Both the position numbers and the translations under genes were made by a program. This document shows, piece after piece, positions 1 to 64,000 of a stretch of 64,000 nt of DNA. This DNA comes from Pseudorhodoferax sp. Leaf267 (GTDB lineage: Bacteria > Pseudomonadota > Gammaproteobacteria > Burkholderiales > Burkholderiaceae_C): assembly GCF_001422405.1 (NCBI RefSeq), contig NZ_LMMV01000001.1:1197817-1261816 (forward strand), given 5' to 3'. Position 1 is the stretch's first letter. Every line of letters starts with the position of its first letter. The notes beneath the pieces were generated by a model. It did not search any database. It was not told the DNA's origin and was given only the letters and a program-made list of their open reading frames with translations.

Positions 1-365
1 CACTCCCCGCATGAAGTGTTCTCACAACTCACTGCGGATCTCATTGCCGGCGTTGCACTTCAAGTTTGAAACCGCCCTGTGCCTGGATCCACGGACTTTG
101 GCTCTCATCCAATACGTAGAACTAAGGCGACGCCGATTGACTGTCGAACAAAGAACCTGCATGCGGGGCAGTTTTGCATGGGCACTCGACACTAGGGTCC
201 TCCGTGAGATACCTGGGCATCGAGGTCAATGACGCCCCGGAGATCTCAGAGCGGATGGAGATCTGATTGCTTCTAGTGCAGCGCTCAGCTTCTCAAGACG
301 ACCGACTGCAATGGGCGCACAGCGGCCATCGGCTCCTGCGAGCCGAGGGCGATCTTGATCGATGA
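1..365. other. No supported gene
   Basis: This left edge holds only a short open frame at 11-232 with no recognisable protein and no ribosome-binding site. Nothing here can be supported as a gene or RNA. It lies downstream of the leftward MerR-TPR/ku transcription unit, and no clear hairpin terminator was found by eye. Confidence 0.5.
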
Positions 366-1232
366 TCAAACGATCAATTGGGATTGCAGCCGACGGTAGG
401 CGTTCCAATGGCGCACAGCGCCCTGCAAGTCGCCTTGCACACTCAGCAGCCGTGCGAGGTTGAAATGGGCATCGGCAAGCTGCGGATCGAGCGTCAATGC
501 AACCTCGTAACTGGCCTGCGCCGCCTCGTACTGGCCGACATCCTCCAGTGCGACAGCGTGGTTGAAGTGCAGCAAGGCATCGGCCACCCCATGTCGTAGC
601 GCCGACTCGAACACCGCGACGGCCTCCTCGCACGAACCGTCCTCGCACAACAACGCCCCCAGGTTGACGGACGCGCAAGGGTGCGCAGGGTTCAACGCCA
701 AGGCCTGCCGATAGGCTTCAAGTGAGGCTGCGCGATCGGTGTCCTCCAACGCCTCGGCACGCTGGAAATGCGCCTCGGCCAATCGCGTCGTGTCGGAAGC
801 CTTGCCGACCGACGGGCCCGCTTCGCCAACATTCAACAGCGTCAGGCTGCCCTCCTCCCGTGCAAGCACTTCGAAGTCGAGAACCAACTGGCCAGAGATC
901 GCCTCGCGAGGACCATCGGCGCCGCGCACCACGACATCTGCACCTTCGGCCGTGATGCGCAGGCCGCTGAGCGGAAGCGAAGGCGGCAGGTCTGCGCGCA
1001 GCTTGGCAAGCGCCTGCAGAATGCGGCGCGGAGGCACCTTGGCGTGCTGCAGTCCGAATGCCGTGCGCAGCAGCACCAGATCCTGGAACGTGAAGCGCAT
1101 CTGGTTGCGCGGACCTCTCTCCGGCTGCACGACGTGCTCGGCGATGAGCCCTTGCACCACCCGGCGTGATAGCCCCAACGTTGCCTGCACGCGTCGCAGC
1201 GACCACATGCCTGGCCCCGCGGCTGCATTCAT
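366..1232 (-). CDS. MerR-type helix-turn-helix protein with C-terminal TPR repeats
   Basis: The 288-residue protein has two parts. Residues about 10-85 resemble a MerR winged-helix DNA-binding domain (W-S-L-R-R-V near the start, a recognition helix, then a wing). Residues about 155-280 hold three or so tetratricopeptide repeats with typical spacing (AEAHFQRAEAL, ASVNLGALLCEDG, LHFNHAVALEDVG, AHFNLARLL). The start codon overlaps the ku stop as ATGA at 1229-1232, so translation is probably coupled and the two proteins should be made together. MerR domains bind promoters and TPRs bind proteins, so a regulator or adaptor linked to Ku is plausible but inferred. No metal-binding Cys pattern of classical MerR proteins is visible. 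Confidence 0.8.
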   Translation of the reverse strand: MNAAAGPGMWSLRRVQATLGLSRRVVQGLIAEHVVQPERGPRNQMRFTFQDLVLLRTAFGLQHAKVPPRRILQALAKLRADLPPSLPLSGLRITAEGADVVVRGADGPREAISGQLVLDFEVLAREEGSLTLLNVGEAGPSVGKASDTTRLAEAHFQRAEALEDTDRAASLEAYRQALALNPAHPCASVNLGALLCEDGSCEEAVAVFESALRHGVADALLHFNHAVALEDVGQYEAAQASYEVALTLDPQLADAHFNLARLLSVQGDLQGAVRHWNAYRRLQSQLIV

Positions 1233-2155
1233 TTGCGCGCGCGACCGCGCGGCGCGGCAACCGGCGCTGGGGCGGCCACCTTGGATGCGCGTTTGACGCC
1301 CTTGCGCTCTTTGGCATCGGCCATCGCCGTCACCGTGGTGCCAGGCTTGGCAGGCGCCTTCGCATCAGGCTTGCGCTTGCCCAGGCTGGCCTGCAGCGCC
1401 TGCATGAGATCGATGACCTGTCCGCCGCCAGCCACGGCATCCTCTGGATGGGCGGACGCGATGACCTGTTTGCCGGCGATCTTCTCGTCGATCGCCGCGA
1501 GGACTCGCTCCTTCTCTTCATCCTTGTACTGCGACGGGTCGTAGTGGTCCTCGGCGATCTGGTCGATCAGCTGCAGGGCCAACTGCAATTCGCTGGCCGA
1601 CACGCTCACGGGCTCGATGTCCAGGTTCTTGAGCGAGCGCACCTCGTCCGCGTACAGCAACTGCTGAAGCACTAGACCATCGTCTGTCGCTCGCACCTGC
1701 ACCACATACTGCTTCGCCTTCCAGGCCCATTTGGCAAGCGCGCAGCGGCCGCTCTTCTGCATGGCGGCCATGAGCAGGTGGTAGGGCTTGCCGCCGCGCT
1801 TGTCCGGTGCCAGCAGGTAGGCATTGTCGTAGTACAGCGGGTCAACCGCCTGCTCGGGGATGAAAGCCACGATCTCGATGACGTGGCTGCTCGCCTCCTC
1901 CAAGGCCTTGAGCTCCTCCTGGCTGAACAACACGAAATGGTCCTTTTCCACCTCGTAGCCCTTGACCATTTCCGCACGCGGTACGACCTTGCGCGTCTTT
2001 TCCGAGATGTACTGCTGCTTCAGGCGCGAGCCATCTTTGGCCAGCAGGTTGAAGCGGACCGATGAGCCGGAATCGGTCGCCGAGTACAACCGCACCGGGA
2101 TGTTGACCAGGCCGAAGCCGAGGGTCAGTGAGGCGATCGAGCGTGCGGTGACCAT
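1229..2155 (-). CDS. ku: Ku protein, non-homologous end joining
   Basis: This is a bacterial Ku homologue, the ring-forming protein that binds DNA double-strand ends and recruits ligase LigD. The family signature is clear from the N-terminus (SIASLTLGFGLVNIPVRLY) through the core (VEKDHFVLFSQEELKALE, PDKRGGKPYHLL). The length, 308 residues, is normal for the family. The C-terminus from about residue 255 is a Lys/Ala/Pro-rich basic tail, as in Ku proteins whose tails contact DNA. The start at 2155 is chosen because AGGAG sits six bases upstream; a longer in-frame extension to 2251 lacks family similarity. No ligD is in the window. The gene is followed with a 4-base overlap by the MerR-TPR gene. 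Confidence 0.95.
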   Translation of the reverse strand: MVTARSIASLTLGFGLVNIPVRLYSATDSGSSVRFNLLAKDGSRLKQQYISEKTRKVVPRAEMVKGYEVEKDHFVLFSQEELKALEEASSHVIEIVAFIPEQAVDPLYYDNAYLLAPDKRGGKPYHLLMAAMQKSGRCALAKWAWKAKQYVVQVRATDDGLVLQQLLYADEVRSLKNLDIEPVSVSASELQLALQLIDQIAEDHYDPSQYKDEEKERVLAAIDEKIAGKQVIASAHPEDAVAGGGQVIDLMQALQASLGKRKPDAKAPAKPGTTVTAMADAKERKGVKRASKVAAPAPVAAPRGRARK

Positions 2156-2270
2156 GTGCATCTCCTGCTTTGGGCAGCACACAGCGTAGGCAGGCAGATC
2201 AACGCCTGCATGGCGCGTCGAGCACACTGCAATGTAGGACGAGAGGCACACCCGATGGGTGGAGACCAGG

Positions 2271-4370
2271 CTAGCGCCAGGCCGAACGCGCGCGGTCCCT
2301 GACCTGCATCACCACGGCTTGCCGGCCCGCTGCTGGGCTCGCTGCACTGGTGGCCACAGGCCACTGCACGCACTCGAACTGACCCACCATCGCCTCCGGA
2401 ATGAACCGCGTCCGCGCCGCGTACACATGCCGGTCGCCCATCGCCCCCTGCTGCGTGACGTAGAAGCGATGCGGCACCATCACGTGCAGATGGTCGCGGG
2501 CGCGGGTCAGGGCCACGTACAGCAGCCGCCGTTCTTCGTCGATCTCCGCGCTGTTGCCTGTGGCCATGTCCGAAGGGATGCAGCCGTCGACCGCGCGCAA
2601 CACGAACACAGCCTTCCACTCTTGCCCTTTGGCCGAGTGGATGGTGGACAGAATCATGTAGTCCTCGTCACGGCCTGGCGGCCCAGCCTGGTCGCTGGTG
2701 GCATCGGGCGGATCCAAGGTCAGCTCCGACAGGAAGCGCTCCCGGCTCGCGTAGCCGCCGGCCATGCGCTCCAGGTTGTCGACGTCCGCGCGCCGCGCAT
2801 CTGCGTCGTCGTGCAAACGCTCCAGATGCGGCAGGTACCAGCCCTTGACCAGTCCGACCTCGGCCGGCCAGCTCGATGCGCCCCTGCGCAGTGCAGTGTA
2901 GAGCGCCACGAAGCCAGCCCACTCGGCCGCGGCGTTGGTCGGCGGCTCGAACGCCATGACGGCTTCCATCGGGTCGGCGGCCTGCTCCATCGCATCCAAA
3001 ACACGCGTGGCGGTGACAGGGCCGATCCCCGGCATGAGCTGCAGCGTACGAAAGCCGGCGAGGCGCCCGCGCGGGTTCTGTGCGAAGCGCAGTACGGCCA
3101 GCATGTCCTTCACGTGGGACGCTTCCAAGAACTTGAGCCCACCGAACTTCACGAAGGGGATGCCGCGGCGCGTGAGCTCCAGTTCAAGCATCGCGCTGTG
3201 CGAGGACGCGCGGAATAACGCGGCCTGCGAAGTCAGCGGCAGGCCGGCCTCGCGGTGCTGCAGCACGCGGTCGGCGACCCAACGGGCCTCGCTGGCTTCG
3301 TCCGGCACCGTGACCAACTGCGGCAAGGTCTGCGACGGCTTGTCGGTCCACAGGGTCTTGGCGTGGCGTTCGCTGGCTTGTGCGATCACGGCGTTCGACA
3401 CGGACAGGATGGGCTGCGTGGAGCGGTAGTTACGCTCCAGAGCGACGGTGCGGGCCGGCTGGCCGAACTGGTGCGGGAAGTCCAGGATGTTGCGTACCGT
3501 CGCGCCGCGGAACGCGTAGATGGACTGCGCGTCATCGCCGACCACGGTCACGCCGGTCCCCTGAGGTTTGAGGCCCAAGACGATGGCCGCTTGCAGACGG
3601 TTCGTGTCCTGGTACTCGTCGACGAGCACGTGGTCGAAGCGCGCCCCGAGGTCGGCAGCCAGTTCAGGATCGCCCATCGTCTCGGACCAGAACAGCAGCA
3701 GGTCGTCGTAGTCCAGTACGTTCTGCTCCTGCTTGGCTTGGACATAGCCAGCGAAGAGCCGGCGCGGTTCGGCTTCCCACTGGCTGCACCAGGGGTACGT
3801 GTGCTGCAGCACCTCACCCAAGCTGCCCTGCGTGTTGACCACGCGCGAATAGATCGACACGCAGGTGCCCTTTTGCGGGAAGCGGTTCTTGGTCGCCGAC
3901 AGGCCCAGATCGTTGCGCACGATGGCCATCAGGTCCTCGGAGTCGCCACGGTCCTGGATCGTGAAGTTTTCTTCCAACCCGATGCGTCCGGCGTACTCGC
4001 GCAGCAGGCGCGCGCCAACGCTGTGGAAGGTGCCCGACCAAGGCAGTGCCACGGGCGCATGGGCCGAACCGATGCCGAGCACGCGGCGCAGCACGCCGGC
4101 CACGCGTTGTTCCATCTCCGAGGCCGCGCGGCGTGAGAAGGTCAGCAGCAGCATCCGATGCGGATCGGCACCATCGAGGATCAGCCGTGCCACGCGGTGG
4201 GCCAGCGTGTTGGTCTTGCCCGAGCCTGCTCCAGCGATCACGAGCAAGGGGCGCGCATCTGGCGCGTTGGACGTGCCATGTTCGACGGCTTCACGCTGGG
4301 CCTCGTTGAGATCGGCGAATGGGTCGGATCGGGTCTTGAGCCCTGGCGTGTGGTCGAAGACGGGGGACAT
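2271..4370 (-). CDS. UvrD/Rep-family ATP-dependent DNA helicase
   Basis: This is a superfamily 1A 3'-5' helicase of 699 residues. The motifs appear in order: Walker A AGAGSGKT at residues 46-53, Walker B VDEYQDTN, motif III GDDAQSIYAFRG, motif V IHSAKGQEWKAVFVL, and motif VI VALTRARDHLHV near the C-terminus. The protein is close in size to UvrD or Rep, but exact orthology to either cannot be told from motifs. The start at 4370 is chosen because similarity begins there; the open frame continues to 5228 but that part is antisense to DUF72. A LexA box ends only 8 bases upstream, so the gene is very probably SOS-induced and its transcript nearly leaderless. Confidence 0.93.
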   Translation of the reverse strand: MSPVFDHTPGLKTRSDPFADLNEAQREAVEHGTSNAPDARPLLVIAGAGSGKTNTLAHRVARLILDGADPHRMLLLTFSRRAASEMEQRVAGVLRRVLGIGSAHAPVALPWSGTFHSVGARLLREYAGRIGLEENFTIQDRGDSEDLMAIVRNDLGLSATKNRFPQKGTCVSIYSRVVNTQGSLGEVLQHTYPWCSQWEAEPRRLFAGYVQAKQEQNVLDYDDLLLFWSETMGDPELAADLGARFDHVLVDEYQDTNRLQAAIVLGLKPQGTGVTVVGDDAQSIYAFRGATVRNILDFPHQFGQPARTVALERNYRSTQPILSVSNAVIAQASERHAKTLWTDKPSQTLPQLVTVPDEASEARWVADRVLQHREAGLPLTSQAALFRASSHSAMLELELTRRGIPFVKFGGLKFLEASHVKDMLAVLRFAQNPRGRLAGFRTLQLMPGIGPVTATRVLDAMEQAADPMEAVMAFEPPTNAAAEWAGFVALYTALRRGASSWPAEVGLVKGWYLPHLERLHDDADARRADVDNLERMAGGYASRERFLSELTLDPPDATSDQAGPPGRDEDYMILSTIHSAKGQEWKAVFVLRAVDGCIPSDMATGNSAEIDEERRLLYVALTRARDHLHVMVPHRFYVTQQGAMGDRHVYAARTRFIPEAMVGQFECVQWPVATSAASPAAGRQAVVMQVRDRARSAWR

Positions 4371-4377
4371 GAGTACA

Positions 4378-4393
4378 CTGTATATCAATACAG
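4378..4393. promoter_or_regulatory. LexA (SOS) box in a divergent promoter
   Basis: The 16-base sequence ctgtatatcaatacag fits the proteobacterial LexA operator CTG-N10-CAG and differs from the ideal palindrome CTGTATATATATACAG at only two central positions. It lies between the helicase start (4370, leftward) and the DUF72 start (4401, rightward), 7 bases from each, so one LexA dimer could repress both directions. Function is inferred from sequence and position. Confidence 0.85.
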
Positions 4394-4400
4394 CTTCATC

Positions 4401-5330
4401 ATGGGCATGCCAAACACCTTCGTGGGCACAGCGTCCTGGACCGACAAGACACTGATCGACTGCCAGCGCTTTTACCCGCGCAAGACCATGTCGGCCGAGG
4501 CCCGACTGCGCCACTACGCGACGCAGTTCCCGATGGTCGAGGTGGATTCGAGCTACTACGCGATGCCGACGCCGGACCGCACGCAGGCATGGGCCGAGCG
4601 TACGCCCTCCTCCTTCGTGTTCAACATCAAGGCGTTCAGGCTGTTTACCCTGCACCAAACGCCCGTGGTGGTGCTGCACCAGGACATCCAACAGGCGCTC
4701 GCCCCATTCGGGCGCGACGTGTTCTATTACCGCGACCTGCCGGGTGAGATCGTCGACGAGCTGTGGCGCCGGTTCCTTCTGGCATTGGAGCCTTTGCGGG
4801 CGTCGGGCAAGCTGCAAGCCGTGCACTTCCAGTTCGCGCCATGGGTCAAGCGCAACCGGCCGGGTCGGCTGCATGTGGAGGAATGCGTGCAGCGCATGGC
4901 CGGGTACCGGCTGGCCGTCGAGTTTCGCGACGAGACCTGGTTTCGGCCCGAGAACGCGGCGGCGACGCTGGATTGGGAACGCGAGCTGGGCCTCGTCCAT
5001 GTGGTGGTCGATGGGCCGCAGGGCTTCGCCAACAGCGTTCCCGCGTTGTGGGAGGCCACGAATCCCGAACTGGCCATCCTGCGGCTGCACGGCCGCAATA
5101 CGTCGAGCTGGAACGTCAAAGGATTGACCGCCGCATCGGACCGCTTCAACTACGACTACTCCGACGAAGAGCTGTCCGGATTCGTACCGGACATCGTGCG
5201 CCTGGCCGAGCGCGTGACGGCCATGCATGTCGTCTTCAACAACAACATGGAAGACCAGGGCCAGCGCAACGGCCGTGCCTTGATGCGCCTGCTGGGCGAC
5301 CGCGCCGTGCAGCCAGAGGCCATGTCATGA
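4401..5330 (+). CDS. DUF72 (YecE-like) family protein
   Basis: The 309-residue protein belongs to the DUF72/YecE family, a TIM-barrel fold of unknown biochemical function. Visible hallmarks are the N-terminal FVGTASWTDKTL, then FYPRKTMSAEARLRHYA, VEVDSSYYAMP, LAVEFRDETW near the middle and a C-terminal VVFNNNMEDQGQRNGRALM. The start at 4401 is the first ATG after the LexA box; an in-frame ATG at 4407 is an alternative. The stop overlaps the alkB start (ATGA at 5327-5330), making a two-gene operon under the LexA box. The association with AlkB and a helicase suggests a role in DNA or nucleic-acid damage, which is inference. Confidence 0.9.
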   Translation: MGMPNTFVGTASWTDKTLIDCQRFYPRKTMSAEARLRHYATQFPMVEVDSSYYAMPTPDRTQAWAERTPSSFVFNIKAFRLFTLHQTPVVVLHQDIQQALAPFGRDVFYYRDLPGEIVDELWRRFLLALEPLRASGKLQAVHFQFAPWVKRNRPGRLHVEECVQRMAGYRLAVEFRDETWFRPENAAATLDWERELGLVHVVVDGPQGFANSVPALWEATNPELAILRLHGRNTSSWNVKGLTAASDRFNYDYSDEELSGFVPDIVRLAERVTAMHVVFNNNMEDQGQRNGRALMRLLGDRAVQPEAMS

Positions 5331-5986
5331 CACAGATGCCCCCACCCACGCCGGACCTGTTCGGCAATACCGCGCCTCCAGGCATCGCCGGCCTGCACTA
5401 CGAGACGGAGTTCCTGTCCGTCGCCGAGGAATTGGACCTGATCGAGCACGTGCGCGCCATGGCACTGCAGCCCGCGCTCTACAAGGGGTACACGGCCCGG
5501 CGCAAGGTCTTGAGCTTCGGCGGACGCTTCGACTACGACGACAACGTGCTCCGCCCGGCCGCGACCCTGCCTTGCGAACTGCACCCATTGCGCAGCAAGG
5601 TCGCGCGTTGGCTACAGGTTCAAGACGATGCGTTGGTGCACGCGCTCGTGGCCGAGTACGCACCGGGCACGCCCTTGGGCTGGCACCGCGATGTGCCGGA
5701 CTTCGAGACCATCGCCGGTGTGTCGTTGGGTGGAGCCGCGCAATTGCGCCTCCGACCCTACCCTCCGACCCCTGCGAGCAACCGGCACGCCCTGCGCCTT
5801 GATGCTGCGCCCCGCTCGGCGTACGTGATGCAAGGTGAGGCACGTTGGGCCTGGCAACATTGCGTCATGCCGACCGAGGTCATGCGCTGGTCCATCACGT
5901 TCCGCACGCGCCGGACACTCGCGCCAACAGGCGAGCGCGTCGGAATACACGTTGCCAACCTCGCCTCGGACCGCAGAAGTTCATGA
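5327..5986 (+). CDS. alkB: AlkB-like 2-oxoglutarate/Fe(II)-dependent dioxygenase
   Basis: The 219-residue protein matches the AlkB family, which removes alkyl groups from DNA or RNA bases by oxidative dealkylation. The Fe(II) ligands are visible as H120-x-D122 in GWHRDVPDFE and H178 in WQHCVMP. The 2-oxoglutarate-binding arginines are R187 and R193 in RWSITFR. An upstream segment (RRKVLSFGGRFDYDD) fits the nucleotide-recognition lid. Translation is coupled to DUF72 by an ATGA overlap, so it shares the LexA-controlled promoter. Whether it acts on DNA, RNA or another substrate cannot be told from sequence. Confidence 0.92.
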   Translation: MTQMPPPTPDLFGNTAPPGIAGLHYETEFLSVAEELDLIEHVRAMALQPALYKGYTARRKVLSFGGRFDYDDNVLRPAATLPCELHPLRSKVARWLQVQDDALVHALVAEYAPGTPLGWHRDVPDFETIAGVSLGGAAQLRLRPYPPTPASNRHALRLDAAPRSAYVMQGEARWAWQHCVMPTEVMRWSITFRTRRTLAPTGERVGIHVANLASDRRSS

Positions 5987-6768
5987 GTGCCCTCCCCTTG
6001 CTGCAGCATGTCGTCGACCTGCGCTTTTTGCGCATTCTGGCCGCGAGCCCATTGCCCAGGCGTGTCCCGGTCGGCCCGGCGTTCGAATTGGTGCTGGCAT
6101 ACCAGGCGGCTGGCTTTGTGGAGTTGGCGATACCGGCCTTGATCCGCACGCGGGCCGGACACGCCATACAACCCGCTGCCGTTGTGTTGGCAGTCACGCC
6201 CATGGGCCACAGCGTTGTAGCGCGCAACGGCAGTTTGAGTCCGACATCCCGATCCGAGCCGTGGGTGGCGGCATCCATCGCCGGATCTGCTTGAGCAAGG
6301 CTTCGCACAGATCGACCGCAACGGTCACGCGCCTTGATTAGTTCTTCTTTCGTGACAAATCCGTCGCGAATTTGTTGCACGTGTCGATCAGAATGACCGC
6401 TTAACAACAGGCCTATCTGGGCGCGTGGGGTGCCAGTGGAACTCGACAGTGAACCCCTCTGCGTGGGCTGGGAGCAGATGCAGACCTTTGTGGGGCCCAA
6501 GGGCGGATCGCAGAGTCCGCACGGCACCACGGTGTTGGCACTCGAAATGTCGAGTGCCGACTACGACAGGCGCTACACGTTGCTGGCAGCACGACATTGC
6601 ATGAAGGAGCCTAGGAACTACAGGGGGCTTCACCGCGGCTTCCTGGTTGTGCGAAATGTGGGGACAACCGAGGTCTACGAAACGTGGATGGCCCGCCATG
6701 TCTTCCTGCGCAACTACATGCCGGCTGCAATCCAGCGATGCAGCGCGGTGGATCGTGTCGGACCTCCG
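5987..6768. other. Stretch without a confident gene
   Basis: About 780 bases between alkB and the convergent YihY gene contain only weak open frames. A frame starting at 6430 (119 residues, +) overlaps the 3' end of the YihY gene and has no recognisable domain. A minus-strand frame around 6300-6420 contains GHSDRHVQQIRDGFV, which looks protein-like but could not be assigned. The stretch may hold an old decayed gene. Confidence 0.35.
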
Positions 6769-7638
6769 TCAGGCACCGTCCCGTTCTGATCGCAGGGCGC
6801 CGTTGATCTCGGCTCCGAAGATGAGCGTGCTTGCGCTGACGTAGAGGAACACCAGGGTTGCCACGACGCCGGCAAAGCCGCCGTACAGCAGGGCGAGCTT
6901 GCCGGCCGTGCTGAACGTGTACGACAGCATGGCGGCCGCCGCGGTCCAAGCGGTGGCGCCGACGAGAGCTCCCGGCGCGACGGTCAGCAAACGCTGGCGG
7001 AGATCCGGCAACCACCCGTACAAGATCGCGTAAAGGATGACGATCACCAGGAAGGCAGAGCCATACCGCACGCTATGGCGCAGCCACACGGCTTCTTCAC
7101 CAGCACCGTCGGTCTGCAGGAGCCGCCACGCGTAGGGCATCACGATGACGGAACTGAACGCCACCAACGTGCAGGCGCCAACCACGACCGTGAACACCGT
7201 GACCTTGATGCGTGCCTTCCAAAAGGGAAGTCCCTGGTCCACGCCATAGGCCCGATTCAAAGCTGTCCGAACGGCCTGCATGCCAGATGAAGCCGTCCAG
7301 AGGGTGACGAACAGGCCGATCGTCAACAACGTCTGGTTTCGACGCGCGATCACCTGATCGATCACCGGCTGTACGGCGTCGCGGACCAGCTGCGGCGCGT
7401 ACTCCATCACCCGGGCAGCCAGTGCAGCGGCGTCCCCGGGCTGCCCCGCGTACCCTGCCGCCGCTGACAACAGGATCAACAGCGGGAACATCGACAGAAC
7501 CATGGAGAAGGCAACACTGCCCGCCTGGTTTGCGCTTTGATGCTGGATGTAGTTCAGGGCCGCCCTAAACAAGATGCGCAGAAACTTGACGGCCATGACC
7601 GCGTCACGCATTCGGCGCAGTGAATGTGACAGCCTCAT
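6769..7638 (-). CDS. YihY/BrkB-type inner-membrane protein
   Basis: The protein of about 289 residues belongs to the YihY (BrkB, formerly called RNase BN) family of polytopic membrane proteins of uncertain function. The family motif ANQAGSVAFSMVLSMFPLL lies in the first membrane segment, followed by the conserved NRAYGV segment and four to five further hydrophobic helices, ending with LIFGAEINGALR. The start is uncertain: ATG codons at 7638, 7611 and 7596 all lack a strong ribosome-binding site, and the frame is open further upstream to 7788. It lies just downstream of a small hydrophilic gene on the same strand. Confidence 0.88.
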   Translation of the reverse strand: MRLSHSLRRMRDAVMAVKFLRILFRAALNYIQHQSANQAGSVAFSMVLSMFPLLILLSAAAGYAGQPGDAAALAARVMEYAPQLVRDAVQPVIDQVIARRNQTLLTIGLFVTLWTASSGMQAVRTALNRAYGVDQGLPFWKARIKVTVFTVVVGACTLVAFSSVIVMPYAWRLLQTDGAGEEAVWLRHSVRYGSAFLVIVILYAILYGWLPDLRQRLLTVAPGALVGATAWTAAAAMLSYTFSTAGKLALLYGGFAGVVATLVFLYVSASTLIFGAEINGALRSERDGA

Positions 7639-7711
7639 CTGCGTGCGGCAGACCCGGCGAGCCGGGTCACCTTGGCCATGGCGTCGTTCGCGTGGACCGT
7701 CGCACCGCTGA

Positions 7712-7933
7712 CTACTGACCTGCGTCGTTGCTCTTGTGGTCAGGCCGGACCACCTGCGCATTCGAACGCGCCTGATCCTCTGCATCATCCAACTTCTTGC
7801 TGGATCCGGCCACAGCTTGACGCATGTCCTCCTTCAGACGCTGCGCATCCCCTTCACCCTCTGTCGGCTCGTCTGGACTGGTCACTGTCGTGGGTTCCTG
7901 GACACGCTGGCCCTGGGTGTTTGTCTGGTTCAT
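7712..7933 (-). CDS. Small hydrophilic hypothetical protein
   Basis: This is a 73-residue acidic and polar protein, rich in Asp, Glu, Gln and Ser, with no membrane segment. It has the look of a disordered stress-type protein (for example EDMRQAVAGSSKKLDDAED). A GGAG ribosome-binding site stands 5 bases before the ATG at 7933. It precedes the YihY-type gene on the same strand. No family was recognised. Coding status is inferred from composition and the ribosome-binding site. Confidence 0.55.
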   Translation of the reverse strand: MNQTNTQGQRVQEPTTVTSPDEPTEGEGDAQRLKEDMRQAVAGSSKKLDDAEDQARSNAQVVRPDHKSNDAGQ

Positions 7934-8276
7934 ACCGGCTCCGTTTGATTGGCTGCCTGTTGTAAACGCCGCGGTCCGGCGCGGTTGTAGGAAGCGAGGA
8001 CCAAAAAGCTTTCCTACGGGCGAAATCGCAGATCGCGTTCACAGTTCCTCCACCATCGCGCGAGGCGTTGCGGGAAAAATGATCCCGGGCATCACATGAC
8101 TGCGCTGCGCAGCGTGTGCATCGGGCCCGGCCCCACCCACATGTGCAAATGCGCGGAAGTGCCCCATGCTTTCACAGCGAGCTGTTCCGGACGATGCGTC
8201 CGATCCTGGCGTTGATCCCCGTTTGAAATCACCGTCCGACCACGCCACACACAGGAGCAGAACGCTGACTGATCCG
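7934..8276. other. Divergent intergenic region
   Basis: About 340 bases separate the small leftward gene and the rightward sensor kinase. It presumably holds promoters for both. The kinase frame is open back to 8166, and an AGGAG lies at 8253-8257, 19 bases before the chosen ATG. No operator or hairpin was recognised. Confidence 0.4.
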
Positions 8277-10493
8277 ATGGACAGTCGCATGCCATTGCGG
8301 TTGATGCTGGCGTTCGCGTCGATGCCCTACGAGCGCCGATTCATCCAGCACTACGTCGCGTTCTACTTTCGGTATGCGCAGGCAAGCCTGGTTCTCGGCC
8401 TTTTGCTGATCGTCGGCGACTTCCTCGTGGACCACTTCGCCGATCCGGCGATCGCTGCGAACTGGCTTCGCCTGCAGGTCGCCGTACCGATCCTCGTGGC
8501 GGGCCTGGCATACACCGCTCTACCTGCCGCCCGCCGGCATTGGCAGCCCGTCGTCGCTGGCTTCATCGTGGTGGTGGCTGTCGCGCTCTTCTGGATCCTG
8601 TCGCTCGTCGACCGACAAGGTGGCGCAGGGCTCAAGAGCTGGGTCGGCATCCTCAACTTCACGTTCCTGCAGTTCTACTGCTTCGTGATCCTGGGCGTGC
8701 AGTTCCGCTTCGCACTGTTGTCTGGCACGATGATCCTGCTGGCCTTCGGCAGCGCGCTGTGGATGGAGTTTGGTCAATCCACGAGCGAGTTCGCGTACTG
8801 GCTCTACCACGTGTCCACGTTGTTCATCCTGGCGGCTGGCATCGGTTGGTGGCGCGAGTTCGTGCTGCGCAAGGAGTTCGCGATGCGCAGCGACCTTGAT
8901 GACGCACGGCAAGCCGCCGAATCCCTCGCAAAAACGAAAAGTGAATTTCTGGCCGCCATGAGCCACGAGATTCGGACGCCGATGAATGGGGTGCTCGGCA
9001 TGACGGAGCTGCTGATGAACAGTGACCTGCTACCGCAGCAGCGCAGTTGGGCCAACACGGTGCAAATGTCCGGTCGTCATCTACTGGGCGTCATCAACGA
9101 CGTCCTCGACGTGTCGAAGATTGAATCGGGTCATCTGACCCTCGAGACGGTTGACTTCACTCTCGCCGACGTCATTGAGGACACGCTGGCGATGTTTGCC
9201 CACCCGGCGCAGGCCAAGGGCTTGGAATTGCTGGGCCGGTTCACGCCAGCGGACGGTGAAGCACGGCTGCATGGTGACCCGCTTCGCCTACGGCAGATTC
9301 TCGTCAACTTGGTCGGCAACGCCGTCAAGTTCACAGAACGCGGACATGTGGAACTTCACGCGACCGTTGCCCGGCAGGCCGACTGCCGTGCGCGCGTCGT
9401 GGTCTCTGTGCGTGACACCGGGATCGGCATCGCCCCCGAAGCGCATGGCCGGATCTTCGAACTTTTCTCGCAGGCAGACAGTTCGACGACCCGGCAATTC
9501 GGTGGCACGGGTCTGGGGCTGGCGATTTGCCGCCGGCTGACCGAACTCATGGACGGCCGCATCGACATCGACAGCAGCCAAACGCTGGGCTCGCGGTTCG
9601 TTGTCGAGCTGCTGCTGCCGCTAGTGCACGAGACTGTCGATCCGTTGCAGGGCCAGATCGCGCAGCCACGGCAACGGTTTGCCGCGCTCGTGGTCGATGA
9701 CAGCGCCGCCAGTCGACAGACCCTGGTCGCGCAACTGCAGGCAATGGACGTGGCCGCAGTCAGTGCCGCGTGTGGCGCCCATGCGCTCGAGAAACTTGAG
9801 CAAGCTGCACTGGCCGGCCGCGCGTTTGAGTTGGTCATGCTGGACGCGGACATGCCAGGCATGGATGGTCTGCAACTCGCTCTCGAGATCCGCAATCGAC
9901 CGGCGTTGGCGGGCACGCGCCTGGTGCTCCTGGGCGGCGGCCACACGCGGACCGTGACACAGCAACTTCAGGAACTGGAAATCGCAAGCCAGTTTGCCAA
10001 ACCGGTGCGCCGCGCGGACCTGCGGCATGCGGTCGAGGGCGCACGTGCGGGGATGGGACCGCAATGCGAGATAGAGCGCAGTGCACCTAAGCTGCCTTCC
10101 ACCGCATTGCGTGGGTCGGTTCTGGTGGTCGAAGACAATCCCGTGAACCAGTGCGTAGTGCTGGCGATGTTGGACATGCTCGGGCTGCGCACTGCTCTGG
10201 CCGCCAACGGCGCCATCGCGCTGGACATGGCGTCTGCGCAGTCTTTCGACGTGATCCTGATGGACTGTCAGATGCCGGTCTTGGACGGCTTTCAGGCAAC
10301 CGCGGCCATCCGCAAACTGCCGCGCAAGCAAGGCGGTAAGGTTCCCATCGTCGCGCTCACGGCGAGCGCCGGCTCTGCAGAGGCGGCCAAGTGCATCGAG
10401 GCTGGCATGGACGACTATCTGACCAAACCGTTGACGCTCGAAGCACTGACGTCAACGATGGCGCGCTGGTTGCCAGGAGCGCGGCCGGATTAA
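8277..10493 (+). CDS. Hybrid sensor histidine kinase with two receiver domains
   Basis: This is a 738-residue membrane sensor kinase. Residues about 25-200 form five to six hydrophobic segments with little periplasmic sequence. A HisKA domain follows with phosphoacceptor H230 in [10 protein letters not shown], then an HATPase domain ([32 protein letters not shown]). Two receiver domains come next: the first with phospho-Asp D523 ([10 protein letters not shown]), the second with D663 ([11 protein letters not shown]) and a typical TKPL lysine. There is no Hpt domain, so phosphotransfer to a separate Hpt protein is expected. The start at 8277 is the first ATG with membrane-protein-like sequence after it; a CTG at 8265 has better spacing to AGGAG. 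The signal is unknown. Confidence 0.92.
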
Positions 10494-10547
10494 CGAATTG
10501 CTGCTAACCGTCGGCCCTCGGGAACACGGAAAACGGCAAGCACCTCA

Positions 10548-10925
10548 CTACAGCCCTGGCTTGTGCAAGGTGTCCGGCGCGTCCGAATCGACGATCACGC
10601 GCACCGAAACTTTCGGCATCTCCCGCTCCAGTGGCACATAAGTGCTGTGGACCCACGCCCGCACGACACGCATGGCGCCCGAGTCCAACTTCGGAGCCCA
10701 GGGGTCCGATGGGTCAAGTGCCACAAAACCAATGTGAGCCCAGGTCTTCCACAAACCAAAAAAGCGGCTGCATCGGACCCAGACGGCAATGGCCTGGGGA
10801 TCCCTGCTGCCCATCGCACGTCGCAGCTGCACCTCTGCACCTTTGCGCGCAAAGGCCCTGGTCATTCTTTCTCGGTCGCCGAACGCGGTGCCGACCACGA
10901 TCAAGGTGTGTGTACTGCGAACCAT
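10548..10925 (-). CDS. HIRAN-like domain protein
   Basis: The protein of about 125 residues has the pattern of a HIRAN domain, a fold that binds single-stranded DNA ends in some helicases. Its features are an N-terminal strand THTLIVVGTAFG, a central block (EVQLRRAMGSRDPQAIAV) like the family's L-x-R-E-P-x-N-x-x-D-x-x-A-I-x-V, and a following IGFVAL strand. The assignment rests on this pattern and is moderate. The frame is open to 11006 and the true start may be further upstream. It lies alone, convergent with the sensor kinase, and no partner helicase is adjacent. Confidence 0.5.
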   Translation of the reverse strand: MVRSTHTLIVVGTAFGDRERMTRAFARKGAEVQLRRAMGSRDPQAIAVWVRCSRFFGLWKTWAHIGFVALDPSDPWAPKLDSGAMRVVRAWVHSTYVPLEREMPKVSVRVIVDSDAPDTLHKPGL

Positions 10926-11048
10926 GACGCTATTCAGGCGGGAAGCCCGCTCAAGGCACGCAGCCAAATGTCGCAGTCGACACCTTGGCCCATCGGTCGC
11001 TGGCAAGCGCCCGTGTCATGCGTCGATGGCAATCGCAAAAAAGCGAGT

Positions 11049-12848
11049 TCACTTCGGCGGCTTCACCTGCTGCTGAAATGTGCCCACGAGTTCACCCTTG
11101 GCCAGCACGTGGCCGCGCATAGCCGCCAGCAACTGGTCGCGATCGGCACCGGGCGGCACCTGCAGCACGGTGTCGAGCGCGAACACCTGGAAGTGGTAAT
11201 GGTGCGGCGGGTCCATCACGGGCGGGCGCGGGCCGAAGTAGCCTGGCGAGCCGCGCGTGGTGGCGCCTTGCAACACGCCGTCGGGCTCGGTCAGCCGCAG
11301 CTGTTCCTGCAAGCCCTCGGGCAGGTGCGTGACGGTGGCCGGGATGTTCCACGCCAGCCAGTGCACGAACGGCGTCACGGGCTTGGCGTCCGGGTCTTCC
11401 ATCACGATGGCGTACGACCTGGTGCCGCTGACCGCGGACCATGACAGCTGGGGCGACACGCCATCGGCGTACTCGCTGTGCTTGGGTGGTATCGCCGCCT
11501 GTGGCGCGATGGTGGCCGACGTGACCGTGATCGTTGCCGCAGTGCGCGTCTCCTCGCGGTCCTTGGCTAGCGGCACGCCACTGCCCTGCATCGCCTGCTG
11601 CTGCATGGGGCCGGCCGGCGCTGTGGCGGCAGCCACCGGGGTCGTGCCGCCGCGGTAGGCCACGCGGTAGATCGTGCCGTTGGCATCGTCGGACATCAGC
11701 AGCGCGCCGTCCTTGGCCAGTGCCAACCCGACTGGCCGTGCAATGTGGGTCTTGCCGCCGTCGGTCAAAAAGCCGGTGACGAAGGGCTCGAACTTCTGCG
11801 GCTTGCCATCCGCAAAGCGCACGCGCACGATCTCGTAGCCCGAGGCCGGGTTGCGGTTCCACGAGCCGCGCATGGCGACGAACGCGTCGCCCGTGTACTG
11901 CGCCGGAAACGCGCCGCCCGGGTAGAACAGCATCTGCATGGGTGCGGCATGGGCCGTGTAGCCCAGCGCCATGGGCGTGCTGAGCGCCTTCCACTGCTCC
12001 TTGCTGATGTCGCCGACCGGCGTGCTCTGAGGGTTCACGCCGCCTGCGCCCCAGATGTGCGGCCAGCCGTATTGCTTGCCGCGTTCGATCCTGTTGAGCT
12101 CCTCGGGCTGCACGTCGTCGCCCAGGAAGTCGATGCCGTGGTCCATACCCCACAGCTCGCCCGTGCGTGGATCCCAGCCGAAGCCGATGGTGTTGCGCAG
12201 CCCGCTGGCGAAGATGGTGCGGCTCTTGCCGTCGGGAGATGCGCGCAGCAGTGTGGCGTTCTCGGGGTTGGACTCGTTGCACGCATTGCAGGTGGAGCCC
12301 ACGCTGATGTAGAGCATGCCGTCGGGGCCGAACGCGATGGTGCGGTTCGGGTGCTGGCCCGAGTCGGGCAGGTCGCCGAGCAGCATCTCCAGGTCGCCTA
12401 GCGTGCCGTCGGGCTTGATGGGTGCCTTGAAGACTTCCTTGACGGTGGCGATGTATAGGCTGCCATCGCGGATCGCCAGGCCATGCGCGCCGGCCCGGCT
12501 CGCGACGATGAGCCCGCCGTTGTCGGCCCGACCATCGCCGTCCTCGTCGCGCAGCATCACCACGTCGCCCTGGTCGCGCCGGCTGACGTAGACCGTGCCA
12601 TCAGGCGCCACCGCCAGGATGCGCGCGTTCTTCAAGCTGTTGGCGAACACCGAGACGCTGAAGCCCTCTGGCGCCTTGATCGCGGCCAGGCGCTCCTGCG
12701 TCAGGTCCACCTTCGCGGGCTTGAAGACATTGGTGCGGATCGGCACGTCGGTGCCGTCGCCCTGCTGGGCAAAGGCGCCCAGCGCGAGGCCGGCAGAGGC
12801 TGCGGCCACGGCGGCATAGCGCAGCATGTGGAAGGGTCTGTTGGTCAT
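11049..12848 (-). CDS. PQQ-type sugar dehydrogenase fused to a YbhB/PEBP domain
   Basis: This is a 599-residue exported two-domain protein. After a signal peptide (residues about 1-28, ending AFA), residues about 40-430 form a six-bladed beta-propeller of the soluble glucose/sorbosone dehydrogenase family. Motifs include PEGFSVSVFA, HPNRTIAFGPDG, ASGLRNTIGFGWDP, YGWPHIWG and ARPVGLALAKDGALLMSDD. Residues about 470-599 form a YbhB/YbcL-type phosphatidylethanolamine-binding-protein domain (GVSPQLSWSAV, VMEDPDA, HWLAWNIP, GYFGPRPP). A linker rich in Ala, Pro and Gln joins them. The cluster CNACNESNP suggests an inserted Cys pair. The dehydrogenase probably oxidises a sugar or alcohol in the periplasm. 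AAGG precedes the ATG. Confidence 0.88.
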   Translation of the reverse strand: MTNRPFHMLRYAAVAAASAGLALGAFAQQGDGTDVPIRTNVFKPAKVDLTQERLAAIKAPEGFSVSVFANSLKNARILAVAPDGTVYVSRRDQGDVVMLRDEDGDGRADNGGLIVASRAGAHGLAIRDGSLYIATVKEVFKAPIKPDGTLGDLEMLLGDLPDSGQHPNRTIAFGPDGMLYISVGSTCNACNESNPENATLLRASPDGKSRTIFASGLRNTIGFGWDPRTGELWGMDHGIDFLGDDVQPEELNRIERGKQYGWPHIWGAGGVNPQSTPVGDISKEQWKALSTPMALGYTAHAAPMQMLFYPGGAFPAQYTGDAFVAMRGSWNRNPASGYEIVRVRFADGKPQKFEPFVTGFLTDGGKTHIARPVGLALAKDGALLMSDDANGTIYRVAYRGGTTPVAAATAPAGPMQQQAMQGSGVPLAKDREETRTAATITVTSATIAPQAAIPPKHSEYADGVSPQLSWSAVSGTRSYAIVMEDPDAKPVTPFVHWLAWNIPATVTHLPEGLQEQLRLTEPDGVLQGATTRGSPGYFGPRPPVMDPPHHYHFQVFALDTVLQVPPGADRDQLLAAMRGHVLAKGELVGTFQQQVKPPK

Positions 12849-13126
12849 GGGTGCCTTGGAGAACGGGGGATGGGCATGAGCGCCGGCTTGCAGTGTGTGA
12901 ACGCGGCCACGCATTGCCGTGTCGGCTGCACCGGCCGCACGCCGTAGGACCGCGCGACCGATTGCAGCTGCAGCACGCACCGGCAGCCAAGCATCGGTCG
13001 GCGTCACGGCATCGCCACTGACGGGCCCGCAGCTGAATCGGCCATGGCGCGCAGGAGCGATGCCTACGCGGCCGCGTGCAGGGGTGCAGCATCCTGGAGG
13101 CCCCACAACCCAAAGAGGAACCCACG

Positions 13127-13615
13127 ATGGCCACCCGTCAAACTCCAGATGCATGCACGCTGCTCGACGCCGATCACCGCAACGTGAAGAAGATGTTCAA
13201 GGAGTTCGAGGAACTCACGAACTCCAAGGCCAAGTCCGCAGTGCAGAAGAAGCGTGAACTGGCCGACCAGATCTGCCGCGAGCTGACCGTGCACGCGCAG
13301 ATCGAGGAAGAAATCTTCTACCCCGCCCTGCGCTCGGCCACCAAGGCCGGCGACCTGCTCGACGAAGCCGAGGTGGAGCACTCGACCGCGAAGGACCTCA
13401 TCGCCCAGATCGAGCAAGGCGATGAGAGCGACCCGAAGTGGGATGCCAAGGTCATCGTGCTGGGCGAGTACATCGACCACCACGTCAAGGAAGAGCGCGG
13501 CGAGATCTTCGTCAAGGCGCGTGCTGCGCGCGGCCTGGATCTGGTGGCCATGCGCGATGAGCTGCAGGCGCGCAAGGACGCGCTCATGGAAGAAATGGCC
13601 GCTGCAACTGCCTGA
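13127..13615 (+). CDS. Hemerythrin HHE-domain protein
   Basis: This 162-residue protein has a hemerythrin-type four-helix bundle with a di-iron site. The expected His and Glu ligands are visible in LLDADHRNVKKMF, VHAQIEEEIFYP, EVEHSTAKDLI and YIDHHVKEERGEIF. Such proteins bind oxygen, or respond to nitric oxide or iron, in the cytoplasm. The start at 13127 has a GAGGAA ribosome-binding site 8 bases upstream. The gene stands alone, divergent from the dehydrogenase fusion, and is followed by a strong hairpin. Confidence 0.92.
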   Translation: MATRQTPDACTLLDADHRNVKKMFKEFEELTNSKAKSAVQKKRELADQICRELTVHAQIEEEIFYPALRSATKAGDLLDEAEVEHSTAKDLIAQIEQGDESDPKWDAKVIVLGEYIDHHVKEERGEIFVKARAARGLDLVAMRDELQARKDALMEEMAAATA

Positions 13616-13632
13616 GTGAACTCAGCATGAGA

Positions 13633-13662
13633 GGCCGTGCCGGCATACATGCCGGCACGGCC
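13633..13662. terminator. Perfect 13-bp hairpin between convergent genes
   Basis: The arms ggccgtgccggca (13633-13645) and tgccggcacggcc (13650-13662) are exact reverse complements with a 4-base loop. It lies 17 bases after the hemerythrin stop and 36 bases from the end of the convergent molybdenum-subunit gene. There is no T-run, so it may act as a bidirectional stall or stabilising hairpin and not as a classical terminator. Confidence 0.7.
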
Positions 13663-13698
13663 GTTCGACCGGCCCATTAGCCGAGCATCGGCTGCGCG

Positions 13699-16026
13699 TC
13701 AGCTTTTCATGAACATGCCGCTGTCGCCGGCAGCCCACGCATCGGAAGGCGCCATCACCTTGTCCGGTGTCATCGGCGTGGAGCGCACACGGCGCCCGGT
13801 GGCGTGGTAGATCGCATTGCTGACTGCAGCAGCCACGCCTACCAATCCGATTTCACCCACGCCCTTGGCCCCCAGCCGGCTCACGACGCGGTCGTCTTCG
13901 TCCACGAAGATCACGTCGATGTCGTGGATGTCGGCATTGGCAGCCACGTGGTACTCGGCCAGGCTGTGGTTCATGAAGCGGCCCAAGCGGTGGTCGGTGT
14001 GCGTCTCCTCGTGCAGCGCCTGGCCAATGCCCCAGACCACGCCGCCCAGGATCTGGCTTCGTGCCAGTTGCGCGTTCATGATGCGCCCGGCCGCAATGGC
14101 GCTGACGACGCGCGTCACGCGCACGGTGCCGAAGTCCTCGTCCACGCGCACCTCGCAGAACACCGCCGAGTGCGTGGCGCGCACGTACTTCTTCTGCTTC
14201 AGGATGTTGGGCAGCATCAGGTATTTTTCTTCGAGGCGGTCGCGGCCGGCCGCACCTAGCACGTCGGCCAGCGGTACGGCCACCGCGCCGTCGGCGCCGT
14301 CGTAACAGATTGAACCGTCGCGAAACCGGATGTCGGCAAAGCGCGCACGGTCTAATGGCTTGCCGGGCAGCGACAGCGCCATGCCGAACAGCGTGCGCTG
14401 CAGCTTTTCGCACACGCCCTCCACCGCCGAGCCCACCGTCGCCACATGCGAAGAGCCGCCTTCGATCGGCGCAACGGGCAAGGTCGAGTCGCCCAGGCGG
14501 AACACCACCTGCTCCATGGGCAGGCCCATCGCATGCGCCGCGATCTGGGCCATCACCGTGTAGGTGCCGGTACCGATGTCGCTGGCCGCACTGCTGACCA
14601 CCAACCGCCCGTTCGCATGCAGCACTGCGCTGGCGCGCGCGAACATCTGCATCGCATCCCACTGACCGGTGGCCATGCCCCAGCCGATCAGCTCGTTGCC
14701 TTCGCGCATGCTGCGCGGCGCCATGGGCCGCTGGCTCCAGCCGAAGCGCGCGGCGCCCTGCTCGTAGCAGGCGCGAAGCTCCTTGGTGGAGTACGGCAGG
14801 TCTTGCGCCTCATCGCGCTCGCTGTAGTTCTTGAGCCGCAGCGCGAGCGGGTCCATGTCCAGCGCATAGGCCAGTTCGTCCATGGCGATCTCCAGCGCAT
14901 GCACGCCGTGCGCGGCGCCAGGCGCGCGCATGTCGATCGGGCTGTAGTGGTCCAGCTTGACGACCTGGTAGGCCAGCTTCACGTTCTCGCACTTGTAGAG
15001 CTGCCCTGACCAGTTGACGACAACCTCGACGTAGTCCTCCAGCCTGGACGTCTCGGCGATGGCCTCGTGCATGACCGATTGCAGTGTGCCGTCGGCGCTG
15101 GCGGCAAGCCGCACGCGCTGCCAGGTCTCGGGCCGGTGGCCGAAGGTGAACATCTGCTGGCGCGTGAGCACCACGCGCACCGAACGCTTGAGTTGCAACG
15201 CGCCCATCACCGCCAGGATCAGGTTGTATTGCGGCCGCAGGCCCGAGCCGAATGCGCCACCAACGAACGGGTTGCGCACCGTCACCTTGCTCTTGGCCAG
15301 GCCGAACACGTGCGACACCATCCAGCGGCTGTTCTGCGAGCTCTGGCTCTTGTCGTAGATGGTCAGGTGCCCGTCGTCGGCGCGCAGCACGGTGGTCGCA
15401 TGCATCTCCATGGGGTTGTGGTGTTCGACCCCGGCGTAGTAGGTGCTGTCGACCTTGATGGTCGCGGCGTCGAACGCGGCTTGCGCGTCACCGGTTTCGG
15501 CAGGCGGCGGCGTGAAGCCCGCCTTGAGCCGGCTTGGTGTGTAGGCGCGCTCCAGGTTGCTCAACAAGTGCGTGTCGTGCGCTTCTTCCTCGTACTCGAC
15601 CGTCACCAGCGACGCCGCGTAGCGTGCCGCCTCGAACGTGTCGGCCAGCACCAGCGCCACGGGCTGGCCGCTGTAGAAGATCCTGCTGCCGTGGAACGGC
15701 TTGAACGGCGAGCCCGCGGGCGCTGTCATGTCCTTGTAGAACAGGTCGAGCTTGCGTGTCCTGGGCCGATTGCCATGCGTAAGGATGTCCACCACGCCCG
15801 GCACGGCCAGTGCGTCGTCGAGATGCATGGCGACGATGCAGCCCCTGGCGATCGTACTGTTGACCACGACACCGTAGGCCATGTCGTCCGACAGGTGCTC
15901 GGCTGCGTAGCGGGCCTGGCCAGTGACCTTGGCCCTGCCGTCCACCCGCGCGACCGCGTCGCCCTTTTGCACGTAGCCCGTGCCAGGCTCTGCGACCGGC
16001 TGCACATCCATTGCGGTGTTGTTCAT
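13699..16026 (-). CDS. Molybdenum-cofactor-binding subunit of an aldehyde/xanthine oxidoreductase (PaoC-like)
   Basis: The 775-residue protein is the large catalytic subunit of a xanthine-dehydrogenase-family enzyme, most like PaoC/YagR. It carries GGAFGSGLRPQ for cofactor contact, the segment RAPGAAHGVHALEIAMDELA, and the active-site glutamate in AKGVGEIGLVG close to the C-terminus. It would hydroxylate aldehydes or heterocycles at the molybdenum site. The ATG at 16026 overlaps the stop of the FAD subunit (TGATG), so it is the third gene of a coupled operon in the order 2Fe-2S, FAD, Mo. The substrate is unknown. No XdhC/PaoD-type maturation gene follows it in the window. Confidence 0.93.
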   Translation of the reverse strand: MNNTAMDVQPVAEPGTGYVQKGDAVARVDGRAKVTGQARYAAEHLSDDMAYGVVVNSTIARGCIVAMHLDDALAVPGVVDILTHGNRPRTRKLDLFYKDMTAPAGSPFKPFHGSRIFYSGQPVALVLADTFEAARYAASLVTVEYEEEAHDTHLLSNLERAYTPSRLKAGFTPPPAETGDAQAAFDAATIKVDSTYYAGVEHHNPMEMHATTVLRADDGHLTIYDKSQSSQNSRWMVSHVFGLAKSKVTVRNPFVGGAFGSGLRPQYNLILAVMGALQLKRSVRVVLTRQQMFTFGHRPETWQRVRLAASADGTLQSVMHEAIAETSRLEDYVEVVVNWSGQLYKCENVKLAYQVVKLDHYSPIDMRAPGAAHGVHALEIAMDELAYALDMDPLALRLKNYSERDEAQDLPYSTKELRACYEQGAARFGWSQRPMAPRSMREGNELIGWGMATGQWDAMQMFARASAVLHANGRLVVSSAASDIGTGTYTVMAQIAAHAMGLPMEQVVFRLGDSTLPVAPIEGGSSHVATVGSAVEGVCEKLQRTLFGMALSLPGKPLDRARFADIRFRDGSICYDGADGAVAVPLADVLGAAGRDRLEEKYLMLPNILKQKKYVRATHSAVFCEVRVDEDFGTVRVTRVVSAIAAGRIMNAQLARSQILGGVVWGIGQALHEETHTDHRLGRFMNHSLAEYHVAANADIHDIDVIFVDEDDRVVSRLGAKGVGEIGLVGVAAAVSNAIYHATGRRVRSTPMTPDKVMAPSDAWAAGDSGMFMKS

Positions 16027-17069
16027 CAAAGGTTGTCCCCGGTGTTGGTCACGGTGCCTTGCGCGGCCGTCTCCAGCGCGCGCACGACGGCGCGGCGCGC
16101 CATCGGAATCTTGAATGCGTTGCTGCCGGGCCCCACGCCCCGGGCTTGCGCGCCGCGCAGCAGGTGTTCAGCCGCACGATCGAACGCAGCGGCTGTGGCC
16201 GGCTGGCCGACTAGCAGTGCTTCGGCCGCCGGGTCGCGCCAAGGCTTATGGGCCACGCCGCCCACCGCGATGCGGGCGCTGCGCACGCGGCCGTCATCGT
16301 CCAGGTCCAGCGCGGCTGCCACCGACACCAGCGCGAACGCATACGACAGCCGCTCGCGCAGCTTCAGGTAGGCCGAGTGGGCCGCATAGTGCTGCGACGG
16401 CGGGACGACGATGGCCTCGATCAGCTCGTCCGCCGCCAGTGTGTTGTCGATGTCGGGCGCGTCACCTGGCAGGCGGTGGAAGTCGGCGAACGCGATCTGC
16501 CGCGCACCACGCGTCGAGCGCACGTGCACCACCGCTCCGAGCGCTGCGAGTGCCACGCACATGTCCGACGGATGCGTGGCGATGCAGTGCGCGCTGGCGC
16601 CCAAGATCGCGTTTTGCCGCGCCAGGCCGTCGATGGCGGGGCAGCCGCTACCCGGCACGCGCTTGTTGCAGGGCACGCCTGCGTCGTAAAAGTAGACGCA
16701 GCGCGTGCGCTGCAGCAGGTTGCCGCCATTGCTGGCCATGTTGCGGATCTGTGCCGACGCACCGGCCAGGATGGCCGTGGAGAGCAAAGGCAGCTGCTCA
16801 CGCACCTCTGCGTGGTAGGCCGTGGCCGCGTTACGCGCCAGCGCGCCCAGGCGGAACGCGCCATCGGACAGCCGCTCGATCGCGGCCAGCGGCAGCCGGT
16901 TCACATCCACGAGCTGGCGCGGGCGCACCAGGTTCTCCTTCATCAAATCCAGCAGGTTGGTGCCGCCCGCAATGATCTTGCAAGCGCCGTGGGCTGCGTC
17001 TCCCTCCGGCGCGAGCCGCTGCAGCAGGCCGTCGACGTCGGCCGCGACGCTGTAGTCGAAGCCGTTCAT
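16026..17069 (-). CDS. FAD-binding subunit with an Fe-S insertion (PaoB-like)
   Basis: This 347-residue subunit belongs to the CO-dehydrogenase flavoprotein family and passes electrons between FAD and the iron-sulphur clusters. The FAD motifs IIAGGTNLLDLMKE and ASAQIRNMASNGGNLLQRTRC are clear. It also has the cysteines of the PaoB-type extra [4Fe-4S] cluster, visible as TRCVYFYD...CNKRVPGSGCPAIDG at about residues 120-145, which are absent from ordinary FAD subunits. The start at 17069 overlaps the stop of the 2Fe-2S subunit gene as ATGA. Confidence 0.92.
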   Translation of the reverse strand: MNGFDYSVAADVDGLLQRLAPEGDAAHGACKIIAGGTNLLDLMKENLVRPRQLVDVNRLPLAAIERLSDGAFRLGALARNAATAYHAEVREQLPLLSTAILAGASAQIRNMASNGGNLLQRTRCVYFYDAGVPCNKRVPGSGCPAIDGLARQNAILGASAHCIATHPSDMCVALAALGAVVHVRSTRGARQIAFADFHRLPGDAPDIDNTLAADELIEAIVVPPSQHYAAHSAYLKLRERLSYAFALVSVAAALDLDDDGRVRSARIAVGGVAHKPWRDPAAEALLVGQPATAAAFDRAAEHLLRGAQARGVGPGSNAFKIPMARRAVVRALETAAQGTVTNTGDNL

Positions 17070-17641
17070 GCCGGCACCGTGCCGGTGACGATCGCCGCAT
17101 GGGCGCGCTCGCCGCGCGCTTCGGGCTGCCCCAGGGCAACCTCGGCGACCGCCTGCGCGATCTGCACGTAGGCGCCGCAGCGGCACAGGTTGCCGCTCAT
17201 GAGCTCGCGCACATCGTCCAGCGTCTTCGCGTGGCCCTCGTTGATCAGGCCCACGGCCGAGCACAGTTGGCCAGGCGTGCAGTAACCGCACTGCAGCGCA
17301 TCGTGCTGGACGAAAGCGCGTTGCAGCGGATGCAGGGCATCGCCATCGGCCAGCCCCTCGACGGTCGTGACCTGGCAGCCATCACGCATGACGGCCAGCG
17401 AAAGGCAGGACAGCACACGCTCGCCGTCCACCAGCACCGTACAGGCGCCGCACTGGCCGTGGTCGCAGCCCTTCTTGGTGCCGGTCAACCGCAGCTTGTC
17501 GCGCAGCAGGTCCAACAGCGTGACCCAGGCGTCAACCTGCAGCTGGTGCGCGGCGCCGTTGATGGTGATGTCGATAGTGTGTGTCGAGGGTCGAAACGAT
17601 GCGGGGCTCTGCGACGCAGACCCGGGTTGGCTGGCTGGCAT
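17066..17641 (-). CDS. 2Fe-2S subunit of an aldehyde/xanthine oxidoreductase (PaoA-like)
   Basis: The 191-residue subunit carries two [2Fe-2S] clusters. The plant-type ferredoxin site is KKGCDHGQCGACTVLVDG with the fourth Cys in RVLSC, and the second site is QCGYCTPGQLC with GNLCRCGAY. It is the first gene of the three-gene operon. E. coli PaoA is Tat-exported, but here the N-terminus (MPASQPGSASQSPASF) shows no twin-arginine signal, so the complex may be cytoplasmic unless the real start is elsewhere; that is inference. Confidence 0.92.
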   Translation of the reverse strand: MPASQPGSASQSPASFRPSTHTIDITINGAAHQLQVDAWVTLLDLLRDKLRLTGTKKGCDHGQCGACTVLVDGERVLSCLSLAVMRDGCQVTTVEGLADGDALHPLQRAFVQHDALQCGYCTPGQLCSAVGLINEGHAKTLDDVRELMSGNLCRCGAYVQIAQAVAEVALGQPEARGERAHAAIVTGTVPA

Positions 17642-17750
17642 GCTGGCTCCTCCTTGGTGTCAAGCATTCTTCGCGTTCGCCCGAGCGCGCTGCTGTGGGA
17701 CGGTGCGCCGTCGCGGCGGGTTGGAAACCCGCGAAAAACTGGCTCCAGCC

Positions 17751-18100
17751 GATCTACTGGACTCCACGAAGCTGATTCCCGAGGAACTGGCGCCAGTGCG
17801 CGCCATTGGCAGGATGCAGCTCAACCGCACCCCCGAACAACGACGTCACCGAGACCGACCGGTCGCTTTCCACACAAGCAATCTGGTCCCGGGCATTGAC
17901 GTATCGGCCGACCCCTTGGCGCAGGGCCGGTTTCGTACTTGAACATGCAGTTCACGCGGCTAGGTTGACCCAATATCCACGAGATCCCGATCATCCGGCC
18001 GGTGTGCCCAAAGCACAACATCAACTTCGGCAGCTTTCACCGCCAGACGACCGCCAAGGGCCACATCAACGACGCGCCGAGTTCCGTCAATGCGCCTGCG
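17751..18100 (+). pseudogene. Catalase (KatE-type) internal fragment
   Basis: The region encodes DLLDSTKLIPEELAPVRAIG, then NLVPGIDVSADPLAQGR, closely matching the middle of the intact catalase in this window (nucleotides about 61582-61930). A 4-base loss after the GR codons, where the intact gene has RMFSYLD, shifts the frame and drops the haem-ligand Tyr motif. Similarity resumes in another frame as PIIRPVCPKHNINFGSFHRQ and fades near 18100. Neither end of the gene is present, so it cannot make catalase. It is a relic of a second katE copy or of recombination. Confidence 0.85.
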
Positions 18101-18140
18101 TCCGCGAGCGCAGGAATCGAGCTCGGCCCGTTGGAATGGT

Positions 18141-18501
18141 CTATGCGCTCCCGCAAGCGGCGATCTTCTTGAACACGATCCGCATGCTCTCCGTCACCGC
18201 CGCCGTCGTCTTCTTGGAAAGCTTCACCCCTGCGACAGCCAGCGGCTCGTGCGGGGCTGCTTGCTTGAGCCGCAGGTCCTCAGCGTGCGCAGCCGCGTGC
18301 TGCGCGATCATCGATTGGATCTCACGCGCCTCGTCGGTCTCGGGTGAGGCAAACGCCGATTTCCACAGCGCGCGGCACCTGGATATTCGGGTCGGACAGG
18401 CGGCGCCAGAACAGGTCAAAAAAATCCTTGATGCTGTGCACGGCGCCGTACTCGCGCACGAAGCGCGTGTAGTCGGCTTTGATCTGAGCGCTGTAGCACA
18501 T
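18141..18501 (-). pseudogene. SRAP/YedK (SOS response-associated peptidase) N-terminal fragment
   Basis: From an ATG at 18501 the sequence reads MCYSAQIKADYTRFVREYG and then SIKDFFDLFWRRLSDPNIQV. This is the N-terminus of the SRAP family, whose Cys2 becomes the catalytic nucleophile and links to abasic sites in single-stranded DNA. A one-base shift near 18370 moves the frame, after which ALWKSAFASPETDEAREIQ and KLSKKTTAAVTESMRI continue the family pattern. The remaining two-thirds of the protein, including the active-site core, are missing, and a stop ends the frame at 18141. Confidence 0.75.
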
Positions 18502-18877
18502 CGTCGCACCGCCCTTTCATCTACCACCGTTGCAGCCCATGGCCAGCGGCGTCCGTCGATTCGCGCGCCAGCCGCGCAGGTAGCCGCCGACCCGAGTCAC
18601 ATTCCCGCCGCTGCCCAATTCTTGAGCATCGCGTCGCAAGCCGCGCCCAGCGCCAATCCCGCGCGATGTTCATCGAGTTGTCCACAGTGTTGCCCACGGG
18701 ACCCAGGGACAACCCAAGGGCCGCGTTTCGCAGCGCAAAACCATGACCAGCTCGACTGCCTCGACGCAACGGCACGGAACTTTTGCACACCCGCTGCGAT
18801 CGCCCGATGCACACCATGGACGTCCTTGGCGGCCTCTCATTGCCGCGATCCGGGCAGACACCACCCCAAGTTCGTGA
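18502..18877. other. Decayed stretch between SRAP relic and SOS-like box
   Basis: About 375 bases with several overlapping short frames on the minus strand (for example DEHRAGLALGAACDAMLKNW near 18610-18670) that read like a degraded protein but match no family recognised here. No intact gene is supported. Confidence 0.35.
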
Positions 18878-18897
18878 TACTGTATTAACGTCCAGTA
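18878..18897. promoter_or_regulatory. LexA-like box
   Basis: The sequence tactgtattaacgtccagta keeps CTG-N10-CAG spacing at 18880-18895 and a perfect outer TACTGTAT half-site, while the second half-site has CCAG where ACAG is ideal. It lies 10 bases before the ATG of the truncated binding-protein gene and upstream of the leftward SRAP relic, a family known to be SOS-linked. It may be the leftover operator of the decayed SOS gene. Confidence 0.5.
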
Positions 18898-18907
18898 TTT
18901 CGATGCC

Positions 18908-19762
18908 ATGTCCGCCCTCCCCGCTCTCTCCACTTCATCCGCCGCCAACGACGGCCGGTTGCAGCTCGCGCCGCACATCGCCGAGATCAAGGACTTTTGG
19001 CCCGAGTTCCAGAAGTTCCCGCTGCACTGGTTTGACTGCAAGCTCTACGGCGTGATGACCGACTTCGGCTACCTGGGCCTGTCGTACAACAGCAAGACCT
19101 TTAGCCCCAAGGAGCTGGAGTCCTACAACGCGATGTGGACGGCCAAGGCCAAGGGCAAGGTCGGCCTGTTCGACTGGTACCTGCCCTCCATGGGCTCGAT
19201 CAGCCTGTCCGAGGGCAACCGCCCGCCCTTCGACCTAGACAAGGCCCGCTTCGAGGCCGTGAAGAAGAAGCTGTTCTCGCTCAAGCCGCACGCCTCGGGC
19301 TTCTACACCATCGCCGACATCTTCTCGTCCATGACCAACGGCCGCGCGCAGCTGGTGCCGGGCATCGGCGAGTGGATCACGCTGGGCCTGCGCGAGAACG
19401 GCGTGCCCGTGGACACCGTGATTCCGCAGGAAGGCGGGCTGCAGTGGACCGAGTCGCTGTCCATCGTCAATGGCAGCCTCAAGCGCGACCTGGCGCGCAA
19501 GTTCATCCAGTACACGACCTCGCCCGAAGGCCAGGTGCGCATGGCCACCAAGGCCGACAACAAGAAGAGCATTCCCTCCATGGCGGGCTGGAAGCTGCTG
19601 AACCAGACCATGCCCAAGGAGGCCGAGGTCCTGCGCATGACGCTCAAGGGCCCCAACGTCATGGACGAGTACAAGGCCAAGAAGATCGCGTTTCGCCAGT
19701 TGCCGAGCAAGCAAAGCATCGACGAGTGGAACGAGGTCTGGTCGCAGTTCAAGTCGGCCTGA
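18908..19762 (+). pseudogene. ABC transporter substrate-binding protein, N-terminally truncated (PotD-like)
   Basis: The 284-residue frame aligns with the later two-thirds of polyamine-type periplasmic binding proteins: VMTDFGYLGLSYNSKTF, GLFDWYLPSMGSISL, GWKLLNQTMPKEAEV and a C-terminal DEWNEVWSQFKSA. The family is normally about 350-380 residues with a signal peptide; here both the signal peptide and about 100 residues of lobe 1 are absent. The frame starts at an ATG fused to unrelated sequence just after a LexA-like box. Without a signal peptide it should not reach the periplasm, so it is probably non-functional, although the downstream permease and ATPase genes are intact. Confidence 0.75.
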
Positions 19763-19783
19763 TCGCGCGTGGACGCCGCAGCC

Positions 19784-20692
19784 ATGGCCGATGCAAGCAC
19801 CCTCACGGGCGTGCCGCCCGTGCAGGAACCTGGAAGGGACCGCCCCCGCGGCCCTTTTTCCAAGACGCTGCCCACCCTGCTCGGGGTGCCGGTGCTGGCG
19901 TGGCAGCTGGTGTTTTTCGCCGGGCCGCTGCTGTTCCTCATCGTCGTGACCTTCTGGCGCGTGCAGTCGTTCCGGCTGGAGCCCGCCTTCTCGCTGGACA
20001 ACTGGGAGCGCATCCTGGGCGCGGCGACCTTTTACAAGGCCCTGCTGCACACCTTGCAGGCAGCAGCCACCACGACAGTGCTGGCGCTGCTGATCGCCTT
20101 CCCCGCGGCCTACACCATCGCGCTGCGCCTGCAGCCACGGCTGCGCGACCTGGCCATCGCACTGCTGGTGATCCCCGTGTTTTCCAGCTACATGCTGCGC
20201 ATCTACGCCTGGCAGATCGTGCTGAGCCCCATGGGCATCGCCAACAGCCTGCTCGGCGCGCTGGGCATCGAGGCGCTGCCGCTGCTGGGCGGCGCCTTCT
20301 CGCTGCAGGTCGGCCTGCTGACGCTGACGCTGCCCAGCGCGGTGCTGGTGCTGAGCTTCGCGCTGAGCGGCGTGGACCCGTCCTTGGTCGAGGCGGCCGA
20401 GAATCTGGGTTGCCGGCGCCTGCAGGTGGTCGGCCATGTGCTGCTGCCCGCCGTGCGGCCGGCCCTGGTGCTGGCAGGGTCCACGACCTTCCTGCTGGCC
20501 TTCGGCGACTACGTGAGCTCGCTGTTCATGACGGGCAGCAACCCGCCCACGCTGTCCATCCTGATTGTCGACACCGTGAAGTCCGGCTCGCAATGGCCGC
20601 GGGCATCCGTCATCGGCGTCTGCATGCTGGCCCTGCTGGGGCTGGTGTTCCTGCTGGGCCGCCGGCTCGCCAGCACGAGGAGATCCGCATGA
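19784..20692 (+). CDS. ABC transporter permease (PotB-like)
   Basis: The 302-residue inner-membrane permease has about six hydrophobic segments and the cytoplasmic EAA loop EAAENLGCRRLQVVGHVLLP, which docks the ATPase. It belongs to the spermidine/putrescine-type family. ATG at 19784 is preferred; a GTG at 19769 is in frame. It follows the truncated binding protein by 21 bases and overlaps the next permease by ATGA, so the operon order is binding protein, permease, permease, ATPase, deaminase. Confidence 0.92.
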   Translation: MADASTLTGVPPVQEPGRDRPRGPFSKTLPTLLGVPVLAWQLVFFAGPLLFLIVVTFWRVQSFRLEPAFSLDNWERILGAATFYKALLHTLQAAATTTVLALLIAFPAAYTIALRLQPRLRDLAIALLVIPVFSSYMLRIYAWQIVLSPMGIANSLLGALGIEALPLLGGAFSLQVGLLTLTLPSAVLVLSFALSGVDPSLVEAAENLGCRRLQVVGHVLLPAVRPALVLAGSTTFLLAFGDYVSSLFMTGSNPPTLSILIVDTVKSGSQWPRASVIGVCMLALLGLVFLLGRRLASTRRSA

Positions 20693-21501
20693 ATCCCCGC
20701 CCGAGTCCACAAATTTCACGCGTGTTGCAGTACCTCTGGCTGGGCGGGCTGTTCGCGTTCATCGCCACGCCCATCCTGGTCATCGTCGTGTTCTCGTTCG
20801 ACACGAACCGGTTTCCCAGCATTCCCTTCGGCGGCTTCAGCCTGCAGTGGCACCGCGCCATCCTGGCGGACGACATGGTGCGGCAGGCCGCGCTGAACAC
20901 GCTGATCGTGGCGGGCGGCACGGCCGTGCTGTCCACCGTGCTGGGCTTCGCGGCGGCCTACCTGGACTACCGCTACCGCTTTCGCGGCAAGACGGTGTTC
21001 TCGCTGCTGGTGGCCATCCCGCCCGCGGTGCCGGCCACCATCCTCGGCATGGCCATGCTGGCCTTCCTGTCGCGCATCGGCCTGTTCGGCCAGCTCGAGG
21101 CCATCATCGCCTGCCATGTGGCCATCGCCACCTCGTTTTCGATGGCCATCATCCGGCTGCGCCTGGGCGAGCTGGGGCCGGACCTGGAGCAGGCGGCCTG
21201 GAACCTGGGCGCCCCGCCGGGCGTGGCGCTGGTGCGCGTGGTGCTGCCGTTCTGCAAGTCGGCGCTCGTCGCGTCCTTCTTCCTGTCGGCCGCAGTGTCC
21301 TTCGACGAGTTCATGGTCGCCTGGTTCGTCGGCGGCCTGCACGAGACCCTGCCCGTGCGCGTGCTGAACCTGCTGCAAGGCCAGGTCAGCCCCAAGATCA
21401 ATGCCATCGGCACGCTGGTGCTGGTGGTCAGCGTGGCCCTGGTGCTGCTGGCGCAGCGCTTCGTCGGCGTGCGCGCCGGGCAGAAGCCTTCCGCCCCCTA
21501 A
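20689..21501 (+). CDS. ABC transporter permease (PotC-like)
   Basis: This is the 270-residue second permease of the polyamine-type importer, with six predicted membrane helices. The EAA-type loop is QAAWNLGAPPGVALVRVVLP. The start overlaps the previous stop (ATGA), with GAGG a few bases before it. The conserved SFDEFMVAWFVGG segment is typical of PotC/YdcV proteins. The two permeases probably form a heterodimeric channel. Confidence 0.93.
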   Translation: MNPRPSPQISRVLQYLWLGGLFAFIATPILVIVVFSFDTNRFPSIPFGGFSLQWHRAILADDMVRQAALNTLIVAGGTAVLSTVLGFAAAYLDYRYRFRGKTVFSLLVAIPPAVPATILGMAMLAFLSRIGLFGQLEAIIACHVAIATSFSMAIIRLRLGELGPDLEQAAWNLGAPPGVALVRVVLPFCKSALVASFFLSAAVSFDEFMVAWFVGGLHETLPVRVLNLLQGQVSPKINAIGTLVLVVSVALVLLAQRFVGVRAGQKPSAP

Positions 21502-21518
21502 CCCCGAGGAACGAACCC

Positions 21519-22619
<1,101 letters not shown>

Positions 22620-22632
22620 CAAGGGGAACCCC

Positions 22633-23136
22633 ATGTACCAAGAGAAATTCATGCAGCAGGCTTTGGCCCTGTCGGCCCAGGCCTTGGACACACCGGGCAC
22701 CGAGCCCTTCGGCGCCGTGGTCGTGCAGGACGGTGTGGTGGTCGGCGAGGGCTTCAAACACTCGGTCGCGCACTGCGACCCGACCTCGCACGGCGAGGTC
22801 GAGGCGATCCGCGATGCCTGCCGAAAGCTACAGCGCGTGAGCTTGGCCGGCTGCGAGCTCTACACCACCTGCGAGCCCTGTGCGCTGTGCGTGGCCGCGA
22901 TGCAGATCGTGGGCATCCGCAAGCTGTTCTACGCGGCGACGCTGGAGCAGTCCGGCGCGGCCTTCGAGGGGCTGCCGGTGGTCGAGCGGCATCCGATCGA
23001 CGTGGACGCACTGCGCGTGCAGGCCGGCGCTCCGATGGCGGCGCGCAGCATGCCGTCGGAGCAACACATGGCGGGCCAAGCCTTGGACATCCTGCGGCAA
23101 TGGGCTGTGCCGAGAAAAATGAAAGCCTCCAGATAG
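22633..23136 (+). CDS. Nucleobase/nucleoside deaminase (CDA fold)
   Basis: The 167-residue protein is a zinc hydrolase of the cytidine/guanine deaminase superfamily. The zinc and proton-shuttle motif HGEVEAIR and the second motif CEPCALC are intact. The AFxxG-type segment EPFGAVVVQDG is typical of guanine deaminase or related amidino-nucleobase deaminases. It lies 13 bases after the ATPase gene and is probably in the same operon, hinting that the transporter imports a nitrogen heterocycle or its derivative. The exact substrate is unknown. Confidence 0.9.
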   Translation: MYQEKFMQQALALSAQALDTPGTEPFGAVVVQDGVVVGEGFKHSVAHCDPTSHGEVEAIRDACRKLQRVSLAGCELYTTCEPCALCVAAMQIVGIRKLFYAATLEQSGAAFEGLPVVERHPIDVDALRVQAGAPMAARSMPSEQHMAGQALDILRQWAVPRKMKASR

Positions 23137-23274
23137 GCCGTTCAACTCAAGTCACCCAGCGCTCAGCTTGCAGGACATTGGAGGGATATCGCCCGGGCCT
23201 GAACTTCTCACTTACCTGCTCTATTCACTCAGTTGAGCCGCGCAACCGACACTTGGTCGGTCGCGCCGACGTGG

Positions 23275-24024
23275 CTACTTCGATTTCGAAGTAGACGAAG
23301 ATGACGGCGAACCCGAATTGGCACTCGACGACTCTGCGCTGTTGGAGTCCACCGAGCCGCTCGAGCCTGCGCCCGACCCGCCAGCCCCTTGGGCACTGCG
23401 GCTGGAGCGCCACTGTGCGAAATCGTCGGAGAACTTGTTGTAACGCTCCTGACGCCAGCTGGCGTAGTCGTTGTCGAGCTTGCGCATCTGCTCGTCTCGC
23501 CATTGCTGATAGTCCGGGTCATGGTGCGGGGCGCGACCGCCCTCGGCTTGGCCATACTTGGACCACCCCGTGCCCTGATAGCCATCACCTCGGCGGTCGT
23601 CCGCATCGGCCGACGGCCGTCCGTCACCCCGGTCGTAGCCCTGACCCGAGAAACCTTGACCGCGGTAGCCAGGCCCTCCGCCACCGTAGGTCCGCCCGTG
23701 GAAGTCGCCGCCGCCATACGCCTGTCTCCGGCTGCCGCCCTGATAGCCCAGTTCATCATTGGCGTAGTCAGCACCCCAGTACGCGCCGGGTCCGCCGGAG
23801 CTTCCTCCGCCACCATAGGCACCCGGTCCCCTGCTGTAACCGGGACCGAACTGGTCGCGTCCAGAGCCGTAGCTGCCTTGATGCCGCTCCCAGTCGCGCC
23901 GTTGGCCATCGTAAACCGATGGGTAGTCACCGTGTTGGCCATCGGACGGCGCGTAGCCCGACTGTTGCGCGTTGCCTTGCCAGTCACCGCCGTGGCCGGC
24001 GCCATGTGAGGTTCTGCGATTCAT
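23275..24024 (-). CDS. Glycine-rich, low-complexity protein with a WR-repeat segment
   Basis: This 249-residue hydrophilic protein has an N-terminal two-thirds rich in Gly, Tyr, Asp, Gln and Arg (many GxG and GYxG units). A charged segment at about residues 165-205 (DPDYQQWRDEQMRKLDNDY then WRQERYNKFSDDF) resembles a conserved block seen in small stress-related proteins of Burkholderiales. The Ser-rich C-terminus completes it. There is no signal peptide or membrane segment. GGGGAG precedes the ATG at 24024. Function unknown; it looks largely disordered. Confidence 0.75.
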   Translation of the reverse strand: MNRRTSHGAGHGGDWQGNAQQSGYAPSDGQHGDYPSVYDGQRRDWERHQGSYGSGRDQFGPGYSRGPGAYGGGGSSGGPGAYWGADYANDELGYQGGSRRQAYGGGDFHGRTYGGGGPGYRGQGFSGQGYDRGDGRPSADADDRRGDGYQGTGWSKYGQAEGGRAPHHDPDYQQWRDEQMRKLDNDYASWRQERYNKFSDDFAQWRSSRSAQGAGGSGAGSSGSVDSNSAESSSANSGSPSSSSTSKSK

Positions 24025-24326
24025 GATGTCTCCCCAATTTCAGAAAGGGCCGGAGCACCACGCACGGCCCGGCTGACATTGAATCGCGCGCAAAACCGCT
24101 GAGCGTGGGACAACGCCTACGCTTGCCGTCATCCGCTGAACTACGACAGCTTGGCGCGAGGCGCTTCGACCTGCAGTGAAGGAAAACACCATCTCCGAAG
24201 CAACGCGACCCTGCTGGAATGCTGTTGCCTTTTCACTGACGCCTTCATTCGACCGCATCGGGCATGGAGCCGACACGAGAACTCCCAGCATTGCTCCTGC
24301 AGCGTTGAACCACTGAGGAGCGCAAC
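24025..24326. other. Divergent intergenic region
   Basis: About 300 bases between two divergent small-protein genes, presumably holding both promoters. No clear operator, hairpin or RNA was found by eye. Confidence 0.4.
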
Positions 24327-24641
24327 ATGCCACAAGGCGACAAGTCGTCCTACACGTCCAAACAGAAGCGCAAGGCTGCGCGCATCGAGGAGAGCTACGA
24401 GTCGAGCGGTACACCAAAGGCCGAAGCTGAACGGCGTGCCTGGGCCACCGTCAACAAGGAGTCCGGCGGCGGCAACTTCAGCGGCTCGGGTCGAGGCAAG
24501 CCGGACAACAAGGCCTCGGCACGCAAGGGAGGCGCCGTTGGCGGGCGAGCCTCGGCATCGCGATCGGCCGAGGAGCGCTCCGCGTCGGCCAAGAAGGCCG
24601 CGGCAACACGCAAGCGCAACGCGGAACACGGCCATGGCTGA
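24327..24641 (+). CDS. Small basic protein of the group often annotated as plasmid stabilization protein
   Basis: The 104-residue protein is very rich in Lys, Arg, Ala, Ser and Gly. It begins MPQGDKSSYTSKQKRKAARI, has the conserved stretch AWATVNKESGGG and ends in a Lys/Ala tail. Proteins of this pattern are common in proteobacteria, and automated annotation often calls them plasmid stabilization proteins without evidence. The composition suggests nucleic-acid binding. Its stop at 24641 overlaps the old start of the following SDR relic at 24634. Confidence 0.75.
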   Translation: MPQGDKSSYTSKQKRKAARIEESYESSGTPKAEAERRAWATVNKESGGGNFSGSGRGKPDNKASARKGGAVGGRASASRSAEERSASAKKAAATRKRNAEHGHG

Positions 24642-25529
24642 GCCTGTTCTCATCGACCCTCGCACGAAGTACCGGTGCCGCCATTTCCGCGGCAACACCA
24701 GGAGCCGCCGGGCGAGCAGTCCACGATGCAGCCGGTGCCCGACTGCCGCGAGAAGTCCTACGTAGGTTCGAACAAGCTGTCGGGACGCAGAGCCGTCATC
24801 ACCGGAGGCGACAGTGGTATCGGGCGTGCCGTAGCGATCGCCTACCCTCGTCAGACACCGAATGCCAACAGCGCAAGCTGCTGGAATTGGTACATGCCGG
24901 CGGAGCAAGTACGTGGTGGGCGCGAACCCGACTTGATTGTTGGCATCGTCGGCGCCATCGCGGCGGAATTTGTGATCGATAAGACCAGGGTATTCATCGG
25001 CGGGCTATCGGCTGGCGCGTCGATGGCGGTCATTTTGGGGCAGTCCTATCCTGAGATTTTCTCTGCCGTTGCCGCCCACTCCGGCCTGCCACGCGGCGCG
25101 GCTTGCGACGTGAAAAGCGCGTTCGCAGTCATGCGGGGAAATGCTGCTGTGCATGATCGTTCGTTGGAACGCAACAGCTCCCCAATGCGCACGCTCGTCA
25201 TTCACGGCGACGCAGACGGCACCGTACATGAAACCAACGGCCGAGCCATCACAAAGCAGGCGATTGCAGCCATTAAGAAAGCCAAAGTCAACGTGTCGAA
25301 GCGACGGCCTCTTTCCGGCTCCGTGACCACGAAGAGTGGTCGGTTCACGGAATTCGTCGACGACCAGGGGCTCGTGGTGGTGCGCGAGCTCATTGTTTCG
25401 GGTGGAACCCATGCCTGGTTTGGCGGAAGCAATTTGGGCTCTTTCACACAAGACTGCGACCTCAACGCTAGCAATGAACTCATACGATTTTTCCTGGACT
25501 TGCCGGCCTACGATTCATCTCGGAAATAG
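24634..25529 (+). pseudogene. Chimera of an SDR N-terminus and a PHB-depolymerase-type esterase
   Basis: The first part reads MAEPVLIDPRTKY from 24634, then after a frameshift near 24672 continues PPFPRQHQEPPG and KLSGRRAVITGGDSGIGRAV. This is the N-terminus of a YghA-type short-chain dehydrogenase ending after its glycine-rich NAD motif. At about 24850 it passes in frame into an esterase of the polyhydroxybutyrate-depolymerase/LpqC family: SCWNWYMPAEQ, FIGGLSAGASMAVILG with the nucleophile Ser, HGDADGTVHETNG and SGGTHAWFGG. The esterase N-terminus and the dehydrogenase core are lost. A GTG at 24675 could still allow a 284-residue fusion, but function is unlikely. Confidence 0.75.
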
Positions 25530-25950
25530 ACGGCAACGCGTAAGGTGCCGTGCCAGTCGCTGCGGCTGCCCTAGCCCATGGACGGCGGGGCTCAAACCCG
25601 CTTTGGTTCAAGCTTCTGGTGAGAGCAGGCCACCCTGCGTGTTTGCCCCATGCACTCAGAGAGAGGTTTTGCCAACTACAAGGCCGAACGTGCCCAGGTG
25701 CTTCCATGATTGATTCGCTTGGCCAGCGTGGGCATTGCGTACGGACGGTGCATTCAGGGCAGACCGCATGGTGTCCGTGATCTTCAGAAGAATGTGACCG
25801 AGGCGGACACCGACTCTGACTTCAATCTGCGCACTTGGGGTGTCCGGCGGTATCGGGGAATGGGCCGTGCCTAGAATGCCGCAATTGCTTGTCCCAGCGC
25901 GTCGGCGCGCACGCTCGCATGCCCCGCAACCCGTGCGACCGGGAGCGTTT
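25530..25950. other. Stretch without a gene
   Basis: About 420 bases between two pseudogenes with only short unrecognised frames. No tRNA, repeat or promoter could be supported. Confidence 0.4.
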
Positions 25951-26500
25951 ATGGACCACAGCGAAAGCTCAGCGGACGGATTCGAAGAAACCTCCTCGCA
26001 ACCGCTCACCTACGTCGCGGTGTGGCGCCTCCGCCGGCGGTGTGGACGCACTCAAACAGCTGTTTGCCGCAGCCGCGGGCAATCCGCAATTGGCCTACAT
26101 CGTCGTGACACATCTCCCGGTCGACCGAGTTAGCCATCTGGCGGATCTTCTGGGGCGTGCCGGCTCTTTGTCCGCCACCGATGCTCACAGCGTACAGCGC
26201 TGAGGGGGTGGAACGTGTATGTGATGCCGCCTGGCAAGTTGATGGGGCTGGATGGGGGCAAGGTGTTTTCGAGATTGCGCCCACTTCCGTGCGTCCGGCG
26301 CATAACCCATCGACTTTTTCCATGACGTCCATGGCAGAGGACGCAGGCGGTCATTGTGTGGGCATCGCGCTCAGCGGCACCGACCATGACGGCACCGTCG
26401 GTCTCAAATCCATCCGCAATGCGGGCGGCCTGACGATCGTCCAGGCGCCAGGGACGGCGGAATTCCCTGACATGCCGAACAGCCATCGGTGCCGGCGCCG
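25951..26500 (+). pseudogene. CheB-type methylesterase relic
   Basis: Three frames carry successive parts of a CheB methylesterase domain. MDHSESSADGFEETSSQPLT starts at 25951; GASAGGVDALKQLFAAAAG with IVVTHLPVDRVSHLADLLG is in a second frame. VYVMPPGKLMGLDGGKVFSR returns to the first frame, and GIALSGTDHDGTVGLKSI with the motif GGLTIVQAPGTAEFPDMP is in the third. At least three frameshifts and a premature stop after 26200 inactivate it. Similarity ends near 26490. Such domains usually belong to CheB-CheR hybrid proteins, whose remainder is missing here. Confidence 0.8.
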
Positions 26501-26638
26501 CGGACTCGGTGCTCACACCTTCAGCGATGCTTTCAGCGCTGTCAGACTTCCCGGGAGCCCAGAACGCCGAACGCGAGTTGGGCGGCGAACAAGCGTCATA
26601 CATATGGGGCTTTGGGTTGACGGAAGCGACCTTGAAGC

Positions 26639-26944
26639 TCAGGGCCGCAGCGCAACCGACGGCCAGGCTGTAAAAAGTATCGCGATCAACGCAAGGGCAG
26701 TCGCTCCGCGCGCGAAGCGCAGCTTCCAGCGAGCAAGCTCGCCGGTGGCATCGGCGTGCTCAAGCCGCCAGTGAACAACACCCACGGCCGCCAGCGCGAC
26801 GACAGTGAAGCCCCATGCCGACACATGGTTCCACCAACGGTGGGGCGAGAACTCCGACACTGCCCAGCATGCGAGGAAGTGGAAGAACCAGATCGACAGC
26901 GCATTCAGCACGGGCTGCCAGCTGGCTGGCCGGTTGGCGTTCAT
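26639..26944 (-). CDS. Small membrane protein of the oxidase cluster
   Basis: This 101-residue protein has three predicted membrane helices (around NALSIWFFHFLACWAV, FTVVALAAVGVVHW and ATALALIAILFTAW). Its ATG at 26944 overlaps the stop of the fused COX I/III gene as ATGA, so it is co-translated with the oxidase. A role as an oxidase accessory subunit or assembly helper is inferred from position and size. No named family was recognised. Confidence 0.75.
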   Translation of the reverse strand: MNANRPASWQPVLNALSIWFFHFLACWAVSEFSPHRWWNHVSAWGFTVVALAAVGVVHWRLEHADATGELARWKLRFARGATALALIAILFTAWPSVALRP

Positions 26945-29541
26945 GTGCCGCCCCACGGCACCAAACGCGGCAGCAGCAACGCGGCGCTGCCCTCAAGCGC
27001 TGTGTAGATGAACAGCAGGCGCAGCGCCTCCAGCGTCTTATTGACAGGCGCGGGCGTCAAACCTCGCATCCAGCGTGCAAGGTAGTACAGCGCGCTGAGT
27101 ACGACCGCAAAGACAATTACCCCGTGCCAGGCCAACATGACGAAGATTGAGGCACCTTGAGCGCTCGCATCGCCGCGCAGGCCCGAGTTCCACCAGTCGA
27201 GCACATCGACGGCCAGCGCAGCGGTCAGGCAGGTGGCGCTGAGCGCCATCAGCGCAGCACTGATGCCCGGGCCGTACCGCAGACGCGCCAGCGCCGGACG
27301 TGCCGCCAAAGCCAGCGCGGCCGCGGCCCCTAGCAGCACGAGGCCGCTGACCAGTGCGCCCTGCGGTGCGGTGACCCGCCCCCAGTCGGGATGGGATCCG
27401 AACAAGTACAGGTAGCTGAACATCGCCATCAGAAAGATCATTCCGAGCACGATGTCGAGCAGCACCGCAGCCCACCAGCCGTGCGACTGCGGGCCCGTGA
27501 AGTACGTGGGCAGCCGAATGCCCGCACCGACGTCCACATGCTGTTGCTCGATGTGACGGTCGCTGTCCCACAACCAGCGCATCAGACTCGCGATCGCCAT
27601 CACGCCACATACCGCGCACAGCACCATCGCCTTCACCGTCAGCAGCAAAAAGAATCCCGCGGTGAACAGGGCCGCGAGAAATGGCCACCACGAAGGCCCG
27701 GGCATGATCTGCAGATACTGTGGCTCTGCGCGCGAGGTGCTCGTGATCAGCGTCTCGCGGTGCCCGGTGGCGGTGTTCGGCAGGAAGTATCGGCCTGCTT
27801 CCACGTCCTTCCGCAATTGGGGGTCGGCCCACAGCGGCTCGAGGTGATTGATCACGGGTATCGAGCGCACAGCATAGTTGGCCGCAGACAGCCACTCCAG
27901 CGTGCCACCGTTGAAAACGTTGCGCGCGTTGCCGTCCGTTCCACGGCTGAAGCAGCGCACGGCATCGATTAGGAACAGCAGCACTCCAGCGGCCATGATG
28001 AATGCGCCGACGGTCGAGACGAGGTTGGGCAGGCCCCACAGACGCTCGGGCAGGTAGGTGTCCACCCGCCGCGGCATGCCCATCAGGCCGGTCAGGTGCA
28101 TCGGCAGGAAGCAGACATGCACGCCGACGAAACTCAGCCAGAAGACCCAGCGGCCGAGTCTTTCGGAAAGCTGCCGACCGACGAGCATGGGCGTCCAATA
28201 GTAGAAGCCGGCGAACAGCGGGAAGACCATGCCGCCAATCAACACGTAGTGAAAATGCGCGACGACGAAATAAGTGTCGTGCGCTTGGCCGTCGAACGCC
28301 ACCATGCCCACCATCACGCCCGTCAGCCCGCCCATCACGAAGATCAGGATGCCGCCGACGAGGAAGAGTGAGGGCACGTTGCGTTGCGGGCGGCCCGACG
28401 CGAGCGTGGCGATCCACGCGAAGACCTGCGCCCCGGCCGGGATCGCCACCGCCATCGACGCCGCCGAGAAGTAGCCCGAGGAGAGGTTGGGCAGGCCGAC
28501 GGTGAACATGTGATGAGCCCAAACGCCGAAGCTGATGAACGCGGTGGCGACCATGGCAAGCACGACCATCTCATGGCCGACGAGCTTCTTCTGCGCCACC
28601 GTGACGACCATCGTCGACACCATCGCCGAGGCCGGCAGGAAGATGATGTACACGTCGGGGTGTCCGAAGAACCAGAACAGGTGCTGGTACAGCAGCGGGT
28701 CACCGCCCCGGGTTGCGTCGAACATCGGCCAGTTGAACGCGCGTTCCACCTCAAGCAGCAGCGTGACGAGGATCATCGCGGGAAAGGCCAGGATGATCAT
28801 CACGCCGAAGATCAGCACCGCCCACGCATAGATCGGCATCTTCGTCAGCGTCATCCCAGGCGCGCGGGTGCGAAGCACGCCGACAATCAGTTCGATCGCG
28901 CCGGCGATCGCGCTGATCTCGATGAAACCGATGCCAAGCAGCCAGAAGTCTGCGTTGATGCCCTTGGAGTAGGTGCCCGAGCTCAGCGGGGGGTACATGA
29001 ACCAGCCGTCGGAGGGCGCCAAGCTGAAGAAGATCGAGCAAAAGAACACCGAGCCGCCGATCGCGTAGGCCCAGTACGAGAACGCCGAGAGGCGCGGGAA
29101 CGGCAGGTCGCGGGCGGCCACCATCTGCGGCAGCAGCAGCACCGCGATGGCCTCGACTGCTGGCACGGCGAAGAGGAACATCATCACCGAGCCATGCATG
29201 GTGAACAGCTGGTTGTAGGTCTCCTGAGGCACGATGCCGGCCAGCGGCGCGGCCAGCTGCACGCGCATCACCAGCGACAGGATGCCCGCGGCCACGAAGA
29301 ACGCGAAGGCAGTCACGATGAACATGAAGCCGATGACGTTGTTGTTGACGTCGCTCAGGCGCTGCCAGCCCTGGGGCGAGGCCCACACCGTCTCCAGTGC
29401 CTCCAGCTCTCCGGCGGGCCGACCGCCCTGCGTCGGGAAGCGTTGGTACAGGCGCGCGTCGAAGCCAGTCTCGGAGGGCTCGGCCGCGGCGTCGCGCACA
29501 GCGCCGTCGACCCCAGGCACACCGGCGCTGTGGGCCGTCAC
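26941..29541 (-). CDS. Cytochrome c oxidase subunits I and III, fused
   Basis: The 866-residue membrane protein joins COX I (about residues 60-560) to COX III (about 620-866). Haem and CuB ligands are visible: His in TMHGSVMMF, H294 and cross-link Y298 in FGHPDVYII, the pair in AHHMFTVG, and HFHYVLIGG. The COX III part has LDIVLGMIFLMAMFSYLYL. Unusually, D296 replaces the normally conserved channel Glu in HPEVY, and Q372 in AGAQVFAW stands where A-family oxidases carry the K-channel Lys (TGIKVF). The GTG start overlaps the COX II stop (GTGA). It reduces oxygen in the inner membrane with electrons from COX II. Confidence 0.95.
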   Translation of the reverse strand: MTAHSAGVPGVDGAVRDAAAEPSETGFDARLYQRFPTQGGRPAGELEALETVWASPQGWQRLSDVNNNVIGFMFIVTAFAFFVAAGILSLVMRVQLAAPLAGIVPQETYNQLFTMHGSVMMFLFAVPAVEAIAVLLLPQMVAARDLPFPRLSAFSYWAYAIGGSVFFCSIFFSLAPSDGWFMYPPLSSGTYSKGINADFWLLGIGFIEISAIAGAIELIVGVLRTRAPGMTLTKMPIYAWAVLIFGVMIILAFPAMILVTLLLEVERAFNWPMFDATRGGDPLLYQHLFWFFGHPDVYIIFLPASAMVSTMVVTVAQKKLVGHEMVVLAMVATAFISFGVWAHHMFTVGLPNLSSGYFSAASMAVAIPAGAQVFAWIATLASGRPQRNVPSLFLVGGILIFVMGGLTGVMVGMVAFDGQAHDTYFVVAHFHYVLIGGMVFPLFAGFYYWTPMLVGRQLSERLGRWVFWLSFVGVHVCFLPMHLTGLMGMPRRVDTYLPERLWGLPNLVSTVGAFIMAAGVLLFLIDAVRCFSRGTDGNARNVFNGGTLEWLSAANYAVRSIPVINHLEPLWADPQLRKDVEAGRYFLPNTATGHRETLITSTSRAEPQYLQIMPGPSWWPFLAALFTAGFFLLLTVKAMVLCAVCGVMAIASLMRWLWDSDRHIEQQHVDVGAGIRLPTYFTGPQSHGWWAAVLLDIVLGMIFLMAMFSYLYLFGSHPDWGRVTAPQGALVSGLVLLGAAAALALAARPALARLRYGPGISAALMALSATCLTAALAVDVLDWWNSGLRGDASAQGASIFVMLAWHGVIVFAVVLSALYYLARWMRGLTPAPVNKTLEALRLLFIYTALEGSAALLLPRLVPWGGT

Positions 29542-30536
29542 TTCAACGATTCCATGTAAGCCGCCAGCGCGCCGAGCTCAGCCCCGCTGAGCGAGCGGTA
29601 GGCGGGCATCCGGTTGTTTGGCTTGATCGACTGGCTGTCGCCGATCCAGCCGATCATCGTGCCGCGGTTGTTCGGCAGGATGCCGGCCCCCAGCGAGCGC
29701 CGCGCACCGACAAAGCTGAGATCGGGGCCGGACAGGCCCTGCGCCGAAGTGCCTGCGATGCGGTGGCACGCCGCGCAGCCGACCTCGCCGAAAAGCCGCC
29801 GGCCGCGCTCGACTTCGGTGTTCGCGACAGGTGCAGGCTTGATCGCCGTGGTCGATGCCGGCGGCTGTCGTGCCGCCAGCCAGCGTTGCCAGTCGGCGGC
29901 GTCGTGCGCAACCACGACGAAGCCCATCAGCGAATGCGCGCCGCCGCAGAACTCCGCGCACTGCCCGCCGTAAACGCCGGGCTTGTCGGCCTGCAGCTTC
30001 AGGCGGTTGGTGCGGCCCGGGATCATGTCCATCTTGCCGCCGAGCTTGGGCACCCAAAAGCTGTGGATGACATCCTCGGACACCATGTCGATCACGACCG
30101 CCTGGCCGACGGGGATGTGCAGCTCATTGGCATCGGCCAGCCACTCGCGCCCGGCAGCGTCCAGGTAGGACACGCGCCACCAGTAGATGTTGCCGGCGAT
30201 GCGCATGCGCAGCTCGTCGCCCCGAATGGTCGTCAGGCCCGACACCAGCGCCATGCTCCAGACCAGCAGAAGAAAGAGCACTCCTGCCGGCACGATCAAC
30301 CCGAACCATTTGACGACGCGCTCGCCGCCCAGCTTGGCGCGAAGCCCGTCGCTGCCGTACAGCGCCACCCACATCGCGGCGCAGACGAGCACGAAGATCA
30401 GCCCCATCAGCGCCATCAGCCCCCAGGCCAGCGTCGTGACCGTGTTTGAGAACGGCCCCTGCGGGTCGAGTACTGGCGGCGGCCAGCCGCGCAAGGCCTC
30501 AGCGAGACTTGAGCTGGAGAAGGTAGGCTGTGACAT
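29538..30536 (-). CDS. Cytochrome c oxidase subunit II with C-terminal cytochrome c domain
   Basis: The 332-residue subunit has two N-terminal membrane helices, a cupredoxin domain with the CuA ligands in GQCAEFCGGAHSLMGF, and a C-terminal cytochrome c domain with haem motif CAACH and a distal Met in NNRMPAY. This is the caa3-type arrangement. The ATG at 30536 lies 38 bases inside the preceding cytochrome c gene, which is a long overlap. It forms the electron entry site for the fused subunit I/III. Confidence 0.93.
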   Translation of the reverse strand: MSQPTFSSSSLAEALRGWPPPVLDPQGPFSNTVTTLAWGLMALMGLIFVLVCAAMWVALYGSDGLRAKLGGERVVKWFGLIVPAGVLFLLLVWSMALVSGLTTIRGDELRMRIAGNIYWWRVSYLDAAGREWLADANELHIPVGQAVVIDMVSEDVIHSFWVPKLGGKMDMIPGRTNRLKLQADKPGVYGGQCAEFCGGAHSLMGFVVVAHDAADWQRWLAARQPPASTTAIKPAPVANTEVERGRRLFGEVGCAACHRIAGTSAQGLSGPDLSFVGARRSLGAGILPNNRGTMIGWIGDSQSIKPNNRMPAYRSLSGAELGALAAYMESLK

Positions 30537-30912
30537 CGCGGGCTTCCTGGTCCGACATGGGCATGACCGGCATCGCAGTGCCGGGCACCATCGCGGGTGC
30601 ACTGCGAACAAACTGCATCAGCACGCCGGGCTGGTTGGGCAGCCGGCCGGCAATGAGGCCTTGCCCGCCGAAGTTTTCCAGCGAGGGTCCCAGAGCGCCG
30701 CGCGGCCAGGCGACGTCAGGGAAGGTGTGACAGGCCACGCACCCCTTCGTTGAGACCAATCGAATTCCGCGGGCGACATCGGCCTCGTCGAGCCGTGGCG
30801 TTCGATCAGGAGGTCCATCGCAAGCGGCCAAGCCGCATGCTGCCATGCAGACCACCATCCACAGGCAACAACGCTTGCCCCGGGCAACGATTGAGTCACA
30901 CTTGCGTCCCAT
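30499..30912 (-). CDS. Cytochrome c lipoprotein
   Basis: The protein of about 137 residues has an N-terminal lipoprotein signal (CMAACGLAACDG, with the lipidated Cys in LAAC). A single class I cytochrome c domain follows with CVACH and a likely axial Met in MPVMPMS. It probably carries electrons in the periplasm to COX II, encoded immediately downstream. The start at 30912 shares the bases CATG with the start of the divergent cytochrome gene; a later ATG at 30858 would still give a short lipoprotein signal. Confidence 0.85.
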   Translation of the reverse strand: MGRKCDSIVARGKRCCLWMVVCMAACGLAACDGPPDRTPRLDEADVARGIRLVSTKGCVACHTFPDVAWPRGALGPSLENFGGQGLIAGRLPNQPGVLMQFVRSAPAMVPGTAMPVMPMSDQEARDVTAYLLQLKSR

Positions 30913-31600
30913 GCGTTCACCCGACAAGTCCGCCCGGCCGTTCAAGCGATCCGTCCTGACAACGACGATTGTTACCGCGTTCGTCGCAATCGCCGCCGGT
31001 GGATGCACCGACCGCATGGCGCCCAGCGACGACCGCTTTGGACGCGGCGGTGAATTGATCGCGATGAGTGGCGGCGAAGGCGGCGCCCGTTACGCCTGCG
31101 CGACCTGCCATGGCGCGCGGGGCGAAGGCAACGGCTTCGATGCACCCCGCCTTGCTGGTTTGCCCGCCGGCTACCTGCAAAAGCAGATGGAAGACTACGC
31201 TGCCGGCCTGCGTCCGCACGCGGTGATGCGCGACGTGGCCCGCTTCCTCGACAGCGACGAGCGCGTGATGGTGGCGAACCACTATGCCGCGCTGCCGCCC
31301 CGAGCATTGGCGCCAGCCACCACGGAGGCGACGACCGAAGGCACGGCCGCGCTGTACGCGCGCGCCTGCATGCAATGCCATGGTGCCGAAGCCGCCGGTA
31401 CGTCGGCGGGGCCACCGCTGGCGGGCCAGCCGGCCTTCTACGCGGCCCAGCAGCTGCGCGACTGGCAGCTCTCGAAGCGACGTGGTGATGGTCTTCATGT
31501 GATGCTACGCGTGGCGCAATCGTTGGATTCCGAGGAGATCAGGACACTGGGCCTCTACCTGGCGCAGATCCCACCACGCCCGGTACCTGCGGACCATTGA
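30911..31600 (+). CDS. Dihaem cytochrome c lipoprotein
   Basis: The 229-residue exported protein has a signal region (TTTIVTAFVAIAAGGC, likely lipidated at Cys) and two cytochrome c domains with haem motifs CATCH and CMQCH. It resembles the c4 or cytochrome c553 type of electron carrier. It is transcribed away from the oxidase operon, with its ATG at 30911 overlapping the ATG of the leftward cytochrome on the opposite strand. Its last 62 bases overlap the 3' end of the convergent b561-like gene. Confidence 0.88.
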   Translation: MRSPDKSARPFKRSVLTTTIVTAFVAIAAGGCTDRMAPSDDRFGRGGELIAMSGGEGGARYACATCHGARGEGNGFDAPRLAGLPAGYLQKQMEDYAAGLRPHAVMRDVARFLDSDERVMVANHYAALPPRALAPATTEATTEGTAALYARACMQCHGAEAAGTSAGPPLAGQPAFYAAQQLRDWQLSKRRGDGLHVMLRVAQSLDSEEIRTLGLYLAQIPPRPVPADH

Positions 31601-32186
31601 GGTCGAGCATCGACTGCAGCACGCGGTCGCGTTTGACCACATAGTGGAAGAATGCCGCACCAGCGTGGCCCGGAATGGCCAGTACGGTGATCCAGACAAT
31701 GCAGAAGTGTGCTGTTGAAGCGCCCTGCATGAGGCTGTGCTGCAGTTGCTCGGACATTTGGTCGAACGGAAGGTTGGGAAAAGGGACCACGCCGGCGATC
31801 GACAGCGGCAGGTCACCCGGCAGCGTGGACCACATCACCCAGCCACTGATCGGCAGCGCAAAGAAGCCGAAGTAGAACCAGGCCTGGATCAGCCGGCTGG
31901 CCCGGCCAGCGAACGAATCCGGTTCGATGTTTTCTGGCCCGCTGATTTGGCTCCGCCAAAGAAATCGCAAAGAGCCAAGCGCCATGATCGTCAGCCCGAT
32001 CTCGGCGTGAGTCTGGTAGCCCACATACTTATCGCCTCCCGCCGGCAGCAGGCTCAAATACCAGCCGTAGCCGAGCTGGAACACCATCAACGCCGCCATC
32101 ACCCAATGGAAGGTCACGCCAATCGGCGAGTACAGGCCGCGGCGGTTGTAGCCCTCGGCCCATTCGATGATGGCAACGAGGTTCAG
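31539..32186 (-). CDS. Cytochrome b561-type membrane protein
   Basis: The protein of about 215 residues has four membrane helices and His residues placed as in bacterial cytochrome b561 (FHWVMAALM, YQTHAEIGLTIMALGSLRFLW, TAHFCIVW, GHAGAAFFHYV). It would shuttle electrons with the quinone pool. No ATG begins this domain; the best start is a CTG at 32186, five bases after GGAG and overlapping the CtaG stop. The frame is open upstream to 32642, but that part is antisense-like overlap with ctaG. The gene ends inside the convergent cytochrome gene. Confidence 0.78.
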   Translation of the reverse strand: MNLVAIIEWAEGYNRRGLYSPIGVTFHWVMAALMVFQLGYGWYLSLLPAGGDKYVGYQTHAEIGLTIMALGSLRFLWRSQISGPENIEPDSFAGRASRLIQAWFYFGFFALPISGWVMWSTLPGDLPLSIAGVVPFPNLPFDQMSEQLQHSLMQGASTAHFCIVWITVLAIPGHAGAAFFHYVVKRDRVLQSMLDLNGPQVPGVVGSAPGRGPVS

Positions 32187-32956
32187 GTTGACTCCAATGG
32201 TGACGGGCGACTGGTCCGGCTGCCTTCGGATCGCATCCAGCGCCAGCCGATCCAGACCGCGGCACACAAGTAGGCCAGGCAGCCGGGCGCCCACATCGTT
32301 AGGCCGGCTACCTGCTGATCCTCGAGCGGCGAGACCCCCCAGGCCAGCGTGGACAGGAAGTGCGGTGGGTACATCGGCCGCGCGGCGAAGGTGATCAGGG
32401 CGCCGAGCAGCCCCATCTGCACCGTTGTGAGGAGCAACGCAGCCAGTGCTGAGGCGGCGCTGGTGCGGCGCAGTGCGGTCCAAAAAAACACGGCACTGCC
32501 CGCAAGAGAAAATTGCATCAGTGCGTAGACCGGCACCGATGACAGCGCGGCGCCGTAGGGGCCAGGTGCGTGCCAGATCCAGAACGTCAGCGCAGCCAGT
32601 GTCGTGCTGGTCCACAGCGGTGCCGGCAGGCGATCCAACCACCTAGCCAGCCCGAACGCTAGCAGAGGCGCTACCACCAGCACCAAGGCCATGTGATGGA
32701 TCACACGCACCGTGAAGAACGCCGAACTGAGCGCGCACAGCGGCGACACAAACAGAAGGACCGTCAAGCCCCACGCGCCGTGAACACTGCGACGGCGCCC
32801 GCGCGACATACCGCCGGTCATCGCCGGACGCCAAAAGAAGAAAGCAAGAATGGCGAGGCCGGTCCAGAGGACCGGGTCCAGATTCCAACGCTCAAGCCAG
32901 ACGCCGGGGCCCGGCGCTTCACCGCAATAGGGTATCCACCGCTGCGCCTCGTTCAT
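32183..32956 (-). CDS. ctaG: CtaG (caa3-type) cytochrome oxidase assembly protein
   Basis: The 257-residue polytopic membrane protein belongs to the CtaG_caa3 family, which assists copper-centre assembly of caa3 oxidases. Conserved features include the HHMALVLVVAPLLAFG segment, FWIWHAPGPYGAAL, MGLLGALITFA and the C-terminal DQQVAGLTMWAPG. It has about seven helices. It sits upstream of the b561-like gene and near the oxidase genes, matching its proposed role. Confidence 0.9.
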   Translation of the reverse strand: MNEAQRWIPYCGEAPGPGVWLERWNLDPVLWTGLAILAFFFWRPAMTGGMSRGRRRSVHGAWGLTVLLFVSPLCALSSAFFTVRVIHHMALVLVVAPLLAFGLARWLDRLPAPLWTSTTLAALTFWIWHAPGPYGAALSSVPVYALMQFSLAGSAVFFWTALRRTSAASALAALLLTTVQMGLLGALITFAARPMYPPHFLSTLAWGVSPLEDQQVAGLTMWAPGCLAYLCAAVWIGWRWMRSEGSRTSRPSPLEST

Positions 32957-32980
32957 GCTGGCATGGTAGTGGCGTTCCGT

Positions 32981-34273
32981 CTAGCGTGCCGGTGCCACGC
33001 GCCAGACGGTGTTCGATAGATCGTCGGCCACGATCACGGCACCGCGCGGGTCGACTGTCACCCCGACCGGCCGCCCCATGGTCTTTGCGTCATGTTGGAA
33101 GCCGGTGAGGAAGTCTACCGGCGGGCCGCTCGGTCGGCCCTCGCGGAACGGCACGAAGATCACCTTGTAGCCCACCGGCACCGAGCGGTTCCAGCTTCCA
33201 TGCAAGCCGACGAAGGCGCCTTCGGCGAAACGGGAATCGGCGTTGCTAGACGCGGCGAACGCGACGCCCAGCGGTGCCGAGTGCGACTGCAGTGCGTAGT
33301 CGGGCCGGACTGTCATCTTCACCTTGGCATCGTCCTGTGGGCGCACCCGGGCATCGACGTTCTGTCCCCAATAGGCATATGGCCAGCCGTAAAAGGCTCG
33401 CTCGCGCACCGAGGTCAGGTAGTCCGGCACTAGGTCAGGCCCCAATTCGTCGCGTTCGTTGACCACTGCCCACAACTGCTTCAGACGCGGCTCAATGGCG
33501 AGTGCCGTAGGGTTGCGCAATCCAGTGGCATACGGCCGAGTTGCACCGGTCTGCGCGTCAACCTCCCAGATCATCGCTCGGTTCTCTTCGATCTCCATGC
33601 CACGCTCCCCGACATTGCTGTTGGAGCCGATGCCTACGTAAAGGTGGCGTCCGTCGGGACTTGCCGTCAACGCCTTGGTCCAGTGATGATTGACGGCCGA
33701 TGGCAGCAGCGCGACGGTGACCGGCGCTGCCGATGCCCGGGTCTGGCCTGTCTGATAGTCAAAGCGCACCAGCGCATCTTGGTTTGCCACGAAGAGTTGG
33801 TTGCCGATCAGCGCCAGTCCATAGGGTGCGTCAAGCTTTTCCGCGAACACCCAGCGACCTTCGTACTTACCGTCACCATCGGCATCGCGAAGCAACGTCA
33901 GGCGGTCACCGCTCTTTGCCTTGGTCGTTCCCTTGGCTTTGATAAACCCGGCGATGTAGTCCTTCGGGGTCAGCACCGGAGCGCCACCGCCCTTGCCTTC
34001 CGCGACAAGAATGTCGCCGTTAGGCAGTACAAGCGTCTGCCGGGGAACCAGCAGGTCGGTCGCGATCGCGGCGACGGTGAAGCCTTCAGGAGCCTTCGGC
34101 AACTTGCCGGACCAACTTGCAGGCTCGGCGATTTTCATGCTGGGCAGCAGGCCGCCGCTCGGTTCCGGCAGACCATCGATGGCTCCAAATTGTGTCCCAA
34201 CGGTTGCGTCCTGGCTGCATCCGGCGAGACCCGCGCAGGCGAACGCAAGGATCAAAACAAGAGATGCCTTCAT
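32981..34273 (-). CDS. PQQ-type (sorbosone/glucose dehydrogenase-like) lipoprotein
   Basis: The 430-residue protein has a lipoprotein signal (CAGLAGC, lipidated Cys about residue 19) and a six-bladed propeller of the soluble sugar dehydrogenase family: PEGFTVAAIATDL, LPNGDILVAEGKG, HHWTKALTASPDG, TGLRNPTALAIEP, YGWPYAYWG and GRPVGVTVDPRGAVIVADD. It is anchored outside the inner membrane and could feed electrons to the nearby cytochromes. It is distinct from the PEBP-fused dehydrogenase at 11.0-12.8 kb. Its start overlaps the DUF2231 stop as ATGA, so they are co-transcribed. Confidence 0.9.
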   Translation of the reverse strand: MKASLVLILAFACAGLAGCSQDATVGTQFGAIDGLPEPSGGLLPSMKIAEPASWSGKLPKAPEGFTVAAIATDLLVPRQTLVLPNGDILVAEGKGGGAPVLTPKDYIAGFIKAKGTTKAKSGDRLTLLRDADGDGKYEGRWVFAEKLDAPYGLALIGNQLFVANQDALVRFDYQTGQTRASAAPVTVALLPSAVNHHWTKALTASPDGRHLYVGIGSNSNVGERGMEIEENRAMIWEVDAQTGATRPYATGLRNPTALAIEPRLKQLWAVVNERDELGPDLVPDYLTSVRERAFYGWPYAYWGQNVDARVRPQDDAKVKMTVRPDYALQSHSAPLGVAFAASSNADSRFAEGAFVGLHGSWNRSVPVGYKVIFVPFREGRPSGPPVDFLTGFQHDAKTMGRPVGVTVDPRGAVIVADDLSNTVWRVAPAR

Positions 34274-34713
34274 TGGTGAGCCCTCCGGCCCAACCGTGTA
34301 AGCCCGACCACCGATGCGGCCATCGCCACAACCATCACGAGCATGGAGAGAATCGGCGCGGCAGGCATCGCAGCCCAGCCATCCTTCGCGTGCACGAACG
34401 CGTTCGCTATCCCGAGGACAACGGTGACGGCGAGCAGTGCAACGTCAAGCCATCGGCGACCCGCGTGGCGCCTGGGACTCACAATTTCGGCAACAGCGGC
34501 CCACGCCAGAGCGACGCCCGCAAGCGTCAGTCCTCCGACGTTAAGCCAGTCGGCAAAGTTGGTCCATTGAATCTGGTACGAGGACGCGTACGCCCAGTCG
34601 GTGAGGAGAGCGCCGAGGAACAACGGAAGCGAGGAGACCGTCACGACAGTATGCATTTGCCACAGCGGAACTCCGTTGACGGTCAACCGGTCCGGGCCTC
34701 CACTTGTGCTCAT
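34270..34713 (-). CDS. DUF2231 membrane protein
   Basis: The 147-residue protein has four hydrophobic segments and matches the DUF2231 family (GVPLWQMHTVVTVSSLPLFLG, TNFADWLNVGGLTLAGVALA). DUF2231 proteins occur beside periplasmic dehydrogenases and cytochromes and may carry haem or interact with quinones, which is inference. ATG at 34713 is taken; one at 34728 is in frame. It is the first gene of a pair with the PQQ-type lipoprotein. Confidence 0.85.
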   Translation of the reverse strand: MSTSGGPDRLTVNGVPLWQMHTVVTVSSLPLFLGALLTDWAYASSYQIQWTNFADWLNVGGLTLAGVALAWAAVAEIVSPRRHAGRRWLDVALLAVTVVLGIANAFVHAKDGWAAMPAAPILSMLVMVVAMAASVVGLTRLGRRAHQ

Positions 34714-34728
34714 GTTGCCTGTCACCAT

Positions 34729-35385
34729 TGCGCCCCTTACGGTTCAAAGCTAGCAATGGTCGCGGCCTCGTTCCCAGCCTCATGAGAGCAAATAGGAGAA
34801 CAGTTTGTAGGGTTCGGCTGACGATCGTCTGCAATTCCGCTGCAATCGTCGGTCGTGGCGCCCTCCGATGACCATGATGGCTGGGCTGCACGCAGATGCA
34901 GTTGGAGGGCGGTGACCGTCAACCCGCGCGCCTATACGGCACGGATTTCCTTTCCCTCAGGACCACTGCTTCACGCGAGTGCGGGGAGTGAATAAACGCC
35001 ACCGCTGCCTGTACGGTGCGACGAATTGGACTCTGTGAGTCGTCTGCGTACGGTTAGATTGACACCGAATTCGAGGTGAACCGTCCTTCCTCATGCTCGC
35101 CGGTGAGCGTGCTTGCACTGCTTGCGATTCGCGGCGTTTTCACCGCCGTGGCGACGCTCAGCGCGCTGCTGCGGCTCGCCACGGCGACTGCCTATCCTTC
35201 GGAATGCGCTGCCCTCTGGCTGACGTCCACCCCACCAGCGCGAGCCGTACAAAAAAGATAGGGCATTGACTCTGCAATACCAATCCAACGGACTTCCGCC
35301 GCACGTATATCGCTGGCGCATCTCGGCCCTGACTGCAGCACTAGCCCTCGCCGCCGCGCACAGCGCGGAACAAGGACAGCCGGCA
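34729..35385. other. Stretch without a supported gene
   Basis: About 650 bases upstream of the DUF2231 operon. It should contain that operon's promoter. Only short unrecognised frames are visible, and the right part runs into decayed coding sequence. Confidence 0.4.
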
Positions 35386-35640
35386 AGGTTTTTACAGCCA
35401 TCGCCAAGGCCACCGCGGCGGTACGCGCCGGCAAGGACAAGAAGGCCGTGCTGGATGCGCTTGCCGGCCTCAAGCCCAAAGCCATCGAGAAGGTTTCCGT
35501 GGAGGAGTTCGCAGGCAGCCCACACCGGCCGGCGCCGCAACGTGGTGCTCCGCGCCAAGGGCATGCCCACTGCGCCGGAGAAGCTGGTGCAAGGCGTGCA
35601 GAGCCGCGACACCATCGGCTCAAAAAATAAACCAGCATGC
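35386..35640 (+). pseudogene. Unidentified gene relic
   Basis: Two frames look protein-like in succession: FTAIAKATAAVRAGKDKKAV and LKPKAIEKVSVEEF in one, then NVVLRAKGMPTAPEKLVQGV ending at a stop near 35632 in another. The switch near 35515 suggests a frameshifted or deleted gene. The family was not recognised. Confidence 0.4.
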
Positions 35641-35686
35641 GGACAGGGCTTCCGGTCTGACACACTCGTGGCGAACTATTGGCGCC

Positions 35687-35875
35687 ATGCCTCTGAACTT
35701 CTTGCGCACCATAGAGCGCGCGCGCTTCCCATTGCCGATCGAGGAATCGGACGAAATTCGCTGCGTCGAAGCCCTTGTCGCCGCGCGATTGGTGACGGCC
35801 ACCACGGTCAAGCCCGGTACGCAGTTCGGCGAGGATGCGTACGCGCTGGTCGAAGGCATCACGCATGCGGACGGA
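35687..35875 (+). pseudogene. Small hypothetical gene, 3' end lost
   Basis: From the ATG at 35687 the frame reads MPLNFLRTIERARFPLPIEE and continues through EALVAARLVTATTV and ALVEGITHADGR before running into the DUF899 relic in a different frame. The first 60 residues look genuinely coding, like small conserved hypothetical proteins of Burkholderiales. No ribosome-binding site is obvious. The 3' end appears to have been removed by the same deletion that removed the DUF899 N-terminus. Confidence 0.4.
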
Positions 35876-36426
35876 CGATGCTGTTCGGTGAGAGCGACGC
35901 GCTGCCGGTCTATTGCTACATGTACCCACGCCATCGGCAGGACCCGCGTGATGCGGCCGCCACTGGCGAGACAGCCGCCCTGCCCCGCGAAGAGCAGCCC
36001 TGCCCTTCCTGCACGACGCTGCTCGATCAACTCGATCCCGCGGTCCACGCTTTTGCCGCGGCCGGCGGACGCTTCGTCGTTGCGGCCGACACGTCGCCGG
36101 AGAACCTGGCGAAGACCTTCTGCGACCTCGGATGGCGGCATCTAGAACTGGTGTAGTCCAAGAACACGCGCTTCAAGGCCGACCACGGCGCGATTGGCGA
36201 GGACGGACAGCAAAAACCGATGATGCTCGCGTTTCATCGCGCTGCCGATGGCGTGGTCCGCATGGCCTGGAGTTCGGAAATGGTCGACGCACCGTCCGAC
36301 TCGGGCCAGGACCACCGCGCGACCGGCAGCCTCGACACGTTCTGGAACCTGTTCGACCCGACCCCGGGAGGACGTCCCGATTTCCAGGAGCAGTTGCAGT
36401 ACAGCTGCTGCCATCCCCAGCTGTAA
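35871..36426 (+). pseudogene. DUF899 (thioredoxin-like) gene, truncated and with one in-frame stop
   Basis: In one frame the region encodes the later two-thirds of a DUF899 protein: ALPVYCYMYPRH, CPSCTTLLDQLDPAVHAFA, RFVVAADTSPENLAKTF and LGWRHLELV. A TAG stop at 36154-36156 is followed in the same frame by SKNTRFKADHGAIGEDG, MAWSSEM and TFWNLFDPTPGGRPDF, ending at 36426. The N-terminal third is missing. The stop stands where the family normally has a serine, so one base change may explain it. Confidence 0.8.
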
Positions 36427-36476
36427 CGCTGCCCTCGGGCGCATAACATCTCATCACCACGCAAAGGGAGTCCAGC

Positions 36477-36830
36477 ATGGCATTCGCGAACGCATTGGCG
36501 AGCGTCGCAGTCAAGGATCTCGACCGGTCCGCCGCTTGGTACAGCGAGCTTCTGGGGGGCCGAGGGCATCGACCCATGCCTGAAGTGGAGGAATGGATGT
36601 TTCCGCGTGGCGGTGGCCTTCAGGTCTACGAGGGCGCCGAGCGTGCCGGCAACTGTTCGTTCACGCTGGCCGTCAGCGACATCGACGAACACTTGCGCAA
36701 GCTGGAGTCGATGAGTGTCGAAGTTGGCGCCCGCACGAACAATGAGCGGGTCCGCACGGTGATGGTCAGGGACCTCGACGGGAACAGCATCGCGCTAGCA
36801 AAGGCTATGGATCCATCTCTAGCACGTTGA
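36477..36830 (+). CDS. VOC-family (glyoxalase/bleomycin-resistance-like) protein
   Basis: The 117-residue single-domain protein has the beta-alpha-beta-beta-beta pattern of vicinal oxygen chelate proteins: ASVAVKDLDRSAAWYSELLG at the N-terminus, VSDIDEHLRKLE in the middle and VMVRDLDGNSIALAKA at the C-terminus. An AAGGGAG ribosome-binding site precedes the ATG. It may bind or modify a small molecule as a homodimer; the substrate cannot be inferred. It lies just after the DUF899 relic. Confidence 0.85.
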   Translation: MAFANALASVAVKDLDRSAAWYSELLGGRGHRPMPEVEEWMFPRGGGLQVYEGAERAGNCSFTLAVSDIDEHLRKLESMSVEVGARTNNERVRTVMVRDLDGNSIALAKAMDPSLAR

Positions 36831-37456
36831 GCCTTGCGGCGGGCGCGGCATCTGCTCGAAGTTTTCGGCGACCGGATTGCGCCCTGAGGAGACATCGGTT
36901 GACCTGAACTCGTTACCGCAAAGCTGACATATGGCGACCGTTCGAAGTATCGAGGGATGCCTTTTGAACAAAGAACAAAGCAGGTAGAACTCACGCCAGT
37001 CGATTCAGGTAGCACGGCGTGAGACCGTGCCGGTACACCTGTTGGGAGCCGACCGGGCAGGCCATAGGTCAGCAGCCGCCAAAAAAAGCCGGTGGCGCAC
37101 AGACTATGGGGAGCGGCGCAGGCCCAACCGAGTCATGCTGCGGACAACGTCGCGCTTTTACGCGTTTTGACGATCGCTGCGTCACAGTAAGATTGCTGGA
37201 AAACAAGTGCGCCGAAGATTCCGATGTTGCTCAGGCATCCGGAAAGCAACGACTAGGTGATTGTCTTACTCTCCGGAAGGGGCTTTCTTGCTAAAGCTTC
37301 GACCTGCTCCGAGAAAGCGGGAAAAGCAAGTCGGGTGTTAGCTCTATCGTTGGGTCGCGCTGGCTGGCTCGCTCATACACGAAGCTCCGCACTGCAACAA
37401 TTTTCCAAGTCGAGCGCGGCATATTTCTGCACTTCTACATCTAAGAGCGCTTCATC
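36831..37456. other. Long intergenic region before the IclR gene
   Basis: About 625 bases of lower apparent G+C than the surroundings. It contains no recognisable protein. It should hold the promoter of the IclR-type regulator at its right end. No palindromic operator was identified by eye. Confidence 0.4.
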
Positions 37457-38299
37457 TTGAAAGGGCCGCCCAAAACAGAGACGTCTAGCGCTGCTGCGCT
37501 AGGAACGCGCAGCGTCGAGCGGACGCTGACCCTGCTGCGGCAGTTGAGTCAGCGCGGCGAATTCGGCTGGCGGCTGTTTGATCTAGCAGAGGAGGTGGGC
37601 CTGGATCGCGGCACTTGCCACCGCATGCTGTCCTGCCTGGTGCGCGAAGGGTTCGCACAACGCCATCCCAACGACGTGCGGTACTACGCAGGCCCCATGA
37701 TGTTCGAGATCGGACTGGCACTGCCTCAGTACCAGCTGTTGCGCGAATGCGTCGAGCCGCAACTGGAGAGGCTGTGCAAAGAGCTGGACTGCATCGCCAG
37801 TTTCAGCTTGCGCAGTCGTCACGAGTTGGTGTGCGCGTTCCAGAAGCGAGGTCCCAGCGAATTGCCTGGCATGCTCATCCGCGTCGGCACGCGGAGGCCG
37901 CTGATCGCAGCCGTGGGCGGCTTGGCCATCTTGCAGCGGCTCCGACCGGTGGAGGCTGCTTTAATCCTCGAAGACAACTTGCAGACGGAGATCACGCGCC
38001 GCGGAACCAGAAGACTTCCCGACCTAGCCCGCATGCGGCAGCGAAGCCAACGCGCCGGGTACGGTTACACACGTGGCGACCTGGCACCGGGAATATGGGC
38101 CATGGCAGAAGCCGTCTTGGACGAGAGCGGCCATCCGTTCGCCGCGTTGACCGTGGCAGGCCACGAGAGCGGACTGGCGGAGTCCGAGGCAGGTCCCATC
38201 CATGAAGAACTGGTCTTGGCCGTGCGAGACATCACCGCCCGGGCTGCGCACGCCCTTCGCAGGCCCGGCGCCGACGAGGGGACTGTCCGTTCAGCGTGA
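37457..38299 (+). CDS. IclR-family transcriptional regulator
   Basis: This 280-residue regulator has an N-terminal winged helix (SVERTLTLLRQLSQRG, DLAEEVGLDRGTCHRMLSCL) and a C-terminal effector-binding domain (CIASFSLRSRHELVCAF, GYTRGDLAPGIWAMAEAVLD). It starts with TTG at 37457; no ATG is available before the HTH. It is convergent with the SMP-30 gene, with a 9-base overlap of their ends. IclR proteins commonly control aromatic or small-acid catabolism, so it may regulate the leftward catabolic genes. Confidence 0.9.
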   Translation: MKGPPKTETSSAAALGTRSVERTLTLLRQLSQRGEFGWRLFDLAEEVGLDRGTCHRMLSCLVREGFAQRHPNDVRYYAGPMMFEIGLALPQYQLLRECVEPQLERLCKELDCIASFSLRSRHELVCAFQKRGPSELPGMLIRVGTRRPLIAAVGGLAILQRLRPVEAALILEDNLQTEITRRGTRRLPDLARMRQRSQRAGYGYTRGDLAPGIWAMAEAVLDESGHPFAALTVAGHESGLAESEAGPIHEELVLAVRDITARAAHALRRPGADEGTVRSA

Positions 38300-39214
38300 A
38301 CCCAGGCCCGCGCGCGGCCAGCGCACGGCCAGCAACTGACCGTAGCCCGACAGCGTGATGTACGCGGTGCGCAGTTCCGAGCCGCCGAAGCAGATGTTCG
38401 TGCAATAGCCTTCGGGCGCTGCATGAAACTCAAGCAGCTCGCCACCGGGCGAGAAGACGCTGATGCCACCGTGGACCAGGGTCGCAACGCACACGTTGCC
38501 GCACTGCTCCACGGCCAATGAATCGAAGCGCTGGTACCCGGGCAATCCATGCACCAAGTTGCCGCCATTGGGCGATGGCCAAGGGGCGAGCGCCAGCTCG
38601 CCGCGGCCAGTGACAGGGTAGGACCACAGCCGGCTGGTTTCGGTCTCGGAGACGTACAGCGTGCCGCCGTCCGGTGACAGGCCAATGCCATTGGGCGTCA
38701 AGAACGGATGCGCGGCGCGATGGATGAAGCTCCCATCCGCACGCGCGTAGTACACCGCACCCCTCAGGATGCGGTCTTCGAAGGTCTTGCCGAAATCGGT
38801 GAACCAAAAGCCCCCACTGCCATCGAACACCAGATCGTTGGGTCCGTGCAGAGGAACACCGTCGCAGTGCGAATAGAGCGTTCGCACCGCTCCCGTGTGC
38901 AGGTCGACCCGCTGGATCGAACCCCCCTCGTAGTTGGCGGCAGGACCCGTGGGCCGCGTGAAGCCTGCATCAGTCCTCCAACTAAACCCACCGTTGTTGC
39001 ACACGTAGCAATGGCCGTCGGGTCCCAACGCGGCGCCGTTCGGGCCGCCGCCCAATTCGGCGACGGTCTGTATCGCACCGGCGGGCGTCACGCGCACCAG
39101 GCGGCCACTGGCGATCTCGGTGAGCAAGATGCTGCCGTCGGCAAGCGCCACCGGCCCCTCGGGGAATTGGAGGCCGTGGGCAACGATCTCACCCTGAAGC
39201 GTCAGTTCCTGCAT
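38291..39214 (-). CDS. SMP-30/gluconolactonase-like hydrolase
   Basis: This 307-residue six-bladed propeller of the SMP-30/gluconolactonase/LRE family has metal-ligand regions FPEGPVALADGS, HGPNDLVFDGSGGFWFTD, LTPNGIGLSPDGGTLYVSET and GLPGYQRFDSLAVEQ. It probably opens a lactone in the cytoplasm, as no signal peptide is visible. Its 5' end overlaps the 3' end of the dehydrogenase gene by 13 bases, placing it in one operon with the dehydrogenase, the isochorismatase-like gene and the Bug protein. Confidence 0.9.
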   Translation of the reverse strand: MQELTLQGEIVAHGLQFPEGPVALADGSILLTEIASGRLVRVTPAGAIQTVAELGGGPNGAALGPDGHCYVCNNGGFSWRTDAGFTRPTGPAANYEGGSIQRVDLHTGAVRTLYSHCDGVPLHGPNDLVFDGSGGFWFTDFGKTFEDRILRGAVYYARADGSFIHRAAHPFLTPNGIGLSPDGGTLYVSETETSRLWSYPVTGRGELALAPWPSPNGGNLVHGLPGYQRFDSLAVEQCGNVCVATLVHGGISVFSPGGELLEFHAAPEGYCTNICFGGSELRTAYITLSGYGQLLAVRWPRAGLGSR

Positions 39215-40155
39215 GTTGGCTCTCCTGCTTCAACTTGTTGCACGGGGCCGCCCGCGGCCTGGGACACGCCCTCGCGCGCAAAGGACACACCCGTCCACCG
39301 CTCCCACAGCAGCGCGATGGAAGCGTAATCGCTGGCGTCCAAGCCTTCGCGGCCGGCCTCTTCGTAAACTCTGTGCGACGCTTCGAGCGTGAACAGTGGC
39401 ACACCCAGCTCGCGTGCCAATTCCAGCGCCAAAGCCGAATCCTTGCGCGCGTTCACAGTCGGCATGCCACCCGAAAAATCATGGTTGCGGATGCGCTGAT
39501 CGAACCGGTGCGTGAGCGGTCGCAGCAGCCCGGTGTCGCGGCGCATCAACTCATGGAAGAGATCCAGAGCAACCCCGGCCTTGGCGGCCAGCGCGGCCAC
39601 CTCGACCAGCATGACCATCGTGGTGTGCGCCACCGCGTTGTTGATCAGCTTCGCTCGCATGCCGCTGCCGGGCGGCCCCAAATGGTAGATAGCATCGGCA
39701 GCGGCTTCGAGCACCGGGCGTGCCCGCACCAGATCGGCGTCCGACGCTCCCACCAGCAAGGTGCCATGACCGCGCGCCAGCTTTTGCACGCCGCCGACGA
39801 TCGCAGCATCGATGACTTGCGCCCCCTGCTGCGCAGCCGCGTCCACGAGCCACTCGATGTCGGACGGCCCGACGGTGCTGGTCTCGATCACCAGTCGACC
39901 TTGCAGGTCGGCTCGGCTCAAGCTGGCCATGACCGTGCGTGATGCCTGCGGGTTGGGCAACGACAGCAGCAAGATGTCGCAACGCGCCGCGACCTCCTGG
40001 GCTTGCGACACGGTCTCCACGCCCGCAGCACGCGCGATCTCCACGCGCCCCGCAGCGCGGTCGTTCCCTACGACATGAAATCGTTGGCGCAACGCCTCGG
40101 CGAGTGCCATGCCCGCGTTGCCGAGGCCTACCAAGCCGACAGAGGTCTGCGTCAC
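39202..40155 (-). CDS. 3-hydroxyisobutyrate dehydrogenase-family oxidoreductase
   Basis: The 317-residue NAD(P)-dependent dehydrogenase has an N-terminal Rossmann fold (GLVGLGNAGMALAEALRQ), the substrate-domain motif with the catalytic Lys and Asn in GSGMRAKLINNAV, and a C-terminal helical domain. This family oxidises beta-hydroxy acids such as tartronate semialdehyde or 3-hydroxyisobutyrate. Its neighbours, the lactonase and isochorismatase-like genes, suggest a step in sugar-acid or branched-acid breakdown. Confidence 0.9.
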   Translation of the reverse strand: MTQTSVGLVGLGNAGMALAEALRQRFHVVGNDRAAGRVEIARAAGVETVSQAQEVAARCDILLLSLPNPQASRTVMASLSRADLQGRLVIETSTVGPSDIEWLVDAAAQQGAQVIDAAIVGGVQKLARGHGTLLVGASDADLVRARPVLEAAADAIYHLGPPGSGMRAKLINNAVAHTTMVMLVEVAALAAKAGVALDLFHELMRRDTGLLRPLTHRFDQRIRNHDFSGGMPTVNARKDSALALELARELGVPLFTLEASHRVYEEAGREGLDASDYASIALLWERWTGVSFAREGVSQAAGGPVQQVEAGEPTCRN

Positions 40156-40165
40156 ACGCGCTCCC

Positions 40166-40744
40166 TCATTCGAACACCACCTGCGAGGTGGTCAGTTGGC
40201 AGAAGCGCTTGAGCCCGCCAATGGCGTTGGCGTGCTCTTCGGCAGTCGGTGCGCAGCAACAGTCTTCCAGCACGACAATTTCGTAGTCGCGGTCGTGGCC
40301 TTCGCGAACCATGGCCTGCACCACCGCGTTCGTGGACACGCCCGAGCAGTAGATGCGCCGGATGTCCTGGGCGCGCAGGATCGCTTCCAGACTGGTGGCG
40401 TAGAAGGGACTGACGCGGTGCTTGACGATGTCCAGATCCTCAGGACGCTGCCCGAGGCTCGGGTGGGTCTCCGTTCCCCAAGTTCCGAGCTGGAACACGC
40501 CGCGTGTGCGCGCCCCGGAAAAGATGGGCGAGTTGGGCGGGCACTCGCGGTAGTCCGGCGAGAAGCCGACCCGCACGAAGCCAACCCGCACGTTGGCGGC
40601 GCGGGCCTTGTCGATCGCGACGCGGGTGTTCGGCACGATGCGCCGGGATTCGACCTGCTCTGCGTAAGCGGCCTTGTAGTTCACGCCGTCGGCGTGGACG
40701 AGGTCGTTCTCCATGTCAAGAACGAGATAGATGGAACGCGACAA
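40166..40744 (-). CDS. Isochorismatase-like hydrolase lacking the usual catalytic Cys
   Basis: The 192-residue protein has the isochorismatase fold with the conserved first Asp in YLVLDMENDLV, the Lys-containing FRVG/RVGFSP region and a C-terminal VVLEDCCCA. In the segment where most cysteine hydrolases of the family carry the nucleophile, it reads GVSTNAVVQA, so the Cys position is Val. The start is a TTG at 40744, six bases after AAGGAG; an ATG at 40783 is further upstream without a good site. It lies between the dehydrogenase and Bug genes in the same direction. Confidence 0.85.
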   Translation of the reverse strand: MSRSIYLVLDMENDLVHADGVNYKAAYAEQVESRRIVPNTRVAIDKARAANVRVGFVRVGFSPDYRECPPNSPIFSGARTRGVFQLGTWGTETHPSLGQRPEDLDIVKHRVSPFYATSLEAILRAQDIRRIYCSGVSTNAVVQAMVREGHDRDYEIVVLEDCCCAPTAEEHANAIGGLKRFCQLTTSQVVFE

Positions 40745-40779
40745 GATGCTCTCCTTGTGATGGTGGCTGGATTCGCGGA

Positions 40780-41775
40780 TCACTCGACCCGGATGTCGGC
40801 GGCCTGGATGACTTCACCCCAGCGCGCGCGTTCGCCTTTGACGAAGGTGTCAAGCTCGGCAGGCCCCATGAAACGCGGCTCCAGACCGGCTTCCAATAGC
40901 CTGCGGCGCAGGTCGGGCAGTTGCAGCGCGCGTTGCACGTGCTCGGCGAACTTGTGCACCACGGAAGCAGGTGTTCCGCGTGGGGCGAAGAAGGCGTCCC
41001 ACGCCACGATCTCGAAATTGGGAACGCCCTGATCGGCGACGGACTTCACGCCTGGAAGCACCTCGCTTTCCTTCAGCGTCGTGATGCCCAGCGCCTTCAA
41101 TTTGCCACCGGCCAGGTGCGGACGCGCGGCGATCACGGTGTCGATGACCAGCGGGATCTGCCCACCCAGGACGTCCGTCATGGACTGCGCCGACGCCTTG
41201 TACTTCACGCCGAACATCGGCGCGTTCGCGGCCTTCACGAAGTGCGCGAAGATCACGCTGGACGACGTGCTCGGAAGCCCCACGTTCAGCGTGTTGGGAT
41301 GGGAACGCGCCTTGCTGACGAGCTCCGCGATGCCGTTGGATGGCAGTTCCGCGGCGGATGTGCAGATGACCATCGGCAGCAGACCCAGCATGGCCACGGC
41401 ATCGAAGTCGGTCGCCGCGTTGTAGCCGGTGTTGGCGTACAGGTATCCGTTGGCGGCGTTGGTGGCGTTCGTGCCCAGGAGGAAGGTGTAGCCGTCGGGC
41501 GGCGCCTTGGCCACCAGCGCGGTGCCGATGTTGCCGCCGGCACCCGCCTTGTTCTCCACATAGACGCTCTGTCCCAATGATTTGGTGAGTTCGTGCGCGA
41601 TCATGCGCGCCAGCACGTCAGCGCCTTGCCCCGCAGCGTAGGGCACAAGGATGCGCACCGGCTTCTCGGGCCAAACGGGTTGGGCCTTCGCTGCGCCGAA
41701 CAGGCTCACACCTATCACGGCCGCCAGGGTCATCAACAGGCTGCGCCGGGCGCGCTGCCGCGAGCAATGGATCAT
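40780..41775 (-). CDS. Bug/TctC-family periplasmic binding protein
   Basis: The 331-residue exported protein has a signal peptide (RRSLLMTLAAVIGVSLFGAA) and Bug-family features: WPEKPVRILVPYAAGQGADV, VENKAGAGGNIGTALVAKA with PPDGYTFLLG. These proteins bind carboxylic acids such as citrate, adipate or nicotinate in the periplasm. No TctA or TctB membrane partners are nearby. AAGGAG precedes the ATG at 41775. It ends 36 bases before the TTG start of the isochorismatase-like gene. Confidence 0.93.
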   Translation of the reverse strand: MIHCSRQRARRSLLMTLAAVIGVSLFGAAKAQPVWPEKPVRILVPYAAGQGADVLARMIAHELTKSLGQSVYVENKAGAGGNIGTALVAKAPPDGYTFLLGTNATNAANGYLYANTGYNAATDFDAVAMLGLLPMVICTSAAELPSNGIAELVSKARSHPNTLNVGLPSTSSSVIFAHFVKAANAPMFGVKYKASAQSMTDVLGGQIPLVIDTVIAARPHLAGGKLKALGITTLKESEVLPGVKSVADQGVPNFEIVAWDAFFAPRGTPASVVHKFAEHVQRALQLPDLRRRLLEAGLEPRFMGPAELDTFVKGERARWGEVIQAADIRVE

Positions 41776-41894
41776 GCTTGTCTCCTTGAAAAATTCGTGG
41801 TGTTCGCGCGCACGCGGTCGTTTTCCCCCGCGACCGAGGGCGGAAGGTGCGTAGCAGGTCGTGTGGCGCCGCGGTGCGCGGCGCGTCCAGAGGT

Positions 41895-42536
41895 CTAGGC
41901 CTCGGTCGAATTCACGGTCTTGAGGACCGACCAACCGGATTCGATGTGCTTGCGCATGGCGAGCATGGCCGCCGACTGGTCGCCCGATGTCAACGCGCGC
42001 AAGATCTCCTCGTGCTCGTCGACGGCCTCCTGGCCGCGGTCCTCGACGGCATTGATGAGGTCGAACGGATAGCGGGCCCAAAGGATCTGCACGAAATGCA
42101 GCGTCTGCGGCATGGCCGCGATGTCGTACATGCGTCGATGAAAGCGGTAGTTGACCCCGCGCGCGGCGGCCCGATCGCCTGTCTTGAAGGCCTGTTCGAA
42201 CTCGTCGGCCAGCAAGCGAAGATCCGTGACATCGCGCGAGGTGACCCGCTCCGCACAAGCACGCACCAACTGCGTTTCGAGCAGGAGACGAAGCTGAAGG
42301 ACTTCGCCCGTCGCCGACGCGTCGAACTGCGCCACGCGGGCGCCCCGGTACGAATCGCCGCCGATGTAACCCTCCGCCTCCAGCAGCTTGAGCGCTTCGC
42401 GGACCGGCGTGATGCTCAGATGCAGCTGCTCGGCGATCTCGGCCTGTTTCAGCCGAGATCCGCGCGGGTAGACGCCAGACAGGATGCGCTCGCGCAGGTA
42501 GTCTGCGACCTGCTCTTCCTTGGTTCGGTACTCCAT
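41895..42536 (-). CDS. GntR-family regulator with FCD domain
   Basis: This 213-residue repressor-type protein has an N-terminal winged helix (RERILSGVYPRGSRLKQAEI, LHLSITPVREALKLLEAEGY) and a C-terminal all-helical FCD domain with probable metal-binding His (FHRRMYDIA, EHEEILRAL). ATG at 42536 is chosen because the domain begins there. It lies between the Bug gene and the lyase/CoA-transferase operon, so it is a likely regulator of one or both. Confidence 0.9.
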   Translation of the reverse strand: MEYRTKEEQVADYLRERILSGVYPRGSRLKQAEIAEQLHLSITPVREALKLLEAEGYIGGDSYRGARVAQFDASATGEVLQLRLLLETQLVRACAERVTSRDVTDLRLLADEFEQAFKTGDRAAARGVNYRFHRRMYDIAAMPQTLHFVQILWARYPFDLINAVEDRGQEAVDEHEEILRALTSGDQSAAMLAMRKHIESGWSVLKTVNSTEA

Positions 42537-42663
42537 CTGCCATTGCCCGCCGAGCCATCCCGGTCCAGGCATCTCCCCCGTAGGCCTGAGAATTGGCCGG
42601 CGGCACCGCGTGGTGGCGTCGTTGGGCGATTCTCATGGGATGCGCCGGCCGCTGCGGGCCATT

Positions 42664-43479
42664 CTAGAGTGCGCCCAAGGCCGACTCGGCCAGCAGGCGG
42701 CGCGCCTTGTCGACCACGGGCTTGTCGATCATCCTGCCATCCACGGCGGTGGCAGCGCCACGACTGGCTTCAAATGCCACCAGCACGCGCGCGGCCCAAT
42801 CGCGTTCGGCTTCGGTGGGGGCGAAGGCGGCATGCACGGCTGCAAGCTGTTGGGGATGGATGCACAACTTGCCGCCAAACCCGAGCAGGCGCGAGCGCCG
42901 CGCGTCGTCACGCATCACCGTGAAATCGGTGAAGCTCAAACTCACGCCATCGACAGGCGGGGCCAAACTGGCCGCGCAGGACTGCAGCACAATCTGCGTG
43001 CGCACGGCCGTCAGCGCCTCGCCCACATCGGAGATGCCGGTCTCGGCGGCGAAGTCCACGCTGCCGAAGGCGATTCGCTCCAGGCCCGGCACGACGGCCA
43101 GCCACGCCAGTTCCTGGTAGCCTGCCACGGTCTCCAGCAAGGCGATCGAGCGGCGCTGCGGCAAGGCCTGAAGCACGCGCGTCATGCTCGCGGCATTCGC
43201 TTTCGGCAGCATGAGGCCCGCAGAGGGCCTCGCGGCCAGCATGCGCATGTCGTCGGTATGCCAGGGCGTGTCGGCGGCGTTCACCCGCACGAATGCACTG
43301 CGTCCACTCGCCAGCCAAGCAGCCGCCTGGTCGCGCGCGGCCACCTTATCGGGCGGGGCAACGGCGTCTTCCAGATCCAGCACGATGGCATGCGCCCCGC
43401 TGGCAGCGGCCTTGTCGAAGCGTTCGGGTTTGTGGCCTGGCACGAACAACAGGCTGCGGTCGATGCGTTCGCGGCTCAC
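42664..43479 (-). CDS. CitE/HpcH-type aldolase or citramalyl/malyl-CoA lyase
   Basis: The 271-residue TIM-barrel protein matches the HpcH/HpaI and citrate-lyase-beta family: RSLLFVPGHKPERFDKA, IVLDLEDAVAPPDKVAARD, the catalytic and Mg-binding Glu in ALLETVAGYQELAW and Asp in IAFGSVDFAAETGI. Standalone CitE-like enzymes cleave malyl- or citramalyl-CoA. The GTG start overlaps the CoA-transferase stop as GTGA, so both are translated together. This supports a CoA-ester lyase role in the pathway. Confidence 0.9.
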   Translation of the reverse strand: MSRERIDRSLLFVPGHKPERFDKAAASGAHAIVLDLEDAVAPPDKVAARDQAAAWLASGRSAFVRVNAADTPWHTDDMRMLAARPSAGLMLPKANAASMTRVLQALPQRRSIALLETVAGYQELAWLAVVPGLERIAFGSVDFAAETGISDVGEALTAVRTQIVLQSCAASLAPPVDGVSLSFTDFTVMRDDARRSRLLGFGGKLCIHPQQLAAVHAAFAPTEAERDWAARVLVAFEASRGAATAVDGRMIDKPVVDKARRLLAESALGAL

Positions 43480-44687
43480 AGGATCACCTCGCGCTCTTCC
43501 AGTTCGGCGCGCTGCGCGCTGCTCAAGCCCAACAGCTCGCCGAACACGTAGTCCTCGTCCTGGCCCAGTTCGGGCGTCAGCCTGCGGATGCCAACGTCGG
43601 ACGTGCGGCCGAAGCGCATGGGCGCGCCCACGGCCAGGCGCGGCTCGATGCCAGGGCCCTGCACCTCGGTGAGCGACTGGCGTGCACGCAGATGCGGATC
43701 GGATGCGATGTCCTGCATGTTCCAGGAGACATGGGCGCACACGCCCGCCTGCTGCAGTTGGGAGGCCAGCACATCGCCGTCCAGAACCGCCAGCCACACT
43801 TCCAGTTGAACATCCAGCGCCTCACGGTGCGCGCGCCTGCCGTCAGCGGTGGCAAAGCGGGGGTCTGCCGCCGACTGCCGCAGCACCTGCAGCAACGCCA
43901 GCCATTCGGCGTCGTTGCGCACCGCCAAGGTCAGCCAACGGTCCGGCACCGCGGTGGCGTACACGCCGTGCGGCGCCAGAACCGGGTCGGCATTTCCAGG
44001 CCGGGGCGGCACCAGGCCGGCACTGGCGAGGACCAGCGCGTCGCCAATCATGGCCGAGGCCACTTCGCGCGCCGCCAGATCGACGTGCTGGGCTTGGCCC
44101 GTGCGGCGACGCTGGTGCAGCGCGGCGATCGTGGCCAGCGCGGCGTGCAGGCCGGCCGAGTGGTCCATCACATGGCGCATCTCCACGGGCGGCCCGTCGC
44201 TGTACCCGCTCATCCAGCCCAGCCCGCCCCAGGCGCCAAACAGGGGCGCGTAGCCCGCGAAATGCGAATCGGGGCCACTCTGACCGCATGACGACAAGGA
44301 CAACAGCACCACGTCGGACTTGGCCGCGCACAGCGCTTCGAAGTCCAGGCCGAGGCGCTTCATGACACCGGGGCGAAAACTCTCGGCGGCAATGTCCGAT
44401 GCCACGACCAGCCGCTTGGCCAGCACCACGGCTTCCGGATGCTTGAGGTTCAGGCGCACCGACAGCTTGTTGGCCGACACCTGGTCGAACGTTGCGGCCT
44501 GCATGCGGCCATAGACGGCATGCGGCTTGCGGAAGGCATCGGGACGCGTCCGGCTTTCGATCTTGATGCACTCCGCCCCCATCTGCGACAGCAGGTGCGT
44601 GCAGAACGGGCCGGCGGCGTGGATCGTGAAATCGGCGATGCGCACCCCTGCAAGCGGCGCGTTCAGCGATGTTGTCTGTTGGCTCAT
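43476..44687 (-). CDS. Family III CoA transferase, catalytic-type subunit
   Basis: The 403-residue protein belongs to the CaiB/BaiF family: PLAGVRIADFTIHAAGPF, HLLSQMGAECIKIES, LSSCGQSGPDS. The expected catalytic Asp is D175 in RHVMDHSAGLHAALA, which in the family forms acyl-anhydride intermediates with CoA thioesters. Its start overlaps the stop of a second, related transferase (ATGA). The two probably form a heteromeric transferase that activates a carboxylic acid. Confidence 0.9.
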   Translation of the reverse strand: MSQQTTSLNAPLAGVRIADFTIHAAGPFCTHLLSQMGAECIKIESRTRPDAFRKPHAVYGRMQAATFDQVSANKLSVRLNLKHPEAVVLAKRLVVASDIAAESFRPGVMKRLGLDFEALCAAKSDVVLLSLSSCGQSGPDSHFAGYAPLFGAWGGLGWMSGYSDGPPVEMRHVMDHSAGLHAALATIAALHQRRRTGQAQHVDLAAREVASAMIGDALVLASAGLVPPRPGNADPVLAPHGVYATAVPDRWLTLAVRNDAEWLALLQVLRQSAADPRFATADGRRAHREALDVQLEVWLAVLDGDVLASQLQQAGVCAHVSWNMQDIASDPHLRARQSLTEVQGPGIEPRLAVGAPMRFGRTSDVGIRRLTPELGQDEDYVFGELLGLSSAQRAELEEREVIL

Positions 44688-45868
44688 GTCGTCCCTTGTG
44701 TTGCCATACTGTCCAAGGCCGGCACACTGGCCCCGCCGGGCAACGGGGTGCAGCGGAACTGAAACGGGGCGCGCAACACCTGGAAGCTGCGCCCATCACT
44801 GAGCTGCGCATCGGCGAACAGCGCGCGTGCCTGTTCGTGCGCGCCGCTCGCCACTTCCTGCGGTGACCGGTAACGGCCCACGGGAACGCCGAGCGCCTGC
44901 GCCCGGCTGACGATCTCATCCACCGGATGCTGCGCCATCCAGGCTCGGATGTGCTGGTTGATCTCGTTCCCACGACGGCTGCGTTCCAGCGGATCGCGCA
45001 ACGCTTCGTCCATGGCCCACTCCGGAAACGCCATCATCTCGACCAGCGCCAACCACTGACGGTCTTCCAGCGTCAGCAGTTCGAGGTAGCCGTCGGCCGC
45101 CTGGAACACGCCACCGTACCGGAAGTGCCGCGTGGCGCGGTGCTCCAGCGATCCGTCGCCCAGCCGCTGCAGTGCGAACGAGCCCACGCACAGGTTCGCG
45201 TCCTGGATCGAGACGTCGACATACTGTCCGCCGGCTTGCGGCACGGCCCACCAAGCGGACAAAGCCGACATCGCAGCCATAGCGCCACCCTGGTAGCCCG
45301 CGAAGTGACCGTAGATTTTCAGTGGCGGCCGGTCCGGGAACATCTCGTGCGACAGGCCGTTCGGCAGCAGGAAGCCCTCTCCGCCGGCATGCACCAGGTT
45401 GACTTCCTCACCATCCCAATCGGCTTTGGGACCGCTGGCACCGAATGGCAGAACGCTCACGTGCACAAGCTGTTTGAAGCGCTCGCCGATGCTGGCGGCA
45501 TCCAGGCCCAGCGCCGCCCGCTCGCGCAGTGGCGTGTCGTCCAGCAGGATGTCGGCCTGGGTCAATTCGGTGTCCAGGCGCGCCCGTCCTGACTCGGCCT
45601 GCAGGTCACAGAGCAGGCTGTGCTTGCCCACGGCCAAGTAGGCGAACAGCGCGCTCTCGCCGCCATCGTCCAGCCAGGGCGGCGCCTGGCGCAACGGCGA
45701 GCCGCCAGCCGGCTCGGCCATGACCACGTGCGCGCCCATGGCTGCCAGCAGGCGGCCGGCGTAGGCCGCCGCGACCGTGCGCGAGCGTTCGACGACACGG
45801 CAGCCGGACAACGGCAGACCCGCAGCGGACGGCCTCTCCTGGGAAGACATGGCAGTGTGCAGTGGCAT
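44684..45868 (-). CDS. Family III CoA transferase, partner subunit without catalytic Asp
   Basis: The 394-residue protein is clearly CaiB/BaiF-like: PLSGCRVVERSRTVAAAYAG, MGAHVVMAEPAGGSPLR, GGQYVDVSIQDANL. At the position of the catalytic Asp it has H188 in KIYGHFAGYQGG, so it should not carry the acyl intermediate itself. Coupling to the Asp-containing paralogue downstream resembles two-subunit transferases of the benzylsuccinate (BbsEF) type. The start at 45868 lies inside a short gap after the dehydratase stop at 45880. Confidence 0.88.
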   Translation of the reverse strand: MPLHTAMSSQERPSAAGLPLSGCRVVERSRTVAAAYAGRLLAAMGAHVVMAEPAGGSPLRQAPPWLDDGGESALFAYLAVGKHSLLCDLQAESGRARLDTELTQADILLDDTPLRERAALGLDAASIGERFKQLVHVSVLPFGASGPKADWDGEEVNLVHAGGEGFLLPNGLSHEMFPDRPPLKIYGHFAGYQGGAMAAMSALSAWWAVPQAGGQYVDVSIQDANLCVGSFALQRLGDGSLEHRATRHFRYGGVFQAADGYLELLTLEDRQWLALVEMMAFPEWAMDEALRDPLERSRRGNEINQHIRAWMAQHPVDEIVSRAQALGVPVGRYRSPQEVASGAHEQARALFADAQLSDGRSFQVLRAPFQFRCTPLPGGASVPALDSMATQGTT

Positions 45869-45879
45869 GGCGTTCGCTT

Positions 45880-47118
45880 TCAGCGGGTGACCGGCAGCTC
45901 CAGATCGATGGCCGCACCGTCCAGGAAGGCGGGTCGCTTGACATCGCGCGAGGGCAACGCAACGGTCGCCACGCCGGGGGTGGTGACCTCGCCGCGCTGG
46001 TTCTCCGCCGCGATCTCGATGTCGACCAGGCCGACGTTGTCCTTGACGTACTTGCGCACGACCTTGCCTTTGCAGAAGGTGGTGTCGCCCACGATGTTGA
46101 AGCGGCGCATTTCCGTGCGCACACGCTTCAGCACCCCGGCGTCGCCCATCCAGTTGGTCACCATGGAGGCCATCCACGAGGAACGCTGCGGGCCGTAGTC
46201 GTAAGTACCGGGCACGCCGACTTCCTTCGCCACCGACTCGCGGTGGTGCCCGATGCCGGTGTACTCCACGCCGCCGCCCGCTTCGGGGTTGCGGAAGAAG
46301 TGGCCCGGGTGCTTGACCGCGGCCTGCAGGACCACGCCATGCGTGTGGCCCCGTCCACAGCCCACCAGGAAGCCCATGGTGTCCATCAACGACAGCGGGC
46401 CGCGAGCGATGGTGGGCAGCTGTTCGCCCACTTCCACTTCTTCCCAGTAGCGCACGTTGGCGCCGCGGATGTTCTTGGGCTCGTTCAGCACGATCTCGTC
46501 GATGCGGTCGTGCTCCTCGTTGGTGTATTGGTACTGCTCGATTTCAGCGTACTTGCCAGTGTCGCGTGCCGCCTTGCGTTCGTGCCGCGTGCAGGTGCCC
46601 AGGCCCCGCGCGACCAGCTCGCTGCGTTGGTTGTAGTAGGACGCCTCCACGTACTGGAGCACCAGGCGACCGGAGAACTTGCTCTCCTTCTCCTCCACGC
46701 CCACCACGCGTTCGATGGCCGTGATGCGGTCGCCAGGACGCACGTGGCGGAACAGTTCCCAGTCGTTGCCGGCGTAGAAGCCATGCACGCCAGGCAGGCC
46801 CCAGCGCGTGCGGCCCAACCAGCCGAAGGCCATCGGGAACATCGGATGGCCGACGAGCGTGCCGAAGCGGGTGCCGGAGGCGTAGCCCAGCTCGCGGTAG
46901 AGCGGGTTCAAGTCGCCGATGCCGTTGCACCAGTTGCGCAGCGTGTCGGCCGTGGCGTCTTGCAGGTAGGGGCCTTCGGGCCGCAGGTGCAGGCCGATCA
47001 TGGCGCGCGCGTCGGCCACGGCCTGATCGGTGATGCGGCCTTCGGCCGGTGCGTTGCCGACCTCGCCTTGCGGTTGGGCTTGCGCAGCGGGGGCTTTGTC
47101 GAGGGTTGCGGTGTTCAA
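45880..47118 (-). CDS. Two-domain MaoC/FAS1-like dehydratase
   Basis: This 412-residue protein has two hot-dog-type domains. The N-terminal half has RNWCNGIGDLNPLYRELGYA and YAGNDWELFRHVRPGDRI. The C-terminal half has RYWEEVEVGEQLPTIARGPL and then IVGDTTFCKGKVVRKYV. Such proteins act as enoyl-CoA or beta-hydroxyacyl-CoA hydratases. It is the first gene of the leftward unit running through the CoA-transferase pair to the lyase, and lies 60 bases after livF. Confidence 0.88.
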   Translation of the reverse strand: MNTATLDKAPAAQAQPQGEVGNAPAEGRITDQAVADARAMIGLHLRPEGPYLQDATADTLRNWCNGIGDLNPLYRELGYASGTRFGTLVGHPMFPMAFGWLGRTRWGLPGVHGFYAGNDWELFRHVRPGDRITAIERVVGVEEKESKFSGRLVLQYVEASYYNQRSELVARGLGTCTRHERKAARDTGKYAEIEQYQYTNEEHDRIDEIVLNEPKNIRGANVRYWEEVEVGEQLPTIARGPLSLMDTMGFLVGCGRGHTHGVVLQAAVKHPGHFFRNPEAGGGVEYTGIGHHRESVAKEVGVPGTYDYGPQRSSWMASMVTNWMGDAGVLKRVRTEMRRFNIVGDTTFCKGKVVRKYVKDNVGLVDIEIAAENQRGEVTTPGVATVALPSRDVKRPAFLDGAAIDLELPVTR

Positions 47119-47178
47119 GGTCTACTCTCCTGTGGTGGTGGTGGTCGGATGGCTAAGGGACGGGGTGAAAGATTCGGT

Positions 47179-47911
<733 letters not shown>

Positions 47912-47919
<8 letters not shown>

Positions 47920-48703
47920 CGTCGTCTCCGAGGTACACGCGCACGACTTCCGGGTTGGCCCGGACCTGTGCAGGAGTGCCGCAGGCCAGCACGCGGCCGA
48001 CGTTCAACACGTGGATCTGGTCGCACACTTCCATGATCAGGTCCATGTCGTGCTCCACGACCACCAGCACCAGCTGCGGAGAGCGCAGGGTCTTGAGCGC
48101 CTGCGCCAGATCGTGGGTTTCCACCGAGTTCAGGCCAGCGGCCGGTTCGTCGAGCAGCAGCACCCGTGGCGCACCGACCGTGGCACGCGCGATCTCGGCC
48201 AGCCGCAATACGCCGGGCGGCAGTTGCGCGGGCATGGCGTCGGCCACGTCGGCGATGCCCAACCGATGCAACGCGGCCACGGCCTGCGAACGGTGCGCGC
48301 GGCGCTCGGCACGGCCGCGCGCCAGTGGCAGGATGGCGTCGAGCCAGCCCGCGCCGGACAGCCGGTGCAAGCCGATCATCACGTTCTCGGCGATCGACAG
48401 CTCTGGGCACAGCGCCACGTGCTGGAAGCTGCGCGAGAAGCCCAGCGCCGCGCGACCGGCTGGCGGCACCCGTTCCAGCCGCCTGCCGCCGAAACGGATC
48501 GCGCCGACTTGCGGTGCGTACAGGCCTGTCAGGCAGTTGAAGAAGCTGGTCTTGCCGGCGCCGTTCGGACCGATCAATCCGGTGATCTGACCGGCACGCA
48601 AGGTCATGCCGATCTCCTGCAGCACATGGATGCCACCGAAGGACAGCGACAGCTGCTCCACGACCAGCGCGCCGCCATCGGGTTCTTGCAGAACGGCGCT
48701 CAT
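47912..48703 (-). CDS. livG: Branched-chain amino acid-type ABC transporter ATP-binding protein LivG
   Basis: This 263-residue ATPase has Walker A GPNGAGKTSF, Walker B LLLDEPAAGLN and VEHDMDLIMEVCDQIHVLN. The signature region reads LPPGVLRLAEIARA, unlike the usual LPYGxQRRLEIARA, so the signature Gln is replaced by Leu. The ATG at 48703 overlaps the livM stop and is preceded by GGAGG. It pairs with LivF. Confidence 0.92.
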
Positions 48704-49701
48704 CCTTGTCCTCCTTCGAGCCGCGCTTTGAGTGCGGGCGACAGCGCGTTGAAGCCCAGCACCACGGCCAAGAGCGCGCCGCCGTAGAGGATGGGCACCC
48801 AGTTGCCCGCGCCGGCCAACAGCAACGGCATCAGCGTCAGGAACAGGCCGCCGACCAGTGCCCCTACGAAGGTCAGGGCGTACAGGCTGACGACGGAGCC
48901 GACCAGCAAAAAGATCGAGGTCCACAGCGTGAAGCTGTTGGGCGACACCGTCGAAGAGCTGAACGACAGCAGGGCGCCAGCCAGGGCCGCGATGCTGGCG
49001 CTCAGCGCCATGCACGACAGCCGGGCCCAGCTGCGGCGGATGCCGAAACTCTCGGCGGCATGGGCGGAGGTGCGGATCAGGAGCAGCGCCGTCGCCTGGC
49101 GTGAGCGGCGGAACTGCTTGAGCAGCAGCACCACCAGCACCAGGCCGGCCAGCGGCAGGTAGTAGCGCTGCAATTCCTTGGGCAGGCCAGGCAGTGCATC
49201 CTGCTTGACGTACAGGCCTTCGAAGCCGCCGGTCACACTGGAAAAATGCAGCAGCATCTCGGGCAGTGCCAGGGCGAGTGCCATGGTGGCCACGGCCAGC
49301 GTGATGCCGGACAGGTGGCGCGACGGGAAGGCAAAGACCAGGCCCAGCAGCGCCCCCACCACCGCCGCCAGCGGCAGGCTGGCCAGCAACGACAGGCCCA
49401 GGTACTTCTCGACCAGCGCGACGGTGTAGGCGCCAGCCGCGACAAAAACGCCGTGGCCGATCGACACCTCGCCACCGAAGCGCACCAGGAAGCTCACGCC
49501 CAAGATGGCGATGGCGTTGGCAAAAGCCAGGCCGAGTGTGAAGGTCCAGTAGCCGCCTGCCACCAGCGGCAGCACCACGAGAAGGGCGATGCCCACCCAG
49601 TTGATGGTTTCGGCCAGGCGACGGCGTGGCACGGGTGCGGTGGAGGCCGCGGTGGTACCCGGAGGGACCAGACCGCCCTGCAAGGTGGAGGCGTCAGACA
49701 C
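48700..49701 (-). CDS. livM: Liv-type ABC transporter permease LivM
   Basis: The 333-residue permease has about nine membrane helices and the LivM motif region (FGGEVSIGHGVFVAAGAYT and SPNSFTLWTSIFLLVGSVV). Its start overlaps the end of livH by 8 bases. Together with LivH it forms the translocation channel. Confidence 0.92.
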   Translation of the reverse strand: MSDASTLQGGLVPPGTTAASTAPVPRRRLAETINWVGIALLVVLPLVAGGYWTFTLGLAFANAIAILGVSFLVRFGGEVSIGHGVFVAAGAYTVALVEKYLGLSLLASLPLAAVVGALLGLVFAFPSRHLSGITLAVATMALALALPEMLLHFSSVTGGFEGLYVKQDALPGLPKELQRYYLPLAGLVLVVLLLKQFRRSRQATALLLIRTSAHAAESFGIRRSWARLSCMALSASIAALAGALLSFSSSTVSPNSFTLWTSIFLLVGSVVSLYALTFVGALVGGLFLTLMPLLLAGAGNWVPILYGGALLAVVLGFNALSPALKARLEGGQG

Positions 49702-50572
49702 GGGTGCCCTCCCGCATGGCGAGCACGCCCCTGGGGAACCAATTCAGGACCAGCAGGATGGTCAGCAGCAGGTAGGTGTTGCTGAACTCCGCGGCCACGT
49801 AGTAGGAGAGCAGGTTCATCAGCACGCCGATGAAGATGCCACCGACCACCGCGCCCGGCAGGCTGCTGAAGCCGCCGACCACCGCTGCCGCGAACGCCTG
49901 CAGCATGAACGCGGCTACCGTGGTGGATGACAGGAAGGTGGTGGGCACGATCAGCAGCGCCGCGATCAGGCCCAGGAGGCCGGCCACCACCCATGAGAAG
50001 AGGTGCACGTGGCGCAGGTTCAGCCCGCAGACGCGGCTGGCGAAGGGGTTGGCCGAGACGGCTCGGAACGCAATGCCGATGCGCGTGCGCTCGATCAGCA
50101 GCCACAGCCCGGCGATCGTCAGCCCTGTCACGCCCAGCACCGCAAGGTCGTAGCCGGTCACACGCAGCGCGCCGAGTTGCACGTGCCACTTCGGCAGTGG
50201 CAGGTCCAGTGCGACCACGTTGGCCCCGAAAACCAACTGCGTGACACCCTGCGCGACCAGTCCGATGCCAAGCGTCGCGATGGTGCTGGTGAGATCCGAC
50301 TTGAAGACCAGCGGCGCGATCAGCCAGTAGCTGACGGCCATGACCGCCACCATGATGGCCAGCGTGGCCAGTACCGCGACGCCCCACGACAGCTGTGCCA
50401 ATGTGCCGGCCGTGAATCCGAACACCAGGAAGGCTGCCAGGCCGGCCAGGTTGCCGTGCGCGAAGTTGACGACCTTGGAGCTCTTGTAGATCAGCACGAT
50501 GCCGATCGCCCCCATGGCGTACAGGCAGCCGCTGACGACGCCTGCCCAGACGAGACCGAGCAGATCGTTCAT
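49694..50572 (-). CDS. livH: Liv-type ABC transporter permease LivH
   Basis: The 292-residue permease has about eight membrane helices. Typical LivH features are GLVWAGVVSGCLYAMGAIGI, VVNFAHGNLAGLAAF and FAAAVVGGFSSLPGAVVGG. Its ATG overlaps the stop of the dehydrogenase gene upstream as ATGA, so transporter and enzymes are in one operon. Confidence 0.93.
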   Translation of the reverse strand: MNDLLGLVWAGVVSGCLYAMGAIGIVLIYKSSKVVNFAHGNLAGLAAFLVFGFTAGTLAQLSWGVAVLATLAIMVAVMAVSYWLIAPLVFKSDLTSTIATLGIGLVAQGVTQLVFGANVVALDLPLPKWHVQLGALRVTGYDLAVLGVTGLTIAGLWLLIERTRIGIAFRAVSANPFASRVCGLNLRHVHLFSWVVAGLLGLIAALLIVPTTFLSSTTVAAFMLQAFAAAVVGGFSSLPGAVVGGIFIGVLMNLLSYYVAAEFSNTYLLLTILLVLNWFPRGVLAMREGTRV

Positions 50573-51489
50573 GTACGGTCTCCCGCGGCATCGGCCAAGG
50601 CATGGCCAGCGTCCACCACTTCGATGACGGAGGGGAAGTAGGCTGCGCCGTGCGCCGCGTGGGTGGACTGGTAGTAGAGCTGGGCCAGCTCGGTAACGCG
50701 CGTGGCCGTCCCTGTCTGCTGCGCCAGTTCGAGCACGTAACCGATGTCCTTGAGCACGTAGGCGCTGGGGAAGGACTTCTCCGGAAACTCCCTGGGCAGC
50801 ATGGCCTTGCGGCCGTGGTTGCGCAGTACGAAGCTGTCACCCGAGCCCTTGGACACCGCATCGAGCAGCGTGGCCGGTTGGACGCCCGCACGTTGGCCCA
50901 GCACCATCATCTCGGCCAGCGCCACGGTGTTTTCGAACACCAACGCGTTGTTGATGAGCTTGACGACCTGGCCGCAGCCCACAGGCCCGCAGTGCGTGAC
51001 GTCCGAGCCCATGTAAGAGAGCAGCGGCGCGATGCGCGCGAAGAGGTCATCGTCTGCGCCCACCATGATGCTGAGTTCACCGCGCTGCGCGGCTTCCCGG
51101 GTGCGCGCCACCGGCGCATCGGCGAACGCCACACCGAGCGCGGCCAGTCGCGCGTCGATGCTGCGGGCCGCGGCCACCGTAGTGGTGCTGAGGTCCACGA
51201 TGACGGACGGGCGGCGCGCGCCAGCCGTGAGGCCTCCAGCGCCCAGGCAGACCTGCTCAACGGCCGGACCGCCTGGGAGGGACAGCAGCACGACGTCGGC
51301 CTGCTCGGCCAGGGCGGCCAGCGTGGCGACCCGGCGTGCTTTGGTGCCTTCCACCGCGGCGAAAGCGTCGGCGCTGATGTCGAAGGCCAGCACATCGCCG
51401 GCATGCTTGAGTGCGACGTTGCGGCACATGGCGCCGCCCATGACGCCCAGGCCGACGAAGCCGATCACGGGAATGGATGAGGTGCTCAT
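50569..51489 (-). CDS. 3-hydroxyisobutyrate dehydrogenase-family oxidoreductase
   Basis: This 306-residue NAD(P)-dependent enzyme has Rossmann motif GFVGLGVMGGAMCRNVAL, substrate motif DLSTTTVAAARSI and the catalytic Lys/Asn segment GCGQVVKLINNALVFEN. It is related to but distinct from the protein at 39.2-40.2 kb. It lies between the SDR gene and livH, all in the same direction, and probably oxidises a hydroxy-acid intermediate of the pathway. Confidence 0.9.
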   Translation of the reverse strand: MSTSSIPVIGFVGLGVMGGAMCRNVALKHAGDVLAFDISADAFAAVEGTKARRVATLAALAEQADVVLLSLPGGPAVEQVCLGAGGLTAGARRPSVIVDLSTTTVAAARSIDARLAALGVAFADAPVARTREAAQRGELSIMVGADDDLFARIAPLLSYMGSDVTHCGPVGCGQVVKLINNALVFENTVALAEMMVLGQRAGVQPATLLDAVSKGSGDSFVLRNHGRKAMLPREFPEKSFPSAYVLKDIGYVLELAQQTGTATRVTELAQLYYQSTHAAHGAAYFPSVIEVVDAGHALADAAGDRT

Positions 51490-51496
51490 GGCGTGC

Positions 51497-52240
51497 TCAG
51501 TCCATCCACATGCCGCCGCTGATGTCCAGCGACGTGCCGGTGATCCAATTGGACGCCGGTGAACACAAGAAGAGGGCAGCCTGCGCGATGTCCTGGGCGT
51601 TGCCGTAACGACCCAGCGGCACTGTGCCGTTGGCGGACGGGGCGGCCTGGCCCGTCACGTTGGCCCACATGGCCGTTTCCACCGGCCCTGGGGCCAGCGT
51701 GTTGGCGTAGACGCCGTGCGGCGCGCCGGCCTTGGCGATCCAGCGCATCATGCCGTGCACGGCGGCCTTGGAGGCCACGTACGCGGGACCCGAGGCCACG
51801 CCACCGTTCTTGGCGGCGATGGAGCCGGCCGCCAGGATCTTGCCGAATCCTTGAGCGCACATCAACGGGAACAACTTGCGCGTGGGATTGACGACGCCGC
51901 GCACGTTGACCGACAGGATGGCGTCCCATTCGTCATCGCTGCTGTCGGCCAGGGGCGTGCGCGCGATGATGCCCGCGCACAGCACGAGGATGTCGACCTT
52001 GCCGTATTCGGCCACGATGCCGTCCACGAGCCGGTCAGTCGCTGGGCGCGATGTCACGTCGTATTGCCGGTAGTGGATGCCGTCGCCGACGTCCTCGTGT
52101 TCGGCCCGGTCGGTCGCGATGACGGTGGCGCCGGCACCGTGGAAGGCCTGCGCGATGGCGCGGCCCATGCCGCCCGCGCCGCCCGTGATCAGCGCGACCT
52201 GGCCTTGCAGGCTCGCCGGCCCACTCAGATGCTGTGCCAT
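51497..52240 (-). CDS. Short-chain dehydrogenase/reductase
   Basis: The 247-residue enzyme has a classical SDR layout: TGGAGGMGRAIAQAF for NAD(P) binding, LCAGII, the Ser in AAGSIAAKNG, and the active-site Y-x-x-x-K in PAYVASKAAVHG. It ends with GTSLDISGGMWMD. It probably oxidises or reduces a hydroxy- or ketoacyl intermediate. It is the second gene of the operon that starts at the dehydratase/binding-protein end and continues into livH. Confidence 0.92.
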   Translation of the reverse strand: MAQHLSGPASLQGQVALITGGAGGMGRAIAQAFHGAGATVIATDRAEHEDVGDGIHYRQYDVTSRPATDRLVDGIVAEYGKVDILVLCAGIIARTPLADSSDDEWDAILSVNVRGVVNPTRKLFPLMCAQGFGKILAAGSIAAKNGGVASGPAYVASKAAVHGMMRWIAKAGAPHGVYANTLAPGPVETAMWANVTGQAAPSANGTVPLGRYGNAQDIAQAALFLCSPASNWITGTSLDISGGMWMD

Positions 52241-52281
52241 GGGTGATGTCTCCTGTGGATGGGTTGTCGATGCGTTGGGGA

Positions 52282-53133
52282 TCAGCGGAAGGCGGCCGTG
52301 GCTGACATGGCCAATTCACCGTCGGGTCCGCGCGCCCAGAGGGCCAGCGTCCCGTCGGGCTCGTCGCGGCCCTCCAGACGGAAGGTGCGGCCCACGAACA
52401 GCGGGCTGACCCCGCGAAAGTCGAAGCGCTCCAACGCGCGGCCACCACCCTGCGCCACGGCCAGTTGCTGCAACAGCGTCGCGGTGAGCGGGCCGTGCAC
52501 CACGAGCCCTGGGTAGCCCTCTTCGTGCTGCGCGTAGGGTTGGTCGTAATGGATGCGGTGGCCGTTGAAGGTCAGCGCGGAATAGCGAAACAGCAAGGTG
52601 GTGTCGGGCTGCACCTCGTGGCCCCATTGCGCGACCGCGTCGTGCCGGGCCGGCGTGGGCGCAGACTGTCCGGGCGGCGTTGCTTCGCGGTACACGATGT
52701 CTTGCTCTTCCACGATGCAAAGCCGGTCGTTGCACAAAGTCTGGTGCTCGACCGTCACGAACCACAGCGCGCCGCGCTTGCCGGTCTTGTTCTCGACCTT
52801 TTGGATCAGGCTGCGCCGTGTCGCCTGAGCATCGACCGGGAGGTCGGCCAGGTAGCGCAGGCGGCTTCCGGCCCACATGCGACGTGGCAGCTCGATCGGG
52901 GGCAGGAACCCTCCGCGTTGCGGATGACCATCCAAGCCCAGTCCACTGCGGCGCACGGCGGGATTGAAGTAAAGCCATTGCCAACCTGGCGGCAGGGGCT
53001 CGCCCGGTTGCGGCGCGGCCGGCAGGTCCAGCGTGGCGGCCATGGCCTCGGCCGTGCTGGCGAGCAGGCGCTGGCTGCGTTCTTCCTCACGTCCGATCCA
53101 GCCGGCGAAAGGGTTCTGGGTGGTTTCGCTCAT
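52282..53133 (-). CDS. Hot-dog acyl-CoA hydratase (mesaconyl/itaconyl-CoA hydratase-like)
   Basis: The 283-residue protein matches the FAS1-like dehydratase family that includes mesaconyl-C4-CoA and itaconyl-CoA hydratases. The hallmark FRYSALTFNGHRIHYDQPYA with EGYPGLVVHGPL holds the catalytic Asp and His region near residue 200. The N-terminal half has FLPPIELPRRMWAGSRLRY. The start at 53133 follows the binding protein stop closely. With a CitE-type lyase and CoA transferases nearby, it suggests hydration of an unsaturated dicarboxyl-CoA, which is inference. Confidence 0.88.
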   Translation of the reverse strand: MSETTQNPFAGWIGREEERSQRLLASTAEAMAATLDLPAAPQPGEPLPPGWQWLYFNPAVRRSGLGLDGHPQRGGFLPPIELPRRMWAGSRLRYLADLPVDAQATRRSLIQKVENKTGKRGALWFVTVEHQTLCNDRLCIVEEQDIVYREATPPGQSAPTPARHDAVAQWGHEVQPDTTLLFRYSALTFNGHRIHYDQPYAQHEEGYPGLVVHGPLTATLLQQLAVAQGGGRALERFDFRGVSPLFVGRTFRLEGRDEPDGTLALWARGPDGELAMSATAAFR

Positions 53134-53149
53134 GGTGGTGGCTTCCGGT

Positions 53150-54364
53150 TCAACCCAGCTTGGCGTCGAAGACGTCGGCCGGGAAAGGTTGGAAGTCGCG
53201 CACCAGCTTGAAGCTGCCGTCGGACTGCGCCTGGATGATCCCTTCTTGCCGTGCGCCTCGGTGGTCGCCCGCCTTGTAGCTGACGTTGCGGGCCCCGCCG
53301 ACGGTGGCATTCGTCATGGTCTCCATCACGTCCACCAGGTTGGCGCGCGTGAGCGGCTTGCCGCTGGCCAGCAGCATCTGGAAGCCCTTCACGAACAGGG
53401 CGCCGTTGCTCCATCCGTTCAGGCCGAAGACGCCGATGGGGTCGTTCGGGTAGTGCTTGGCGACGTTGTCGCGGTAGGCCTTGACCTCGGCGTCTTCCGC
53501 TCCGGCCGGCATCAGCCAGGACGAGAAGTAGGTGCCGTCCAGCAGCGGGCCCGCCAGCTTGCGCGTGGTGGGATCGGCCGTGAAGAACGGCGCCATCCAT
53601 TTGGGGCTGTAGCCGGAGCGCTCGGCCGCCTTCAGCGCCGAAGCCAGGTTGGCATTCGAGCCGAACAGGATCACGACATCGGCTTTGGCGTTGGCCAGGC
53701 GGCGCACATGCGGGGTGAAGTCGGTGTTGCGCACCTCGAACGGAATCGATTCGGCCGCCTCTTTCTTCAGCGTGGCCAGGTGAAGGTCGAAGCCGCGCTT
53801 GCCGGAACGGCCCAGCTCGTCGTTCTCCCACAGCAGGCCGACGCGCGTGGCCTTCAGTTCTTTCAGCGCGTAGGCCAGGTTGGACGCGGCGGACCAACCG
53901 TAGTCGGGCAAGAGCGGGAACACCAGGCGTTCGGAGAACAGGGCCGTGGCGCCCCCGATGGGGCCGATCATCGGCAGGCCGACCTCCTTGGCATAGGGAA
54001 TCACAGCGACCGATTGCGCCGTCCCGGTGGCGGCGGCGAGCGCGAAGATCTTGTTCTCCTCGACCAGCCGGCGTGTGACGGCCACGCTGCGCGCCGGCTC
54101 GTAGCCGTCGTCGTAAGTCACGAAGTTGATCTTCCAGCCATCGCCGAGCTGATTGGTCTCATTGGCCCACTTGAAGCAGGCATCGGCGGCGTGCGTGAGG
54201 GTCGTATAGAACGGCACGGGACCGGTGATGGGGCTGAACGCACCCACCGTCACCGTCTTGTTCGCCAAGTCGATGCCAGGCGAAGCCTGCTGGGCCCATA
54301 CCAAGCCGGGCAAGGACGCCGCAGCCGCCGCCGCGCCGCCTGCCAACATAGTTCTTCTCTGCAT
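53150..54364 (-). CDS. Liv-type periplasmic substrate-binding protein
   Basis: The 404-residue exported protein has a signal peptide (MQRRTMLAGGAAAAAASLPG, Ala-rich, twin-Arg-like) and the type I periplasmic fold of LivK-like receptors: TVTVGAFSPITGPVPFYTTL, INFVTYDDGYEPARSVAVTR, LPMIGPIGGAT, DPIGVFGLNGWSNGALF. GGAGG precedes the ATG. It is the first gene of the leftward operon that includes the hydratase, SDR, dehydrogenase and livHMGF, and its promoter region contains the AATGCATTCT motif. Confidence 0.93.
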   Translation of the reverse strand: MQRRTMLAGGAAAAAASLPGLVWAQQASPGIDLANKTVTVGAFSPITGPVPFYTTLTHAADACFKWANETNQLGDGWKINFVTYDDGYEPARSVAVTRRLVEENKIFALAAATGTAQSVAVIPYAKEVGLPMIGPIGGATALFSERLVFPLLPDYGWSAASNLAYALKELKATRVGLLWENDELGRSGKRGFDLHLATLKKEAAESIPFEVRNTDFTPHVRRLANAKADVVILFGSNANLASALKAAERSGYSPKWMAPFFTADPTTRKLAGPLLDGTYFSSWLMPAGAEDAEVKAYRDNVAKHYPNDPIGVFGLNGWSNGALFVKGFQMLLASGKPLTRANLVDVMETMTNATVGGARNVSYKAGDHRGARQEGIIQAQSDGSFKLVRDFQPFPADVFDAKLG

Positions 54365-54415
54365 GGTTGCCTCCTGGAAATCGCAAGTGCCAAACACAAA
54401 TGATGCAAAACGCAC

Positions 54416-54425
54416 AATGCATTCT
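54416..54425. promoter_or_regulatory. AATGCATTCT motif, copy 1 (Liv operon promoter)
   Basis: The bases aatgcattct contain the palindrome AATGCATT. It lies 52 bases upstream of the binding-protein ATG on the leftward side of a divergent promoter region. The same ten bases occur at 54525 and 56436. A shared operator for a local regulator is inferred. Confidence 0.5.
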
Positions 54426-54524
54426 ATAAGAGCAACATCGCAAAGAAGTTGCAGGGTTTTCCCTTGTCTTCACAGGAAGATCAACCCAAAGTAGGCTCCG
54501 ACCCGGCAATTCACATCGACAAAC

Positions 54525-54534
54525 AATGCATTCT
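54525..54534. promoter_or_regulatory. AATGCATTCT motif, copy 2 (CoA-transferase promoter)
   Basis: An exact copy of the motif lies 15 bases before the CoA-transferase ATG at 54549, overlapping where the promoter or leader should be. With copy 1 it brackets the divergent intergenic region. Confidence 0.5.
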
Positions 54535-54548
54535 TTAAGGAATTGAAA

Positions 54549-55775
54549 ATGTCTGCACCGCTTTCCGGCCGCCGTGTCATCGAGATCGGCACCATGCTGG
54601 CCGCGCCTTTCGCCAGCCACATCCTTTCGCAGCTCGGCGCCGAGGTGATCAAGGTTGAGCCCCCCGCTGGCGACCCGACGCGCAGCCTGGTGCGGGGCGG
54701 CCCGAGCGGCACCTTCATCGCCTACAGCCACGGCAAAAAAAGCGTGTGCATTGACCTGTCCAAGTCGGAGGGACGTTCTGCCCTGCACACGTTGCTGGCC
54801 AGCGCCGATGCACTGGTGCACAACCTGGCGCCCAAGGCCGCGCGCAAGCTGGGGGTCGGCCGCGAGGACTGCGCGGCCATCAACCCAAACCTGGTGTATT
54901 GCCACATCCGAGGCTACGCAGCAGGACCACAAGAGGACGATCTGGCGTCCAATCCCGTAGCCGAGGCCGCCACGGGAGTGATGGAGGGCAACCGCATTCA
55001 GGGTCGCCCAAGCCGGCTCGGGCCGTCGTACCACGACCAGTTTGCGGGTGCGTACGCGGTGATTGGCGTGCTGGCCTCTCTGCTGCAGGCCAGGTCGGGC
55101 GCGGCCGAACGCCACGTGGAAGTGGGCCTGTACGAAACCGGGCTGCACGTTGCAGCGCGCGATCTCGTTGGCGTGCAACTCAAGACCCAGCTGCTGGGGC
55201 GCCCCGAACGCGAACCCCATGGTGAGTTCAGCATGCCGGGCTACGGCGCCTACCTGACGGCAGACGAGCGCTGGCTGTACCTGCTGATGCTGACCGATGG
55301 GCATTGGCTGAAGTTCTGCGAGGCGATGGATCTGCCGGAAGCGAGAGACCCCGCGCTGGCCAAACTGCGGGAGCGCAAGAAGGCGCGCGAGCAGGTGGAA
55401 GGGTTGGTGAAACAAGCGATCGGCGCGCTAACCTTCGACGTCGCCATGTCGCGCCTGAAAACGGCGGGCGTGGGCTGCACCGAGGTGCTGCCGATTGAGC
55501 GGGTGCTGGAAGCGCCGCAAGCACACACGCCCGGCAAGCTGCGCCAGGTGGCCTTCCGCGGCCTGCAGTTCGAAGTGCCCGAGTTCCCGCGACAAGGCGC
55601 CGACCGCGATGGCGTCGCCACCCTTGCGCCAGCCGCGCTCGGCGAGCACACCTTGCAGGTGCTTGAACAAGCCGGCATGTCGGCCGCGGAGTGCGCAGCC
55701 CTCGTCGCGTCCGGAGCCGTGTGCACCGACAATCCGGACAGCTTTGCCTGGGCGCCCGTGCGCCAGGAAGCCTGA
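54549..55775 (+). CDS. Family III CoA transferase (CaiB/BaiF)
   Basis: The 408-residue enzyme has PLSGRRVIEIGTMLAAPFAS, HILSQLGAEVIKVEPP, GDPTRS and the catalytic Asp D163 in SYHDQFAGAYAVIGVLASLL. A complete catalytic site suggests it works as a homodimer, unlike the pair at 43.5-45.9 kb. It is divergent from the Liv binding protein and followed 29 bases later by a DUF2889 gene. It probably moves CoA onto the imported acid. Confidence 0.92.
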   Translation: MSAPLSGRRVIEIGTMLAAPFASHILSQLGAEVIKVEPPAGDPTRSLVRGGPSGTFIAYSHGKKSVCIDLSKSEGRSALHTLLASADALVHNLAPKAARKLGVGREDCAAINPNLVYCHIRGYAAGPQEDDLASNPVAEAATGVMEGNRIQGRPSRLGPSYHDQFAGAYAVIGVLASLLQARSGAAERHVEVGLYETGLHVAARDLVGVQLKTQLLGRPEREPHGEFSMPGYGAYLTADERWLYLLMLTDGHWLKFCEAMDLPEARDPALAKLRERKKAREQVEGLVKQAIGALTFDVAMSRLKTAGVGCTEVLPIERVLEAPQAHTPGKLRQVAFRGLQFEVPEFPRQGADRDGVATLAPAALGEHTLQVLEQAGMSAAECAALVASGAVCTDNPDSFAWAPVRQEA

Positions 55776-55803
55776 CTCACGCGGCGCAGGCCGCCAGCTC
55801 ACG

Positions 55804-56337
55804 ATGAAACGCGAAGAACTGCACCACCGCCAGATCGACCTGCGGTTTTACCGGCGTGGCGATGGCCACTACGAGGTGGTCGGCCGCCTGCTCGACACGA
55901 AGAGCCACCCGTTCCGCCGCCAGCTGGCGGCGGGCGACACGCCACCTGGCACACCCATCCACGACATCGCCGTGCACCTGGTCATCGACGAGGACATGCT
56001 CGTGCACGACGCCTTCGCGTCCATGGAGGCCACGCCGTTCACCGTGTGCCCAGGTGCGACCGGCACCCTAGCCCCGCTCAAGGGCCTGTCTCTGCGCAAC
56101 GGCTGGAATCGCCAGGTCCGTGAGCTGCTGGGGGGCGCGGCCTCGTGCACGCACATCGTGGAATTGCTGGGGCCGATGGCGACGACCGCCTTCCAGGGGC
56201 TGGCCCCCAAGCGCTTGGCCGAAATCAACTTGCCCGGCAGTGAAGCCCAGCGCCTTGCGAAAGTCGACAGCTGCTATGCCTACGCAGGCGAGCGTGAAGT
56301 CGTCGCGCAACTGTGGCCGCACCTGCACAGGCCCTGA
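55804..56337 (+). CDS. DUF2889 family protein
   Basis: The 177-residue protein matches the DUF2889 family of unknown function: HHRQIDLRFYRRGDGHYEVV, GRLLDTKSHPF, GTPIHDIAVHLVID, GLSLRNGWNRQVRELLGG and CTHIVELLGPMATTAFQG. The conserved His and Cys may bind metal, which is inference. It follows the CoA transferase in the same direction. There is no signal peptide. Confidence 0.85.
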   Translation: MKREELHHRQIDLRFYRRGDGHYEVVGRLLDTKSHPFRRQLAAGDTPPGTPIHDIAVHLVIDEDMLVHDAFASMEATPFTVCPGATGTLAPLKGLSLRNGWNRQVRELLGGAASCTHIVELLGPMATTAFQGLAPKRLAEINLPGSEAQRLAKVDSCYAYAGEREVVAQLWPHLHRP

Positions 56338-56435
56338 ACGCCACTGCAGAGCCTTGGCGCCTTGGGCGCAAAAAATTTCAATCGATGAAATCGGCTGGGG
56401 TTAGCCCGTAGCGGCAGAGCACCGCAAGATCTTGA

Positions 56436-56445
56436 AATGCATTCT
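56436..56445. promoter_or_regulatory. AATGCATTCT motif, copy 3 (upstream of small ORF and Bug gene)
   Basis: A third exact copy lies 41 bases before the ATG of the 86-residue exported protein and about 365 bases before the Bug-type binding protein. It supports a small local regulon. Confidence 0.5.
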
Positions 56446-56486
56446 GCATTGATGGCGCACATGTAGCGCCATCGGAAAGGAATGCC

Positions 56487-56747
56487 ATGCCCACTCCCGT
56501 CTTCAGATGCGCTGCGCAACAGCTTCGTGACCTCGCGGCCCTAACTGTGCTGGCTTGCAGCGCATTCGCCGCGCACGCCCAGGCCGAGCCTGCCTGCTAC
56601 ATCGTGAACCAGATCCTGCAGCGTTTGGGCGCCCATGACAGGCAGTTCGCATGCGGTTCAGCAGACAACCGCGACTCGACGCTCTCCGAGTCGCGGCCAC
56701 GCGCAGGCGCGACAGGACCTGTCGCACCACGCGTCGTGGGTCGCTGA
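56487..56747 (+). CDS. Small exported hypothetical protein
   Basis: The 86-residue frame begins with a plausible signal peptide (LAALTVLACSAFAAHAQA) after an AAAGGA ribosome-binding site. The mature part, PACYIVNQILQRLGAHDRQF and a polar tail, matches no family recognised. It could be a real small periplasmic protein or the stub of a deleted gene. It lies directly downstream of the third AATGCATTCT motif. Confidence 0.45.
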   Translation: MPTPVFRCAAQQLRDLAALTVLACSAFAAHAQAEPACYIVNQILQRLGAHDRQFACGSADNRDSTLSESRPRAGATGPVAPRVVGR

Positions 56748-56808
56748 ACGTTCCCCCTCGCTGACGCCAGCGTTGCGCCCAGCCTTCCATCCATCAGGAG
56801 ACTTCACC

Positions 56809-57822
56809 ATGCCCGCTCGCTACCCCTGTACCGTGCCGCCCACGACACCAACCCCCACGCGACGACGCGTGCTGCGCTGGACAGGCGCTGCCGCCGCCAT
56901 GTCCTGTCTGCCCGCTTGGAGCGCCGGTAACTACCCGAACCGCCCGATCAAGATCGTCGTGCCGGTGGCGGCCGGTGGTGGCACGGACTTCGCCGCACGT
57001 CTGCTGGCCGACAAGCTGGGGCCAGCGCTGGGTCAGCCGGTCATCGTGGAAAACCGTCCAGGCGGCGCGGGCAACCTTGGCGCCCAACTGGTGGCGGAAT
57101 CGACGCCAGACGGCTACACGCTGGTCATGCCGATCACCTCGTTCCCTATCAATCCCAGCCTGTACAAGCTCGGCTTCGACACGGTCAAGGACTTCGCACC
57201 GGTCGTGCTGGTCGGCACGCTGCCATTGGTGTTGGTAGTGCACCCGAGCGTTGCAGCGCGCGACGTGAAGGAGCTCATTCAGTTGGCAAAGACTGCGCCC
57301 CAGTCCGTCACGTTTGCCAACTCCGGCACCGGCACCACCGCGCATCTGGCCGGCGAACTGTTCAACCACATGGCCGGCACGCGCATGCTGGGCGTTCCCT
57401 ACAAAGGCGGCGGCCCCGCGATGTCCGACCTGCTAGGCGGCCACGTGCAGGTGTACTTCTCTACCATTCCGGCGGCGCTGCCACACATCCAGGCCGGCAA
57501 GGTGCGAGCGCTGGCCGTCACCGGCACAGCGCGTCTGCCGGATCTGCCGCAGATCCCCACGGTCGATGCATCGGGGTTGCCGGGCTTCGAAGTCACGGCG
57601 TGGTTTGGCCTGTTCGCGCCAGGCCGAACCCCGCCTGCCGTCATCCAGCGCTTGCACAGCGAGCTGGCGCACATTCTGGCCATGCCCGATGTGCAACAAC
57701 GCTTGGCGAACCACGGCGTGATCCCGGGGGGCGGCACACCAGAAAGCTTGCGAGATTTCCTGGCGGCCGACATGGCCAAGTGGAGCCGCGTCGTGCAAGT
57801 GGCTGGGGTCCAAGTGCAATAA
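56809..57822 (+). CDS. Bug/TctC-family periplasmic binding protein
   Basis: This 337-residue exported protein has an Arg-rich signal (TRRRVLRWTGAAAAMSC) and Bug-family motifs: YPNRPIKIVVPVAAGGGTDF, VENRPGGAGNLGAQLVAEST, PDGYTLVMP and VPYKGGGPAMSDLLGGHVQV. CAGGAG precedes the ATG at 56809. It is the second Bug protein of the region and is probably the receptor for the same or a related carboxylic acid. No TctAB partners are in the window. Confidence 0.93.
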   Translation: MPARYPCTVPPTTPTPTRRRVLRWTGAAAAMSCLPAWSAGNYPNRPIKIVVPVAAGGGTDFAARLLADKLGPALGQPVIVENRPGGAGNLGAQLVAESTPDGYTLVMPITSFPINPSLYKLGFDTVKDFAPVVLVGTLPLVLVVHPSVAARDVKELIQLAKTAPQSVTFANSGTGTTAHLAGELFNHMAGTRMLGVPYKGGGPAMSDLLGGHVQVYFSTIPAALPHIQAGKVRALAVTGTARLPDLPQIPTVDASGLPGFEVTAWFGLFAPGRTPPAVIQRLHSELAHILAMPDVQQRLANHGVIPGGGTPESLRDFLAADMAKWSRVVQVAGVQVQ

Positions 57823-58158
57823 CGATCAGTCGTATCCATCAGCGCCGCGGCTCTGCACTCATGTCCCTGTCCGATTGACGCGCTGCGAACGCGACAGATG
57901 TTGGGCCACAGTAGATCGCTGGCCCGCGCAGTTGTCGTGCTAGTCCGATGGCCGCATCTTCGCGAAGCCTCTGTATCAGCAAGCGCGGAAGCGGCCATTG
58001 ACAGTTGCCCGCTTATGGCCGGGAGCGGGTCCACGCGGTCGGCAGTTGCGCGCCCGTGGCAGTCTGTCTCCGCAAGCCGCTGAGCGACGATTGCCGGCTC
58101 CCAGCACGGGTCGCCCGCCGAAGCACACCGCGACGGATGTAGCCAGCTCCGGCATCCG
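57823..58158. other. Stretch without a gene
   Basis: About 335 bases between the Bug gene and the convergent kinase relic. It contains a short motif (tggccgggagcgggtccac at 58016-58034) that recurs with two changes at 59725-59743. No gene or clear terminator is seen. Confidence 0.4.
58016..58034 (+). repeat. Short dispersed repeat, copy 1
   Basis: tggccgggagcgggtccac matches 59725-59743 (tggccgggagtgggtctac) at 17 of 19 bases, and each copy follows a GACAGT shortly upstream. Both copies lie in decayed intergenic DNA. The family and function are unknown. Confidence 0.4.
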
Positions 58159-58583
58159 TCAATACCCCAGGGCCTCACCGCGCGCGATGCTTGCCCTGGC
58201 ATCGACCGGCAAATCCAGTCCAAAAACTGTGCCCTCTTCGTCCGAGCGCAACAGCTTCAGCTGACCACAATGGCCATGTGCGACCGACCGCGCGAAAGCC
58301 AGGCCGATGCCCCATCCGGCTTGGTTGCTGGACTTTCCACCCATTCCCCGCGCAAATGGCGCAAAGATCGTTTCGCGGTCTGAGGAGTCGATGGACTTCC
58401 CTGGTTTTCCACGGTCAGGTCCACGTGCTTGTCCGTGATTCTGGTGATGCGGCATAAGATCGGACTCGCAGGTAGCCCGTACTTGGCGGCGTTCAGCGTG
58501 AGGTTCTCGATGACGCGGTAGATGGCGTCACGGTCCCACCAGCCTGTCGCTGTTCCCTCCCATGCGAGGCGCCCGCCCAGGAC
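58159..58583 (-). pseudogene. Histidine kinase C-terminal relic interrupted by an IS3-family element
   Basis: The minus strand encodes an HATPase domain: the N box in RDAIYRVIENLTLNAAKYG, a G1-like VENQG, then after a frameshift near 58385 the F box IFAPFARG and the G2 box GWGIGLAFARSVAHGHCG, ending at a stop at 58159. The kinase coding sequence stops abruptly at 58583, where the IS end begins, so the N-terminal sensor and HisKA parts are lost. It is inactive. Confidence 0.8.
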
Positions 58584-58632
58584 TGAATCGCCCCGGTTTC
58601 GAGGAGGCTTCAACTCTTGAGAAGATGAAGCC

Positions 58633-58956
58633 ATGAACAAGTCGAACAAGTTCTCACCCGAGGTCCGTGAGCGCGCGGTGAGGATGGTGCAAGAGCACCG
58701 TGGGGAGTACCCGTCATTGTGGGCGGCCATCGAGTCCATTGCGCCCAAGATCGGCTGCGTGCCGCAGACGCTGCTGCAATGGGTCAAGCGTGTCGAGGTC
58801 GACAGCGGCGTGCGTGAAGGCGTCACCACCAGCGAGGCGCAGCGGGTCAAAGATTTGGAGCGCGAGGTCAAGGAGCTGCGCCGGGCCAACGAGATCCTGA
58901 AGCTGGCCAGCGCGTTTTTCGCCCAGGCGGAGCTCGACCGCCGACTCAAGTCGTAA
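58633..58956 (+). CDS. IS3-family transposase OrfA
   Basis: The 107-residue protein has the N-terminal helix-turn-helix of IS3 OrfA ([39 protein letters not shown]) and a C-terminal leucine-zipper-like coiled coil ([20 protein letters not shown]). OrfA normally joins OrfB by a programmed -1 frameshift; the overlap with the orfB frame at about 58950 is consistent with that. It seems intact, but its partner is broken. Confidence 0.88.
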
Positions 58957-59387
58957 ATGACTTCATCGACGAGCACCGCGATACCTTCGGGGTCGAGCCG
59001 ATCTGCAAAGTTTTGCAGGTCGCCCCTTCGGGCTATCGCCGGCATGCGGCGCTGCTGCGCGAGCCGGGCAAGCGCTGCGCAAGAGCGCGTCGCGATGAAG
59101 CCCTGCTACCGCAGATCGAACGCGTCTGGCAGGACAACTTGCAGGTCTACGGAGCCGACAAGGTCTGGCGACAGCTGGCCCGCGAGGGGACAGTGGTGGC
59201 CCGCTGCACGGTCGAGCGGTTGATGCGTCGCCAGGGCCTGCGCGGCGTGATGCGCGGCAAGGTAGTGCGCACCACGATCAGCGACGCCAAGGCACCATGC
59301 CCGCTGGATCGGGTCAACCGGCAGTTCCACGCGGAGCGTCCCAATCATGTTTACAGCTCTGGCGATGACGAGGCGGCATTGCCTTGA
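58950..59387 (+). pseudogene. IS3-family transposase OrfB, C-terminally truncated
   Basis: In the -1 frame relative to orfA the sequence reads FIDEHRDTFGVEPICKVLQV, APSGYRRHAALLREPGKR, YGADKVWRQLAREGTVVARC and RLMRRQGLRGVMRGK. This is the HTH_21 region of an IS3 OrfB. After RQFHAERPNH the family would continue into the integrase core with its D-D-E residues, but here it runs into unrelated sequence and stops at 59387. Confidence 0.85.
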
Positions 59388-60543
59388 CATTGACGGTGCC
59401 ACCAACGCGCCGATCAAACGTTCAAGTGCCGCACGGAGCGCCCACCGCACGGTTAAGTCCCTCTCACCACTGCGGCAGTCGATACCACGAGCTCAAACTT
59501 CCGCAACGGGTGCAGATCGCCATTTCGCTAGCTGCGCTTGCATCCGTTCGCACGATGTTGCGGCGAGCTGTCGTTGATGGACCGGTTCCGGTCGTACAGC
59601 GGACCGACGTGCTTTTCGGATGTGAATGGCGAATTTCACGAGCATCCGTCGCTCAGCCCAGAAGGTCTGAGGTCAGCTGCCAGTCTGGATCGGCAGTTTG
59701 ATGCTCTCACTGACAGTCGGCTGGTGGCCGGGAGTGGGTCTACATGGGCCAGCGGCTTTGCGCACATTGCAGCCTCAGTTCCAAAGAATTCGTGCAAGCG
59801 GCTCAGTGCAAAGGCACCCTTTCCGAAGACGCTCGGGCCGCCACGCGTCGGCCTTTTACCGTCGCGTGGTCTTGTCGCTCGGCTTGGAGGTGAGGGCTCT
59901 GCAACCGCATCCGCCGGTCATCAAGCTGCTGCTCGCCGGTCACGACGGCTCACAACGGCCCACGACGAGCCTTCCGGCCACCGCCCCGCATGGCCCGTCG
60001 CGCCTTGATGGCGTTAACTACGGTCGGCTCGAAAGGCGGCCCCCAGCGCAGCTGGCGCTTGGCCGACATCGCAGCATCTTCAGCGCGCTAGTGCCAGAGC
60101 CGTACCGCCTCTTCGTCGCGGTGCCTCACAAACTGGGCGTCCATTACAACGCGGTCCACCGCCGACAAAAATCCTGAACACCGCGCCCGGTTCCGGGACT
60201 TCCGTGCGGAAGCTGCTGGGATTGCTGCGCGCAAACACACAGGGGGGAGCTACAGCAATGTGACGCGGTGTCGTCGGGCGCTAGGGCGCCGTGTGCCGCC
60301 GCTCGCGCGCGACCCAGGTCAGTCAACATGGCTGCCCCGTTCGCTCGCTTGTGCGTGGGACAAGCGCCCGCTGATGTCTGCGCCTTGTCCCACGCATCGG
60401 ATCGTCGTGCAGGCCAACCATCCCATTCGCACCGCAGCTTGCTTCTGGGCCTGCATCGATTTGGTCCGCGCACCCCGCTACGTGGCCAGACGCCATCGTG
60501 CCAGACGGATGTGCACCACCCCTCAATCCCCTGAAAGTTTCCC
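59388..60543. other. Long stretch without a supported gene
   Basis: About 1.15 kb between the truncated IS and the catalase. Several overlapping open frames exist but none gives a recognisable domain. The second copy of the short repeat is at 59725-59743. The right end should hold the catalase promoter. The region looks decayed. Confidence 0.4.
59725..59743 (+). repeat. Short dispersed repeat, copy 2
   Basis: tggccgggagtgggtctac; see the copy at 58016-58034. The two are separated by about 1.7 kb and by the IS3 element, so the pair could mark an older recombination or a common intergenic element. Confidence 0.4.
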
Positions 60544-62778
<2,235 letters not shown>

Positions 62779-62782
62779 GCCC

Positions 62783-63118
62783 ATGGACCGCAAGACGCCC
62801 ACGCGATCGCCGAGCCCGGCCAGCACCGGCAGCGCCGCCGCCCCGCGCCCGGTGGTGGAGCCGGGGGCCGTCGGCCCCGGCGCCACGCATGCGGTGGTGG
62901 ACGGCGAGGTCGCGCCGCGGCTTCCGCATGAACGCGACGAGTCGTCCGACAGCGGCACCGGCGAGCCCAGCGAACGCATGCACCAGGCCGCGCGCGATGT
63001 GGCGCACGGCCATGTCGATGTGCCGCGCGGGCCGGCCACGCAGCGCTACTACAGCGAACTGACCGAAGAGGCCCAGGAACAGGGCAAGACCGACACCGAG
63101 CCGGGCAGCAGCCCATGA
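62783..63118 (+). CDS. Small disordered hypothetical protein
   Basis: This 111-residue protein is rich in Pro, Gly, Ala, Glu and Ser with no hydrophobic segment. It has an acidic stretch (PHERDESSDSGTGEPSER) and a C-terminal YYSELTEEAQEQGKTDTE. It starts 4 bases after the catalase stop and overlaps the following DUF2243 gene by ATGA, so it is co-translated. No family was recognised; a stress-related role is inferred from context. Confidence 0.6.
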   Translation: MDRKTPTRSPSPASTGSAAAPRPVVEPGAVGPGATHAVVDGEVAPRLPHERDESSDSGTGEPSERMHQAARDVAHGHVDVPRGPATQRYYSELTEEAQEQGKTDTEPGSSP

Positions 63119-63897
63119 AGCCCTCGCCGGGCCGCTCGGCCGCCTTGCTGGGCCTGTCGCTCGGCTGCTTCTTCGACGGCATCCTGTTGCACCAGGTCCT
63201 GCAGTGGCATCACCTGCTCAGCGACGTGCGGCTGGCGGCGCTGCAGGACATGCGCATGCAGATGCTAGCGGACGGCCTATTCCACCTGCTGATGTACGTC
63301 GTCGCCGGCGTGGCCTTGGTGGGCCTGTGGCGCGCGCGCCATGCGCTGCAGGAAGGCCCGGGTGCAGCACGTCGTCTCGGCGGCGCGGCGCTGGCCGGCT
63401 TCGGCGGCTGGCACATCCTGGATGCCGTGCTGTCGCACTGGCTGACCGGCATCCACCGCGTGCGCGGCGATGCGGCCGACCCCTTGTTCTGGGACCTGCT
63501 GTGGTTCGCCGTATTCGGCCTGCTGCCGCTGGCGATTGGCCTGTGGCTGCGGCGCGGCGCTCCGCCCGGCGCCGGCCCTGGCCGTTTGGCCGCGCATGGG
63601 GCGCGGGCGATGGTGGGGGCGCTGGTCGTCGTCACGCTGGGCGCAGCCACCATGGCAGCGACCTGGCCTGCGGGAGATCAACCATCGCTGGTGGTGTTCG
63701 GCCCCGGCATCCACGGTGCCGAGGCCTTCAACGCCGTGGCCCAGGTCGACGCACGCGTGCTGTGGGCCGACCGCAGCGGCGACGTCTGGCTCGTGCAGTT
63801 GCCAGCCGGTGACACCGCCTGGCGGCTGGTGCGCAGCGGCGCCTGGCTGGTGGGGGGATCGTGGGCCGGTTGGGGCTGCGCGAACTGGACCCGGTAG
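63115..63897 (+). CDS. DUF2243 membrane protein
   Basis: The 260-residue protein has about five membrane helices and matches DUF2243 (GCFFDGILLHQVLQWHHLLS, MQMLADGLFHLLMYVVAGVA, GGWHILDAVLSHWLTGIHRV). The conserved His residues could bind haem or metal, which is inference. The last third (GIHGAEAFNAVAQVDARVLW and WADRSGDVWLVQLPAG) looks like an added soluble domain after the DUF2243 region. It is the third gene of the catalase unit. Confidence 0.85.
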   Translation: MKPSPGRSAALLGLSLGCFFDGILLHQVLQWHHLLSDVRLAALQDMRMQMLADGLFHLLMYVVAGVALVGLWRARHALQEGPGAARRLGGAALAGFGGWHILDAVLSHWLTGIHRVRGDAADPLFWDLLWFAVFGLLPLAIGLWLRRGAPPGAGPGRLAAHGARAMVGALVVVTLGAATMAATWPAGDQPSLVVFGPGIHGAEAFNAVAQVDARVLWADRSGDVWLVQLPAGDTAWRLVRSGAWLVGGSWAGWGCANWTR

Positions 63898-64000
63898 ACC
63901 AGGCGAACGCAACAGCCAGCGCGGATCTTGGTTGGTTTGCGGATGCTGGTCGCCCTGCAGGTTGGACGGCACGGAGTCGTCGTGCTCGGCAGACGCCGCG

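What the first reader, a model, noticed from the sequence alone, without database searches (positions are those of the whole stretch)
26941..29541. Fused COX I/III with altered proton-channel residues
The usually invariant Glu of HPEVY is Asp (D296) and the K-channel Lys of TGIKVF is Gln (Q372 in AGAQVF). The loop after the D-channel Asp reads FPRLSAFSYW where Asn residues are normal. An oxidase lacking the standard K-channel Lys would need another proton path.
Basis: partly seen in the sequence, partly recalled or inferred. Interest (0 to 1): 0.65.

Follow-up and report, generated by a model that had tools for sequence, protein, structure and literature searches.

The report
Cytochrome oxidase lacking its K-channel lysine
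This is an oxygen-consuming respiratory enzyme from a branch of bacterial cytochrome oxidases in which amino acids that normally form one proton channel, and the gate of the other, have been replaced, so it offers a natural test of how such enzymes move protons.

Summary
The gene lies on the minus strand (29541 to 26941, 866 aa, subunits I and III fused). The six haem/copper histidines and the active-site tyrosine are kept. Asp296 replaces Glu286 (Rhodobacter numbering), Gln372 replaces Lys362 and Ser152/Ala153 replace Asn139/Asn140; Asn121 and Asn207 are also gone (Val134, Glu217).

Most of this is not private to the gene. Gln stands at the Lys site in 79 of 79 readable relatives, which form one supported branch with CoxN-type oxidases. 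Subunit II lacks the K-channel entry Glu in 60 of 60 proteins. Glu130, Glu208 and Glu217 are conserved instead. No Lys lies in a membrane helix of subunit I. Asp296 is the rare change: its motif occurs in 2 of 369 genomes of the class, apparently by two origins.

dN/dS of 0.07 says the gene is maintained. Best reading: an active oxidase fed mainly through a Glu-rich D-side route without the usual asparagine gate, possibly decoupled from pumping. Pathway and pumping are inferred, not measured.

The parts
26941..29541 (-). Fused cytochrome c oxidase subunit I+III, 866 aa (GTG start as listed)
   Evidence: PF00115 E 4.4e-138; TIGR02891 652.8 bits, just under its 670.75 cut-off; model pLDDT 88.1, pTM 0.91; aligned with 2yev I+III
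28426..28428 (-). Codon of Gln372 at the Lys362 (K-channel) position
28435..28437 (-). Codon of Ala369 at the Thr359 (K-channel) position
28654..28656 (-). Codon of Asp296 at the Glu286 (end of D channel) position
28891..28893 (-). Codon of Glu217 at the Asn207 position; Glu in 87 of 88 clade rows
28918..28920 (-). Codon of Glu208, Glu in 88 of 88 clade rows and 0 of 58 Lys-bearing rows
29086..29088 (-). Codon of Ser152 at the Asn139 (gate) position
29107..29109 (-). Codon of Asp145, the D-channel entry Asp132, kept
29140..29142 (-). Codon of Val134 at the Asn121 (gate) position
29152..29154 (-). Codon of Glu130, clade-conserved (84 of 85 rows with a letter)
29538..30611 (-). Subunit II (CuA domain) fused to cytochrome c; K-channel entry Glu absent
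   Evidence: PF00116, PF00034
30499..31017 (-). Mono-haem cytochrome c
   Evidence: PF00034; c-type cytochrome at the same place on Novosphingobium plasmid pLA4
30845..31600 (+). Di-haem cytochrome c, opposite strand
   Evidence: PF00034, two stretches; opposite-strand c-type cytochrome at this place on pLA4 and in L037, L038, L046, L110
31539..32642 (-). Cytochrome b561 (domain in residues 171-346 of this ORF)
   Evidence: PF01292
32183..32956 (-). CtaG-type oxidase assembly factor
   Evidence: PF09678
32981..34273 (-). Sorbosone/glucose dehydrogenase-like protein, candidate source of electrons (inferred)
   Evidence: PF07995; near the oxidase genes, in other places and orientations, on Sphingobium, Bosea and Sinorhizobium plasmids
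34270..34728 (-). Protein next to the dehydrogenase, as the gene annotated DUF2231 in relatives
   Evidence: no Pfam hit; named by neighbourhood only
26639..26956 (-). Small 105-aa protein directly after the oxidase gene
   Evidence: a small hypothetical gene stands at this place on six plasmids, but by sequence only L036 and L120 matched

Best explanation
It is a working cytochrome c oxidase (O2 reductase) of a proteobacterial branch of the A family in which the K channel was dismantled and the D channel rebuilt. Shown: intact metal and tyrosine sites; no K-channel Lys, no subunit II entry Glu and none of the three D-channel Asn; D-channel entry Asp and a terminal acid (here Asp296) kept; three conserved Glu (130, 208, 217) that canonical enzymes lack, one of them exactly at Asn207; purifying selection. 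Inferred: most or all protons, for water formation and any pumping, enter from the cytoplasmic side through this acidic D-type route, and because the Asn gate is gone pumping is weakened or absent, as in Asn139 mutants of model enzymes.
For: Residue counts clade versus canonical and one clade in the tree, support 1.0. Gln in 79 of 79 readable relatives, which were chosen by similarity and not by Gln, and invariant in the 67-row alignment. Subunit II entry Glu: motif in 0 of 60 clade proteins and no Asp/Glu in that column, while 30 of 39 canonical loci looked at hold the motif. No Lys in a helix of four or more residues within 57-560. dN/dS 0.068. PMC12901375 (passages): the Asn139-site mutants N98D, N98T, N98S keep O2 reduction and lose pumping, and the Lys-site mutant K319M blocks haem a3 reduction. 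PMC4321873 (passages): even charge-neutral mutations around Asp132/Asn121/Asn139 can decouple.
Against: No activity or pumping data for any member were found. Mutant behaviour in one scaffold need not transfer. Three CoxN-type members (L113, L114, L161) have Asn at the entry Asp132, so a D-type entry is not universal in the clade. In all 88 clade rows at least one of the K-channel Ser299/Thr359 sites keeps a polar residue, and Gln is invariant, which fits a residual K-type path.
Confidence: 0.5

Rival explanations
1. A K-type channel still works without Lys: Ser309, Gln372, Tyr298 and ordered water carry the protons of the reductive phase, much as the B family uses Thr/Ser/Tyr, with an entry other than the subunit II Glu.
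For: B and C families have K-type channels without Lys (PMC3084760; PMC12901375). Gln is invariant rather than drifting. No row of 88 has lost a polar residue at both Ser299 and Thr359: the 23 rows with Ala at Ser299 all keep Thr, and the 8 rows with Ala or Met at Thr359 all keep Ser.
Against: The window protein has Ala at Thr359. The entry Glu is lost in 60 of 60. The B-family Tyr (at the Ser299 site) and Thr (at the Lys site) are absent.
Confidence: 0.33
2. Protons for oxygen chemistry come partly or wholly from the periplasmic side, so the enzyme is weakly electrogenic or non-electrogenic.
For: Both cytoplasmic channels are altered, and three members also lack Asp132.
Against: Entry Asp132 is kept in 79 of 88 rows, with Glu in 4 more (Asn 3, gap 2). 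By alignment the new Glu lie at or near D-channel positions.
Confidence: 0.1
3. Not an oxidase in practice: a decayed or repurposed protein.
For: Divergent branch (stem 0.28-0.30) and loss of textbook channel residues. In C. necator inactivation of coxMNOPQ showed no fitness effect in the conditions tested (PMC11540253, passage).
Against: Histidine ligands and Tyr kept, dN/dS 0.068, and CuA subunit, cytochromes and CtaG beside it.
Confidence: 0.05

Closest known systems
CoxN of coxMNOP (described as ccaa3 or bb3-type oxidases; rows assigned here by operon layout and recall)
   Same: Same clade, Gln at the Lys site, Glu at 130 and 208. Subunit II with a cytochrome c domain just before it in L112.
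   Different: In L112 a separate COX3-like gene follows instead of a fusion, and a PQQ-type dehydrogenase-like gene precedes (read by eye). Asn139 is kept in the five CoxN-type rows, and three of them have Asn at Asp132.
Thermus thermophilus caa3 oxidase (2yev), subunit I+III fusion
   Same: Foldseek's first match and the longest alignment shown by VIA-align (Z 40.1, 758 residues; single-subunit chains reach Z 42.2); subunit II with cytochrome c in the window.
   Different: Thermus A-family oxidases have the D- and K-channel residues except the Glu (PMC5641340, passage). The window protein lacks the Lys and the D-channel Asn and keeps an acid at the Glu site.
Rhodobacter/Paracoccus aa3 (A1 type; 1m56, 2gsm, 1ar1)
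   Same: Fold (497 residues, 1.8 A to 2gsm), ligands, entry Asp, Ser299, Tyr288.
   Different: Lys362, Thr359, Asn121, Asn139, Asn207, Glu286 and subunit II Glu101 replaced.
A2-like group with HPAVY and Met/Leu at the Lys site (L149, L150, L151, L163, L164)
   Same: Also without the K-channel Lys.
   Different: Tyr/Phe at Ser299, Val at Thr359, Ala at Glu286; D-channel Asn121, Asn139 and Asn207 kept; separate branch.

Membership tests
A-family haem-copper O2 reductase, A1 type (residue definition in PMC3084760) | CuB and haem histidines plus Tyr-I in HPxVY | tested here: met
   H116, H294, H343, H344, H429, H431 and Y298 invariant in the 67-row alignment
A-family haem-copper O2 reductase, A1 type (residue definition in PMC3084760) | D-channel set incl. 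Asp124, Asn113, Asn131, Asn199, Glu278 (Paracoccus numbering) | tested here: not met
   Asp kept, Glu is Asp, all three Asn replaced
A-family haem-copper O2 reductase, A1 type (residue definition in PMC3084760) | K-channel set Lys354, Thr351, Ser291, Tyr280 (Paracoccus numbering) | tested here: not met
   Gln372, Ala369, Ser309, Tyr298: two of four kept
A-family haem-copper O2 reductase, A1 type (residue definition in PMC3084760) | Grouping by sequence and fold with A-family subunit I | tested here: met
   PF00115; A-family chains head the PDB sequence list (to 394 bits) and fill the 50 rows shown of each fold list; B-family ba3 chains follow at about 60-72 bits
B-family oxidase | Thr at the Lys site and Tyr at the Ser299 site | tested here: not met
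   Gln372 and Ser309
coxMNOP oxidase | Subunit I in the same clade as CoxN | tested here: met
   that the rows are CoxN rests on operon layout and recall
coxMNOP oxidase | Doublet of separate COX3 homologues (feature of subtype a-III in PMC6431628; its link to coxMNOP is recalled) | tested here: not met
   Subunit III is fused to subunit I here
caa3-type I+III fusion oxidase | I+III fusion and subunit II carrying cytochrome c | tested here: met
Naturally decoupled (non-pumping) oxidase | O2 reduction without proton pumping | not testable with these tools
   needs purified enzyme

The most novel reading that the evidence does not exclude
A whole branch of A-family oxidases, often carried on plasmids, has abandoned the K channel and the asparagine gate and runs on a single Glu-lined proton route, as naturally gate-less and perhaps decoupled oxidases; in the Variovorax member even the terminal Glu is shortened to Asp.
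Probability: 0.35. Interest if true: 0.75.

Novelty: new variant of a known kind. Interest (0 to 1): 0.5.

Why it matters
In model A-family enzymes the K-channel Lys is needed to reduce haem a3, and changes at the asparagine gate can remove pumping. A natural clade that has made both changes and is kept by selection would show whether two proton channels are really required, and offers an experimental system for the coupling problem. It also warns that public records can misname these enzymes ('cbb3-type') and that full pumping should not be assumed for them in energy budgets.

Tried and rejected
Lys at an equivalent 3D position: rejected; only four Lys lie in residues 57-560, none in a helix of four or more residues. 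Alignment shift at the Lys site: rejected, spacing is gapless. Pseudogene: rejected, dN/dS 0.068. Peculiarity of this gene alone: rejected for Gln372 and the Asn residues, kept for Asp296; a second HPDVY protein (L175) falls in another subclade, with a modest support of 0.79 for that subclade and 0.938 for the node that separates it from the window's lineage. A degenerate DNA pattern for the Gln motif hit 8 of 150 genomes of the phylum. Opening the ten hits showed an oxidase with both motifs in G000 (two), G042, G465 and G509; G069 has the motif in an oxidase split over two frames; L181 and L188 lack HPxVY and were not identified; L182 and L189 showed no open frame with the motif. The pattern missed the CoxN-type gene of G070 (L161), so it is only a rough lower bound. 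Distances between residues could not be measured: model coordinates are not given to scripts.

Rows dropped: one search lost L005 and L115 (no frame matched the regular expression). The 67-row alignment used 66 of the 80 loci: L062, L093 and L108 were dropped for a stop or X, and eleven (L045, L052, L057, L059, L064, L072, L074, L105, L107, L109, L115) were never put in. One search left out identical cores (L036 equals L007), matches under 300 query residues, and loci L002, L004, L006, L008 and L116-L122. The 88 'clade' rows were chosen by Gln at the site, so Gln 88 of 88 there is by definition; the independent counts are those. The 60 subunit II proteins (window and near-identical L007/L036 included) were picked by a CuA regular expression; canonical ones were picked by the Glu motif itself, found in 30 of 39 loci looked at, and the other 9 were not examined further. 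The 'close subclade' was listed by hand from the tree.

Literature: ten searches found no paper on Lys to Gln in this clade; only open-licence PMC papers are held. Of the papers cited I saw passages found by terms, and of PMC8239418 also the outline and section 12. Degli Esposti 2020 and the supplementary figure that classifies K-channel variants (named in PMC8239418) could not be read. Recalled and from no call: that N207D decouples and that E286D stays active in Rhodobacter, the original CoxN work, and Rhodobacter numbers beyond those.
Full report
What was checked. The stretch 26941-29541 holds one 866-residue open frame on the minus strand. It matches subunit I of haem-copper oxidases (PF00115, E 4.4e-138) and falls slightly under the cut-off of the NCBI model for ordinary subunit I (TIGR02891, 652.8 against 670.75 bits). 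Its AlphaFold model (67-row alignment, pLDDT 88.1, pTM 0.91) has the fused subunit I+III of Thermus caa3 (2yev) as Foldseek's first match; VIA-align gives 2yev 758 residues at 2.3 A, Z 40.1, the longest alignment shown, while single-subunit chains reach Z 42.2. So the fusion is real although Pfam recognises only the first half.

The residues. Spacing to the metal ligands is gapless, so Q372 is at the Lys362 position (Rhodobacter numbering; equivalents in Table 2 of PMC12901375) and D296 at Glu286. In addition Thr359 is Ala369, Asn121 is Val134, Asn139 is Ser152, Asn140 is Ala153 and Asn207 is Glu217. Asp132 (D145), Ser299 (S309), Tyr288 (Y298) and the six histidines are kept.

A replacement Lys was sought and not found. 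Residues 57-560 contain only Lys 193, 234, 318 and 319, none in a helix of four or more residues of the model; 234 sits in a three-residue turn between membrane helices. Across the clade, at positions the window protein has, no new conserved Lys, Arg or His appears; the newly conserved charged residues (at least 90% of the clade, under 10% of canonical rows) are Glu130, Glu208, Glu217, Glu264, Asp526 and Glu266, the last mostly in place of an Asp. Distances could not be measured because coordinates are not released to scripts.

It is a clade, not an oddity. 79 gave a readable frame, and all 79 have Gln at the Lys site; they also have Glu at 208 (79), at 217 (78, Ser 1) and at 130 (75, Gln 1, gap 3), with Asn139 kept in 4 and Asp132 kept in 71 (Glu 4, Asn 2, gap 2). 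The 67-row alignment has Gln invariant. In a tree of 151 subunit I cores these proteins, with the second fused paralogue of the same genome (L027) and CoxN-type proteins (L108, L112, L113, L114, L161), form one branch with support 1.0 (FastTree, midpoint root). In the Gln-defined set of 88 against 58 Lys-bearing rows: Asn121 becomes Ile 47, Val 32, Met 3, Leu 3, Ala 1, gap 2 (canonical Asn 57, gap 1); Asn139 becomes Ser 56, Gly 13, Thr 11, Ala 1, gap 2, with Asn kept in 5 (canonical Asn 58); Asn207 becomes Glu 87, Ser 1 (canonical Asn 58); Asp132 is Asp 79, Glu 4, Asn 3, gap 2; Glu286 is Glu 86, Asp 2.

Subunit II agrees. The K-channel entry Glu (Glu101 of subunit II; PMC8239185) sits in a motif E-x-x-W-x-x-[VIL]-P that I found in 30 of 39 canonical loci looked at. 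None of 60 subunit II proteins of the clade, window included, has it, and the column holds no Asp or Glu: Ile 17, Val 14, Leu 11, Trp 7 and others; Lys in the window protein. Both ends of the textbook K channel are therefore gone together.

Asp296 is the rare change. The DNA pattern for FGHPDVYI occurs in 2 of 369 genomes of the class, the own genome being one, and a related pattern in 2 of 6 of the genus (one further member of the genus has this gene only in pieces that leave out the site). The second class hit, L175, is a clade member that groups with L043, L044, L048 and L052 (support 0.79), so Glu to Asp apparently arose twice. The window gene and its 94% identical relative in Variovorax boronicumulans (L036) differ with dN/dS 0.068, so the Asp enzyme is maintained by selection.

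Surroundings. On the same strand lie subunit II fused to cytochrome c, a further cytochrome c, cytochrome b561, CtaG, a sorbosone-type dehydrogenase and a DUF2231-like neighbour, with a di-haem cytochrome c on the other strand. The core order CtaG, cytochrome b, cytochrome c, subunit II, subunit I+III, small gene stands on a Novosphingobium plasmid, with the opposite-strand cytochrome c, and in L037, L038, L046 and L110 as far as CtaG to subunit I+III goes; a Sphingobium plasmid has it with a hypothetical gene at the cytochrome c place. The dehydrogenase and DUF2231 pair moves about: same strand upstream in Variovorax, opposite strand upstream in L046, L110 and Sinorhizobium, opposite strand downstream on the Sphingobium plasmid, and no sorbosone-type dehydrogenase is listed in the stretch shown of the Novosphingobium plasmid. 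In 82 loci it was found by sequence in 9. A cytochrome c oxidase fed by periplasmic dehydrogenases is a natural reading, but the donor is inferred.

How it probably works. In model enzymes the Lys-site mutant blocks haem a3 reduction, while N98D, N98T and N98S (the Asn139 site) keep O2 reduction and lose pumping (PMC12901375); even charge-neutral changes around Asp132, Asn121 and Asn139 can decouple (PMC4321873). The window protein carries Ser at exactly the Asn139 site and an acid at Asn207. The simplest reading is that protons enter by Asp145 and an acidic D-type route without the Asn gate, through the conserved Glu to Asp296, with pumping weakened or lost. Against it: three CoxN-type members have Asn at Asp132; invariance of Gln suggests it has a task; no row of 88 has lost polar residues at both Ser299 and Thr359; and the B family shows that a K-type channel can work without Lys (PMC3084760). 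I put the D-type reading at 0.5 and the Gln-lined K path at 0.33.

Known or new. By fold and sequence it groups with A-family oxidases; by the residue definition of A1 (PMC3084760) it fails both channel sets, so I call it a variant and do not file it as A1. K-channel variants and losses in archaeal A-family enzymes have been discussed (PMC8239418), and a separate A2-like group here has Met/Leu at the site. Ten searches found no account of the Gln clade, but the 2020 review and supplements were not readable.

Noticed in passing
L149, L150, L151, L163, L164 (COX1 cores): A second group without the K-channel Lys: HPAVY enzymes with Met or Leu at Lys362, Tyr/Phe at Ser299 and Val at Thr359, from five genomes of the same phylum as the window.
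   Followed up: partly
L113, L114, L161: CoxN-type oxidases with Asn at the D-channel entry Asp132 as well as Gln at Lys362, so neither textbook channel entry is intact.
   Followed up: partly
G000:C12:386424-388859 (L027): The same genome carries a second fused oxidase of the clade (46% identical) with HPEVY and Gln at the Lys site, beside aa3- and bo3-like enzymes (L001, L003) that keep Lys.
   Followed up: partly
window 11049-13154 (-) and 60544-62778 (+): A second glucose/sorbosone-dehydrogenase-like protein fused to a phosphatidylethanolamine-binding domain, and a large catalase in the same window; Sphingobium plasmid pSH1 also has a catalase near this oxidase cluster, suggesting a stress-related gene set.
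   Followed up: no
plasmid records H1-H7: Public annotation calls these enzymes 'cbb3-type cytochrome c oxidase subunit I' although by sequence they go with the A-family-like clade.
   Followed up: no
L178 and L180 (Peteryoungia and S. meliloti plasmids): The gene just before subunit I, where other members have subunit II, is annotated 'sodium:calcium antiporter', with c-type cytochrome genes before it; either a misnaming or an inserted gene.
   Followed up: no
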